Below, piece by piece: positions 1 to 46,408 of a stretch of DNA of 46,408 nucleotides; position 1 is the stretch's first letter; each line of letters begins with the position of its first letter. Under the pieces are notes generated by a model. The model did not search any database. It worked only from the letters and a program-made list of their open reading frames with translations, and was not told the DNA's origin. A program made the translations under genes and the position numbers. Source of the stretch: an uncultured Eubacterium sp. (GTDB taxonomy: Bacteria; Bacillota; Clostridia; Lachnospirales; Lachnospiraceae); contig CANDMI010000025.1 of the NCBI GenBank assembly GCA_947385775.1, positions 1 through 46,408 on the forward strand. The letters are read 5' to 3'.

Positions 1-34
1 GCACAAGGGATACAGCGATTTTTTAATCTACTAA

Positions 35-82
35 CTGTCAAAGACAGGATTATAGTATACAAAACTGGAAAAATCATGTCAA
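35..82 (-). promoter_or_regulatory. Strong sigma-A promoter reading left, with palindromic operator
   Basis: On the minus strand TTGACA (77-82) and TATACT (54-59) are separated by exactly 17 bp, an almost perfect vegetative promoter. Immediately downstream lies the palindrome CTGTC-AAA-GACAG (35-47), placed where a repressor would block initiation. The transcript runs out of the left edge, so the regulated gene is not visible. The PadR remnant next door may once have been the cognate repressor, but that is inference. Confidence 0.7.
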
Positions 83-115
83 GGAAATTCATGGGAAATC
101 CCAAAGCCCCTCATC

Positions 116-280
116 TTAGATGAGTATCTTTTTTCTGGGATCGCCCTGCGCGCGGTGCACGACGAAAGCGTCCAGGTCAAATATAGAGCTCCAGACCGTT
201 TCAAAGTCCGGGGCATCGTCGTACTGGCTCATTGATTTTTGTTTCAACATCCCCAACACGATCAGATCAATCGTCGCCAT
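116..280 (-). pseudogene. Truncated PadR-family regulator (54 codons)
   Basis: An ATG at 280 follows a good ribosome site (AAAGGAGGA, about 8 nt upstream). The first 20 or so residues, MATIDLIVLGMLKQKSMSQY, match the start of PadR-family winged-helix repressors. After that the sequence no longer looks like PadR, and the frame stops at residue 54, whereas family members are about 100 to 180 residues with a full winged helix. The rest (DLDAF, VHRAQGDPRKK) was not recognised and may come from a deletion fusion. It is most likely a dead remnant, though a short functional protein cannot be excluded. The frame is too short for usual ORF cut-offs. Confidence 0.5.
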
Positions 281-438
281 TTTCTAAATCCTCCTTTTAT
301 CCTTGTCAATTGCTATCAATTCTAGTATAGGCTTTTGCAAAATACAAGTGTTATATTTTATAGTGCATAGCATAATACTTATGCGTTTCTAAATATTTTT
401 CCATGCAAAAAATTGCTTATAGTGAAACAAGAATAAAA

Positions 439-467
439 TAGACTTTGCGTTTCGGATATGATATAAT
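439..467 (+). promoter_or_regulatory. Extended -10 promoter for the 63-aa gene
   Basis: TATAAT at 462-467 is preceded by TGa (459-461), giving an extended -10. TAGACT (439-444), four of six to consensus, lies 17 bp upstream. The gene start at 511 is about 37 nt downstream of the expected transcription start. Confidence 0.6.
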
Positions 468-510
468 AGGATAGTTTATAAATGTCTTTCTGTAATCAGG
501 AGGTGATTTT

Positions 511-702
511 ATGCCAAGCAATGGGGAAATAATAAAAGATACCGTTGGTCAATTTCAGAAGATACAAGAACATATGAAAAATGCAAAAGAAGAAAATGCA
601 GTTAAAACTTATGAATGTTTGAGAAATGATTATCTGTCATTAAAAGCGATACTTACTTCATTAGGCGTTAATTTAACAGATATTGACAAGATAAAAGAGT
701 AA
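511..702 (+). CDS. Small hypothetical helical protein, 63 aa
   Basis: I do not recognise this protein. It is small, charged, without membrane segments or cysteines, and looks fully helical (residues 5-45 rich in K, E, Q, N). The start is well supported: AGGAGGTGATTTT directly precedes ATG, and an extended -10 promoter lies 44 bp upstream. It is the only plus-strand gene in the first 24 kb and stands alone between a PadR remnant and the convergent end of the polysaccharide operon. Coding status is likely from promoter plus ribosome site. Function is unknown; a small regulator or antitoxin-like protein would fit the size but nothing shows it. Confidence 0.6.
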   Translation: MPSNGEIIKDTVGQFQKIQEHMKNAKEENAVKTYECLRNDYLSLKAILTSLGVNLTDIDKIKE

Positions 703-754
703 GATTACATCAGAAAAATGCAAGATAAATCGGACATATGTTACGTATAACGGC

Positions 755-797
755 AAAAAAATACCCTGGTCGCAGCTAAAAAGCCCTGCCAGGGTAT
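755..797 (-). terminator. Terminator of the polysaccharide operon
   Basis: A perfect 9-bp stem ATACCCTGG (761-769) / CCAGGGTAT (789-797) is followed on the minus strand by seven T (755-761). It lies 65 bp after the manC stop and ends the long minus-strand operon. On the plus strand the hairpin is followed by CGTTTTAAT, so it may also serve the 63-aa gene, weakly. Confidence 0.85.
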
Positions 798-861
798 CGT
801 TTTAATCTGTATTCCATTACCAGCTCTATTGTAAGAACCCTATCCGTTCACAACCGCGCGG

Positions 862-2211
862 CTATTCGCTGTCATAACGGCTTTCAGCCGTCCAGTCCCA
901 TTCCAGCCTTTCTATATCCTCTTCCGTAAGCTCGTTCCCAACCTGAACCTCAATCATGTGAAGGTCCGTTACAGCTTTGATGGCATGTTTCTCCCCGAGC
1001 TGGACGACGACTGTATCCCCGCGGCGGACGCGGATCATTTTATCATCAAGGATCGCTTTCCCCTCCCCTTCGACCACCACCCAGGTTTCACTTCGACAAT
1101 GATGCCGCTGGTAAGGAGTATGCTGCCCTGCCGATATGAAGATGTGCTTTGTCAGTGAATGGTTCCCGCCATCCTCCCCCCGACAATCCAGCACTTCATA
1201 CTCCCCCCACAGCATTTTTTCGGTCATCGGTCGCTGTTCTATGACATAATCTTTCAAATAACTGCTCGCAGGCTTGTCCGCAACGAGTATTCCGTCAGGC
1301 GTTGCCGCGATCGCAAGGTCTTTCACGCCAAGGGCGATCAGCGGGATCTGGAGTTCATTGATCACATGGGTGTTTTCGCATTTTGCAGCCACGGCCTTGC
1401 CCGCAACCTCATCACACATGGCTTCCGTCAGCGTATTCCATGTGCCAAGGTCTTTCCACTCGCCCCCAAAGCGAAGCACCTGTATGTTTTGTTCTTTTTC
1501 CACCACCGCATAGTCAAAAGAAATCTTAGGCAGGCTCCCATAACTATCAAAAAGCTCCGGATAAGAGGATGTTCCAAATACCTCCTTCGCTTTGCCGAGG
1601 ACATAGTCCAATCTATATGCAAATACGCCGGAATTCCACAGCGCCCCCTTGCTAATATAGGACTTAGCTTTCGCTACATCCGGCTTTTCCTTAAACGTCT
1701 GTACCGTCGAAATTTCATGAATCGAATCCGGTATGATATATCCATACTTTTCCGACGGGTATGTCGGCTCTATCCCCATAAGGACAAGGTTGGACAGCCC
1801 TCTTTCCGCCTGTTTCTGGAGCTTTGGAAGCATCTGAAAATATTCCGTCCCCACATATGGGTCAACAGGGCAAACGACGACCGCTTCAGAACCGTCTGTT
1901 CCTAACACATCATGAAGGTATGCCGAGGCAAGGGCAATCGCAGGGAATGTATCCCTCCTGCATGGCTCCGTGGATATGTTCGCTTCCTCCCCTAACTGGG
2001 CTTTTATAGAAGCGATCTGGCTTTCCGACGTAGCGATCGTGATGGATGCGCTGCGATCTATATCTAAGATCATCCGATGCATCCTTTGCACCATCGATTC
2101 ATGCATACCGTCCCTCTTTTTGAATATCTTTAAAAACTGTTTTGACCTTACCCCATTTGACAACGGCCAAAGCCGCTGCCCGGAGCCTCCGGATAATAAT
2201 ATAATGTTCAT
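862..2211 (-). CDS. manC: Mannose-1-phosphate guanylyltransferase / mannose-6-phosphate isomerase
   Basis: Makes GDP-mannose from GTP and mannose-1-phosphate in the cytoplasm. The nucleotidyltransferase signature GGSGQRLWPLS is at residues 8-18 with K24-Q25-F26 after it. The last ~120 residues form a type-II phosphomannose isomerase cupin (MLWGEYEVLDC, TPYQRHHCRSETWVVVEGEG). Length 449 is usual for the bifunctional form. A GAGAGGTAG ribosome site precedes ATG, 6 bp after fcl. It is the last gene of the operon and feeds gmd and fcl. No phosphomannomutase is present, so that step must be encoded elsewhere. Confidence 0.93.
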   Translation of the reverse strand: MNIILLSGGSGQRLWPLSNGVRSKQFLKIFKKRDGMHESMVQRMHRMILDIDRSASITIATSESQIASIKAQLGEEANISTEPCRRDTFPAIALASAYLHDVLGTDGSEAVVVCPVDPYVGTEYFQMLPKLQKQAERGLSNLVLMGIEPTYPSEKYGYIIPDSIHEISTVQTFKEKPDVAKAKSYISKGALWNSGVFAYRLDYVLGKAKEVFGTSSYPELFDSYGSLPKISFDYAVVEKEQNIQVLRFGGEWKDLGTWNTLTEAMCDEVAGKAVAAKCENTHVINELQIPLIALGVKDLAIAATPDGILVADKPASSYLKDYVIEQRPMTEKMLWGEYEVLDCRGEDGGNHSLTKHIFISAGQHTPYQRHHCRSETWVVVEGEGKAILDDKMIRVRRGDTVVVQLGEKHAIKAVTDLHMIEVQVGNELTEEDIERLEWDWTAESRYDSE

Positions 2212-2217
2212 TGCAAA

Positions 2218-3159
2218 CTACCTCTCAGCCCTTACCGGGTTATTCAAGAAGTCTTCATAGCTCAACCTTATCCCATCCTCTAATTCCGTTTTATAGGCCC
2301 ATCCTAATCGCGCCGCCTTGCCCACATCCAAAAGCTTCCTCGGCGTTCCATTCGGCTTTGACGTATCCCATTCAATTCTGCCTTTATATCCCACTATTTT
2401 AGCAACCAGTTCCGTAAGGGACTTGACGCTTATCTCTTTGCCCGTCCCTGCATTAATCGTTTCATTTCCACTGTAATGGTTCATAAGGAACACGCATAGG
2501 TTTGCGAGATCATCCACATACAAAAACTCCCTTAACGGGCTGCCGTCGCCCCAACAGGCAACCGCAGGGCTGCCCGCTTCCTTCGCTTCATGGAATCGGC
2601 GTATCAGGGCCGGCAATACATGGCTGTGTTCGAGATGGTAGTTGTCATTTGGCCCATAAAGGTTTGTAGGCATGACAGAAATAAAATCCGTGCCGTACTG
2701 CCGATTCAGATACTCACAATATTTCAACCCGCTAATCTTCGCAAGCGCATAGCCTTCGTTCGTCGGTTCCAAGGCGCCATTAAGCAGGCAGGATTCCGTC
2801 ATTGGCTGTGGCGCCAATTTCGGATAAATGCAGCTGCTTCCTAAAAACTCCAGTTTCTTCACGCCGCTTATCCATGCCGCATGGATGACATTCATTTCCA
2901 TCATCATATTTTCATACATAAAATCCGCGGCGGCTTTAGAATTCGCCATAATGCCGCCGACCTTGCCCGCTGGATGGAAAACATACTTTGGACGCTCTGA
3001 TTCAAAAAACTTCTCAACATCAGCCTGTCTGGTTAAGTCCAGCTGCGCATGCGTTCGCAAGACGAGGTTCCCATAGCCTTGCCTTTTAAGCTCCCTTACA
3101 ATAGCGGAGCCGACCATTCCACAATGGCCGGCTACATATATCTTCGCGTTTTTATCCAT
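2218..3159 (-). CDS. fcl: GDP-L-fucose synthase
   Basis: Converts GDP-4-keto-6-deoxymannose to GDP-L-fucose by 3,5-epimerisation and NADPH-dependent reduction. The N-terminal Rossmann motif GHCGMVGSA follows the start closely; the family usually has GHRGMVGSA, so R is replaced by C. The SDR catalytic elements are SSCIYP and YALAK. I place the start at the internal ATG at 3159 (313 aa, normal length) because TTGGAGGG lies upstream of it. The longer frame adds 29 residues with no similarity to the family. It lies between gmd and manC, the classical GDP-fucose module. Confidence 0.93.
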   Translation of the reverse strand: MDKNAKIYVAGHCGMVGSAIVRELKRQGYGNLVLRTHAQLDLTRQADVEKFFESERPKYVFHPAGKVGGIMANSKAAADFMYENMMMEMNVIHAAWISGVKKLEFLGSSCIYPKLAPQPMTESCLLNGALEPTNEGYALAKISGLKYCEYLNRQYGTDFISVMPTNLYGPNDNYHLEHSHVLPALIRRFHEAKEAGSPAVACWGDGSPLREFLYVDDLANLCVFLMNHYSGNETINAGTGKEISVKSLTELVAKIVGYKGRIEWDTSKPNGTPRKLLDVGKAARLGWAYKTELEDGIRLSYEDFLNNPVRAER

Positions 3160-3263
3160 AGGCGTTATGCCCTCCAATATCGAAATACTGTAAATAAATA
3201 ACTTATATTGCCTGGCTCTTTCGAAAAAACAGCGCAACTGTATCAAGCTTTATTTACATTTCC

Positions 3264-4346
3264 TTACTTCACCACGCCTTTTTCCAAAAACTCAGCGAGG
3301 TTTATATGTTCTACAGCGCTTTCCTGCGCAACCTTTTTCATGTCGTGCCCAACCATAATTCTTACCAGTTCCTCAAAGGATGTCTTTTGGGGATTCCATC
3401 CAAGCTCCTTCTTTGCCTTGCTCGGATCCCCCAAAAGATTGACCACGTCGGTAGGCCTGTAAAAATCAGGAGACACCTCAACCAACGCCTTTCCTGTCGC
3501 CTGATCGATTCCGACTTCATCAAGCCCTTCTCCCTGCCATTTAAGTTCGATGCCCGCATAATGAAACGCCAAAGAAGCAAATTCCCGGACAGAATGCTGG
3601 ATGCCTGTGGCTATGACAAAATCCTCTGGCTTATCATGCTGTAAAATCAGCCACATGCACTCCACATAGTCTTTTGCGTAGCCCCAGTCACGAAGCGAAT
3701 CTAAGTTGCCAAGATACAATTTCTCCTGCTTTCCCTGTGCAATGCGCGCAGCCGCCAACGTGATCTTCCTGGTAACGAATGTCTCCCCCCGCCTCTCCGA
3801 CTCATGGTTGAAAAGGATGCCGGAGCAGCAGAACATGCCATAGGCTTCCCTATATTCTTTCGTGATCCAATAGCCATACTGCTTGGCTACCGCATAAGGG
3901 GAATATGGATGAAACGGCGTGGTTTCCGATTGCGGCGTCTCTTCCACCTTCCCATACAGCTCGCTTGTGCTCGCCTGATAAATGCGGCAAGCGTCAGCAA
4001 GACCTGTAACCCTCACCGCTTCAAGGACGCGCAGCACCCCCGTCGCATCAATATCAGCCGTAAACTCAGGCGAATCAAAACTCACCTGCACATGACTCTG
4101 CGCTGCCAGGTTATAGATTTCATCCGGCCTCACGGCGCCAATGGCCTTTACAAGCGAGGATGTATCGGAAATGTCTCCATAGTGGAGATGGAACCGCGGA
4201 TGTCCTTCAAGATGCGCGATCCTCTCCCGGTAATCCACGCTGGATCTTCGGATCAGTCCATGGACTTCATATCCTTTTTCAATCAGAAAATCTGAAAGGT
4301 ACGACCCATCCTGGCCTGTCACTCCTGTAATTAATGCCTTTTTCAT
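3264..4346 (-). CDS. gmd: GDP-mannose 4,6-dehydratase
   Basis: Catalyses the first step from GDP-mannose to GDP-L-fucose (GDP-4-keto-6-deoxy-D-mannose). The start shows the typical Rossmann motif [12 protein letters not shown] (residues 6-17). The active-site region has [11 protein letters not shown] and [10 protein letters not shown], and [17 protein letters not shown] is highly characteristic of Gmd. Length 360 is normal. AGGAGGAAAG precedes ATG. fcl and manC follow. The base composition is visibly richer in GC than the variable genes upstream, as expected for a conserved flank module. Confidence 0.95.
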
Positions 4347-4446
4347 TGTTTTACTTTCCTCCTGTAAAACAGCTTGTACATATTCCTACATGACCAATAA
4401 ATCTATTTCGCAAAAAACGCGTACCACACACTTTGCATTGCCTGTC

Positions 4447-5169
4447 CTATATCCCCAGGCAATTTGCGGTACGATAGAATACGCTCGTTTTCCATCGATA
4501 CAAATTACATGGCCCAAAATCAAAAAATTCTAATTCCCGAAACCCGCTATTTTTAAGCGTTTTAAATGAATCTCGATATATCTCCCGCTCCGAGTTATCA
4601 AAAATTATCACTCCATCTTCCTTTAAAGCCTTAAGACTATTTATAGTGCATTTATTTCTCACAATCCCATCAATTACAATAATATCAAAATATTTTTCAT
4701 AATCTAAGATTTTATCCGCGTATCCGTTATCCTCTTTCAAATTTTCGTCAAATACTTCGTGTGAATGAGACAATCCCTTTGAATCCTTAACTTCACAAAG
4801 AAACAACTCTATATTCTTTCTTTTTCTAAGATTTTTCTTAGTTTCACGAAACCAGCTTCTATCATGATCAACGGATTTCACCTCTCTAACATGCCTGGAC
4901 CACCAATCCGTAGAGCCTCCCATGCCAAATTCAAAAACTAAAAACTCTGGTTTTATCCGTTTTTCCAAAAAATCGATCGACTGATAACAAAACCACGGAA
5001 GGCCATTCCCATGGGCATTTACAGATTTCTGAGAATCAATAGAATCAAACCATCCACGTTCTTTATAGTATTTCCGTGACGCACGCGTCAAATAAGCTAT
5101 TTCCTTCGACACCCCCCCATTTTTAATAAACATGTTAAATACAAAATTGCTTACCTTATTCTTTATCAT
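4447..5169 (-). CDS. Putative class I SAM-dependent methyltransferase
   Basis: Probably methylates a sugar of the repeat unit. EFGMGGSTDWWS has the form of the SAM-binding glycine loop, followed by an acidic residue (SVDHDRSW), then DIIVIDG and GVIIFDNSER as later Rossmann strands. The frame can open at a GTG (5184), but GTGAGG there is better read as the ribosome site of the ATG at 5169, giving 240 aa, 14 bp after the flippase stop. A 7-G run (5112-5118) encodes Gly-Gly-Val near the N-terminus. Family assignment is by fold motif only; the substrate is unknown. Confidence 0.65.
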   Translation of the reverse strand: MIKNKVSNFVFNMFIKNGGVSKEIAYLTRASRKYYKERGWFDSIDSQKSVNAHGNGLPWFCYQSIDFLEKRIKPEFLVFEFGMGGSTDWWSRHVREVKSVDHDRSWFRETKKNLRKRKNIELFLCEVKDSKGLSHSHEVFDENLKEDNGYADKILDYEKYFDIIVIDGIVRNKCTINSLKALKEDGVIIFDNSEREIYRDSFKTLKNSGFRELEFFDFGPCNLYRWKTSVFYRTANCLGI

Positions 5170-5183
5170 TTCATAAATCCTCA

Positions 5184-6707
5184 CTATATTTTTATTCTTT
5201 GTTTTGCCCAGACGATTGCTTCTTTATATTCATTTGTTCTATGCAGCGCCAGCCAATATAACATCGGTGAACCTACCGTACACAATACAAATCTTATTAA
5301 TAACGTCAAATAGAGGCTCTGCACACTAATGTTGTTAACAATCAAAAACAACACCCCGCAAACGCCTACTGTTATTATTACATTCTGTCCGACAACTTTT
5401 ATATATTGAATAATTCCATTTTTAAAATAATATTTCCTTATTATGTATAAGCTTCCCGGTATACTGATAATCCAAAGTGATATTATCGTTCCAAAGACTA
5501 TTCCAATCATTCCAAAATATTTTCCTAACCAATAATTCAATATCATATTTGCAAGCATTTCTCCAATTGACACAAATTTATGTTCCCACCACAATCCAAG
5601 CGCACTTAAATATACTGACTCTATTGAAACACACAACCTAGTGTAAAAATATACAACATATGACATCATGATCAGATCAGAAACTACCATTTCCTTTCCC
5701 ATCCACAACTGCATAAATGGCTGATATAAACAAACCAAATAAACTGACGCCCATCCAAATAGCTTGGAAAAGATGTAGTCCATTTGAATCATATCACGAT
5801 AATTTTTTTCAACTGAATCCATTACAACACTATTTCCAACACCAGACGATATCGATGATAAAATAATTAAAAAATATGCCATTACCCCTGCTAAAATACT
5901 ATAATAATTATTATATATCGCAGTAAAGGTCAAGCCCATAAAATTTGTAACAAATATACTATCGAAAGATGAGCGGGAAACATCCGTTAACTTGCCGATT
6001 ACCAGTCCATACATTCGCTTTTTTAAAATAGAAAGCGTATTACGCGATATGCTGCCCTTACATCTAATTTCAGGAAACATCTTTTTTACAATTAAAGAAA
6101 AAAATATATTTTTTAACGCTGTAAATACAAGGCTTACACTGAAATAAAAGTAATAGTTCTCGATAAATATCAATATGGCTACCTGTGTCGCAGACTGAAG
6201 AAGGTATGTTACCGTCTCCACCTTACTAATCACATCTATCCTCTGATATGCAGTCAAAACCGTAGATTTATACGCAAATAACAGATACGATTCTACCGTG
6301 TCAACCAAATATAAGAAAAAAAGAAAATGGACATTGATCCCTTGCGGAGCTTCACCTTTCATAAGCAAATGAAGCGCCGGGAGGCATAAGATCCCAAAGA
6401 TAAATATTGCTCCACCAATGATTCTGTATACTTTCTTATAGAAATTTAATATAGCGCATATACCATCTATATCATTTTTCGCAATTGGCTCATACATGCA
6501 CCATACAATTGCTGTCCCTATCCCCATCTCTGCCAGATTCAAAATCTGTAAAATAGATGTAAACAACCCACTTAGCCCAAGATATCCGCTGCCAAACTTC
6601 CTTATCAGGATAGCCTTTATTAGAAAGGGAATGAAAGAAACGACAACTTTATTAATATATCCAAAAAAAATATTTCTCTTTGTATTATAACTCCGCGCTA
6701 GTTGCAT
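5184..6707 (-). CDS. wzx: Wzx-type oligosaccharide flippase
   Basis: Polytopic membrane protein of 507 aa with about 12 to 14 predicted hydrophobic segments. Its pattern is that of the MOP superfamily polysaccharide exporters: N-terminal GYINKVVVSFIPFLIKAIL and GYLGLSGLFTSILQILNLAE. It should flip the lipid-linked repeat unit across the membrane before Wzy polymerises it. The start overlaps or abuts the FkbM gene stop (TAA then ATG). It is strongly AT-rich like its neighbours. A wzx/wzy pair in the same operon supports a Wzy-dependent capsule or exopolysaccharide. Confidence 0.85.
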   Translation of the reverse strand: MQLARSYNTKRNIFFGYINKVVVSFIPFLIKAILIRKFGSGYLGLSGLFTSILQILNLAEMGIGTAIVWCMYEPIAKNDIDGICAILNFYKKVYRIIGGAIFIFGILCLPALHLLMKGEAPQGINVHFLFFLYLVDTVESYLLFAYKSTVLTAYQRIDVISKVETVTYLLQSATQVAILIFIENYYFYFSVSLVFTALKNIFFSLIVKKMFPEIRCKGSISRNTLSILKKRMYGLVIGKLTDVSRSSFDSIFVTNFMGLTFTAIYNNYYSILAGVMAYFLIILSSISSGVGNSVVMDSVEKNYRDMIQMDYIFSKLFGWASVYLVCLYQPFMQLWMGKEMVVSDLIMMSYVVYFYTRLCVSIESVYLSALGLWWEHKFVSIGEMLANMILNYWLGKYFGMIGIVFGTIISLWIISIPGSLYIIRKYYFKNGIIQYIKVVGQNVIITVGVCGVLFLIVNNISVQSLYLTLLIRFVLCTVGSPMLYWLALHRTNEYKEAIVWAKQRIKI

Positions 6708-6708
6708 T

Positions 6709-7458
6709 TTACTTTTTTATTCCTCGATACTCCAAGAAAACAGCATTCTTATTTTTAGCGACCGACTCATATCCCTTTTCTCGTAAAAACGCAATTACAG
6801 GATCGTCATTCACTTCATTTAACGGTGAATACACTTTTTGTAAGGCCTCAATAATGATCCAGTCTGGAATATATTTCTCCCAATTATTTGACTTAAGGAC
6901 ATCCAACTCACGCGTTTCCACATCAATAGTCATTACATCAATATGCCCCACCTCTCCAACATATCTATCAAAAATAGTTTCTAACCTAACTACTTTAATA
7001 TTCCTTATATTTAATAATTTTGTCCAGCCGTTTTTTATGCATTCCCGGGCGTGCTCTTTACTTGTTGTATTATATGCTGGCTCATTAAACGAGTAATATT
7101 TTACCACTCCTGGATTAGAAGATACTCCAACTTCAAGATTTGTATCATCAGGACGATATATATCAAAAAGTTTTTTGGTTCCTTGCAAGGGATCTATATT
7201 AATCCCATGCCAGCCAGATGTGTATAATAAATATGTATTTGAAAACCTTATCGGATGATGCGCTCCGATATCAACATATAAGCCTTCTGTCTTTTTCCCT
7301 TGAATTAACTGTAAAAATATTAAATCCTCACAATTTTGCGAATAACTGATAGATTCAACTGAATATAGATATTTCATCGCTCTTAAAATCTTCGGCAACC
7401 GCTTCCTGGCCATATTATGTTTTAAAATCCACTGATTTGCTGCGCGTCGCAATTTCAT
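6709..7458 (-). CDS. FkbM-family methyltransferase
   Basis: A 249-aa FkbM-family SAM methyltransferase, the kind found in polysaccharide and natural-product clusters for O-methylation. Signatures seen in order are SQNCEDLIFLQLI, YVDIGAHHP (SAM glycine loop), GINIDP, and HIDVMTIDVETRELDVLKS, the last being the family hallmark (usually DVEGxExxVL). It closes against wzx with a 1-bp gap, so the two are probably translationally coupled. The acceptor sugar cannot be told from sequence. Confidence 0.85.
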   Translation of the reverse strand: MKLRRAANQWILKHNMARKRLPKILRAMKYLYSVESISYSQNCEDLIFLQLIQGKKTEGLYVDIGAHHPIRFSNTYLLYTSGWHGINIDPLQGTKKLFDIYRPDDTNLEVGVSSNPGVVKYYSFNEPAYNTTSKEHARECIKNGWTKLLNIRNIKVVRLETIFDRYVGEVGHIDVMTIDVETRELDVLKSNNWEKYIPDWIIIEALQKVYSPLNEVNDDPVIAFLREKGYESVAKNKNAVFLEYRGIKK

Positions 7459-7518
7459 TACGTTTTTCTCCTGTTATATGATTCAAGCCTGGCTTGGCTT
7501 CCTATCATCTTATTATTT

Positions 7519-9387
7519 TTATCTGATAGCTCTCTTATAAAAATATCGCTCCCATAAATAAGGCATAAGTTTTGTCCAAGCTATTTCTGCATCAGAATAA
7601 GTCGCCTTAGAATCATCAACAACTTTTTCTATCTGCTTAGAAACGCTTTTGTGATCGATCAGCATACAAGTGGCAAATTCTTGGGAATGTATTTCATCCA
7701 ACACCCATTCACGCCATGGCCCCTTTAGCCACTCAACGATTGGCGTGTTAAATCCTATCTTCGTTTTTCTCTCCGTTACTTCTCTTGGCATTATATCCCT
7801 TAGAGAATCTCTGATAATCGACTTCGTAAATCCATTACGCAGCTTAGATTCCCAATTAATCGAAAATGCAAATCGGACGATTCTATAATCCAAAAAAGGC
7901 ATCCTGATTTCTACACCATTCATCATGCTATATAGATCATAGTTTCTTAGTAGCGTTGGGAGCACGCTAAAGTGTGCTGAAATATACAATTTTCTATTAA
8001 AATGCGAAAGCCTCTTAAATACTTTTGCATTCTCATATTTTGTATTATCCTCACTATACCCTTTAATCTTTCTATAACAATAATGCATTAAAAACCTAGC
8101 ATATGCATTATAGCCCATTCTATTTTTTAATGACAGACTACTGTCATCATCTGGATACATATTATTATAGGATTCAAAAATGCTCATTTGATTTTTGGTG
8201 AATGGCGCTGCATCCAACAAAGCATACGTTATATCAAACGGATACCCGCCAAATAGCTCATCCGCGCCATGGCCATCAACTGTAACATAAACCCCTTTTT
8301 CCCTCATCGCGCCATATGTCTGGACCATTGGCACCGGACTCGTATAATAAACATTCTCAAATCCATATAACAGATCCGGCAACTGCTCTAATCCCTTAAT
8401 AGGATCGATATAGGTTGTCGATTCTGTTATATTTAAATATGAAGTCACTGCATGAGCATAAAAAGTCTCATCCAATGTTGTATTAGGAAATGCCGCTACA
8501 AACGCATTTTGAAAATCTCTTTTTAAATATTTATCTGGCATTCCATCAGCGATATATGACATCGCACATATTGTTGCGGAAGAATCCAAACCGCCACTCA
8601 AAGCTGTCCCAATCGTTACGTCACTACGCATCCGAAGCCTGCAAGCGTCAAGAAACAACTCTCGAAATATTTCGCATTGTTCCTCATAATGGTCTGGTAT
8701 TTCCATAAGGCAATCCAGAGTATTCCACCATCTGGTTTTTTTAACACCCCCCCAACTGTCTATTTTTAAATAATATCCAGGCTGGACCTTTTCAATCTCA
8801 TTTATAAGAGAATGCGACGTATATTCATATAGCATTATCCTCTCTGTATCTGACAGATCACTTTCTCTTACTCTTGTAGTTTCCATAAGCGGGATAAGCG
8901 CCTTCATTTCGCTTCCAAAAATATATCCTTCTCCTTTTTTTGCATAATATAATGGCTTTACGCCAAAACGATCCCTCGATAAAACTAAACTTTTGTCAGC
9001 TATGCTATAGATCGCCATTGCCCACATACCATTAAACATAGCAAAGCATTCTGTTCCCCATTCTGCATAAGCATAAAGAGCCACTTCTGTATCAGACCTA
9101 CTTTTAAATTGATACCCCCTTGATTTTAATTTGTCTCGTAATTCTACAAAATTATATATTTCCCCATTGAATGTAATACAAAATTTCCTATCCGATGATA
9201 ACATCGGTTGGCAGCCTGCATCTGATAGATCCAGAATCGCCAATCTCCTATGACCAAGGATACACAAATGATCGTCTGATTGCCAGACACCTTCCCCATC
9301 AGGCCCACGATGTGAAAGCCTACCGAGCGCTCCTAAAAATTTCTCCTTTTGAACCCGCGTCTTAAATCCACCCAAAATACCACACAT
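7519..9387 (-). CDS. asnB: Asparagine synthase (glutamine-hydrolysing)-like amidotransferase
   Basis: Two-domain amidotransferase of 622 aa. Cys2 (after Met1, MCGILGGF) is the class II glutaminase nucleophile, followed by RLSHRGPDGEG and FNGEIYN. The C-terminal synthetase domain has the ATP-pyrophosphatase loop SGGLDSSA. I chose the ATG at 9387, preceded by GGGAGG with 7-nt spacing, because Cys must be residue 2; the longer frame adds 10 residues. Lying inside a polysaccharide operon, it is likelier to amidate a uronic-acid sugar, as WbpS-like proteins are thought to do, than to make free asparagine. That role is inference. Confidence 0.88.
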   Translation of the reverse strand: MCGILGGFKTRVQKEKFLGALGRLSHRGPDGEGVWQSDDHLCILGHRRLAILDLSDAGCQPMLSSDRKFCITFNGEIYNFVELRDKLKSRGYQFKSRSDTEVALYAYAEWGTECFAMFNGMWAMAIYSIADKSLVLSRDRFGVKPLYYAKKGEGYIFGSEMKALIPLMETTRVRESDLSDTERIMLYEYTSHSLINEIEKVQPGYYLKIDSWGGVKKTRWWNTLDCLMEIPDHYEEQCEIFRELFLDACRLRMRSDVTIGTALSGGLDSSATICAMSYIADGMPDKYLKRDFQNAFVAAFPNTTLDETFYAHAVTSYLNITESTTYIDPIKGLEQLPDLLYGFENVYYTSPVPMVQTYGAMREKGVYVTVDGHGADELFGGYPFDITYALLDAAPFTKNQMSIFESYNNMYPDDDSSLSLKNRMGYNAYARFLMHYCYRKIKGYSEDNTKYENAKVFKRLSHFNRKLYISAHFSVLPTLLRNYDLYSMMNGVEIRMPFLDYRIVRFAFSINWESKLRNGFTKSIIRDSLRDIMPREVTERKTKIGFNTPIVEWLKGPWREWVLDEIHSQEFATCMLIDHKSVSKQIEKVVDDSKATYSDAEIAWTKLMPYLWERYFYKRAIR

Positions 9388-9388
9388 T

Positions 9389-10390
9389 CTAGTGCCTCCC
9401 AAGTATTTTTTTTGCAATATATAATGGAAAATGAATCATCTTACGGCACATACATTCTACTTTTCCTCCCCCTCGGATACTTTTTTGCGTCGCTTTGAGC
9501 GCATGCCCGTCTAAGATTATGTCTTCTGGCAAACGTAATTCTATACTTGAAGCGTCATTGCTATGCACTCCGCCAATCGGAGTTCCCATGGTATGAATTC
9601 CACTTCCATCAAAACCATCATTGGTTACAAAAGAATAACGCGGGTATAACGTAACTCCATCATTTTGAAACACAGTATAATGCCATCTAATCGCCCATGA
9701 ATCTATGTTCTTTTTCATTTGCTCTTTAAGCATCTTATAGTAATCGATGGAGTTATTATAATTAAATCTCGTTCTAATTCTTCTATTAGAAAGCATCTGC
9801 TCAAAGTCTGTTGGATTTTGATCAAAATGTTCCCATTTATCTTTCCATGTCGCCCACGCCCAAGAACACGTAATCGGAAGAAAATAATAGTTGGGGATGC
9901 TGTCATTATCCCATTTTTTATCTATGTATGAATACCCTGCGATAGAATATACAGACCTATATCCCTCATACTTCGTTAGTGCAACATTCATGTATTCTAA
10001 AAAACGCTCGCTTAATGCCAAGTCATCTTCCAACACAATAATTTTCCCCTTTTTGTTTATGACCGAAGTCACCCCATCAATTATATTCTCCGCAAGTCCA
10101 TAATTTTTCTCCCTTAATATAATATGAATATCCGCAAATCCGTCAATCGTATCAAGATATTCCCGCACCTTATCTACGTTTTCTCTACATTGATCATCTT
10201 TTTTTACATCTCCCGTAACCTTCGCACCATCTGAGAATATAAACAATTCTGTACTGTTTGCTTCATCATTCTTTTGTAAAGACTTTATTAACGCTTTTAC
10301 ATGTGACGGCCTATTATATACGAATATCGCGACTGGCGCATTGATTATATGTATGCAATTATTCATCCATCGTAAGCCTTTCCATTTCAT
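9389..10390 (-). CDS. Glycosyltransferase, GT-A fold
   Basis: A 333-aa frame with PVAIFVYNRPSHVKALIKSL near the start, FIFSDGAK and the metal-binding stretch IIVLEDDLALSERFLEYMN. This resembles the GNT-I/GT2-like family of putative sugar transferases in capsule loci. The true start may be the ninth codon (ATG at 10366), which has GGAAAGG about 10 nt upstream, whereas the first ATG has no clear ribosome site. The gene ends 1 bp before the asnB start. Donor and acceptor are unknown. Confidence 0.75.
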   Translation of the reverse strand: MKWKGLRWMNNCIHIINAPVAIFVYNRPSHVKALIKSLQKNDEANSTELFIFSDGAKVTGDVKKDDQCRENVDKVREYLDTIDGFADIHIILREKNYGLAENIIDGVTSVINKKGKIIVLEDDLALSERFLEYMNVALTKYEGYRSVYSIAGYSYIDKKWDNDSIPNYYFLPITCSWAWATWKDKWEHFDQNPTDFEQMLSNRRIRTRFNYNNSIDYYKMLKEQMKKNIDSWAIRWHYTVFQNDGVTLYPRYSFVTNDGFDGSGIHTMGTPIGGVHSNDASSIELRLPEDIILDGHALKATQKSIRGGGKVECMCRKMIHFPLYIAKKILGRH

Positions 10391-10393
10391 CTT

Positions 10394-11086
10394 TTATAAA
10401 CGTTCCCAGTTTGATACCCCCCCAATATTAGGATGAATCCCATCATCTGCATAAGAATGAATTGTTTTAGTTGTTATACCGCTATATTCATATGTATCAA
10501 TTAAATAACAATCTTCTTTTTTTGCAATAATGCGAATACAATCATTATATTCATCCAAGGATATCCCTTTACTATTTTCCATAGTGTCACTTACACCTAA
10601 ATCTTCATCATAAACGCTATCCCTCGCAGGAATTGTTGAAATAAAAATAGGTTTTCCTGTCCATTTCTTTTTTACATATTTGATGAGAAGATTCAGCGCT
10701 CCGTAAAACGTATTGCCACTGTCATCTGTCACCTCTCCTAAATTTACCGCATAAGAATAATCATTTGTTCCAGCCAATATAAAAATAAAATCTGGATTCC
10801 CTTGTATCTTTACTACATCCGAAAATAATGCCGCTGTAGAAGCCTCACATCGCGCTACCGTTGATCCTGAAATCCCTTCATTTTGGCATATAATACGATA
10901 ATCATTCTCTAAAACATTAATAAAACTATTTTGTTCCGTTATACTATCTCCTATAAATATCCCGTACTTCTCATTCCATCTATCCATGTCCAATTCTTCT
11001 TGTGAAAAAGCTTGCCTGCAAAATATGAAAGAAACAAACATTGCTAAAATAAATATAATTCCTATACATAGCCTTTTCTTTTTCAT
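10394..11086 (-). CDS. Membrane-anchored SGNH/GDSL hydrolase
   Basis: Extracytoplasmic esterase-like protein of 230 aa. Residues 3-27 form a signal anchor or signal peptide (IIFILAMFVSFIF). The SGNH blocks are in order: FIGDSITEQ (catalytic Ser48), NEGISGST, LAGTND, and DGIHPN with the Asp-His pair near the C-terminus. Such enzymes remove or transfer acyl groups on glycans; with an acetyltransferase gene nearby, removal or trimming of O-acetyl groups on the exported polymer is plausible. The protein stops soon after the DGIHP block, within the normal range but short. A 7-G run (10427-10433) lies close to the stop. Confidence 0.8.
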   Translation of the reverse strand: MKKKRLCIGIIFILAMFVSFIFCRQAFSQEELDMDRWNEKYGIFIGDSITEQNSFINVLENDYRIICQNEGISGSTVARCEASTAALFSDVVKIQGNPDFIFILAGTNDYSYAVNLGEVTDDSGNTFYGALNLLIKYVKKKWTGKPIFISTIPARDSVYDEDLGVSDTMENSKGISLDEYNDCIRIIAKKEDCYLIDTYEYSGITTKTIHSYADDGIHPNIGGVSNWERL

Positions 11087-11090
11087 TTAT

Positions 11091-11882
11091 TTATATTCCT
11101 ATTTTAGATATATCCACGCCAGTTACCTCTTTATAATCTGAAATCAATAATGACGGATATCTCATTATTTTATCAATAATAGACGGATATTTTCCGATTA
11201 AATTCAACATCTGCTGATTCAATTGTTTGTCTGTAAATATATGTAAGGCTCCACAACTATAATATCTTTTCTCAATCCTCTCTGCCAATCGCTTTAATGA
11301 CTCTTTTGTATATATTGACACATGCTGCCCATGATCCGTACAATAATACCACCATTCCGATACTTTTTTCGCTTCATAAAATGTATTTAATTCTGTCGTA
11401 AATACAAAGGTCTTACCCATTCGAAATATCTCAAAAAACAATGACACCGGATCGTATTCATGTTCTATCATTTCATATCCTGTTATAACATCATAATTTT
11501 GCTTATTTCTTCCTTGTCCCTTTGCAAATAAATTTTTACAATATTTATCATACCATTCAAAATCAAATCCCTTGTCGCGCATCATACGGACATATATACC
11601 ATATCCACCTCCCCAGTCCAAAAAGTCCTTAGCATCTCTAAAACAAAATTTGAACAATGCCGATGATAAGGTTGTAATGTTGATATTCCTCTGCAATATA
11701 CCAATGTCACTATTTGCTATTGCTGACGAATAAGCCTCGTCTAGCCAATATGGTTTCTCAGTATGAATAAAGCCACACTTTTCACAACGGTAATATGTAA
11801 TATCATATTTGTTCATTATCCTAGCTTTATCAAAAATTTTAATTTGTCCATTACATATAGCGCAATTTGTTTCTAAATTCAT
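11091..11882 (-). CDS. Class I SAM methyltransferase with N-terminal zinc-type Cys4 motif
   Basis: 263 aa. An N-terminal Cys4 cluster (C7, C10, C33, C36) precedes the methyltransferase core with FLDWGGGYGIYVR as SAM loop and YDVITGYEMIEHEYDP as the later strand. This arrangement resembles sugar C-methyltransferases and related Methyltransf_23 proteins. A Cys4 head plus class I core points to a sugar nucleotide or sugar chain as substrate, which is inference. The gene is 3 bp from its upstream neighbour and 4 bp from the downstream one, so it is tightly embedded in the operon. Confidence 0.75.
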   Translation of the reverse strand: MNLETNCAICNGQIKIFDKARIMNKYDITYYRCEKCGFIHTEKPYWLDEAYSSAIANSDIGILQRNINITTLSSALFKFCFRDAKDFLDWGGGYGIYVRMMRDKGFDFEWYDKYCKNLFAKGQGRNKQNYDVITGYEMIEHEYDPVSLFFEIFRMGKTFVFTTELNTFYEAKKVSEWWYYCTDHGQHVSIYTKESLKRLAERIEKRYYSCGALHIFTDKQLNQQMLNLIGKYPSIIDKIMRYPSLLISDYKEVTGVDISKIGI

Positions 11883-11885
11883 TTC

Positions 11886-12515
11886 CTAACTCTCTTTCGC
11901 CGGCGTTATTCGCTTGATAACTCTAGCTGGATTACCAGCAACAACCATCCAAGGTTCCACATCGCTTACAACAACGCTTCCCGCGCCTACGACAGCTCCT
12001 TCACCTATTGTCACACCTTTTAAAATTATACACTGTGCTCCTATCCATGCTTTATCGCATATATGGATAGGTTCTGTTTGCACGACTTCCCAATTCTTTT
12101 TATCATTTTGCTTTCTTCCATGCCTTAGATTTTCATAACTCTTTGGTATGTCATTTTTTCTATCCTCCCAATATATTGAATGTGAATTATGGTCATATAT
12201 CAGACATCCCCATGCGATTATAACATCATCGCCAATCGTAATCTCACTCCTGGAAATTAGCATCCCCCCACCTATATATGTTCTGTCACCAATTTTTATA
12301 TGTCCTAAATTTGTTTCAAAAATATAATTTCCATATAGAATATCATCCTCGCCAGTCTCTAAATATATATGCCCAAGCTCCGGCGTTGCAATATCTACAT
12401 TAAATCCATCTCCGTAAATCAAACTATCTGAAAGCTTTATATATGAAGATAAGCTCTCTAGACGCTTCCTTGTTTGCCATCTCCTATATATTGCAGTAAG
12501 ATTTCCTAATCTCAT
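11886..12515 (-). CDS. Left-handed beta-helix O-acetyltransferase
   Basis: Hexapeptide-repeat acetyltransferase of 209 aa, of the WbbJ/maltose-galactoside acetyltransferase type. Imperfect hexad repeats run through IKIGDRTYIGGGM, ITIGDDVIIAWGC and, after a ~35-residue extended loop, IGAQCIILKGVTIGEGAVVGAGSVV. It ends with VVAGNPARVIKRI, the family's usual terminus. The likely catalytic His lies in YDHNSHSIYW. It should acetylate a hydroxyl of the repeat unit using acetyl-CoA. It stands 3 bp from the methyltransferase and 13 bp from the epimerase gene. Confidence 0.85.
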   Translation of the reverse strand: MRLGNLTAIYRRWQTRKRLESLSSYIKLSDSLIYGDGFNVDIATPELGHIYLETGEDDILYGNYIFETNLGHIKIGDRTYIGGGMLISRSEITIGDDVIIAWGCLIYDHNSHSIYWEDRKNDIPKSYENLRHGRKQNDKKNWEVVQTEPIHICDKAWIGAQCIILKGVTIGEGAVVGAGSVVVSDVEPWMVVAGNPARVIKRITPAKES

Positions 12516-12528
12516 GCATCTCTCCCTT

Positions 12529-13440
12529 TTATCTGACGCTATAATTTTCTACCCACTTTACATATTCCTCTATCCCATCCATCATTTTTACAGACTGCTT
12601 ATAACCAAGGGCCAAAAGCTTGCTGATCTCAGCTTTCCAGTTAATTGGATCTTCCCTACGAACGACCCCATTAAAACAAATAACATCATCAGACGCACCG
12701 ATTACATCCGCAAAATACTTTGTTACTTTTCGAATGGTCATCTCATTTCCATTCGCAACATTAAATACCTGTTCCTCACTTTCCGACGTTACCAATAAAT
12801 ATACCGCCTGCGCCACATCTCGTATATGAATATAATCTCTGCTTTCATTTCCCGTGCCAAGCATTGATAAACATCCATTCTTTTTGTACTTATGATACAT
12901 GTCCCAGAATATTTGCTTTTTTAATCCCGCTCCATACGCCGAAAAAATCCTAGCAATCTTGATGTCCATACCATAGTTCGATGAAAAATATTTACATATT
13001 TCCTCACACATTACTTTATGCAACGCATATGGAGACATAGGATTCCATGGCATGTCCTCTGTAATCGGCAATGACTTAGGGTTACCATATACACTGGCGC
13101 TAGAAAGAAATAGAAACCGCATATCTTCCTTTCCAACTTGGTATACCGCAAATAATATATTATGCATAATCGTAACATTCGCTTCATAATCCAAGCGTGG
13201 ATTCTCTATTGATCTTCCAACATCTGCGCTTCCAGCACAATGAATGATAATATCTGGCCGGCACTTCCCAAGCGCATATATTACCGCCTGTTCATCTACC
13301 ATATCAATTACTTCAAGCGGATATTTACAGTCAGAATATGTCCTATCCCACCCGATCACTTCATAACCCTTAGATAAAAAACACAAAGCTATATTACTGC
13401 CAATAAAGCCTGTCGCCCCAGTAACCAATACTTTTTTCAT
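12529..13440 (-). CDS. NAD-dependent epimerase/dehydratase (extended SDR)
   Basis: 303-aa extended SDR acting on a nucleotide sugar. The NAD site VTGATGFIGSN is at residues 6-16, the catalytic Ser region SSASVYGNP and the Tyr-Lys pair YALHK follow, and RDYIHIRDVAQAV is the typical sugar-binding segment. Closest in appearance to UDP-glucose 4-epimerase-like or GDP-6-deoxy-lyxo-hexulose reductase (RMD)-like proteins, but I cannot fix the reaction. If it uses GDP-4-keto-6-deoxymannose from gmd it would give GDP-rhamnose as a second product; this is speculative. Confidence 0.8.
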   Translation of the reverse strand: MKKVLVTGATGFIGSNIALCFLSKGYEVIGWDRTYSDCKYPLEVIDMVDEQAVIYALGKCRPDIIIHCAGSADVGRSIENPRLDYEANVTIMHNILFAVYQVGKEDMRFLFLSSASVYGNPKSLPITEDMPWNPMSPYALHKVMCEEICKYFSSNYGMDIKIARIFSAYGAGLKKQIFWDMYHKYKKNGCLSMLGTGNESRDYIHIRDVAQAVYLLVTSESEEQVFNVANGNEMTIRKVTKYFADVIGASDDVICFNGVVRREDPINWKAEISKLLALGYKQSVKMMDGIEEYVKWVENYSVR

Positions 13441-13458
13441 TACTCCTCACTTCTTTGC

Positions 13459-14619
13459 CTACAAGCTCATGAACAAATCTTCGAGTTCTTTTGAGTACTC
13501 CTTTGCCCGTCGATACATATCCTCAATCCCTTTATTTAGATCATCATCATGTTTTTTTGAGAATTCTTCTATAATCAATTGAGCCAGTTTCTTTGAATCA
13601 TATGGATCAAAAAAAATACTTTTATCATGTTTCTGCTCGCGATGAACAGGTATGTCAGAAAGCAAAACCGTCTTATCCAATACCTTTGCATCCTCCAAAA
13701 CCGTCCCCCATCCCTCAAACAACGATGGTTGAATAACAAACGCTGCATTCTTCATAATTGCCAGTTGCTCTTTCCTATCTATCAACCCTAATAACCTAAT
13801 ATGTGACGCTACCTTGGGGTGATCTGCCATTTCTTTTAATGATTGAATATATGCTGGATTCCTATAATCCTCCATGAGTCCTGTCATAACAATAATAAAA
13901 TCCTCGTTTTCACTAACCTCTACAATGTTTTTAACCGCTTCAAATGCCACCATATGATTCTTATGCTGCCAAAACTGATTCATAATACAAGCAAACTTTT
14001 CTTGCTCTATATCATATTTTTTTAATACCATTGTCTCATATTCAAGTGTTAATTCTGAAATAATGTCACTTATATATGATACAAAATGTACGACATGAAT
14101 ATTCGAATTGACAGGAGAATAAAACTTTCTAAAATCAGAAATGCATGTTTCACTAGATAATACAAGCGGCTGATTGGATTTTGCAGTTCTTTCATTTCTT
14201 TTTTTTCGAAACTCTAATTCTTCTGCTGTAAATAATTCTGGGTAATAGCTATCCTGGAAATCTGGAATCCATTGAATGGATTTTAATCCAAGTATTTTCA
14301 CATCTTTTTCATGCGGATATCGATAACGGATATGATACCTAATCATATTAAAAAATTTCGATACCTTTAAAAATTTTCTTTCTTTCAATACAATCACATG
14401 TATCCTGCTATCAATGTCACAATAATAATTTTTACAATCTGTATTTGTCATGATAAATACATTATATTTTTTTATCACATCATTATTTTGAACAAGTTGC
14501 AGCGCCATGCTCTTGATATAATAAATCCCCCCTATCCAATTCTCTTTATATAATGCATATAATACTATTCCCTTTTTCAAACCTGCTTTTCTTCCTCTCC
14601 ATATAACAGCCTGTAACAT
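13459..14619 (-). CDS. GT4-like glycosyltransferase (GT-B fold)
   Basis: 386-aa retaining transferase. The C-terminal Rossmann half contains NQFWQHKNHMVAFEAVKNI and the nucleotide-sugar signature FEGWGTVLEDAKVLDKTVLL, followed by SDIPVHRE, as in GT4 capsule transferases. The first ATG (14619) has no clear ribosome site. A TTG at 14580 behind AGAGGAAG is an alternative start and would begin the protein at KKGIVLYALYK, closer to related proteins. It transfers one sugar of the repeat; linkage unknown. Confidence 0.82.
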   Translation of the reverse strand: MLQAVIWRGRKAGLKKGIVLYALYKENWIGGIYYIKSMALQLVQNNDVIKKYNVFIMTNTDCKNYYCDIDSRIHVIVLKERKFLKVSKFFNMIRYHIRYRYPHEKDVKILGLKSIQWIPDFQDSYYPELFTAEELEFRKKRNERTAKSNQPLVLSSETCISDFRKFYSPVNSNIHVVHFVSYISDIISELTLEYETMVLKKYDIEQEKFACIMNQFWQHKNHMVAFEAVKNIVEVSENEDFIIVMTGLMEDYRNPAYIQSLKEMADHPKVASHIRLLGLIDRKEQLAIMKNAAFVIQPSLFEGWGTVLEDAKVLDKTVLLSDIPVHREQKHDKSIFFDPYDSKKLAQLIIEEFSKKHDDDLNKGIEDMYRRAKEYSKELEDLFMSL

Positions 14620-14634
14620 TTATAAAATCATATA

Positions 14635-15423
14635 TCACATCCACACTTTTTTCGGTTTAGAACGAAGAAATGCGTATGTAACTTTTGACAATAGACACTT
14701 CAATTTCTCAATCAAAAATGCCTTCCTCGAAATAATTCCCAAGTCATAGCGGATTTTATTTGATTCCAAGCGTCCGGTATATGACTCACTCATCCCTCCC
14801 GATGAAAAATTTACTAATATTTCATAAACAGGAATAAAAGTTACCTCTCCAGACAGATACATTTTTAATGTCAATTCATAATCTGCTGCGGATTTATAGC
14901 CGATATTAAATAATCCATAATTATCAAAGCACTTTCGACTGACAAAACACGCTTGATGACATATCATATTTTGTGGAAGAAATTGATGATTATAAAAAAC
15001 ACAGTTTTCTTCCATTCCATTTGTTATAGTTCTTTGTCCCCCATACAATACTATATTAGATGCACCATCTGACAACTTTAAATCTTTGCTTCGATATACA
15101 TTGTTTATAATCTCTAACGCATCTGGCTCAAACCAGTCATCTGAATTAAGGAAACACAAAAACATACCATGCGATAACTTTATCCCCTTATTCATCGCAT
15201 CGTATATACCTGTATCTGCTTCACTAATATATAAAACTTCATTATCAAACAACGATAAGTTGTTTTTTATAATATTACATGTTGAATCTGTTGATCTTCC
15301 ATCAATAATTATATATTCATAATCGCTAAAAGACTGCTTTGCAACACTCTCCATCGTTTGAAGTATTGTTGTTTCAGAGTTGTAACAAACCGTTATAATC
15401 GAAAACAATGGCGCTTTATTCAT
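14635..15423 (-). CDS. GT2 glycosyltransferase (WcaA-like)
   Basis: 262-aa inverting transferase of family GT2. The start FSIITVCYNSETTILQTMES is typical, followed by YIIIDGRSTDST, EADTGIYDAMNKGI and the metal-binding LNSDDWFEPDAL. The tail (YAFLRSKPKKVW) is basic and probably peripheral to the membrane. It resembles the C-terminal half of the fusion protein at 21619, sharing the ISE.D.G.YDA.NKG block, so the two may be related by duplication or belong to the same subfamily. Confidence 0.85.
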   Translation of the reverse strand: MNKAPLFSIITVCYNSETTILQTMESVAKQSFSDYEYIIIDGRSTDSTCNIIKNNLSLFDNEVLYISEADTGIYDAMNKGIKLSHGMFLCFLNSDDWFEPDALEIINNVYRSKDLKLSDGASNIVLYGGQRTITNGMEENCVFYNHQFLPQNMICHQACFVSRKCFDNYGLFNIGYKSAADYELTLKMYLSGEVTFIPVYEILVNFSSGGMSESYTGRLESNKIRYDLGIISRKAFLIEKLKCLLSKVTYAFLRSKPKKVWM

Positions 15424-15475
15424 AAAATGCTCCCTAATTAACTCTTTTGCTCTCTTACACTTGACTGTAGATTTT

Positions 15476-16714
15476 TTATCTACTGGAACTATATTTTAAA
15501 GCCGTCACTGATAATGAAAATCTAAGGCGTATCGACTGTATCGCATAGAAAAAACACATAAACATAACCATGTATACATTTGAAAAATTAGTTGGCCTTG
15601 CAAAAAAAATTAAAGTATACAAAAACATGGCATTAAAATTACTGCCATTCCTCTTTAAGTTATCTCTTAAATTTTTCTCAAAAAAACCCTGCACAAGCCC
15701 TGTTCGAGCAAATGATAATACAACGCCTGTCAGTCCAAAATCCGCAAATGGAACAACAAATTCTGATAAAGATGGAGTATTGCCCGCCTGTATCGATTCC
15801 GTATCAAAAAAAATATTCACAAGACGAATCGCCCCATATACAAAAGGTTTATTGGGATATATCTGACGTGGAATAAGCTTCCAAATAAATTCTTCCCACG
15901 ATAACTGCCCGGTCATATATTTCCAGTCACTATGCAGTACATAATCCAAAAACCGAATAAACTGTTTATAATAATCTGAATATTGCAATAATGACATCCC
16001 ACTCTGATGTCTTAATAATAAAACGACTGTCAGTAATCCGAAAACGCCAAATACCAGTAATTTTCCGAATCGTATTCGTTTAAAAAAAATATCATAATTA
16101 ACAAGAAATAAAATAGCAAGTGATAGCATCATCCCTTTTGACCCAGAAAAATAAGATGCTATCATAATTACAATGTACGAATATAGTACTTTTTTATTTT
16201 TATGCAAATCCGCAATACACAATATTAAAATGGCTGATACAATCATAAACAATTCAAACAAAATATACCATATCCCATTTCCTGCCCGTCCAGAAAGATA
16301 TGATTCTCTGTTATGAAATATCCACATATACAATCCTACGCCACGCGCTGCCAAAATATAAAACGCCACGACCATTGCTACAAGCGAAAATGCCAGATAT
16401 ACGCCATAATTTGCTGCACTTTTTTTTTGAACTGGCAACCTCAATCCAGCTATTTTGACTTTTCTTCCTATTAAATAACCTACATATGAACTTACCACCC
16501 CTAAAAATAATACCTGTATAAAAAGATATAAAGCATCTGTCTGTTTTTCATATACTGTAACCGTCAAAAGGAAAGGAATATATTTAATTAACAGAAATGT
16601 TGCAAATCCAACTGTATCCCCATTAAAATAACTGTCATTCAACTTTGATATGTGTAAATATATAAATACTCTAATCAGTAATATAAATAACAGCAAACTG
16701 ATAGCCATTATCAT
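15476..16714 (-). CDS. wzy: Wzy-like polysaccharide polymerase
   Basis: 412-aa polytopic membrane protein with about 10 to 12 hydrophobic segments and a larger hydrophilic loop between residues ~255 and ~310 (IRFLDYVLHSDWKYMTG, LIPRQIYPNKP). This is the layout of O-antigen and capsule polymerases, which lack strong sequence motifs. YFSGSKGMMLS and PRQIYPNKP recur in oligosaccharide repeat-unit polymerases. The presence of Wzx and a priming transferase in the same operon supports the call. It should join lipid-linked repeats on the outer face of the membrane. Confidence 0.78.
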   Translation of the reverse strand: MIMAISLLLFILLIRVFIYLHISKLNDSYFNGDTVGFATFLLIKYIPFLLTVTVYEKQTDALYLFIQVLFLGVVSSYVGYLIGRKVKIAGLRLPVQKKSAANYGVYLAFSLVAMVVAFYILAARGVGLYMWIFHNRESYLSGRAGNGIWYILFELFMIVSAILILCIADLHKNKKVLYSYIVIMIASYFSGSKGMMLSLAILFLVNYDIFFKRIRFGKLLVFGVFGLLTVVLLLRHQSGMSLLQYSDYYKQFIRFLDYVLHSDWKYMTGQLSWEEFIWKLIPRQIYPNKPFVYGAIRLVNIFFDTESIQAGNTPSLSEFVVPFADFGLTGVVLSFARTGLVQGFFEKNLRDNLKRNGSNFNAMFLYTLIFFARPTNFSNVYMVMFMCFFYAIQSIRLRFSLSVTALKYSSSR

Positions 16715-16730
16715 TTAAAATCCCCCAAAA

Positions 16731-16817
16731 TCATATCAGCTTATTTATGAAATCCGCCAATTCTTTTGCAATATCCTCCATATAAAACGCTCTCATCGTA
16801 ACGCACAAAATATACAT
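16731..16817 (-). pseudogene. Possible C-terminal relic of a lost gene
   Basis: Between the wzy start and the GT gene at 16827 a 28-codon frame is bounded by an in-frame TAG upstream. Its last part, MRAFYMEDIAKELADFINKL, has the amphipathic look of a real protein C-terminus, and the gap of 112 bp is long for this tightly packed operon. I read it as leftover from a replaced gene. Nothing shows which gene it was. It could also be a chance open frame. Confidence 0.3.
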
Positions 16818-16826
16818 CTAATCATT

Positions 16827-17708
16827 TCATATAGGCAGCCGCTTTTTCAATATATTCTTATATAATTTTAGCATCGTGCTTTGTTTTATTTTTGCCTTGA
16901 ACAATAACTCCAAAATATTGATCTGCCGATAGCCCACAAGCATATCTGATGCAATATACAAACTTCCATACACGGACACTTGTTCATTGAATGGCACATG
17001 TTCACTAATGTATTGATAATATCTGCTTCTCTTGTTTTTTCTTGTTCCGTATCTGCTATTCACAGCATAGTTAAATTTATAAATCCCTATCCCACCAAAA
17101 GCTGATATACATGGCACATACTTTAATTTTTTCAAAGAAGCATTTATCAAATCATTATTTATTCTTATCTCGCCATAATTTAACTCATTATATTTTGAAT
17201 GAAATGGAACAAAAGCATAATTATCATAATACTTACCCCAAATAACCTTATTAAACAGCAGGCCATAAAAACGGCCATTTGCAAAAATTCCGGCCCAATC
17301 ATCTGGCGCATGTATAATCGCACTTCTTACCTTATCCGCCGAAATGATCGCAAGGTCAATATCTACAACAATCAGATAGTCAAATTTTCTGGCTTTCTCT
17401 TTAAAATATGCTATATACATATTTCTAAGCTCTGCCATCCGGTATATACGATTTCGGCCGCTTCCTTCCCTTTCATCCGATTCATATTTTACATTTTCAT
17501 CCAGTATTGTGACATTCTCACTTCTTGTTTCCCATTTGTTTAAAAGCGACCTTGTACCATCTATACTATCATTTTCAATAACAAGTATCTCTGATTCATT
17601 AAAATAGCTTGCCAGTTTATTGATTTCTTTGATGTTCGATTTAAGTGTATTTTCACAGTCTCTCGCAAGTATGGCAATTGCTGCTTTTTTAGTTTTGATT
17701 TTTTCCAT
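16827..17708 (-). CDS. Glycosyltransferase resembling the CAP59/GT69 group
   Basis: 293 aa. The opening (IAILARDCENTLKSNIKEI, then EILVIENDSIDGTRSLLNKW) resembles the fungal capsule-associated CAP59 / alpha-1,3-mannosyltransferase group more than ordinary GT2. The metal-binding motif is VVDIDLAI, and RMAELRNMYI is also typical of that group. Mannosyl or fucosyl transfer would fit the GDP-sugar supply but is inference. The gene starts inside the remnant of an epimerase frame that follows gmhB, marking a recombination junction; GGAAAGGG serves as its ribosome site. Confidence 0.7.
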   Translation of the reverse strand: MEKIKTKKAAIAILARDCENTLKSNIKEINKLASYFNESEILVIENDSIDGTRSLLNKWETRSENVTILDENVKYESDEREGSGRNRIYRMAELRNMYIAYFKEKARKFDYLIVVDIDLAIISADKVRSAIIHAPDDWAGIFANGRFYGLLFNKVIWGKYYDNYAFVPFHSKYNELNYGEIRINNDLINASLKKLKYVPCISAFGGIGIYKFNYAVNSRYGTRKNKRSRYYQYISEHVPFNEQVSVYGSLYIASDMLVGYRQINILELLFKAKIKQSTMLKLYKNILKKRLPI

Positions 17709-17725
17709 AAAATATGATTTCCCTT

Positions 17726-17761
17726 TCCTATAAAGCCTGCCCCTCCTGTGACTACAACCAT
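17726..17761 (-). pseudogene. N-terminal stub of an NAD-dependent epimerase (hldD-like)
   Basis: A frame starting at ATG 17761, overlapping the gmhB stop (ATGGTTGTAG), encodes MVVVTGGAGFIG, the canonical opening of HldD and related sugar-nucleotide epimerases. Resemblance ends after about 12 codons and the frame continues as the antisense-free out-of-frame reading of the next glycosyltransferase gene. The overlap with gmhB is the arrangement expected for a translationally coupled gmhB-epimerase pair. I conclude that the rest of the epimerase was replaced. Confidence 0.65.
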
Positions 17762-18327
17762 TTTTTATCCTCTACAATAAATCTGGCCGCTTCCAATAAA
17801 TCCGCAGCATATCTAATATCTTTATACCTTCCAAGCCTGACACGTTCCAGCTTCTCTTTTTTTTCACTATTTCCGACAAGAATTCCCCGACAGCCAACGC
17901 GGTCGCAAATGGAACAGTCTCTCATCATGTCTCCTACCGCCCAGCTGGAACCCATATCAATTTTGAAATCTTCAACCGCCCTTTCATACAAACCGATCGC
18001 AGGTTTACGACAGTTGCATACGACTTTGTATTCTTCAATAACTGCATCCGGTAAATGTGGACAGTAATAAACCCCGTTTATCACAATTCCATTTTTCTTT
18101 AGCGTAGCGATCATCCAGCAATTTAAATTCCAAAAATCCCTTTCCGTGTAATACCCTCTGGCGATCCCTGACTGGTTTGTTATCACGATAAGCATGTAAC
18201 CTAAATCTTGAAGCATCTTAAGCCCATCTATTGCCCCCGGCAAGAATTCAAAATCTTCGATTTTATAAAGGTAATGCTTTTCAACATTTATCGTTCCATC
18301 CCGATCCAAAAATACCGCTTTATTCAT
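17752..18327 (-). CDS. gmhB: D-glycero-D-manno-heptose 1,7-bisphosphate 7-phosphatase
   Basis: Removes the 7-phosphate of heptose 1,7-bisphosphate before nucleotidyl transfer. HAD motif I is FLDRDGTIN (D8, D10), motif II ITNQSGIARG, and motif IV VGDMMRDC. The GmhB zinc loop is complete: C-P-H followed by C-N-C (YYCPHLPD, VCNCRKP). The start is the ATG at 18327, which overlaps the gmhA stop by 4 bp (ATGA), not the longer frame. Length 191 is normal. Confidence 0.92.
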   Translation of the reverse strand: MNKAVFLDRDGTINVEKHYLYKIEDFEFLPGAIDGLKMLQDLGYMLIVITNQSGIARGYYTERDFWNLNCWMIATLKKNGIVINGVYYCPHLPDAVIEEYKVVCNCRKPAIGLYERAVEDFKIDMGSSWAVGDMMRDCSICDRVGCRGILVGNSEKKEKLERVRLGRYKDIRYAADLLEAARFIVEDKKWL

Positions 18328-18896
18328 CCCAGCTTCCCTTCTACGATCTCGCATAAGATATGTATAAGCAGTATATGGCATTCCTGAACCCTTGCGGTAT
18401 TCCTATATGGGACTATAATAGGACAGTCAACCTGTTTACCTATTTCACCGCCATTCCTGCCAAGAAGCGCGGCCGTCTTTGCACCTTTACTCTTTGCTAT
18501 TTTTGCAGCCTTATATATATTTTCCGAATTTCCACTGGTACTGATGCCGATAAATATATCTCCACAATTACAATGCCCTTTTGCCTGGCGCGCAAACACA
18601 TTCGCATAACCATAATCGTTCGCTATCGCTGTCAATGTAGCCACATCCGCATTTAATACTACAGCAGGCCATGCGTCACGTTCCTTTTGGAACCTTCCCA
18701 CGATTTCTCCAGCAAAATGAAGGGCATCCGAAGCAGACCCTCCATTTCCACATAGGACTAATTTATTTCCCGATTTTATCGCCCCTGCGATCTCATCCGC
18801 CAGACAGGCCAAAGCGTCAAGCAGCTTTTCATTTTCAAGCAATTCGTTTTTTACTTTTATGCTTTCCTGAATGCGCCTTGTAATTAATTCTTTCAT
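18324..18896 (-). CDS. gmhA: Sedoheptulose 7-phosphate isomerase
   Basis: Converts sedoheptulose 7-phosphate to D-glycero-D-manno-heptose 7-phosphate, the entry step of heptose synthesis. It is a SIS-domain protein: LVLCGNGGSASDALHFAGE, ISTSGNSENI, and the family motif LTAIANDYGYANVFARQ. I choose the ATG at 18896 (190 aa) because the codons upstream contain its ribosome site, GGAGGATGCC. A start 4 codons earlier is possible but would overlap that site. gmhB follows with a 4-bp overlap. Confidence 0.93.
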   Translation of the reverse strand: MKELITRRIQESIKVKNELLENEKLLDALACLADEIAGAIKSGNKLVLCGNGGSASDALHFAGEIVGRFQKERDAWPAVVLNADVATLTAIANDYGYANVFARQAKGHCNCGDIFIGISTSGNSENIYKAAKIAKSKGAKTAALLGRNGGEIGKQVDCPIIVPYRNTARVQECHILLIHILCEIVEGKLG

Positions 18897-18933
18897 GGCA
18901 TCCTCCATGCATATTTATACATGCAAAACATGA

Positions 18934-20376
18934 TTAATTTCGTATTTTTTCTATCAGGCTCGATGTTGACTTTCCCTCCACGAAGGGCATTCGCTCGAAA
19001 CGTCCGCCTCGCGCCTCCACATATTCTTTTCCCACAACCTCTTTTGGCTGATAATCTCCGCCTTTCACAAGAATGTCTGGTTCCACCTTTTGGATCAGTT
19101 CAAGAGGCGTATCTTCATCGAAAATAACAACATAATCCACAAATCCGAATGCGCAAAGCATTTCCGCACGTTCTAACTCATTATTGATCGGCCTGCCTGG
19201 CCCTTTTAGCCTTCTGACCGATGCGTCACTATTAAGCCCTACGATCAAAATATCGCCTAATTTTGCGGCTTCCTGTAAATAGCGGGCATGTCCTAAATGC
19301 AAAATATCAAAGCAGCCATTTGTAAAAACTATTTTTTTACCTTCATATTCTTTTCTAATACTGCTAATCAAATTTTCAGAAACGATTTTATTTACGACAT
19401 TATGCGTCCCATCCGCTAACCGTTCCCTTACCTCAGTCCAATATACAGCCGATGTGCCTACTTTTGACACTTGAATCCCTGCCGCAAGATTTGCAATATC
19501 TATGGCGCTTTGTATTTTATAACCATTTGCCAGACAAGCAGCCAAATAAGCGATCGTAGTGTCACCTGCCCCTGTTACATCGAAAACTTCCCGTCCTACA
19601 GCCTTGACTGAATGGATGATATGATCTCCAACAAGAACCATCCCTTTCGAACCGCATGTTGTCAGAACATATTTGCAATTACAACTAATTCGCAGCTCAT
19701 TGGATGCATCAATGATATCCTGTTCTGTCTCGATACATCTTTTCGTAAGTTTTTTCAGTTCTTTGAGATTCGGTTTTAAAAGAGTCGCTCCATCATATTT
19801 CTTACGGTTTGCATCTTTGACGTCAATGATAACGGGAATATTATTTTTTCTCGAAATCGAAATTACGGATTGTGTAAATTCATATGTCAGCAATCCTTTC
19901 AAGTAATCTGATATCAGGATCAGATCAAAGCATTCCACTCTTTTTTGAAATTCCTGAACCATCTTTCTGCATTCCGATTCTGACAACGGAAAGGTATCTT
20001 CCACATCCAGCCGCAACACCTGCTGATTGTTGGACGCAAGAAATCTAGTCTTTTCTGTCGTGTTCCTGTCAAGAGATAGAATTAAATCTGTATTTATACC
20101 CGTTATCGCAAAAATGTCCTTTAATTTCCTGCCCGTTTTATCATTTCCAACTATTGACATGACTGAAACTTCCTGGCCAGCAGCGATAAGGTTTGACGCA
20201 ACATTAGCCGCTCCTCCAAGTACGCTTTTTTCTTCCTTTTTCTTAAAAACAGGAACTGGCGCTTCCGGCGATATCCGATCAATGTCACCGATAACGTATG
20301 TATCTAACATCACATCTCCGATCACAAGGATTTTATAAGGTTTTATATTTTGATATAATATATTTTGCTCCGCCAT
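18934..20376 (-). CDS. hldE: Bifunctional heptose 7-phosphate kinase / heptose 1-phosphate adenylyltransferase
   Basis: Two-domain enzyme of 480 aa. Residues ~1-320 are a PfkB/ribokinase-type kinase (ILVIGDVMLDTYVIGD, LGGAANVASNLIAAG, DVTGAGDT); ~345-480 form the nucleotidyltransferase with HxGH (FTNGCFDILHLGHARYL). Together with GmhA and GmhB it yields ADP-D-glycero-beta-D-manno-heptose. The start is the ATG at 20376, 1 bp past the GT9 stop and behind GAGGACACTGAA; the longer frame adds 16 unrelated residues. ADP-heptose is typical of Gram-negatives but occurs in some Firmicutes. Confidence 0.92.
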   Translation of the reverse strand: MAEQNILYQNIKPYKILVIGDVMLDTYVIGDIDRISPEAPVPVFKKKEEKSVLGGAANVASNLIAAGQEVSVMSIVGNDKTGRKLKDIFAITGINTDLILSLDRNTTEKTRFLASNNQQVLRLDVEDTFPLSESECRKMVQEFQKRVECFDLILISDYLKGLLTYEFTQSVISISRKNNIPVIIDVKDANRKKYDGATLLKPNLKELKKLTKRCIETEQDIIDASNELRISCNCKYVLTTCGSKGMVLVGDHIIHSVKAVGREVFDVTGAGDTTIAYLAACLANGYKIQSAIDIANLAAGIQVSKVGTSAVYWTEVRERLADGTHNVVNKIVSENLISSIRKEYEGKKIVFTNGCFDILHLGHARYLQEAAKLGDILIVGLNSDASVRRLKGPGRPINNELERAEMLCAFGFVDYVVIFDEDTPLELIQKVEPDILVKGGDYQPKEVVGKEYVEARGGRFERMPFVEGKSTSSLIEKIRN

Positions 20377-20377
20377 T

Positions 20378-21532
20378 TCAGTGTCCTCGATGATTAAAAT
20401 ATGCCAATACTTTTTTCGATACATCCTCTGGTTTTATTTTCTTCAAGCATTCATTTTGATTGACGCACGCTCTGCGCATACACGGCTTACAGCTCATCCC
20501 TTTAGAAAAGCAATAGACATCTTTTTTGGCATAAGGCCTTGCCATTTCTGGAAGGACTGGGCCAAACACCACAAATGACGGCACTCCATATGCTGTAGCG
20601 ATATGCCCTGCCCCGCTGTCGTTACAGATCATTGCATCGCATAAACTGATCCGCAGCATATATTCCTCTATCGATGTGTTGCTTATGATATATCTTGCCC
20701 CGCAGCTTAACGCTGCGTTTTCCAGTTTTGTTACCGCTTTTTTTTCATTCGGCCCCTCAAAAATTACAAAAACAGCATTTAAACAAGATTTATGAAGTTG
20801 GATCAATACCTTGTGGAAACCGCCCCATTCCCTAATAGCCAGGCTTGCTCCCGGATGAATTCCTATCGTAAGTTTGCCTTCCAACTTATTTTGCTTTCTA
20901 AATTCCTTTCGTTTCAATTCCTGCCTTTGGTTTATATCTAGCCTTGGATATAAATCTTCATCACGAAATATACATCCCAGGGATTTTATAAAAAACATTT
21001 TATCCTCAACCAAATGCTTTACCTCATCTGATGGATTGATCACATCTGTTAAAAAACATTCTCCGCCAGTATAGTTATAACTTACTTTTCTTTTCGCATT
21101 ACAATAATGCATAAAATATATATATCTAAGGTCGCCGCGCAGTTCAAGCGCATAGTCATAAGCCCTGACATTTACAGTTTTTGTCCATTCTCTTAATTTC
21201 TTCCTATTTAACGCCAGACTCCAGATAGAATTTATAAAAGAACAATCTATAACAACAAATTCATCGATCAAATTTTGGCTTTCTAATATTTCCTTAGCCC
21301 ATTTCCCACATACCAATGTTATTCTACAATAGTCGTTATTCTTTTTTATCACCCTAAGCGCAGGCGTTAACATTACCATATCGCCAATTAAAGTTGGATC
21401 AATGATAAGTATGGAGTTGGCAACTGTTATATCAGGCTGCGTATACGACTTTTTCTCATGAAACAAACAATTTAGAATCTCATTTACTGCTTTTAAATTC
21501 TTTGTCTTTTTCTTGTTAAATTTCTTTAACAT
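20378..21532 (-). CDS. GT9 heptosyltransferase-like glycosyltransferase
   Basis: 384-aa GT9 protein of the heptosyltransferase family. ILIIDPTLIGDMVMLTPALRVI is the family start; TIGIHPGAS.AIREWG binds the nucleotide, and ICNDSGAGHIATAYGVPSFVVFGP is the C-terminal hallmark (D-S-G-x-x-H). A C-terminal cysteine set (CKPCMRRACVNQNEC) is usual for heptosyltransferases. Being directly upstream of hldE-gmhA-gmhB, it most likely uses the ADP-heptose those genes make and attaches heptose to the repeat unit. Confidence 0.88.
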   Translation of the reverse strand: MLKKFNKKKTKNLKAVNEILNCLFHEKKSYTQPDITVANSILIIDPTLIGDMVMLTPALRVIKKNNDYCRITLVCGKWAKEILESQNLIDEFVVIDCSFINSIWSLALNRKKLREWTKTVNVRAYDYALELRGDLRYIYFMHYCNAKRKVSYNYTGGECFLTDVINPSDEVKHLVEDKMFFIKSLGCIFRDEDLYPRLDINQRQELKRKEFRKQNKLEGKLTIGIHPGASLAIREWGGFHKVLIQLHKSCLNAVFVIFEGPNEKKAVTKLENAALSCGARYIISNTSIEEYMLRISLCDAMICNDSGAGHIATAYGVPSFVVFGPVLPEMARPYAKKDVYCFSKGMSCKPCMRRACVNQNECLKKIKPEDVSKKVLAYFNHRGH

Positions 21533-21618
21533 AATAACCTTAACCTATCCTAAATTGCGATATTTCAATCTAACTCTTCCCCCAAAGCACTAAAAAGTTA
21601 GAATTGCGCCTACGCCCC

Positions 21619-23202
21619 TTATCCAATCATATATTTCACGATTTCAATAGCATAACAATGCAATTTATACACTTTCGGAAACTCAAACCTTTGATAGACC
21701 TTATATCTGGCTTCTGCCCTTTTCTTTACTTCACTCAAGTCTTTCTGTGTGCTCATCCCTCCAAAATTGAAGTTCGATATTAAATGATCAAAAGTCATTA
21801 CTTTTTTACCCTGTTTTCGAAGTGAGATCATGTAATAAAAATCATCATACATGGACTCCAGAATATATGGGTTATCGATCAATACCTCCCGTTTTGAAAA
21901 AGACGCGGGATGACACCATCCGGCCGTTGTCCAAAAGTGGCCTATCTTAGCTTTCTTGATTGTAACGCCTGTAGGTTTATACACTCTGATATTTCCCCAT
22001 GCAAAATCATAATGATATTTTTGATAATGATCCACCATCATTTCTACCGCATCCTGTTCATACCAATCATCCGCATTGATCTGTCCTACTAATTCCCCAT
22101 GCGCCAGCCTAGCGCCTTTGTTCAACGCATCATACATCCCCTTGTCCGGTTCGGAAATGATCAATAGCGAACGCCCAGGAGTTGAATCAAAAATTTCCTG
22201 ATAAGACCTTGCATTTTCCACGGTCTTATCCATAGATGCCCCATCAATAATAATGTACTCTATATTCGGATAGGTTTGATTAAAAACCGCGCTTATCGTT
22301 TTCGATATCGTATCCTCACGATTATATGAGACAGTAAGGATCGTGACAAGCGGCCGGGCTTTGGTAAGGGGTTGGATGCCTTCTGTCAGCCTGATACTAT
22401 CTTCAAAACCATACCTGCTTACCAAATCCACTTTATCATATGTCAGGCTGCCAAACGCCTTTTTTACAATACGGACTCCCGCCACCCTAAGTATAAAATT
22501 AAAGGCCTTGGTAAACCGAATCTTTTTGCCATGGTAGCGTGCGATATTCCTAACCATATCAGTGGCGCTCACATATTCTTTATTCTGCGGAAAGAACAGC
22601 CCCCTTTTCTCCTGATCTATTACTTCCTTCACAAATTCGCACAGATTCCCAATGTATATCATCGATCTTTTATTGTCATAATCAGGAAATATCGGGCTTT
22701 TTAATGCAAAACTTCGAATCTTCTGGTAATTGCCTCTACATCCTTTACCATATACCATTGGAAGCCTTAAACATGCAAACTTAAACTTTTCATCACTTAT
22801 TTTGTTTATGGCTCTGTCCGCCTGTAACTTGCTTTTTCCATAGGTATTAACCGGATGCGGTTTTGCGCTCTTCTTAATATGGCCTGTCGTTTTTCCATAC
22901 ACAGACATAGAAGATAATAGTATAAACTGTCCAACGCCCCCTTCTTTGGCAGCTTTCGCGACAGTAATTGCCAGGCTGGCGTTAATATCGTAAAAGAGGC
23001 GCCTATTGCGTTTCGTTTCTTTAATATGGGCTATGCCAGCCGTATGAAAGACAACATCATAATTACTAAAATCTTTGGGCATTGGCATCCAGCCAACCGC
23101 ATCCTTTACCGTAACTGTATAATCCTTAGGATAGTTGTCCAGATACTCTTTTACACAATCGCCGATATACGAATTTGCTCCCGTTATCAGAACCCTTTTC
23201 AC
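21619..23202 (-). CDS. Fusion of an SDR epimerase and a GT2 glycosyltransferase
   Basis: 527 aa. Residues 1-~275 form an extended SDR (VLITGANSYIGDCVKEYLD, SSMSVYGKTTG, NTYGKSK as Tyr-Lys pair, RSMIYIGNLCEFV); residues ~285-527 form a GT2 transferase (VTILTVSYNREDTISKTISA, IDGASMDKT, INADDWYEQDA). I find no stop or ribosome site at the boundary. It starts at GTG 23202 (GGGGAG, 5 nt) inside the end of the priming transferase gene, overlapping by 77 bp. A product channelled from epimerase to transferase is the natural reading; which sugar is unknown. Confidence 0.82.
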   Translation of the reverse strand: MKRVLITGANSYIGDCVKEYLDNYPKDYTVTVKDAVGWMPMPKDFSNYDVVFHTAGIAHIKETKRNRRLFYDINASLAITVAKAAKEGGVGQFILLSSMSVYGKTTGHIKKSAKPHPVNTYGKSKLQADRAINKISDEKFKFACLRLPMVYGKGCRGNYQKIRSFALKSPIFPDYDNKRSMIYIGNLCEFVKEVIDQEKRGLFFPQNKEYVSATDMVRNIARYHGKKIRFTKAFNFILRVAGVRIVKKAFGSLTYDKVDLVSRYGFEDSIRLTEGIQPLTKARPLVTILTVSYNREDTISKTISAVFNQTYPNIEYIIIDGASMDKTVENARSYQEIFDSTPGRSLLIISEPDKGMYDALNKGARLAHGELVGQINADDWYEQDAVEMMVDHYQKYHYDFAWGNIRVYKPTGVTIKKAKIGHFWTTAGWCHPASFSKREVLIDNPYILESMYDDFYYMISLRKQGKKVMTFDHLISNFNFGGMSTQKDLSEVKKRAEARYKVYQRFEFPKVYKLHCYAIEIVKYMIG

Positions 23203-23968
23203 CAAAACTCCCCGTACCTCCCTCCACTACGCCATCATGGCGTAAAACAGAAGCGATCGTTCCAAAGAAGCATTCCAAATCCATCCGAAATCCCATCCTC
23301 CGGCAATACTCCCCGTCAATCCTTGCCTTTTCTGCAATTTCAAGCTTATCCCGGCCGCTGATCTGCGCAAGCCCCGTCAACCCGGGCAAAACATCATTCG
23401 CACAATACTTGTCCCTTTCTTCTACCAGATCATACTGGTTCCACAATGCAGGACGCGGCCCTACCACCGACATCTTCCCCCGCAGTATGTCCCACATCTG
23501 GGGCAGCTCGTCCATTGAAGTCCATCTTAACACACGCCCCACCCTCGTAATATATTTCTCCGGCTCCTCCAACTGGTGCGTCGGCACATCATGGGGCGCG
23601 CCCATTTTCATACTTCGAAACTTATGGCAGAAAAAGAGCTTGCGATCCTTGCCTACCCTCTTTTGTTTGAATATTACCGGACCTGGGTCATCCAAAAATA
23701 TAATGGCCGAAAGGATGGCAAGTAGCGGTAAAAGCATTACAAGCCCTAATGCCGAAAGGACAAAATCCAATCCCCTCTTTACATATCTTGCATAAAAGCT
23801 TTTCTTGTTCCCATCTCTAACCTTGCCTGTGGCAGGCCAGATACGCATATACGCATTCCCATCTTCCAGCTTATCTTCTTTCCGGTTTTCCATATATGCA
23901 GCAGTTCCAAAAATTCCGGCAAATGCGATCACCACTCCCGATATTTTTATAATCGTCCTCTTTTCCAT
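23126..23968 (-). CDS. Priming sugar transferase (undecaprenyl-phosphate sugar-1-phosphate transferase)
   Basis: First enzyme of the operon: it loads a sugar-1-phosphate onto the lipid carrier. After one N-terminal hydrophobic segment and a second (LDFVLSALGLVMLLPLLAI), the bacterial sugar transferase core follows with DDPGPVIFKQKRVG, FRSMKMGAP, LRWTSMDELPQMWDILRG and MSVVGPRP. I choose the ATG at 23968 with GGAG upstream over the GTG at 23983. The last ~23 residues, after the usual end GVVEGGTG, are an extra tail that overlaps the next gene. Confidence 0.92.
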   Translation of the reverse strand: MEKRTIIKISGVVIAFAGIFGTAAYMENRKEDKLEDGNAYMRIWPATGKVRDGNKKSFYARYVKRGLDFVLSALGLVMLLPLLAILSAIIFLDDPGPVIFKQKRVGKDRKLFFCHKFRSMKMGAPHDVPTHQLEEPEKYITRVGRVLRWTSMDELPQMWDILRGKMSVVGPRPALWNQYDLVEERDKYCANDVLPGLTGLAQISGRDKLEIAEKARIDGEYCRRMGFRMDLECFFGTIASVLRHDGVVEGGTGSFGEKGSDNGSKFVYRRLCKRVSGQLS

Positions 23969-24028
23969 GACATTTTTCTCCACAGTTACCGTTCAGCCTT
24001 CGGCTTCACTGTAATTTTCCACATCATA

Positions 24029-24057
24029 AAAAGGCCATGGATCCACCACAGCCTTTT
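24029..24057 (-). promoter_or_regulatory. Second leader hairpin with U-run (attenuator-like)
   Basis: In the minus-strand RNA a 12-pair stem (AAAAGGCUGUGG / CCAUGGCCUUUU) with a 5-nt loop is followed by a short U-run. Two of its pairs are G-U wobbles that exist only in the minus-strand transcript, which argues for an RNA element of the operon leader. It starts within the leader ORF stop codon and lies 60 bp before the first capsule gene. Confidence 0.6.
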
Positions 24058-24100
24058 ACCGCACAAAAAAAGCCTGACGCTCATCTACTACGTCAGACAT
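24056..24100 (-). CDS. Leader peptide of the polysaccharide operon (14 aa)
   Basis: ATG at 24100 is preceded by GGAGG with 9-nt spacing; the frame reads MSDVVDERQAFFVR and stops at TAA 24056. The start lies about 22 nt below the expected transcription start. An intrinsic terminator (24065-24098) lies wholly inside the ORF, so a ribosome starting here would cover the 5' arm of the stem. I know no named family for it. Its place, ribosome site and overlap with the terminator make a regulatory leader peptide likely. Confidence 0.6.
   Translation of the reverse strand: MSDVVDERQAFFVR
24065..24098 (-). terminator. Intrinsic terminator inside the leader ORF
   Basis: Stem GTCTGACG / CGTCAGGC (8 pairs, one G-U), 11-nt loop, then seven T on the minus strand (24065-24071). 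It lies about 25 nt after the presumed transcription start and about 100 bp before the priming transferase gene, so it must be passed for the 23-kb operon to be expressed. Confidence 0.7.
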
Positions 24101-24128
24101 TACCTGAAACCTCCGCTTATGATTTTCA

Positions 24129-24147
24129 ATTATAACGCTATAACGCT
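24129..24147 (-). promoter_or_regulatory. Polysaccharide operon promoter with tandem repeat
   Basis: TATAAT (24129-24134, minus) is a perfect -10 placed just before the leader ribosome site. No good -35 lies 16-18 bp upstream (GCCTGA), which suggests an activator. A tandem direct repeat, AGCGTTAT twice (24132-24147), overlaps the -10 and could be the regulator's site. Confidence 0.5.
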
Positions 24148-24621
24148 TGAATCAGGCATATACAAAGCATTTCCCTGATAGAAACTGCGGTGCCATGCCC
24201 TATAATCCAAATTTTTGGCACAAGAATCCACTATGCTTATAACAAATAAGCACAGTCCATTCTTCCCCATTATATCATGCCCGGAAAACACATGTGCCCA
24301 CGCTTCATGAGCTTTCCGAAACAATCCTGTTCAATCTTTTTCTTTCTATATCTCCTATATTATCCTATATTTCTATGATTCTCATCCAGCTATGGCCTCA
24401 CTCCCCATCGCATAGCAGTATTCTACATCATCTTTTTTCAATTTGCAACTCTTAAAATAAATTTGGCAACATTTTCATATTTTGAAAACGTTTTATCGGC
24501 TTTTACGACACTTCCTTTGTGCATATTAACCAAAAACACACGCAGCCTTTTCAAGATAAAATTGTTACCCGTGAAAAATAACACAAAATTCACAAATCCA
24601 CAACTCACCGTTTTCACACCC
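24148..24621. other. Divergent intergenic region, no gene seen
   Basis: This 470-bp region separates the polysaccharide operon (leftward) and the CAP gene (rightward). I see no supported coding frame. TGAAAACGTTTTAT at 24483-24496 resembles a CcpA catabolite-responsive element but differs at the end from the usual consensus and lies about 125 bp above the CAP promoter. Short open frames here have no ribosome sites. Confidence 0.4.
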
Positions 24622-24650
24622 TGGACATATCACGGAAAATTTTGTATAAT
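24622..24650 (+). promoter_or_regulatory. Sigma-A promoter of the CAP/Big2 gene
   Basis: TGGACA (24622-24627, five of six) and TATAAT (24645-24650) are exactly 17 bp apart. The gene starts 40 bp below the -10 with ribosome site AAGGGGG. Confidence 0.8.
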
Positions 24651-24689
24651 GACAGTTGACATAACTACAAAACAAAAAAGGGGGATAAA

Positions 24690-25658
24690 ATGAAAGCAAG
24701 ATTCCATCACCAAACAAAGGCCGTCGCCTGTCTGTTAGCTTTTTGTCTGATGTTTTCGCAGGCAATCTGCGCACAGGCGGCCGCTATCCGTAAGACAGAT
24801 GTAGAGGCGGCTTCAAATGGCAACATTCTGGTCGGCGTGGAAGGAAATTTCGAAAAAATAAACACAAACGAAGTCCTTAAGCGTATAAACGCCATTCGTA
24901 AAGAAGCGTGTCAGAAAGGCTACGTAAACCCTGAAAATGGAAAGAAGCTGAAAATGAGCGATTACACCGCGATAAAATGGTCGTCCGACCTGGAATGGAT
25001 CGCGCAGCTGCGTGCGGCGGAAGCCACTGTAAAGGAAGACCACACAAGGCCAAACGGACAGTTATGCTTCAGCATCCAGCATAACGGCGAAAAAAGCTGG
25101 GCAGAAAACCTGGCGTGGAACGGTTCCGGCATTATGGCGGGCATCGAACAGTGGTACGGAGAAAAAAATGACTGGGTAAAGCAAAACGACCAGGCCGTGA
25201 CCGGACATTACACAAGTCTGATCAGTCCGGGCCATACCAGCATAGGGCTTGGTTCATTCCGTCAAACCGCCGGCAAATGGTATGCCGTCTCAGCGGAATT
25301 TAGCTCCGCCGCATCGACAGATGAGCAATCGCTGAATTTAAGCGGAAAAAAGACACAAACAATCGAAGTGTCCGCAAAAGCTGCCAGCAAAACAAAGATT
25401 AAAGCCCCTTCCACATTGAAGGCAGGGAAAAAGAAAAGCTTAAAGGTCACGATGCAGATTTCTTATGATGGGATCATGGGTGGTAAAAACATTTCAACGG
25501 GCATCCTGTTAGACAACGTATCCTGGACATCCTCAGACCCTTCGGTCTTATCGATCAACGAAAACGGGAAAGCGGAAGCGAAAAAAGCGGGAAAAGCCAC
25601 GATAACCGCAAACGTCGCCGGCAGTAAAAATTTGAAAGCTACGATCAGAGTGAATTAG
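24690..25658 (+). CDS. Secreted CAP (SCP-like) domain protein with C-terminal Big2 domain
   Basis: 322-aa exported protein. The signal peptide (basic MKARFHHQTK, hydrophobic VACLLAFCLMFSQAI) probably ends near AQAAA. Residues ~55-210 form a CAP domain: LKRINAIRKEAC, WSSDLEWIAQLRAAEA, DHTRPNGQLCF, WAENLAW, GHYTSLISPGHTSIGLG with the paired His of the CAP pocket. Residues ~240-322 are a bacterial Ig-like group 2 domain (VSWTSSDPSVLSINENGKA, KAGKATITANV). It is monocistronic with its own promoter and terminator. It has no sortase motif or membrane anchor, so it is likely free or loosely wall-bound. The function of such bacterial CAP proteins is largely unknown. Confidence 0.88.
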   Translation: MKARFHHQTKAVACLLAFCLMFSQAICAQAAAIRKTDVEAASNGNILVGVEGNFEKINTNEVLKRINAIRKEACQKGYVNPENGKKLKMSDYTAIKWSSDLEWIAQLRAAEATVKEDHTRPNGQLCFSIQHNGEKSWAENLAWNGSGIMAGIEQWYGEKNDWVKQNDQAVTGHYTSLISPGHTSIGLGSFRQTAGKWYAVSAEFSSAASTDEQSLNLSGKKTQTIEVSAKAASKTKIKAPSTLKAGKKKSLKVTMQISYDGIMGGKNISTGILLDNVSWTSSDPSVLSINENGKAEAKKAGKATITANVAGSKNLKATIRVN

Positions 25659-25692
25659 ATAAATTTGAAAGCCACAATCAAAGTGAATTAGA
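25627..25692 (+). repeat. Imperfect tandem duplication of the CAP gene 3' end
   Basis: The last ~32 bp of the gene (AATTTGAAAGCTACGATCAG and on to GTGAATTAG) are repeated directly after the stop as AATTTGAAAGCCACAATCAA to GTGAATTAG. The copies differ at a few positions, so the event is not very recent. The second copy is beyond the stop and is not translated. Confidence 0.8.
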
Positions 25693-25698
25693 AAATCC

Positions 25699-25725
25699 AG
25701 CAGGGAAGAATCATCTTTCCCTGCT
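25699..25725. terminator. Hairpin between convergent genes
   Basis: Inverted repeat AGCAGGGAAGA / TCTTTCCCTGCT with a 4-nt loop and one bulged base lies between the CAP gene and the convergent GNAT/VOC gene. The T-runs are short on both sides (GGATTTTC on the minus strand), so it is probably a weak bidirectional terminator. Confidence 0.6.
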
Positions 25726-25789
25726 CTGCGTCTCCGCGCGGCCCGAATAGCCTGGCATGGCGTTTTGTAATAAAAAGACGTCACCATCG

Positions 25790-26800
25790 CTAAAACAGGT
25801 CATCTTTTTCAAGCAATTCCAAAAGCCCCGTCTCACGGCTTAGCAAAAAGGCCACGTTTTTCCCATGGAACGCGACGGCAGGCTCGGGCGGCTTTACGAC
25901 GTAGAAAGACTGCCTTTTTAATTCGCAGATCATGCGGTTTAAATTGGAAACCTCGTAGCATAAATGGTATGGCTCTGATGTGTTATGGGAGAGGGAAAGC
26001 CTTCTGGTTACCGGGCTTTTTTGCGCTTCGTTTTGTTCTTTTGCCGCATTTGCCGCTTTTTCTCCGTTTTCATTCAATGGAGCGACAAGCTCAAGGAGCG
26101 GGCCGTCATCCGCGTTTTTTAAAAAAATGATCCTGACATTCCTGTGCGTGTCATCGAAATCAACGGACGATTTTCGATCCCCCCCCATTTCAAATTTTTT
26201 TGCGCTTTCTTCAATGTTTTTGACCGCGTATCCGATGTGGTGCAGACGCATGTCTGTTTGAAAATTTATTTTCTCGTATTTCTTTTTTTCCCGGACGGAA
26301 AACCAGTCATCCCTCGTTATGCTCATATGGGTGACGTCATAAGAAACGCCGCATTTTACGATCTCCCCTTTCTCCTCCCTTACGACTATACTCCCACACG
26401 CCTCGTGGATCTTGATCACGGCGCGGTTTAAGGAAAACACCTCGTTATGCAGCTCTTTAAAGGACAGCGCGTCAAACACATAATCATACAGGCTCATTTC
26501 TAGCGACATGGCCGCCTGGAAGGATCTGGCTTTTTTCTCCCCGATGTAATATCCCCAGGACGAAGAACCGCCCTCCCAGTCTATGTCCGCCAGATTTATG
26601 ATCCCTACGGGCCTGGATTGAATCAAGATCATCCAATATTTCACCTTATCTTCCTTACGGATATAAGTAAGCCATTCCCTTTGCTTTTCCAGGGTAAGAA
26701 CCGGGTCTGTATTCATAAACCGGGTGATGTCCGGGCGCATGCGCCATTCCATGATCTGCTCTAGGTCGTTTTCCTGGATTTCCCGAAGGCTGATATCCAT
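25790..26800 (-). CDS. Fusion of a GNAT acyltransferase and a VOC (glyoxalase-fold) domain
   Basis: 336 aa. Residues ~1-165 form a GNAT domain like the sugar N-acetyltransferase PseH (ISLREIQENDLEQIMEWR, MRPDITRFMNTDP, WGYYIGEKKARSFQAAMSLE). Residues ~185-336 form a VOC domain (RLHHIGYAVKNIEESAKKFE, YHLCYEVSNLNRMICELK, TGLLELLEKD). The start is the ATG at 26800, 1 bp past the ACP stop; the longer frame adds 26 residues over the ACP gene. With ACP and FkbH upstream, it may transfer an ACP-bound acyl group to an amino sugar, which is inference. It holds an 8-G run (26179-26186). Confidence 0.8.
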   Translation of the reverse strand: MDISLREIQENDLEQIMEWRMRPDITRFMNTDPVLTLEKQREWLTYIRKEDKVKYWMILIQSRPVGIINLADIDWEGGSSSWGYYIGEKKARSFQAAMSLEMSLYDYVFDALSFKELHNEVFSLNRAVIKIHEACGSIVVREEKGEIVKCGVSYDVTHMSITRDDWFSVREKKKYEKINFQTDMRLHHIGYAVKNIEESAKKFEMGGDRKSSVDFDDTHRNVRIIFLKNADDGPLLELVAPLNENGEKAANAAKEQNEAQKSPVTRRLSLSHNTSEPYHLCYEVSNLNRMICELKRQSFYVVKPPEPAVAFHGKNVAFLLSRETGLLELLEKDDLF

Positions 26801-26801
26801 C

Positions 26802-27020
26802 CTACACCCCCGCTTTCTGAAAAATATCTGAAACGCAGTAAATCTCTCCCGCTTCATCCAACGGTATCGAAATCCCAAGCCTGCTTTCCAGCTCCCCTAT
26901 GAGCATCACATGCGCAAGGCTGTCCCAGGCTTCCACATCCTCGGCCCTTGTGTCCTCTTTTACGCTGCCAGCAGGCAGCTTTAACAGCTCTTCGATTAAA
27001 GCAATGATCTTTTCTCTCAT
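26802..27020 (-). CDS. Acyl carrier protein
   Basis: 72-aa carrier protein. The phosphopantetheine site is AWDSLAHVML (Ser34), and the four-helix pattern with acidic helix II is clear. It is not the fatty-acid ACP by context: it overlaps the FkbH gene by 4 bp and abuts the GNAT/VOC gene. It should carry the acyl group made by FkbH. AGAGAAAAG and the coupled overlap provide translation initiation. Confidence 0.88.
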   Translation of the reverse strand: MREKIIALIEELLKLPAGSVKEDTRAEDVEAWDSLAHVMLIGELESRLGISIPLDEAGEIYCVSDIFQKAGV

Positions 27021-28666
27021 TTCATGCCTCCAATGTCTTTTGCAAAATAATATTCCCGTTCCTGCTTCTTAAATAAATCTATTTCATACCAAAAACATCC
27101 GTCCGCATTTTCAAGCGCCCGGTATCCGAGCTTTGTCCATAGCCCTTCCACTGGCTTATTTTTTGCGGTTGGAATGTACTGCGCCCGCAGCTTATCATAT
27201 CCCTTAGCTTTGACGGCGTTTTCGATATCGTCGACGATCCCGTATTCGATATTGCGCCCCATTGCCCGACAGCTCATCGCAAACTCCGTAACCGTTGGGA
27301 TTTTGGAATGAAAATCCACTTCCACGATCGCGACTATCCCTAAGTCCCCAAACCGATCTGACACCTGATACGCATATACCTGTATGTTTTCGTCCGATAA
27401 GATTTCTTGCATACCAGGCAGAGTATATCGTTTTGTCGTTAAATTAAACTGGTTAGTCTTGTTGGCAAGCTGCACCAGCCGTTCAATGGACGAGGCGGGA
27501 TCTACTGTTTCAACTACTATTTGAAGTCCTTTTAAATATTCCGGAAAGGAAGCCGTCTGGCTTTGAAAATGTTCCCGCCTGACATTGGACGCGTACTGCT
27601 TTGACTTTTGCATATCCTCCTTCGTCAGGACGGGCTTTTCAAAGTATTTTTGGTAGATTTTTACAAGCTCTCCTGGAAGCCTTGCAACGTCCTTTGGAAA
27701 ATCCGGCACAAGAACCTCCGGCAGCGTATTTTTTACAAGCTCCCTTTCCCATGGGCTGTCATCCAAAAACACGATGGAATCAAGCCCCAGATTCAGCTCC
27801 TTTGCGATTTCTAAAATGTTATCCGGCTTTGGGTTCCAGTTAATCTTTTTTATCACAAAATCCTCCGCCCGAAGCGCCATATGCGGATGGTTTTCGATGA
27901 TTTCCATTGCGTCGCGCTCATTGTTTTTCGAAGCGATGCATAAAACCGCTCCGCTGTCTTTGATAATCTTCATGACACGCTGCGTGTTTTTGTACGCAAG
28001 CCCTTTTCCATCCTCGGAAAGCTGTATCGGATTTTTGTCGTTTTCTCCCGCAAGCCCTCCCCATAAGGTGTTGTCCAAATCTGTCACAAGCGCCTTTTTT
28101 GGCGTATAACTATGCTTTTCTATCTGCCTTTTTATCTCCTGCGCAATCCTTTTTTGCGCGGCAAGGCTGAATGGGATTTTTCCCATATACCATGTGATCT
28201 TCGAAAACGCCGCTTCCTCCCCAAGCCCCTCTATAACCTGATGCAGCGGAAACGCATATACATTCGCATGATCTGACGCGCACTCCTTTAACCGCTCTTT
28301 CCAAACCCTTTCCAGCTCGCTCTTTTTTTCATTTACAAGATCAATCGCCGTTTCCTCGCCATACGGATATCCATCGGAAACCATATAAATGCAGTCGGGT
28401 GAAATGCACGCTTCAAACGCGCGAAACCAACAAACGGTTTCTTTCTTTGCGCTTTCTACGTCCAGCTGGCGCCGAAACGCCTCCATCAAATCTATGAGCA
28501 GGACAATGGCCTTTGGCTTAAATCCATAAAGCGCGCTAGATTGGTTCATCAATGTTTCCAATTCATTTCCATATCCCTCCGCTTCATATACGGCATAATC
28601 ATCCAGCATATGCGCGATCGGGTTTACGTTTACATTTGAAAGGACTGCGATCCGTTCTATCTTCAC
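27017..28666 (-). CDS. FkbH-family HAD enzyme (acyl-ACP loading)
   Basis: 549-aa FkbH-like protein. An N-terminal SGNH-like region of ~170 residues precedes the HAD-IIIC domain (KKALVTDLDNTLWGGLAGE, ASKNNERDAMEII, FLDDSPWERELV) and a C-terminal GNAT-like region (FPEYLKGLQIVVE, FNLTTKRYT, GDLGIVAIVEVDF, MSCRAMGRNIEYG). Characterised FkbH proteins turn 1,3-bisphosphoglycerate into glyceryl-ACP. The gene starts at GTG 28666, with GGGAG about 11 nt upstream, and overlaps the ACP gene by 4 bp. Glyceryl-ACP formation is thus probable, though some relatives load other acyl groups. Confidence 0.9.
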   Translation of the reverse strand: MKIERIAVLSNVNVNPIAHMLDDYAVYEAEGYGNELETLMNQSSALYGFKPKAIVLLIDLMEAFRRQLDVESAKKETVCWFRAFEACISPDCIYMVSDGYPYGEETAIDLVNEKKSELERVWKERLKECASDHANVYAFPLHQVIEGLGEEAAFSKITWYMGKIPFSLAAQKRIAQEIKRQIEKHSYTPKKALVTDLDNTLWGGLAGENDKNPIQLSEDGKGLAYKNTQRVMKIIKDSGAVLCIASKNNERDAMEIIENHPHMALRAEDFVIKKINWNPKPDNILEIAKELNLGLDSIVFLDDSPWERELVKNTLPEVLVPDFPKDVARLPGELVKIYQKYFEKPVLTKEDMQKSKQYASNVRREHFQSQTASFPEYLKGLQIVVETVDPASSIERLVQLANKTNQFNLTTKRYTLPGMQEILSDENIQVYAYQVSDRFGDLGIVAIVEVDFHSKIPTVTEFAMSCRAMGRNIEYGIVDDIENAVKAKGYDKLRAQYIPTAKNKPVEGLWTKLGYRALENADGCFWYEIDLFKKQEREYYFAKDIGGMK

Positions 28667-28672
28667 TTTTTT

Positions 28673-28726
28673 CTATTCTCCCTTTTTTATTTTCCTTTTT
28701 TCCACATCGCGATTTAATTTATCCAT
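28673..28726 (-). CDS. Possible 17-aa upstream ORF of the FkbH gene
   Basis: ATG at 28726 with GAGG 9 nt upstream encodes MDKLNRDVEKRKIKKGE and ends 6 bp before the FkbH start. It could be a small leader peptide that couples translation to FkbH. Its lysine-rich content may also just reflect A-rich sequence. Low confidence. Confidence 0.3.
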   Translation of the reverse strand: MDKLNRDVEKRKIKKGE

Positions 28727-28780
28727 ATGTAACGTCCTCATTCCTTTGTTTTATTTCGATCGCTGAATTTAAGCCTTTGC

Positions 28781-28810
28781 CGACTCAGAAAGGTATACTT
28801 TTCCGAGTCG
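28781..28810. repeat. Palindrome 1 with GGTATAC core
   Basis: Imperfect 30-bp inverted repeat: arms CGACTC / GAGTCG around a core AGAAAGGTATACTTTTCC. On the plus strand it is followed by six T, giving a terminator-like shape. No plus-strand gene precedes it. The core is shared, in inverse orientation, with the palindrome at 28907. Confidence 0.7.
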
Positions 28811-28906
28811 TTTTTTCCAAAGACTTTTTCGTCAATTTTACTAATTTTCCATTGCAAATCAAACTATATTGTGCTAATCTATATCCATGTTTACCAAATG
28901 GAACAA

Positions 28907-28934
28907 AATCCGGAAAAGTATACCTTTTCGGATT
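28907..28934. repeat. Palindrome 2 with the same core, inverse orientation
   Basis: Arms AATCCG / CGGATT around GAAAAGTATACCTTTT. The inner core equals the reverse complement of palindrome 1, while the outer arms differ yet each still pairs. They lie 96 bp apart, upstream of the FkbH operon. They may be a pair of operators, RNA hairpins, or ends of a small mobile element. Confidence 0.7.
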
Positions 28935-29024
28935 CCACGAAGCACATTGTAGATAATTTTAGATATGCCGTTTTTAAAGACCCTCAAATTTCGCAGGCAC
29001 ATTTGGCATATACAAAAAATTGCG

Positions 29025-29060
29025 AAAAAAATGGATTCCCCTTTTTTGGGCAATCCATTT
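29025..29060 (-). terminator. Terminator of the DUF4869-ATPase operon
   Basis: Stem ATGGATT..CCC / GGG..AATCCAT with an A-rich loop, followed by seven T on the minus strand (29025-29031), lies 77 bp after the ATPase stop. Confidence 0.8.
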
Positions 29061-29137
29061 TATAAACATTATCGTATTTATTATTTTTCTAAACAGCCTG
29101 CGGCTCTTATTTTGTTCGCACCTGACTATCTTTCTTA

Positions 29138-30109
29138 TCAAAGTTTATGCAGCCAGATTCCATCCATCTGCAAAAGTATCTTTAAAGCAATTTCTTTTTG
29201 CAGATACACTTTGTTCAGCTTTCGTTTTGTATATTTTAAATACGTCCCTTCTGTCAACTCCACAAGAAGCTGCGAAAAAAATCGTTCCCAGCTAAAATAA
29301 TCTTCACTTTCTATAAAATCAGCGGGTTTAATTAAAATGTCCCGCAAGCCCTCTTTTTTCACAACGCCGGATTGCAGGATCAACCATTCAAAAGATTCCG
29401 GAAGATATAGGACGACTCCTTTCTTTTTATGAACCAACTTCATTACCCGGTCCATTTCTGAACCAAACGCTGCGCCATCTGCAATCACAAGCACGCGTTT
29501 AGCCGGATTTTCCATTATCTTTGAAAAGATATTTGATTTACCATTTGCACTGATTACCTGAACATTGCTTTCATCCGCCACTCCGGCAAAAAACTCATAC
29601 CCTGAATTGGAATCTTCCACAATTAATTGCTCTGTAATCACTGGCTTTGTATAATCTTCCCTCCCATATATATGAAAAAGCTCATTATACGTCTGCTTAA
29701 GCGATGCATATTTCCCGGATTCCCGGATGCCGTAAATTTCCTCCACGCTATATGGCAGATTGGGAAGGCTCTCTCTTGTTACAATGACATAATAATTATC
29801 CGAATCGCGGATTGCTTCCGAAAATTCCTTTGTTGGCAAAAACGCATTATCTTCATCTATAAATACAATGGATTCACGAATTCCTTCCAAAATCCTCTTC
29901 CAGTCCCTTCCCGCAAGCGTCCTGCAATTTTTACTGCATCGAAGCTCAATGCCGCTGTCCTCTCCCGCTTCATAATATTCCCGTATCATCTCTACCAACG
30001 TAGTCTTTCCTGTAGCACTGTCGCCCTTGATAATCGTAATATTCCTCCGAACGAGAAACTCATATCGCACCTTTGCGTTCGCCACAACGACCTCATAGCA
30101 TCCTTTCAT
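29138..30109 (-). CDS. P-loop ATPase paired with DUF4869 protein
   Basis: 323 aa. The Walker A loop GDSATGKTTL is near residue 29 and a Walker-B-like strand IVFIDEDNAF near residue 81. A second alpha/beta part (RVLVIADGAAFGSEMDRVM, VVLYLPESFEWLIL) occupies the C-terminal half; it has a TOPRIM-like outline but no clear acidic triad. Relatives in gut Clostridia are often mislabelled translation initiation factor 2. AGGAG precedes ATG, 14 bp after the DUF4869 stop. Function is unknown; the pairing suggests a two-component unit, possibly defence or toxin-antitoxin. Confidence 0.75.
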   Translation of the reverse strand: MKGCYEVVVANAKVRYEFLVRRNITIIKGDSATGKTTLVEMIREYYEAGEDSGIELRCSKNCRTLAGRDWKRILEGIRESIVFIDEDNAFLPTKEFSEAIRDSDNYYVIVTRESLPNLPYSVEEIYGIRESGKYASLKQTYNELFHIYGREDYTKPVITEQLIVEDSNSGYEFFAGVADESNVQVISANGKSNIFSKIMENPAKRVLVIADGAAFGSEMDRVMKLVHKKKGVVLYLPESFEWLILQSGVVKKEGLRDILIKPADFIESEDYFSWERFFSQLLVELTEGTYLKYTKRKLNKVYLQKEIALKILLQMDGIWLHKL

Positions 30110-30123
30110 CTATTCCACTCCTA

Positions 30124-30561
30124 TTAAACGATCAAGCCAGCGATCGGAAGCAATTCGTCCATACTACAGACTATCTGATCTGTATTCAAAATTTTTACCT
30201 GAAACGTTTCGTCTCCAAAATCCATCAAATGCCGCAAATTAATCGTCACATCCTGCATTTGTCCTATTTTCAGAATCCATTTCGCGCAATTGTCACCGCA
30301 AGCGGACGCATTAAATATTTTTTTCGGACACTTGTAAATCGCGATCAATGTTTTGACTCCTCCCGAAAGCTCTCTTGGAGAAATTCCGCCAAATACCGGA
30401 CTGTCAATCACCCTCGGACCCAATACGACAGAACGGTCTACATCCTGGATCATTTCTCTGGATAGATCATCCATAATCCAGTCGTCTGTATAGGTGTTTT
30501 TAAAATAAATAACCGGATCATAAATCGCCTTAGGCATATCCCCATAAAAAATAGAAAGCAT
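30124..30561 (-). CDS. DUF4869-family protein
   Basis: 145-aa cytoplasmic protein of the uncharacterised family DUF4869, found mostly in Clostridia. Typical parts are MLSIFYGDMPKAIYDP at the start, DDWIMDDLSREMIQDVD, SPRELSGGVKTLIAI (recalling the family's S-P-x-x-L-S-G-G core) and NASACGDNCAKWIL in the middle. I set the start at ATG 30561 because AAAGGAAT lies upstream and family members begin there; the longer frame would run through the terminator hairpin. The ATPase follows at 14 bp. No function is known. Confidence 0.8.
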   Translation of the reverse strand: MLSIFYGDMPKAIYDPVIYFKNTYTDDWIMDDLSREMIQDVDRSVVLGPRVIDSPVFGGISPRELSGGVKTLIAIYKCPKKIFNASACGDNCAKWILKIGQMQDVTINLRHLMDFGDETFQVKILNTDQIVCSMDELLPIAGLIV

Positions 30562-30575
30562 TTTTATTCCTTTCC

Positions 30576-30612
30576 CTAAAAACAGCAGGAAACGCATACA
30601 TGCCTTTCCTGC
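30576..30612 (-). terminator. Terminator directly upstream of the DUF4869 gene
   Basis: Stem GCAGGAAA / TTTCCTGC (585-592 / 605-612 of the 30-kb block) with an inner 3-bp GCA/TGC stem and then five T on the minus strand. It ends the broken chemotaxis gene. It is only 15 bp above the DUF4869 start, so that gene needs read-through or a hidden promoter. Confidence 0.8.
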
Positions 30613-30618
30613 CATTTT

Positions 30619-32300
30619 TTAAGCTTCATTTGCTACCTTAAATACGTTCATATCCTCCTCCAGCGTCTGTGACAGCTCTGACAGCTCATTGATCCGCTGG
30701 CGCATATCCTCCATCATGTCTTCTTGTATTTTGGCGTTTTGCGACACGCCCTGGGTGCTATCCAGCACATCTTCCGCAAGGGAGGAAATCGTGTTGATGG
30801 CGTTGGTTAAAACGCCGGCGCTGCTTGTGATCTCTTCCGTGACCGAGGACACGCTCGTCATTTCATCGGAAACCTGTGAGATCCGCTGGATGATACCCGC
30901 AAAGCTTTCCTTTGTTTCAGCAGCGAGGTTAATTCCCTCCTGTACGGAATGGTTTCCCTGCTCCATCAATGTAACGCACCCTTCGATGCAATCTTGAATC
31001 TCCATAATGATCTTTGAAATTTCCCCGGTGGCTTTTTTGGATTCCTCCGCCAGATTGCCAACCTCTCCCGCAACGACGGCAAAACCTTTTCCCTGCTCCC
31101 CTGCCCTTGCGGCTTCAATGGACGCGTTCAACGCTAAAAGGTTCGTCTGCGCCGCGATGTCCGTGATCAGCTGCACCACATTTTGAATGGTATTGGACAT
31201 TTTCGACAATTCGCGTATCTGCGTATAAGTCTCCGTCACCTTTTGTTCTATTTCAGCCATCTGGCTTGCGACAACGTCCAGTTTTTCCGCTCCAAGCTGC
31301 GCTTCGTGCGCCGTGTCAACCGACGCTGTGCTGATGTTTGAAATATTCAAAGAAATGCTTTCCATTCCCTTTGATATCTCCTGGGTCATCTCATAATTGG
31401 ATTTTGTTAAATCGCTCTGTTCGCCGGTTTTTTCGACCGCGCTTTCTGACATAGAAACAATATCCACCGCCTTTTCCTTCGTGTTTTCCATATTTACGCT
31501 CAGCGAATCTGAAATGGACAAAAGGTCTTTCGCGTGGCTGCCTGTCTCGGCGATCAGCCTGCCCAGGTTTTCTTTCATATGCTGCATAGCGTTTGCCATT
31601 TTGCCAACCTCATCCCCTCTGCCAAGGAGCTTTTCTCTGATCGTCGCCGTAAAGTCCCCCTGTCCCATGGCATTGCAGATGCCGACAATTTCTTTAAACG
31701 CCTTAAACTGCAAATTGCAATATATGATCATTACAGCTGCGCTTAAAACCAGCATGATGAGCGCCACTGCCATCGAGATCATTCGAATTTTATTTACAAT
31801 CGTATCGACTGTGTAATTATAGATGCCCACATCCATCGAGCCCCACAATTCGTTATTCACATAAATCGGACACATTACGTCATAAGTCCACGCATTTTGA
31901 ACGTCAGCCCAAAACTGGCTCGTCATCACATCTCCATTCTACGCCGCCGGAACGGTATAGGCCGTATCGTCCAAATAAGATTTCCCGATTTTTTCCGCAT
32001 CGGAATGCGCCACCGCCGTAACGGACGTGTCAATAGCGACCTCATATGCATAATGGTCGTTTTTCGCAACGCAGTCCTCCACAAAAGACTGCAATTCCTG
32101 CGTATCCGCGCCTTTTTCAATCAAAAGGCTGACCTGCCTTGCTAATGCGTGTCCTCATTGATAAACTGCTCCACCATATGCTCCGACACCATATCCTCCA
32201 TAAAATGAAGCGAAACAAACGACATCGCAAAAATGCTGACAATAAATAAAACGATCGCCGTCAACGTGACTTTTTCGATTAATGTGATCTTCTTACGCAT
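30619..32300 (-). pseudogene. Methyl-accepting chemotaxis protein, broken by a frameshift and a stop codon
   Basis: Reads as one receptor in three pieces: start ATG 32300 (GAGGGAGATT) with transmembrane 1 (LTAIVLFIVSIFAMSFVSL), a sensor part, transmembrane 2 (MAVALIMLVLSAAVMIIY), a HAMP-like region and the signalling tip (ITDIAAQTNLLALNASIEAA). Near 32142-32150 the frame is lost by what looks like a 1-base deletion (FINEDTH then stop; the next frame continues ALARQVSLLIEKG). At 31939-31941 an in-frame TAG sits between TVPAA and NGDVMTSQF, consistent with CAG to TAG. The C-terminal 436 residues, with the second membrane segment, remain open from 31929 and might still be made. Confidence 0.85.
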
Positions 32301-32550
32301 TGCAATCTCCCTCTCTATTTTTATCTTCTCTTTTTCCTGCAAAACCCGAAATGAACGCACGCATTTCTATAAGGCAGGGATTCTTATAGGATTACGCGTT
32401 TCATTATTCGATATGTATAAATTTTACGTTATCATAATAGCATATCTGTAAATATTATACAATATCTATTTTCATCTTTCTGGGTTGCCATGCGCAAAAT
32501 AGATAAACGGTTCTTCGAGACGAAGCTCTTCTATAATAAAATATAAATTT
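32301..32550. other. Upstream region of the chemotaxis pseudogene, no gene seen
   Basis: About 250 bp between the receptor start and the terminator of the next gene. AT-rich, with GAGGGAGA as ribosome site at its left end; no convincing promoter or coding frame was recognised. Confidence 0.4.
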
Positions 32551-32593
32551 CAAAAAACCCATATCCAAAATTTTTTCCTTTTGGATATGGGTT
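32551..32593 (-). terminator. Strong terminator of the flavoprotein gene
   Basis: A perfect 15-bp stem AACCCATATCCAAAA / TTTTGGATATGGGTT (556-570 / 579-593) with an 8-nt loop is followed by six T on the minus strand (552-557). Confidence 0.9.
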
Positions 32594-32640
32594 GATCCAT
32601 CTTATTGGCGTGCGAAATACCACATCCGAACGAACGCCGT

Positions 32641-33897
32641 CTATCCTTCCCGACGAATCCGCTCCACAGCCGCCGTCCCCGCCGCATAGCCGCTTGACCA
32701 CGCCCACTGTAAATGATATCCTCCGCATTTTGCGTCCACGTCCACAATCTCACCCGCAAAATACAATCCAGACACGATTTTAGATTCCATTGTGCCAGCT
32801 TTTATCTCGCTTACGGCGACTCCCCCGGCTGTGGCCTGCGCAAGGGAAAAGTCCTTTGTCCCTGTTATCGTTACCCAATACCGCTTTAACTGGCTTGCTA
32901 TTTTTTTTGTCTGTCCCAAGCTGCACGCTTTGCATTTTTGGCGCGCATCCGCGCCGCTCCGGCTTAAAATGACCGGGATCAGCTTATCCGGCAAAAATCC
33001 AAGCAGGCATTCCTCCAAAGTCTTATCGGCATGATAAATGCTTTGAAACCTGCCTTGCAAAAATTCCGCCAACTCCCGCGCGCCGTTATCCGGCTTAAAG
33101 TCAAACGCAACCTCCGCTTTTTTCTTTTCCGCCAGCGCCCTTGCCGCAACGCGGCTAAACTGAAAGATCACAATGCCAGAAATCCCGTAATCCGTAATCT
33201 GCAACTCTCCCCGCTCGGATGCCGCATTTTCCCCATCTATGTATAAATCCGCCTTACAGGGCACACGGATTCCAGAAGGCAGCTTCCATTTGCCGTAATC
33301 CGCCACCAACGCGCCAAGAGCCGGCAATGGCGTAATGATCGTATGCCCCAGCTGCCTGGCATAAATATAGCCGCTCCCGTCGCTCCCGGTTTTTTTCGCC
33401 GCCTTTCCCCCTGTGGCGATCACGCAGGCGCGGCTTTTTATCGTTACTGTCTTTGTGAGAATCTCAAACAGGCTGCTTGACTTTTTAACTGTGCGTATCC
33501 CAACCGGCAGAAGCATCGGAATCCGAAGCCTTTTTGCTTCCAAAAGCAGCGCGCTTCGCACACTAGCCGCCTGCCCGCTTTCCGGGTAGACGCAAGTCCC
33601 GTTTTTGAACGTCGGACGTATTCCTAATTGTTCAAAAAAATGAATCGCGTCCTGACAGGAAAACCGCTTGAATGCGGCATTCACAAATCCAGGCACCTCA
33701 CAGTAATAATTTTCCAGTCCCTGCTTTAGATTTGTATAATTGCATCTCCCATTCCCCGTTGCCAAAATTTTCTTTGCAGGCTCCGGCATATGCTCTAACA
33801 ATACCGGCCTTGCCCCCAACCTTGCCGCCGTGATCGCGCAGATCAGCCCCGCCGCCCCCGCGCCAATGACCGCAATGTCATAAATCTCCTCACCCAT
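32641..33897 (-). CDS. HI0933/BaiN-family FAD-binding oxidoreductase
   Basis: 418-aa flavoprotein of the YhiN/HI0933 family, also called aminoacetone oxidase family. The FAD site is IAVIGAGAAGLICAI (residues ~8-22) with ILATGNGRCNYTN, which is the family hallmark, further in. The C-terminus has GLYFAGEIVDVDAKCGGYHLQWAWSSG, also diagnostic. One relative, BaiN, takes part in bile acid 7-dehydroxylation, but most members have no proven substrate, so that function should not be assumed. It is followed by a strong terminator, and a TATAAT (33955-33960) lies upstream. Confidence 0.9.
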   Translation of the reverse strand: MGEEIYDIAVIGAGAAGLICAITAARLGARPVLLEHMPEPAKKILATGNGRCNYTNLKQGLENYYCEVPGFVNAAFKRFSCQDAIHFFEQLGIRPTFKNGTCVYPESGQAASVRSALLLEAKRLRIPMLLPVGIRTVKKSSSLFEILTKTVTIKSRACVIATGGKAAKKTGSDGSGYIYARQLGHTIITPLPALGALVADYGKWKLPSGIRVPCKADLYIDGENAASERGELQITDYGISGIVIFQFSRVAARALAEKKKAEVAFDFKPDNGARELAEFLQGRFQSIYHADKTLEECLLGFLPDKLIPVILSRSGADARQKCKACSLGQTKKIASQLKRYWVTITGTKDFSLAQATAGGVAVSEIKAGTMESKIVSGLYFAGEIVDVDAKCGGYHLQWAWSSGYAAGTAAVERIRREG

Positions 33898-33958
33898 TTA
33901 AACCCCTACCGTTCTCTATTCAAAGCATCTTATCAAGTTTTTGACAGAAGCTTTATTA

Positions 33959-33991
33959 TATATACATTTAATCTCCTATTGAATGTATATA
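33959..33991. repeat. AT-rich inverted repeat upstream of the flavoprotein gene
   Basis: TATATACATT / AATGTATATA, with shorter inner AAT/ATT pairing, overlaps the probable -10 (TATAAT, 33955-33960 minus) of the HI0933-type gene. It could be an operator or end the BofC-like gene's transcript. Confidence 0.45.
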
Positions 33992-34043
33992 ATTTAATTC
34001 TTAATTAATTTTTATTTACATTTAATTTTATTTCATTAACTCA

Positions 34044-34508
34044 TCAGCTTGTACAGCTCTCCAAATATCCATACAATTCCTGCTCATCTTTAAAATATTT
34101 GCCTTTGCTCAATGTTTGACGCTGTGCATCCGTAAGCGCCCGCTCTGGAATGCCTGTATGGAAAAAAAGCTGATCGGTATGATAGTAATAGACCTCCAGA
34201 TAGCCGCCGACTGCTTTCAGCTCATACGTATATTCTGATAGGCTCCCGCCTACCGGCTGCGCCTTTTGCTCTGGCGCCGCCTGTTTTCCATTTAACGTTA
34301 CAGGCGCATCCCCTGCCTGGTCTGGCTGTGCGTCTATGCCGGCATCCGCCGTCGTATCACTGGCGTCCGCTCCCTGTAGGACGCTTTGATTCCTTTCCGT
34401 TTCCTTTTTATGGGAATTGATCTGGACAACCGCGATGATCAAGGCGCCAGACGCAAGCAACAGGCACAAAGACAGCCAAAAAATGCGCATACTTTTTTTA
34501 TGGTACAT
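34044..34508 (-). CDS. Membrane-anchored protein with BofC-like C-terminal domain
   Basis: 154 aa. A single transmembrane anchor (residues ~9-28, FWLSLCLLLASGALIIAVV) is followed by an ~55-residue flexible D/A/Q/T-rich linker. The last ~65 residues (YTYELKAVGGYLEVYYYHTD, then TGIPERALTDAQRQTL, EQELYGYLES) match the pattern of the BofC C-terminal domain. In Bacillus BofC acts in the sigma-K checkpoint through SpoIVB; whether this shorter protein does is unknown. It lies beside the SpoVB-like gene, so a sporulation or envelope role is likely. Confidence 0.65.
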   Translation of the reverse strand: MYHKKSMRIFWLSLCLLLASGALIIAVVQINSHKKETERNQSVLQGADASDTTADAGIDAQPDQAGDAPVTLNGKQAAPEQKAQPVGGSLSEYTYELKAVGGYLEVYYYHTDQLFFHTGIPERALTDAQRQTLSKGKYFKDEQELYGYLESCTS

Positions 34509-34527
34509 GCTCGTATTCCTTTCTGTT

Positions 34528-34563
34528 GCGATTTCAAAATCCTGATTCCACGTATCGCAACAT
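34528..34563. repeat. 8-bp inverted repeat upstream of the BofC-like gene
   Basis: GTTGCGAT and ATCGCAAC, perfect arms about 20 bp apart, lie just above the BofC-like start. This may be an operator or the 5' hairpin of its transcript; function is inferred only from position. Confidence 0.4.
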
Positions 34564-34624
34564 CAATTTACCAGAAAGTATGCGCATTTCATTTTTTTTT
34601 ATTCATTTTTAAGCAAATATATCT

Positions 34625-36277
34625 CTAAATATACCGCATCTTTCGCGGTATCAGCTTTAGCATCTTACGCCCGCCAGGAAACATCCGCATCTCCGCCGCG
34701 GACAGCGCACGAAGCTGCAACAGCAGCATCCCGTAACAAAACAGCCCAAGCGCCACCGCAACCGGCACTGTCACATACTTAAACGGCACCGACTGGCTTA
34801 GCGCAAACTCCACGACCCAGCAAACCGAAGCCATGATCGCCGCGCATACGGCTGGCAGCAAAAACGTCCGGTAAAACTCCGGCTCCCAGTACCCGCTGCG
34901 GTATAAGGAAATCTGATTTAGAGCCATCACGCTTACGCCAAATACGATCATCGCCACAACGACCGCATAGATATAAAGGGTCGTAAAATGCAGCAGCAAA
35001 ACTAACGTCAGCACATGCAACGCAAGCGCGATCGCGCTGTTTATAAGCGGGGCGCGCAGATTTCCTATGCCTTGCAGGATGCTGGAGGTGACTGCCGCAA
35101 GGGAGTAAAAAATTACGGTGATCCCCCCCGCCAGCAGCAGTCCCGAGGAAAGGGGCTGCTTATCCTGAAATAAAAATTCCATGATCGGCGAAGAAAGCAG
35201 CATCAGCGCAAATGCCGCCGGAAACGCGATCAGCATGGAATAGCGTATCGCAAGCTCCGTTTTTTCCGCCACCGCCTGATCGTCCTCTCTTTCAAACGAG
35301 GCGGTGATGCTTGGTATGCAGGCAGTGCCGATCGCCACCGCAACCGCAACCGGAAGGTTTACGAGCGTTTTGAATTTTCCGGAAAATACGCCCCACCATA
35401 ACGCGATCTGCTCCTGCGGCGCCACGCCAGCCATCATATGCTTAAAGATCACCTGCTCCACCACAATATTTACATTAAATAAAGCGGACGCGGCAAGGAT
35501 CGGAAACACCGTAAACATGACCGCCCGAAACATCCTGCGCCTGGACACGCGCCTGCCCCTGGACTGCTTTCGCATCTTCTTTTTAAAATAGCGCAAGTAG
35601 CCTTTGTATAACAAATATAAAAACAAAAGGGAAAACAACGCCCCCGCCGTCGTGCCAAGGGAAGCTCCCGCCGCCCCATACGCGGCGCGGCACCCTTCCT
35701 CATCCGCAAGCACCTTTCCGACCCGCATCCCATAAGAGGATAAAAAATACGCCGCGAGAACGCTTACGATCGCATTTACGATCTGCTCTAAAATCTGTGA
35801 CACCGCGCTTGGATTCATGTTTTCCATGCCCTGAAAAAAACCGCGGAACACCCCAAGCAGCGCCGTAATAAACAAAGTCGGCGCCAGCACCCGCATCGCG
35901 TAAATGCTTAACGGCGTCTGAAATACGGTGGAGGATAAAAACCTTGCTCCAAAAAACACAAACGCGGATGTAGCAGCGCCCACCGCCACCGCAAACATAA
36001 ACGCGCATTTGACGGCCTCATACGCATTTTTTAATTCCCCCTTAGTCCGATAGCCCGCCACAAGCCTTGACACCGCCTGGGGCAGGCTGTAGGAGGACAT
36101 CAGCAGTAAAATATGGTATACGTCAAATGCGCACCCATAATAATTATTGCCCAAATCCCCGATCATGGACGTTAACGGGATACGGTAGATCAACCCGATG
36201 ATCCGGCCGACGATCGCGGCCATCGCTAACGTCCCGCCCTGTAACAAAAAATCTCTGTTCCTATTTTTCCGTGCCAT
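34625..36277 (-). CDS. SpoVB/MurJ-type polysaccharide flippase
   Basis: 550-aa polytopic membrane protein of the MOP superfamily, about 14 hydrophobic segments. The opening (FLLQGGTLAMAAIVGRIIGLIYRIPLTS) and GNNYYGCAFDVYHILLLMSSYSLPQAVSRLV are typical of SpoVB and relatives in Clostridia, which act in spore cortex or lipid-linked precursor transport. The ATG at 36277 overlaps the end of the DUF3048 gene by 17 bp; a start 19 codons up would overlap more. It is outside the capsule operon and has the GC-richer composition of the chromosome backbone, so it is not the capsule flippase. The 7-C run (35123-35129) here is benign. Confidence 0.85.
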   Translation of the reverse strand: MARKNRNRDFLLQGGTLAMAAIVGRIIGLIYRIPLTSMIGDLGNNYYGCAFDVYHILLLMSSYSLPQAVSRLVAGYRTKGELKNAYEAVKCAFMFAVAVGAATSAFVFFGARFLSSTVFQTPLSIYAMRVLAPTLFITALLGVFRGFFQGMENMNPSAVSQILEQIVNAIVSVLAAYFLSSYGMRVGKVLADEEGCRAAYGAAGASLGTTAGALFSLLFLYLLYKGYLRYFKKKMRKQSRGRRVSRRRMFRAVMFTVFPILAASALFNVNIVVEQVIFKHMMAGVAPQEQIALWWGVFSGKFKTLVNLPVAVAVAIGTACIPSITASFEREDDQAVAEKTELAIRYSMLIAFPAAFALMLLSSPIMEFLFQDKQPLSSGLLLAGGITVIFYSLAAVTSSILQGIGNLRAPLINSAIALALHVLTLVLLLHFTTLYIYAVVVAMIVFGVSVMALNQISLYRSGYWEPEFYRTFLLPAVCAAIMASVCWVVEFALSQSVPFKYVTVPVAVALGLFCYGMLLLQLRALSAAEMRMFPGGRKMLKLIPRKMRYI

Positions 36278-37427
36278 ATGCCTCCGCATCTTTATAAAAC
36301 TGTACCTGGTCTGGATGGGAAGCGTCGACGACACAGATCCATGTCTTTCCCTGGTTTAAGGTGATCTCTTCTCCTGCGCCGTCATAATAATGCACCGGCG
36401 AGAAGTTGTCCGCGCGCTTCCACGTCACTGGTTGTGCTTTTCCATTTGTAACATACCAGCCGCTTCCTTCTCCTGTCGTTCCCACCTCCAGATAGCCTTT
36501 GTCGTCCAGCACATGGACGCTCGCGCACTGGAGCAGAATGTTTTTCACCGAAAGCTGCTTTCCGTCATTTCCATCAATCTGGCTGCTGCCATACTGATAC
36601 CGATAGTATAAGCCATCCTGCGGATTATATTCAAAATACGGGTTGTTGGACTGATATCCCGGGCGCACGATCCCGGCGTCCAGGCTGTCAGACCCATTTA
36701 ATTTCACCTTTTTGCCGTCTTTTGCGAACTGATACGCCCCTTCGAAGTCTTTTTCATAGGTCGTGCGGTACTGCTTTAATTCGATGCCCGCTACAAGCCC
36801 CTGCCCGGTGGCGTAGGCGTTGTGAGGCGCTTTTAAGGAATTGTCCCGGTAAATGACCGCCTGGTCTATTTTATAATCCAGCCCGTTTAAGTCGTCAATC
36901 TGCCCGCTGGTCAAAAAGCCCTCCGCATAGGAAGCCTGGCCGTAATGAAGATAAATCGCGTCATAGGCCATGGAATCGTATGCGTAATATAGCCTGGAGC
37001 TTCGCACGGAGCCAAGCTTTTCTAGATTTTTATAATCTCCAAAAATCCCCATAAGACGGGTCAGCCCGCCCTCCACCGGAGCTTCATAGATCATATCCGC
37101 GCTTCCGATGCCGTATTGCGGAAGCGCGCTTTGGGTATTTCCGATCATGCAGGATACCGGGCGCAGGCTCGCCAGTTCTTTGTCGACCCATTCTCCGGTA
37201 AGCAGGCTTTTGGCTTCTCCCTGATGCTTATTGACCTTCTTCTTCTTTTTTTCCGCTTCTTGATCGGCTTTTGTATCCTCGTCCGCTTTTGTGTCATCTT
37301 CCGGCGTTGTCACCTCCGCCTCCACGATTGGCGGCGTTTTTTCTTCTTCCTTTTCCTTTCCACAGCCAAACGCAAGCATTGAGCATCCCATAACCGCCAG
37401 TAAAAATGTAACCGCTTTCTTTTTCAT
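36261..37427 (-). CDS. DUF3048 (YerB-like) lipoprotein
   Basis: 388-aa lipoprotein: MKKKAVTFLLAVMGCSMLAFGC has a lipobox ending at Cys22, followed by an acidic/lysine-rich linker (residues ~24-75). The DUF3048 core is clear: ARPVSCMIGN-like SLRPVSCMIGN, ADMIYEAPVEGGLTRLM, LGSVRSSRLYYAYDSMAYDA and GYQSNNPYFEYNP. Function is unknown; related YerB of Bacillus is an envelope lipoprotein. It overlaps the SpoVB-like gene and follows ybeY by 11 bp, so the block is probably one transcript. Confidence 0.88.
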   Translation of the reverse strand: MKKKAVTFLLAVMGCSMLAFGCGKEKEEEKTPPIVEAEVTTPEDDTKADEDTKADQEAEKKKKKVNKHQGEAKSLLTGEWVDKELASLRPVSCMIGNTQSALPQYGIGSADMIYEAPVEGGLTRLMGIFGDYKNLEKLGSVRSSRLYYAYDSMAYDAIYLHYGQASYAEGFLTSGQIDDLNGLDYKIDQAVIYRDNSLKAPHNAYATGQGLVAGIELKQYRTTYEKDFEGAYQFAKDGKKVKLNGSDSLDAGIVRPGYQSNNPYFEYNPQDGLYYRYQYGSSQIDGNDGKQLSVKNILLQCASVHVLDDKGYLEVGTTGEGSGWYVTNGKAQPVTWKRADNFSPVHYYDGAGEEITLNQGKTWICVVDASHPDQVQFYKDAEAYGTEK

Positions 37428-37438
37428 TCGTCTTCCCC

Positions 37439-38014
37439 TTATCTTAAAATATTCAGTTCCTCTAAAATTTTTTCCTGCAAAGGCTCCATGATGTCCGCGT
37501 CTTTTTGCTCCATATGGTCATAACCAAACAGGTGCAGCATGCTGTGCACGATCAAAAACGCGAACTCCCGAAGCTCGCTGTGCCCAAAGCAAGCGGCCTG
37601 TTTTCTGACCCTGTCTACGTTTAGCACGATATCGCCAAGCGCCGCTTCCCCGGTGTCCGGGTTAAAATAGTCCTCGGATTCCTCCAGCCTGGAAAAATCC
37701 CCTGGCGCGTCATAATCGATCATCGGAAACGACAGCACATCCGTCACGCAGTACATTTGCCGAAACTGCGCGTTGATCTTTTGTATGCCGTCGTCATCGG
37801 TAAGCAGCAGATTGACCTCCGCTTCGTATGGGAAGCCTTCTTTGTCTATCACAAAATTTATAACCTCGTTTGCGACGCTTTCATAGTCAAAGTCAAACGC
37901 AAACGGCTGCTTTTGGTTTTCTATTTCTTTATCTATATTTAAATCTATATCCGCATTTAAATCTAAACCTGCAATTTTATCTGCATCTATATCCAGCCCG
38001 ATCTCAATTGTCAT
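37439..38014 (-). CDS. ybeY: Endoribonuclease YbeY
   Basis: 191 aa, metal-dependent RNase of 16S rRNA maturation and ribosome quality control. The zinc triad is complete in HSMLHLFGYDH. The core INAQFRQMYCVTDVLSFPM is typical. The first ~35 residues are a low-complexity stretch with near-repeats (LDIDADKIAGLDLNADIDLN), which makes the N-terminus longer than in most relatives. ATG overlaps the HD-gene stop by 4 bp (ATGA), and GAGGAGGAG is the ribosome site. Confidence 0.92.
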   Translation of the reverse strand: MTIEIGLDIDADKIAGLDLNADIDLNIDKEIENQKQPFAFDFDYESVANEVINFVIDKEGFPYEAEVNLLLTDDDGIQKINAQFRQMYCVTDVLSFPMIDYDAPGDFSRLEESEDYFNPDTGEAALGDIVLNVDRVRKQAACFGHSELREFAFLIVHSMLHLFGYDHMEQKDADIMEPLQEKILEELNILR

Positions 38015-39270
38015 AACAGCTCCTCCTCTTTTGCTAAAAATTCCCGGATCTTTAAAAACTGGTTCATCGTAAGTCCGCTTTTGTCATAGATGCCAGAGGA
38101 GGATTTTTCGTTCATCGTCTGGTAAATGACCATATCCCGGTTCCAGGCGCTTGTTAACGTCGTATGGTCTAACAGTTCAAATTTTGTCACCACCGCATCT
38201 GTAATATGTATAATTGCAGACTCAATGGAAGAAATTGCGCTGCGTTTTCCATTGTATTCGCTTAGTATCTTTATGACCGCGTTTGGAAAGCAGTTGTTTT
38301 GGGCGATGATGACCCCGTTTTCCACTACCGGGTCGCCGCCGAGCTTGCCCAGGCGGTAATAAAAGCCGCCCACCGCCGAAAGCTTTACGTCCGCGCCAAT
38401 AACCGCCGCGCAATGACCCGCGATCTTGGAAACCCGTATCGCATGGTTGTAATCCACCTGCGAATACCGCTTGATCTCCCGCACCAAATGATAGCTTGGG
38501 TCGACGATCGTATCCAGGCTGATCTCGTTTGACCACACCAGCCTGGCATGGAGCGGGTCATACAAAAAATGCATCCCAAGCATTCCCAAAGCCCCGCTAA
38601 GGAAACCAAAAAGCAATATTTTCCAATCCACTTTTTCATACGCCAGATAATAAAACAGCGTCGGCACAGACACGCTTACGGCAAGCATGATCATTTCCGC
38701 GTATCTGCGGTACGGCTTTTGCTCATACATGCTCGTTAAAACGACTCCAAATAACGCCAGCATAAAATAACACGCGATCGCGACCGTCGAGTTTGCGTCA
38801 AACGCAATCTGGATCATAAAAAAGATCGAAACCGCAAGGGCCTGCTCCCTGTCCAGCCCCGCCGTCAGCAAAAAAGCCGCCATCGCCGCCGGAACCGTAT
38901 ATTCCGGCAAAAAGGACGCCGCAAGCATGAGAAAGACTCCCGCCGTAAAATACGCGCAGATCCGCCCATAATCCTCCGAAGCGTCCGGCTCGTCCAAGCG
39001 GTGCAGCCGCCCGCTTTCCAGATAAAAGACAAACAGCGCTCCAAACAAGATATTAAGCAAAAACAAGCTTACCGTTTCGCCAAGATGCATCCCGTGCAAA
39101 AATCCATACAATATCCCGCAAACGCCGCATAAAAACACGAGGTAAAAAAGCTTTACGACCCTTTTTGCGATAAACCGCTCGATGATAATGTCTTCGATAA
39201 AGCCTTCAAAAATCGCTCCCGCCGTCTGCTTTAAATTTTCCTTCCCTTCCGATTGTGTCACTTCTGCCAT
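38011..39270 (-). CDS. 7TM-HD-type membrane protein with degenerate HD active site
   Basis: 419 aa, in the position of PgpH/YqfF (7TMR-HD c-di-AMP phosphodiesterase) between phoH and ybeY. It keeps the membrane part (7 or so hydrophobic segments, residues ~40-230) and a C-terminal HD-like part (DYNHAIRVSKIAGHCAAVIGA, GGFYYRLGKLGG). Two differences stand out: the extracytoplasmic 7TMR-HDED domain of full-length relatives (about 700 aa) is absent, and the HD pair of YYHDIGK is RL (R306, L307). It is therefore unlikely to hydrolyse c-di-AMP and may be a sensor or scaffold. AGGTGG serves as ribosome site; it overlaps PhoH by 13 bp. Confidence 0.8.
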   Translation of the reverse strand: MAEVTQSEGKENLKQTAGAIFEGFIEDIIIERFIAKRVVKLFYLVFLCGVCGILYGFLHGMHLGETVSLFLLNILFGALFVFYLESGRLHRLDEPDASEDYGRICAYFTAGVFLMLAASFLPEYTVPAAMAAFLLTAGLDREQALAVSIFFMIQIAFDANSTVAIACYFMLALFGVVLTSMYEQKPYRRYAEMIMLAVSVSVPTLFYYLAYEKVDWKILLFGFLSGALGMLGMHFLYDPLHARLVWSNEISLDTIVDPSYHLVREIKRYSQVDYNHAIRVSKIAGHCAAVIGADVKLSAVGGFYYRLGKLGGDPVVENGVIIAQNNCFPNAVIKILSEYNGKRSAISSIESAIIHITDAVVTKFELLDHTTLTSAWNRDMVIYQTMNEKSSSGIYDKSGLTMNQFLKIREFLAKEEELL

Positions 39271-40328
39271 TTCGCCACCTGTTTTTTCCGCCTGCCTTTA
39301 TCCGGCAGCCTGTCCGATTGCCTGTCCATGCGCCTGCCTTTATCAGACAGCCTGTCCATCCGCCTGTCTGATTGCTTTTGCTCGTAAGCTTCGTATGCGT
39401 TCACAATTTTTTGCACGAGCGGGTGCCTTACCACGTCGAGGCTCGTAAGCTCGCAGATTCCGATCTCTTCGATGCCCCGGACTACCCGAAGCGCAACGTC
39501 TAGCCCGGACTTTGCGTCTGGCGCCAGATCCTTTTGGGTGAGGTCGCCTGTTATGATCGCCTTCGAGCCGAACCCGATCCTTGTTAAAAACATTTTCATC
39601 TGGGCAGGCGTGGTGTTTTGCGCTTCATCTAAGATGATAAAGGAATTGTCCAGCGTGCGCCCGCGCATATAGGCAAGCGGGGCCACCTCGATCAGCCCTT
39701 TTTCCATGTTTTTCATAAAATTGTCCGCGCCCATGATCTGGTGCAGCGCGTCGTATAACGGACGCAGGTAAGGGTCTACTTTGCTTTGTAAATCCCCCGG
39801 CAAAAAACCTAAATTTTCCCCCGCTTCGATCGCCGGACGCGTTAATATGATCCGTCCCGTTTCTTCTTTTTTAAACGCCGAAATCGCCATAGCCATCGCA
39901 AGATAGGTTTTCCCGGTCCCCGCAGGGCCGGTCCCGAACACGATCATGCGGTTTCGGATCTGGTTTACATAATTTTTCTGCCCAAGCGTTTTAGGCTTGA
40001 TCGGCTTTCCGTTTACCGTATACGCGATACAGTCGTCTTCAATCTGCGCAAGGGTCGCCGTCTCTTTTTCCCGCACTAGCGAAATCGCGTAATCCACGTT
40101 TTGCTCCGTAACCGCGCTTCCCTTTTTTGACAGCTCCAAAAGCTGCGATATCACCTGCTTTGCCTGCTCCGCCTGGGACTTGCTCCCCAAAAGCTTCACC
40201 TGCTCATCCCGGCATATGACCGTCACATGAAAGCTTCGCTCTATTTTTTTCATATAAACGTCAAACTGCCCGAATATATTCGTCATATGAGAGGCCGGCA
40301 GGTCCATTGATATTTCATTCAGACTCAT
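39258..40328 (-). CDS. phoH: PhoH-family ATPase
   Basis: 356 aa. The PhoH ATPase domain has Walker A GPAGTGKTYLAMAMA (residues ~128-142) and Walker B FIILDEAQNTTPAQMKMFLTR, and an N-terminal KH-like part. The final ~40 residues are an unusual repeat-built tail (RRMDRLSDKGRRMDRQSDR, KGRRKK) with tandem MDR/SDK units, strongly basic, coded by a near-duplicated DNA stretch at 39280-39370. PhoH is thought to be an RNA-related ATPase, here in the conserved yqfD-phoH-HD-ybeY block; its start overlaps yqfD by 14 bp. Confidence 0.92.
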   Translation of the reverse strand: MSLNEISMDLPASHMTNIFGQFDVYMKKIERSFHVTVICRDEQVKLLGSKSQAEQAKQVISQLLELSKKGSAVTEQNVDYAISLVREKETATLAQIEDDCIAYTVNGKPIKPKTLGQKNYVNQIRNRMIVFGTGPAGTGKTYLAMAMAISAFKKEETGRIILTRPAIEAGENLGFLPGDLQSKVDPYLRPLYDALHQIMGADNFMKNMEKGLIEVAPLAYMRGRTLDNSFIILDEAQNTTPAQMKMFLTRIGFGSKAIITGDLTQKDLAPDAKSGLDVALRVVRGIEEIGICELTSLDVVRHPLVQKIVNAYEAYEQKQSDRRMDRLSDKGRRMDRQSDRLPDKGRRKKQVAKWQK

Positions 40329-41586
40329 CTACTGCATTCCCTTCATGCCCTGCCTCCGGCAGCTTATTTGCATTTGGCGCATATCGGAATGTGTTTTCTA
40401 TGACCACGATTTTGCCGGAAACAGTGTATTTATTTTTTTCCTTCTTTATCATAACATTTTTTTCTAAAATTAGAACACCTTTTTGCGTTAATTTTTCTAA
40501 AAATTCCAATAAATTTTCTTTCGCATGGGCTTTCGCTTCCGAAAACGAATAAGTTTGCCGTTCCATCGCGCATTCCTCATATTCCCGCTTCACAAAATAA
40601 AACGGCAGGTAAAAGGAATCCGCCAGCCGAAGCTGGATGCGGCTGTCCATCCTCGTATACTGGTAAAAGGGCACTTTTTTCCACGGAGCCTGAAAATAGG
40701 AATCCCCAAAGCTTATGCCATAACGGTTTTCCACCTGTCCGCTGTACGTTTTCACCTCATGCTCCGCCGCAAAGCTGTCCTTATACGCATACTTCGTCTT
40801 AAGCTTAATATCCGCGTCCGCCGTGCAATACTGATAATCTATCAGCGTATCGCTATCGTCATAGATCGGCAGCGCGCCGGACACAAGCGTGTCGCCTTTT
40901 TTTACTTTATCGCCCTTTTGCACGCAGGGCGTGCCTTTTCTGACATATATGCTTTCAATCGTCCCGGAGTGCAGCGCCCGCAGGTCATAGCCTTTTTTTT
41001 CCTGGTCTTTAAATTCTTTTGGCGCGGCGGCGTTTCCTCCCGTCGACGCGGACAGGTTTTCCTGCACGTCGATCGTAAGCGTCGTCCCTTCCCGCTTCAC
41101 CGACGTCCAGATAATGCTCCGAAAGCAGCTTCGCAATTCCTCTTCTAATTTTGTGCAGTCAATGGCGGAAATATGAGCGCCATAGGAACTGTTTTTTTCT
41201 TCCAAAAACTGCATGATGCTGTCGTCCGTCACGCTGTCATTTCCATTGATGTTTATCTTCCATATAAAACGGGAGAGCGCGAATAAGATCGCCATGCAAA
41301 GAAAAATGCTGGCAAACAGGATTTTCCGCTTCCTGTAACGGTAGAAAAAAAAGGGCATGCCATTTCTTTTCTGTATGCGCACATGCGTGCCGGTTTTTCG
41401 AAGCAGCGGCTTTAAGCTTTTAAACCCCCGCACCGATATTTTAAAAAAGCACGCGTCCCCATGCTGGGACAAGTCCCAGATCAATATGTTGTGGCTGCTG
41501 CACAAATTTAAAAAACGCTCCGGCGCATACCCCCATAACGACACCTCCACATAGCCGCAAAAATATTTGATCAGCGATAATAGCAT
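40315..41586 (-). CDS. yqfD: Sporulation protein YqfD
   Basis: 423-aa sporulation protein of the YqfD family. N-terminal WGYAPERFLNLC and a transmembrane segment (ILFASIFLCMAILFALSRFIW), then the conserved INGNDSVTDDSIMQFL, IDCTKLEEELRSCF, TSVKREGTTLTIDVQEN and VRKGTPCVQKGDKVKKGDTLVSG. It follows yqfC by 9 bp, the order seen in Bacillus and Clostridia. It supports the view that the organism sporulates. Confidence 0.9.
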   Translation of the reverse strand: MLLSLIKYFCGYVEVSLWGYAPERFLNLCSSHNILIWDLSQHGDACFFKISVRGFKSLKPLLRKTGTHVRIQKRNGMPFFFYRYRKRKILFASIFLCMAILFALSRFIWKININGNDSVTDDSIMQFLEEKNSSYGAHISAIDCTKLEEELRSCFRSIIWTSVKREGTTLTIDVQENLSASTGGNAAAPKEFKDQEKKGYDLRALHSGTIESIYVRKGTPCVQKGDKVKKGDTLVSGALPIYDDSDTLIDYQYCTADADIKLKTKYAYKDSFAAEHEVKTYSGQVENRYGISFGDSYFQAPWKKVPFYQYTRMDSRIQLRLADSFYLPFYFVKREYEECAMERQTYSFSEAKAHAKENLLEFLEKLTQKGVLILEKNVMIKKEKNKYTVSGKIVVIENTFRYAPNANKLPEAGHEGNAVDESE

Positions 41587-41595
41587 CCTACACCC

Positions 41596-41895
41596 CTAGT
41601 TTTCATAAATGATCTGTTCAATAACCCCTTTGATTTTCATTTCCTCGTTGGTGTAATATTCAATCTCAAGCCTTTTTCCTATGATCAAAATGCGGCAGCC
41701 CTTTGCCTGGATACGCACATGCTCTTCTTTATACTCTAATATCCCCCGGTAATTTTCGATCAACAGCTCATTTTGCCCGGTGGCAGATAAAAGAACGCTC
41801 CCATAAGCTAAATCCGCTGGCAATGCAAAGGCACGTATGACACTGTCTTTTAATCCGCTCGTCAAATGATCTCGTTTTCCCATGGCAGCATTCAC
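41596..41895 (-). CDS. yqfC: YabP/YqfC-family sporulation protein
   Basis: 99 aa, GTG start at 41895. Matches the YqfC pattern (LPADLAYGSVLLSATGQNELLIENYRG, QAKGCRILIIGKRLEIEYY), short beta-rich proteins needed in spore formation. It heads the yqfCD-phoH-HD-ybeY set. An in-frame ATG four codons later is the alternative start; neither has a strong ribosome site, though GGAAA lies above the GTG. Confidence 0.85.
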   Translation of the reverse strand: MNAAMGKRDHLTSGLKDSVIRAFALPADLAYGSVLLSATGQNELLIENYRGILEYKEEHVRIQAKGCRILIIGKRLEIEYYTNEEMKIKGVIEQIIYEN

Positions 41896-41959
41896 TCTGG
41901 CGTTTCCACTATAGATATTGATACTATTTTATGCGGCGCAGGACGCGGATATTCCAGCT

Positions 41960-42439
41960 TTATTTATGATACGGCTCATTATGGATCATGCGCATGCTCC
42001 GGTAGACCTGCTCTAATAAAATCACGCGCATAAGCTGGTGCGGAAAGGTCATTTTGGAGAAGCTAAGCAGCATATCCGCGCTGCCTAGTACTTTTTTCGA
42101 CAAACCAAAAGAACCTCCGATCACAAACGCGATATGGCTTACCCCGCCAACCCCAAGGCTTTGTATCGTCTTTGAAAACTGAACGGAGTCTAACTGTCTC
42201 CCCTCTATGGCAAGCGCGATCACGTACGCGTCTTTTGGGAAGCGCTTTAACAAACGCTCCCCTTCCTTATTTAATATCGCCTCCTTCTCCTTTTCGCTTG
42301 CGGATTCCGGGGTTTTTTCATCCGAAACTTCCACGATCTGAAGCTTTATGTATCTGGAAAGGCGTTTTTTTAATTCCTCAATCGCGTCACGGTAGAATGG
42401 CTCTTTTATTTTGCCGACGGATAGGATCGTGATGTTCAT
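41960..42439 (-). CDS. rlmH: 23S rRNA (pseudouridine1915-N3) methyltransferase RlmH
   Basis: 159 aa SPOUT methyltransferase acting on helix 69 of 23S rRNA. MNITILSVGKIKEPFYRDAI, EGRQLDS, FVIGGSFGLSKKVL and the C-terminal SFSKMTFPHQLMRVILLEQVYRS are the family's conserved blocks, ending at the usual PYHK. I chose ATG 42439, preceded by AGGAGGAAAC, which gives the standard length; the longer frame adds 8 residues. Confidence 0.96.
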   Translation of the reverse strand: MNITILSVGKIKEPFYRDAIEELKKRLSRYIKLQIVEVSDEKTPESASEKEKEAILNKEGERLLKRFPKDAYVIALAIEGRQLDSVQFSKTIQSLGVGGVSHIAFVIGGSFGLSKKVLGSADMLLSFSKMTFPHQLMRVILLEQVYRSMRMIHNEPYHK

Positions 42440-42463
42440 TTTTGTTTCCTCCTGTGCCCTCAT

Positions 42464-42654
42464 ATTTGAATCATCTGATTTGCCGCATCGGTTACAACGG
42501 ATTTTCCATAAAAAAGGAGGGCTTAGCCAGTCGTAAAACCACCAGACTGAATCCCCTCATTTTGACGCCATTTTACTGGCTTCCATTTTTTGTATTAAAA
42601 CGGCTTTTTTAAGTAAACTCCTTAATATATTTCTTAGTAAATTCCTTAAAACCG
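42464..42654. other. Intergenic region with direct repeat and weak terminator
   Basis: Carries a direct repeat AGTAAACTCCTTAA and AGTAAATTCCTTAA (about 42612-42647). A stem CGGTTTTAAG / CTTAAAAAAGCCG with a following T-run on the minus strand could end the nuclease gene's transcript. No coding frame. Confidence 0.4.
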
Positions 42655-43362
42655 CTAAAAAAAATCTGATTCCGCAGGATGTCTCGATACATACTTGCTA
42701 AAATCTATATCATTACGCAGCGCCGTATGTTTATCATAGATAAGAGAATAAATATGCCTCTTACCTTCGTTTATTTCTTTTAAATCATCCTTATCGATCA
42801 CTATGATAAAAATCCCTTCCTTTAATGCAATTTTCTTAATAAGTCCTTTTGCGGAATCCCATCCGCCTCTTCCTGTTACGCCATCCCAAGCAATAAGGAT
42901 GCCTAATTTTACATCAGCCAAAGATAAAAGCGAATAAAACTTTCCTACATAGGTAACATCTACTTTCCCATCATAATTTTTACATTCACACAAAAATGTA
43001 TCTCCAAAACATGGAAACGCGGCTGTTATATTTGTCATTCTGGCATTTTCGTTCCACGTCAGCAAAAGATCTATTTCATTTGAACTTGTTCTGCAATTGC
43101 GTCTGCATTCAAAAAAACTTCCTGTTGGATTTTCAAATAATAGCGATATTAGTTTTTCCAGCTTCTTTCCCTTTGTTCCTGCATCCTGACAGCCATTTGA
43201 TATCTCAGTATACAGTTGTTGAAATTGGCACTGATCCTCCTGGTTCAAATTAAGCACAGATGAATTATTCTTTCCTAACATGTAAATCAATTGATAGGGC
43301 GTAAGGCCTTTATCCGTCAAAAAATCTTCTATTTCCTCAACGTTTATTTTCTCATCTTTCAT
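42655..43362 (-). CDS. PD-(D/E)XK restriction endonuclease-like protein
   Basis: 235 aa. An N-terminal helical part is followed by an Mrr-like nuclease core: GKKLEKLISLLFENPTGSFF, NEIDLLLTW (active-site Asp), TFLCECKNYDGKVDV (the ExK), VTYVGKFYSLL. This pattern, E-ID then CECK, is that of PD-(D/E)XK enzymes. A C-terminal alpha/beta part (GILIAWDGVTG, IFIIVIDKDDL) resembles the rest of the Mrr-type fold. It starts 2 bp after the zinc-ribbon gene. DNA cleavage or targeting is inferred, not shown. Confidence 0.8.
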   Translation of the reverse strand: MKDEKINVEEIEDFLTDKGLTPYQLIYMLGKNNSSVLNLNQEDQCQFQQLYTEISNGCQDAGTKGKKLEKLISLLFENPTGSFFECRRNCRTSSNEIDLLLTWNENARMTNITAAFPCFGDTFLCECKNYDGKVDVTYVGKFYSLLSLADVKLGILIAWDGVTGRGGWDSAKGLIKKIALKEGIFIIVIDKDDLKEINEGKRHIYSLIYDKHTALRNDIDFSKYVSRHPAESDFF

Positions 43363-43364
43363 AA

Positions 43365-43730
43365 TTATAAAACCTTGTAGATAATTATGGCATGTTCCGC
43401 TGGCTTTTCTACTACATTGTCACAATGCACACACCCAACCTCTTCTGGAATGTCAAACAAAGTCTTATAATAAATCCCAGTGAACCGCTGGCAATATGGA
43501 CAATATATCTGTAAGTTTTGTTCTACAATCCCTGCCTCAACGCATACTTCCATCATCTCATATGCATCAACAATGCCAATCTTTAAACTCCTATGCAATG
43601 CGTCTGTATATATCCATTGTCCAGATCTATAATGCTGGTCTAAGAACCCTATGACTGCATCACAATCAATATTTAACTTTTTCTCCTTTAACAAAGGAAC
43701 CGCTTTGACAAAGATACTTGATCGCATCAT
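43365..43730 (-). CDS. Zinc-ribbon protein, possible winged helix
   Basis: 121 aa. The C-terminal half has a zinc-binding Cys4 pair, YCPYCQRF and GCVHCDNV. The N-terminal half (IDCDAVIGFLDQHYR, LHRSLKIGIVDAYEMMEVCVEAGIVE) looks like a winged-helix DNA-binding fold with a helix-turn-helix. The ATG at 43730 overlaps the end of the 375-aa gene by 65 bp, with GGAG placed 7 nt upstream, so it is coupled in translation. A DNA-recognition role next to a nuclease is plausible but unproven. Confidence 0.65.
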   Translation of the reverse strand: MMRSSIFVKAVPLLKEKKLNIDCDAVIGFLDQHYRSGQWIYTDALHRSLKIGIVDAYEMMEVCVEAGIVEQNLQIYCPYCQRFTGIYYKTLFDIPEEVGCVHCDNVVEKPAEHAIIIYKVL

Positions 43731-44793
43731 TCATACGCTCCATTCCTAAATCTTTACAATTGCCTGTAATATGCTGTAACAAAGTATATTTTCGACTAAA
43801 ATAATCAAAAGTCACTTTAACAATATAACTTTGCGATTCAACTGGCTTTACCCATTTGATATAAATATATGGATAACTTGCCGTTGCTTCTTTATCCGCT
43901 AAATACTGCAATAAAATTTGTTTTGCATCATCTGCTTTTTGAAAGATCTCTTCATTCTCATCGATCAACTCCCGGATTTCGCCAATAAAAGGCAACACAT
44001 AATCTGCGCTTTCAGATGCCGTTAATTCCGCGGAAGCTCCTGTTTTCATCTGCATCATCTGCTTATATATTCGCACATCTTCATTCTGTTTATCATTTAT
44101 AATCTGGATAATGTCTGTATGGTCACATACAAACAAATCTAAATGCAGCTTATCCCTTAGCCAATCCATGCATTCACTGACCATCGTTTCATATACGTCG
44201 CTTGACACAACGCCATTACTATTATATCTTGTTGAATCATACCGTATTTCTAATATGCCATTTTCTTCATTCAAATAAATAATGATCGGATACCTATAAT
44301 CAATTTGATCAAATGTGTCCTGTTTTACATATGTCTTCTGAAATACAAACTTAATAAAAAAATCACCATTATTTTTCCAATATAATGGCACAGACTCTTT
44401 CAATGATGTATTTAAAATGAACCCAGGCGCATAATCATCTGGATGAAACTCTTTTGCGCAAATTTGAAGCAAGCTATCCTCAATTGCTTTTCCATCCTTC
44501 AAACTGTAAAATAGCGGCAACGAATATTTATATAGCTTTATAAATTCCCAATATTCGTAAAAGCCTGCAAAATTAATATCCGTTGTCGTTTCTATAATAA
44601 CTTTTCTATACTCTTTCTTAGACTCAAAATATTTCATTCCTTCTGAATCACCGATACTTAACTGCGATTCAAATGTGATTTTGTTATTCTTTGCCAAAAG
44701 TGAGCAAATGTTATTTAATACGCCGTTTGAATATCCTAAAACCGTATTTTTGTAAAAATCCAAGAACGTTTTTTCATCCATTGGAGATCTCAT
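43666..44793 (-). CDS. Hypothetical protein, first gene of the nuclease unit
   Basis: 375 aa, not recognised. Cytoplasmic, without membrane segments, charged and probably alpha/beta; no Walker, methylase or nuclease motif was found. It starts at ATG 44793 behind AAGGAGGAAATG. It ends inside the zinc-ribbon gene, so the three genes form a coupled unit. Parts such as YRYPIIIYLNEENGILEIRYD and YIYIKWVKPVESQSYIVKVT look like two related beta-rich halves. A sensor or activator for the nuclease is an attractive but unproven role. Confidence 0.6.
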   Translation of the reverse strand: MRSPMDEKTFLDFYKNTVLGYSNGVLNNICSLLAKNNKITFESQLSIGDSEGMKYFESKKEYRKVIIETTTDINFAGFYEYWEFIKLYKYSLPLFYSLKDGKAIEDSLLQICAKEFHPDDYAPGFILNTSLKESVPLYWKNNGDFFIKFVFQKTYVKQDTFDQIDYRYPIIIYLNEENGILEIRYDSTRYNSNGVVSSDVYETMVSECMDWLRDKLHLDLFVCDHTDIIQIINDKQNEDVRIYKQMMQMKTGASAELTASESADYVLPFIGEIRELIDENEEIFQKADDAKQILLQYLADKEATASYPYIYIKWVKPVESQSYIVKVTFDYFSRKYTLLQHITGNCKDLGMERMNDAIKYLCQSGSFVKGEKVKY

Positions 44794-44939
44794 ATCATTT
44801 CCTCCTTAAGCGCTTATTCTTTTTTACTATAACTTATCCACTCAAAAAAATCCACTATATTTTATCAATTTTACATGATTTTCCTTTACGCAGCATTGAA
44901 AATCCCCCAACCAAAAAAGATGGATTTTCCCCAAAAATA

Positions 44940-44948
44940 TGGTATACT
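44940..44948 (+). promoter_or_regulatory. Extended -10 promoter of the zinc-ribbon membrane protein
   Basis: TGg-TATACT (TG at 44940-44941, TATACT 44943-44948) forms an extended -10; the -35 region (TGGATT, 16 bp above) is weak. The gene starts 39 bp further on. Confidence 0.6.
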
Positions 44949-44987
44949 AAATACAAGGCTGCAAAAAGCCGCAAAAGGAGGTCAATT

Positions 44988-45647
44988 ATGTGGTGCCCAA
45001 ACTGTAAATCCGAATACCGAGACGGTATTACAGAATGTAACAAATGCCAAACGCCGCTTGTGGAAAAGCTTCCTATTGAAGTGGATACTTCCAGGCTGGA
45101 GGAAAAGCTTGCGCTGCTGCGCCGTATGGACACAGAGCAGGACATGGACGCGCTGCTTGGCGGAAACCATGCTTATGTGGAAAAAACAAAAAAATATGAG
45201 GATGTGAAATCGACGGCTTACTCGTTCCTTTTAGTAAGCGTCGCCGGAATCGCGTTTTTGATCCTGTTGTTTACCGGCGTTATCCCAATCCAGTTCGCCG
45301 CCTATATGAAATATCTGATGGCGGTCGTAATGGGCGGCATGTTCCTTATTTTTTTTGTGATCGGCATACGCTCGTTCCAAAGCCTTCGCGACTTAAATGA
45401 GCAGGTTTACAAAGAGCAGGCGGATTTAACTGACGCCAAACGCTGGTTTTATAAACATTATTCCGCAAAAGCGGTTGATATCATAGCGGACATACGGGAA
45501 TCTGATGAATTGCAGCAAAAATATTTTTTACGGACTTATTTTATCAAAGGGGCTTTATTGGAAAAATTTCCCGCATTCCAGGACGACTTTTTAGAATACC
45601 TGACAGACCTGATCTATGAAGAGCTTTACAAGCACGAGGACGCTTAG
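44988..45647 (+). CDS. Zinc-ribbon membrane protein
   Basis: 219 aa. An N-terminal zinc ribbon (WCPNCKSEYRDG, TECNKCQTPL) is followed by two transmembrane segments (AYSFLLVSVAGIAFLILLFTG and YLMAVVMGGMFLIFFVIGI), then a charged C-terminal domain. The start is the ATG at 44988 behind AAAAGGAGGTCAATT; the much longer upstream reading runs antisense into the neighbouring gene and is discarded. Proteins of this build are common in Lachnospiraceae as uncharacterised membrane proteins. It has its own promoter and a terminator at 45688. Confidence 0.82.
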   Translation: MWCPNCKSEYRDGITECNKCQTPLVEKLPIEVDTSRLEEKLALLRRMDTEQDMDALLGGNHAYVEKTKKYEDVKSTAYSFLLVSVAGIAFLILLFTGVIPIQFAAYMKYLMAVVMGGMFLIFFVIGIRSFQSLRDLNEQVYKEQADLTDAKRWFYKHYSAKAVDIIADIRESDELQQKYFLRTYFIKGALLEKFPAFQDDFLEYLTDLIYEELYKHEDA

Positions 45648-45687
45648 TTCATAAAAAATCTGAATTCATAAAAAAACGTTTTATTAC

Positions 45688-45717
45688 AAAAGGAGCATAA
45701 AACTATGCCCCTTTTTT
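45688..45717. terminator. Bidirectional terminator between convergent genes
   Basis: Stem AAAAGG-a-GCATA / TATGC-c-CCTTTT with a 4-nt loop and T-runs on both strands (CCTTTTTTC on plus, CCTTTTG on minus). It ends the zinc-ribbon gene and the convergent surface-protein gene. Confidence 0.8.
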
Positions 45718-45727
45718 CATATCCCAT

Positions 45728-46408
45728 TTATGGCTGGTAAGTATAGCTTACCTGTTTTACGGCGCTGCTGTTTCCGTTTCCATCGGTTATAATGACAGAC
45801 AACAGGCTGGAGCCTTCCGGCATCGTGATCCCGCCCTGGTATGCCGTGCCGTTTTCCGGGGTCAGCGCAGCGTCGGACGACCAGCTGTAATACGCCTTAT
45901 ACCCGATCGGCACATCGATCACGATCCTTTGGGGCGTTGTATACGTGCCGCTTTCCGGATACACCTGCGGTTCGGCCAAGCCAGGGGACTGTCCCGCGTT
46001 GCCTTCCGGCTGGGTTAACGCTCCGTCCCCATTTTCGGTTGACTGGGCAGGGAAGCCGTCTCCTTCCGGTTCCGGCATTCCAGGAATCACGCCCTGGGAT
46101 GTGTCCAGCCCGATCTGGTACTCCCCGACCTCTTCCTCGCTGTATACGTCTTTGTTATTTTTGCAGACCGCCACTACCGTATAATGCCCGGATTCCAACG
46201 AAATCGGCCCGGTGTACGGTATCCCGGATTTTCTTGGGGACGAGCCGTCTACCGTAAAGAAAACGTCATAGCCGCTTTTTGCCGAAATGACAAGCGTCTG
46301 GCTGTAATCATAATTTCCTGGCGTAAGCTCTAAATATGGCGCGTCCACCAAGTATGGAGTAAACATTGACGCTATGAGGGAATTTGGCGCGGCCTTTGCA
46401 AGCTCCGC
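45728..46408 (-). CDS. C-terminal part of a surface protein with chitobiase/FN3-like domains
   Basis: Partial: the frame stays open through the right end of the window, reading AELAKAAPNSLIASMFTPYL before the first internal Met, so the start is outside. The visible part has two copies of the chitobiase/beta-hexosaminidase C-terminal type beta-sandwich (PGNYDYSQTLVISAKSGYDV, FFTVDGSSPR, IPYTGPISLESGHYTVVAV; and YPESGTYTTPQRIVIDVP, YYSWSSDAALTPENGTAYQG), joined by a ~60-residue Gly/Pro/Glu-rich linker. These are usually carbohydrate-associated modules of exported proteins, possibly with a zinc-ribbon or kinase head; the enzyme part is not visible. Confidence 0.8.
   Translation of the reverse strand, partial: AELAKAAPNSLIASMFTPYLVDAPYLELTPGNYDYSQTLVISAKSGYDVFFTVDGSSPRKSGIPYTGPISLESGHYTVVAVCKNNKDVYSEEEVGEYQIGLDTSQGVIPGMPEPEGDGFPAQSTENGDGALTQPEGNAGQSPGLAEPQVYPESGTYTTPQRIVIDVPIGYKAYYSWSSDAALTPENGTAYQGGITMPEGSSLLSVIITDGNGNSSAVKQVSYTYQP

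Follow-up and report, generated by a model that had tools for sequence, protein, structure and literature searches.

Entry into the operon and the elements of its leader

What decides whether RNA polymerase enters a polysaccharide operon of some 23 kb? The question is raised by the window, the whole stretch of 46,408 nucleotides that we analyzed, which is an entire contig (C25) of the draft genome of an uncultured Eubacterium sp. (3.98 Mb in 152 contigs; the host genome in what follows). Its main ORFs lie on the minus strand, from position 23983 down to 862. By Pfam assignment they begin with a sugar transferase and continue with an epimerase/glycosyltransferase, heptose-type genes, methyltransferases, an asparagine synthase-like gene, and others; two of the operon ORFs had no Pfam match. 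The first gene (23126..23968, minus strand) encodes a bacterial sugar transferase (PF02397; 2.5e-54 for the frame 23126-23983), and a GGAG site points to the ATG at 23968 as its start. A gene for a CAP-domain protein (24690-25658) is divergent from the operon. Genes resembling those for ADP-heptose synthesis (SIS, HAD, and PfkB plus cytidylyltransferase) and a GT9 heptosyltransferase gene are found at 17752-21532, within the operon of what is likely a Gram-positive host.

The initial annotation of the leader proposed that translation of a short peptide controls a terminator lying inside its coding region. All the elements that it named are located on the minus strand as claimed: a TATAAT hexamer taken as the -10 element (24129..24134), a GGAGG Shine-Dalgarno (SD) sequence (24114-24110), a 14-codon ORF (MSDVVDERQAFFVR, 24056..24100, from the ATG at 24100 to the TAA at 24056), an intrinsic terminator within this ORF (T1, 24065..24098), and a second hairpin (T2, 24029..24057). 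The stem of T1 (24098-24072), given there as eight pairs, folds with nine (-11.8 kcal/mol) and is followed by a run of seven U residues (24071-24065). T2 has 12 pairs, some of them G-U, and a U run at its end (-16.0 kcal/mol); it is specific to the minus strand, as had been stated, since the other strand would carry mismatches. The TATAAT is present, but it lacks a recognizable -35 element and did not appear among the sites listed by our promoter scan. T1 was likewise unlisted in the initial terminator scan, because its loop of 9 nt exceeds the 3-8 nt that were allowed.

The fold of the 146-nt region is more stable than those of its shuffled versions (z = -4.41, with none of 200 as good). When the 356-nt leader was shuffled 2000 times with its dinucleotides preserved, a terminator with a stem of at least eight pairs arose in 11 of the resulting sequences. 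As sequences, T1 and T2 are present as stop signals, and they would be expected to terminate transcription. About 60 nt separate T2 from the first gene, a gap that would suit a reading in which T1 and T2 are plain insulators against stray upstream transcription and the operon promoter lies between the terminators and the gene. However, the promoter scan listed no minus-strand site between T2 and the gene, and the H1 hairpin described below links the upstream leader to the operon; we regard insulation as improbable.

Beside the ribosome-binding site lies one more palindrome (23985..24012, minus strand). It is a copy of a dispersed REP-like element, GAAGCC[GA]AAGGCTGAAC, and not specific to the leader: the host genome has 61 such places at up to 3 mismatches, versus 4 for the reversed control, and the element is also present in other genomes of the family. 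Because most matches in other genomes fell on 24012-23985, it had been a candidate LoaP hairpin, a reading that was dropped once it proved to be a dispersed repeat.

Conservation of the leader peptide and its terminator

Classical trp-type peptide attenuators have a short ORF that overlaps a terminator and carries a run of regulatory codons. The 14-codon ORF resembles them in overlapping a terminator; unlike them, it has no regulatory codon run, no peptide homologue that we could find, and no supported alternative hairpin. The absence of an amino acid run that would explain classical attenuation, already remarked upon in the initial annotation, was borne out, as the ORF contains no run of any one codon. 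Control by the peptide would mean that termination is decided by translation, with a ribosome on the ORF occupying the 5' arm of T1. A good SD sequence with good spacing and the placement of the terminator fully within the ORF speak for such a switch, as does the rarity of the arrangement by chance: none of the 2000 shuffled leaders combined a terminator with an SD-preceded short ORF around it. On the other hand, among 26 terminators found across the window plus 11 further stretches of host DNA, two lie within an SD-preceded short ORF, T1 being one of them and the other lying inside coding sequence.

Peptide conservation was judged by DNA searches. In the 12 other genomes of the genus (the search set of 13 includes the host), the segment 24020-24140 had no homologue, the best match having an E value of 0.049; a conserved leader peptide, as expected of a peptide attenuator, was thus not found in these 12 genomes. 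When 299 family genomes were queried with 23980-24300, 15 of them, host included, had matches at E <= 0.01. Most of these matches fell at 24036-23981, centered on the dispersed repeat 24012-23985, and four were single short matches elsewhere within the leader; beyond the host copy, none spanned the ORF or T1 (query positions 201-245). The peptide and the terminator were not found to be conserved in the other Lachnospiraceae genomes searched, which argues against the proposal that leader translation decides termination. The lack of a -35 element at the proposed promoter and the far-upstream start that H1 would require as RNA weigh in the same direction. We consider control by the peptide very improbable, and the ORF is probably incidental to the leader. 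Of the claim that a terminator controls operon entry, the anatomy stands, whereas the part assigned to peptide translation is unsupported.

A conserved RNA hairpin upstream of the terminators

About 150-185 nt upstream of the proposed -10 element, the leader carries a hairpin that we term H1 (24282..24318, minus strand), in which a covarying stem bears an apical part of 11 nt, AAGCGUGGGCA. The H1 box is common to the window, to leaders of sugar-transferase operons in two other genomes of the genus (G308 and G309), and to many loaP leaders. A covariance model, from whose training the window H1 was kept out, matched the window once, at 24326-24275 (39.1 bits, E 1.4e-9). The apical letters that are invariant in the family (G.AGC....GGC.C), together with an A that is nearly so, are present in the window, as is the covarying stem.

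Covariation was assessed in an alignment of 41 non-redundant sequences out of 53, the window not among them. The proportion of paired cells was 83.7% versus 73.1 in shuffles, double-change cells numbered 79 versus 32.6, and the covariation score was 0.423 versus 0.223; none of 500 shuffles reached any of these values. Because shuffles ignore relatedness, the comparison with slid structures matters, and in these the paired cells dropped to 26-50%. There were also two weaker measures. Pairs changed on both sides numbered 9 versus 7.0 in shuffles (9 was reached by 11 of 500, and two slid versions gave 9, when slid by one, or 8), and further pair types numbered 28 versus 23.4 (2 of 500 shuffles; 29 in one slid version). 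Three apical pairs are invariant and hence uninformative on covariation. The alternative that the box AGCRTGGGCAC is a DNA promoter box was rejected, as the covariation favors RNA. Sequence comparison shows H1 to be an RNA hairpin that is conserved and tied to one LoaP clade and to polysaccharide operons. If it acts as RNA, transcription would have to start above 24318, and the promoter at 24134 would not be the main one. A weak candidate sigma-70 promoter (TTGCAA-17-TAGAAT, 9/12) was listed 5' of H1 at 24420..24448 on the minus strand.

Within the genus, H1 is found upstream of polysaccharide operons. Matches at E <= 0.1 in the 13 genus genomes comprise one in the host (G000), one in G304, seven in G308, and nine in G309. 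Three further matches (L212, L216, and L213; two in G301 and one in G303) overlap long ORFs and were discarded as false, the position of L212 and L216 being judged by ORF span. The window H1 was the only host match at this level (E 1.2e-7) among the 150 of 823 first-look candidates that were scored, and further copies are possible. With stricter filters, H1 was detected at E <= 1e-4 in at least 5 of 397 family genomes and at least 11 places, a lower bound with 14 candidates scored per genome. The pattern TGMAGCRTGGGCACW had matches in 14 of the 397 family genomes, host included, versus 3 matches of the reversed control; only two of its matches in the 13 non-host genomes are in loaP leaders. 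Neither the window nor seven H1 loci had an Rfam 15 match that reached the gathering score, and below threshold the best match in 23900-24350 (19.1 bits, E 0.57) was not significant.

The LoaP-associated core

To collect loaP loci, genome contigs were scanned with a LoaP alignment (A2), and the best 80 of 129 loci were taken. Among these best 80 of 129, H1 was found upstream of loaP at 49, versus 6 on the other strand (up to 3 mismatches), and the motif GGCG[AGT]AGC lay within 700 nt upstream at 72, versus 14 on the other strand. We use the name LoaP-associated core for GGCG[AGT]AGC / AUGGCGAAGC. At all of the 66 other loci examined, H1 is followed by the core (GGCGNAGC) at a spacing of 70-199 nt (median 131.5). 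These loci, 49 of them loaP loci from the best 80 of 129, 16 from the genus, and one more (L273), include near-copies; 50 are non-redundant. Nine other non-host H1 matches of the 397-genome search also carry the core, some of them being already among the 66. At L270 and L279 in G262, two different NusG-paralogue genes stand in tandem with H1 and the core between them.

The window is the only H1 leader examined without the core: AUGGCGAAGC is absent from the leader, with none found within 500 nt. Since variable inner arms made alignment unsafe, the core was scored not by a covariance model but by a 24-nt position weight matrix (PWM) built from 75 sites chosen by the same motif. The best score in the window leader was -2.3, as compared with a median of 28.2, a 10th percentile of 19.2, and a lowest value of -19.4 for left-out real sites. 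At the expected place, about 114 nt 3' of H1, AUGGCACCGC (24187..24196, minus strand; PWM -9.2) may be a degenerate core. It is enclosed by a long predicted hairpin, H2 (24147..24210, minus strand; -21.0 kcal/mol), for which there is no comparative support. P1, a pairing of the stretch after H1 with the stretch after the core, was unsupported (458 of 2000 permutations were as low).

Against LoaP acting at this leader, the absence of the core weighs most, and it is the main weakness of such a reading; LoaP control may have been lost. Such a loss is the chief rival explanation. The leader would then be a decayed LoaP leader in which H1 is a relic, the core has gone, LoaP has ceased to act, and T1 and T2 lower the expression of a promoter-driven operon. 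Decay fits with the singular lack of a core here, with the absence of a nearby loaP, and with the fact that the ORF/T1 segment is unique among the genus genomes searched. However, H1 is intact, its stem is paired and its invariant positions are kept, and T1 is by its fold a sound terminator, features that a relic need not retain. We hold decay to be rather unlikely.

The host genome has GGCG[AT]AGC in ten regions (one, C124, being a short contig), where it is found close to the loaP end or in the interval before the following gene, which is usually aminotransferase-like and followed by a sugar transferase. In four of these ten regions, a strict terminator follows the core at 58-136 nt, ahead of the operon gene that comes after loaP. 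Between the core and loaP, none of the 72 core-bearing leaders had a strict terminator, a comparison of low power given an average of 0.05 in shuffles. Nor did any of these 72 leaders have a short ORF around a terminator, which is little informative with no strict terminator there. Of 17 genus leaders, 4 had weak terminators, and some of these may lie within the gene. In view of the 0 of 72 loaP leaders with strict terminators and the 4 of 17 genus leaders with weak ones, T1 is a local feature of an H1 leader and not a family trait.

H1 and the phylogeny of LoaP proteins

The host genome has 12 PF02357 places, comprising NusG and 11 others, two of which are partial. This search detected no loaP on the window contig; a loaP next to the operon, which is a frequent but not universal trait of LoaP-type leaders, is thus lacking here. 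A LoaP-family protein, which a LoaP-type leader would require, is nevertheless encoded in the same genome. At the NCBIfam LoaP cut-off of 125, three of eight host proteins pass and five fail. The protein from contig C51 passes at 135.3; the UpxY and RfaH models give it 44 and 22, as against 135 for LoaP. Its gene is an orphan on another contig than the window, flanked by SbcC-like and RarA-like genes (named by eye). A plasmid search for its relatives returned 16 records with a best identity of 28.8%, none of them informative. The 11 host loaP regions contain no H1 at E <= 1.

In a LoaP tree of 84 rows, 46 of the 47 H1-labeled rows fall into one clade of 54 (SH-aLRT 96), which also holds six unlabeled rows, the single G308 paralogue, and the host C51 protein. 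Nine host paralogues are in the tree; C51 alone is in the H1 clade and the other eight are outside. The tree draws on the best 80 of 129 loci, of which six gave no protein and were dropped, and is drawn without L263 and L265 (G304), L262 (G301), the second host C21 copy, and host C50. As for the labels, the upstream DNA of L171 and L172 is too short for "no H1" to be meaningful, L120, which is "no H1" by pattern, has H1 by model (40 bits), and L157 and L193 have weak matches (15.9 and 14.9 bits). Six host proteins (L062, L063, L065, L066, L067, and L068) form a divergent LoaP-like clade with a long C-terminal end; the five that were scored are all below the NCBIfam LoaP cut-off.

Across the genus, NusG paralogues number 11 in the host, two in G304 (one beside its H1), one in G308, and one in G301, the last without a match to the LoaP set. 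G308 has its one paralogue, a member of the H1 clade, alongside seven H1+core leaders. A sugar-transferase match lies within about 2 kb of six of these, and action of one LoaP in trans is therefore plausible. Counting against a LoaP reading, G309 has nine H1+core leaders, and no LoaP was found in its 500 contigs: either its LoaP is missing from the draft or its H1 leaders are served by another protein. The co-occurrence of H1 and LoaP is a good fit across the few genomes of the genus on which it rests. In G308 and G309, many H1+core polysaccharide operons (L209-L228) are preceded by a small XRE-like regulator gene (RIGQRIRQ.RK.KGWSQG; named by eye). It is possible, though doubtful, that the LoaP clade has in H1 a second RNA signal, not described so far, that is independent of the core and read in trans by one orphan LoaP at several polysaccharide operons, in which case the window leader would be naturally core-less.

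A putative antitermination leader and its relation to known systems

The initial annotation had named an antiterminator of the LoaP/NusG type as an alternative, and this is the reading that we favor: the leader carries H1, although no loaP lies near the operon and the core is missing. T1 supplies, as a sequence, the intrinsic terminator that would be expected 3' of the hairpin in a LoaP-type leader. We think it somewhat probable that T1 and T2 serve as terminators in a LoaP-type antitermination leader that has diverged and is tied to the orphan LoaP. For the start site, termination, and LoaP action at this leader, we infer the following course. RNA polymerase would start upstream of H1 and transcribe it into a leader RNA of perhaps 350-450 nt, with T1 and T2 at the terminator end, and by default it would stop at T1 (and T2). 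The orphan C51 LoaP would join the elongation complex via the leader RNA and let polymerase read through into the 23-kb operon, possibly by opposing NusA as at the dfn leader. The 14-codon ORF and T1 would overlap by chance, or the ORF would have a minor role.

According to one study, LoaP binds a small hairpin of the dfn leader, described as UNCG-type, and enables polymerase to read past an intrinsic terminator there that depends on NusA, whereas RfaH reads a DNA element, ops (PMC12691694). Like the dfn (difficidin) leader of Bacillus velezensis, the window has a long biosynthetic operon, a small hairpin 5' of an intrinsic terminator, and a LoaP-family protein in the genome. It differs in having H1, in lacking the core, and in that loaP is on another contig; for the dfn hairpin, the comparison goes as far as its UNCG-type description. 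As with RfaH/ops and UpxY, a NusG paralogue would serve a long polysaccharide operon; unlike RfaH/ops, H1 covaries as RNA, and C51 fits the LoaP model over UpxY and RfaH. The part of the literature covered on LoaP/NusG-paralogue antitermination, hairpins, and capsule leaders held no description of H1, a partial coverage that does not establish novelty.

Little is known of how NusG paralogues choose their operons in Gram-positive gut bacteria. With a covarying hairpin that tracks one LoaP clade, and a genome in which seven marked leaders accompany a single LoaP, a target code would become testable, and H1 would allow LoaP-controlled surface-polysaccharide operons to be listed from sequence.
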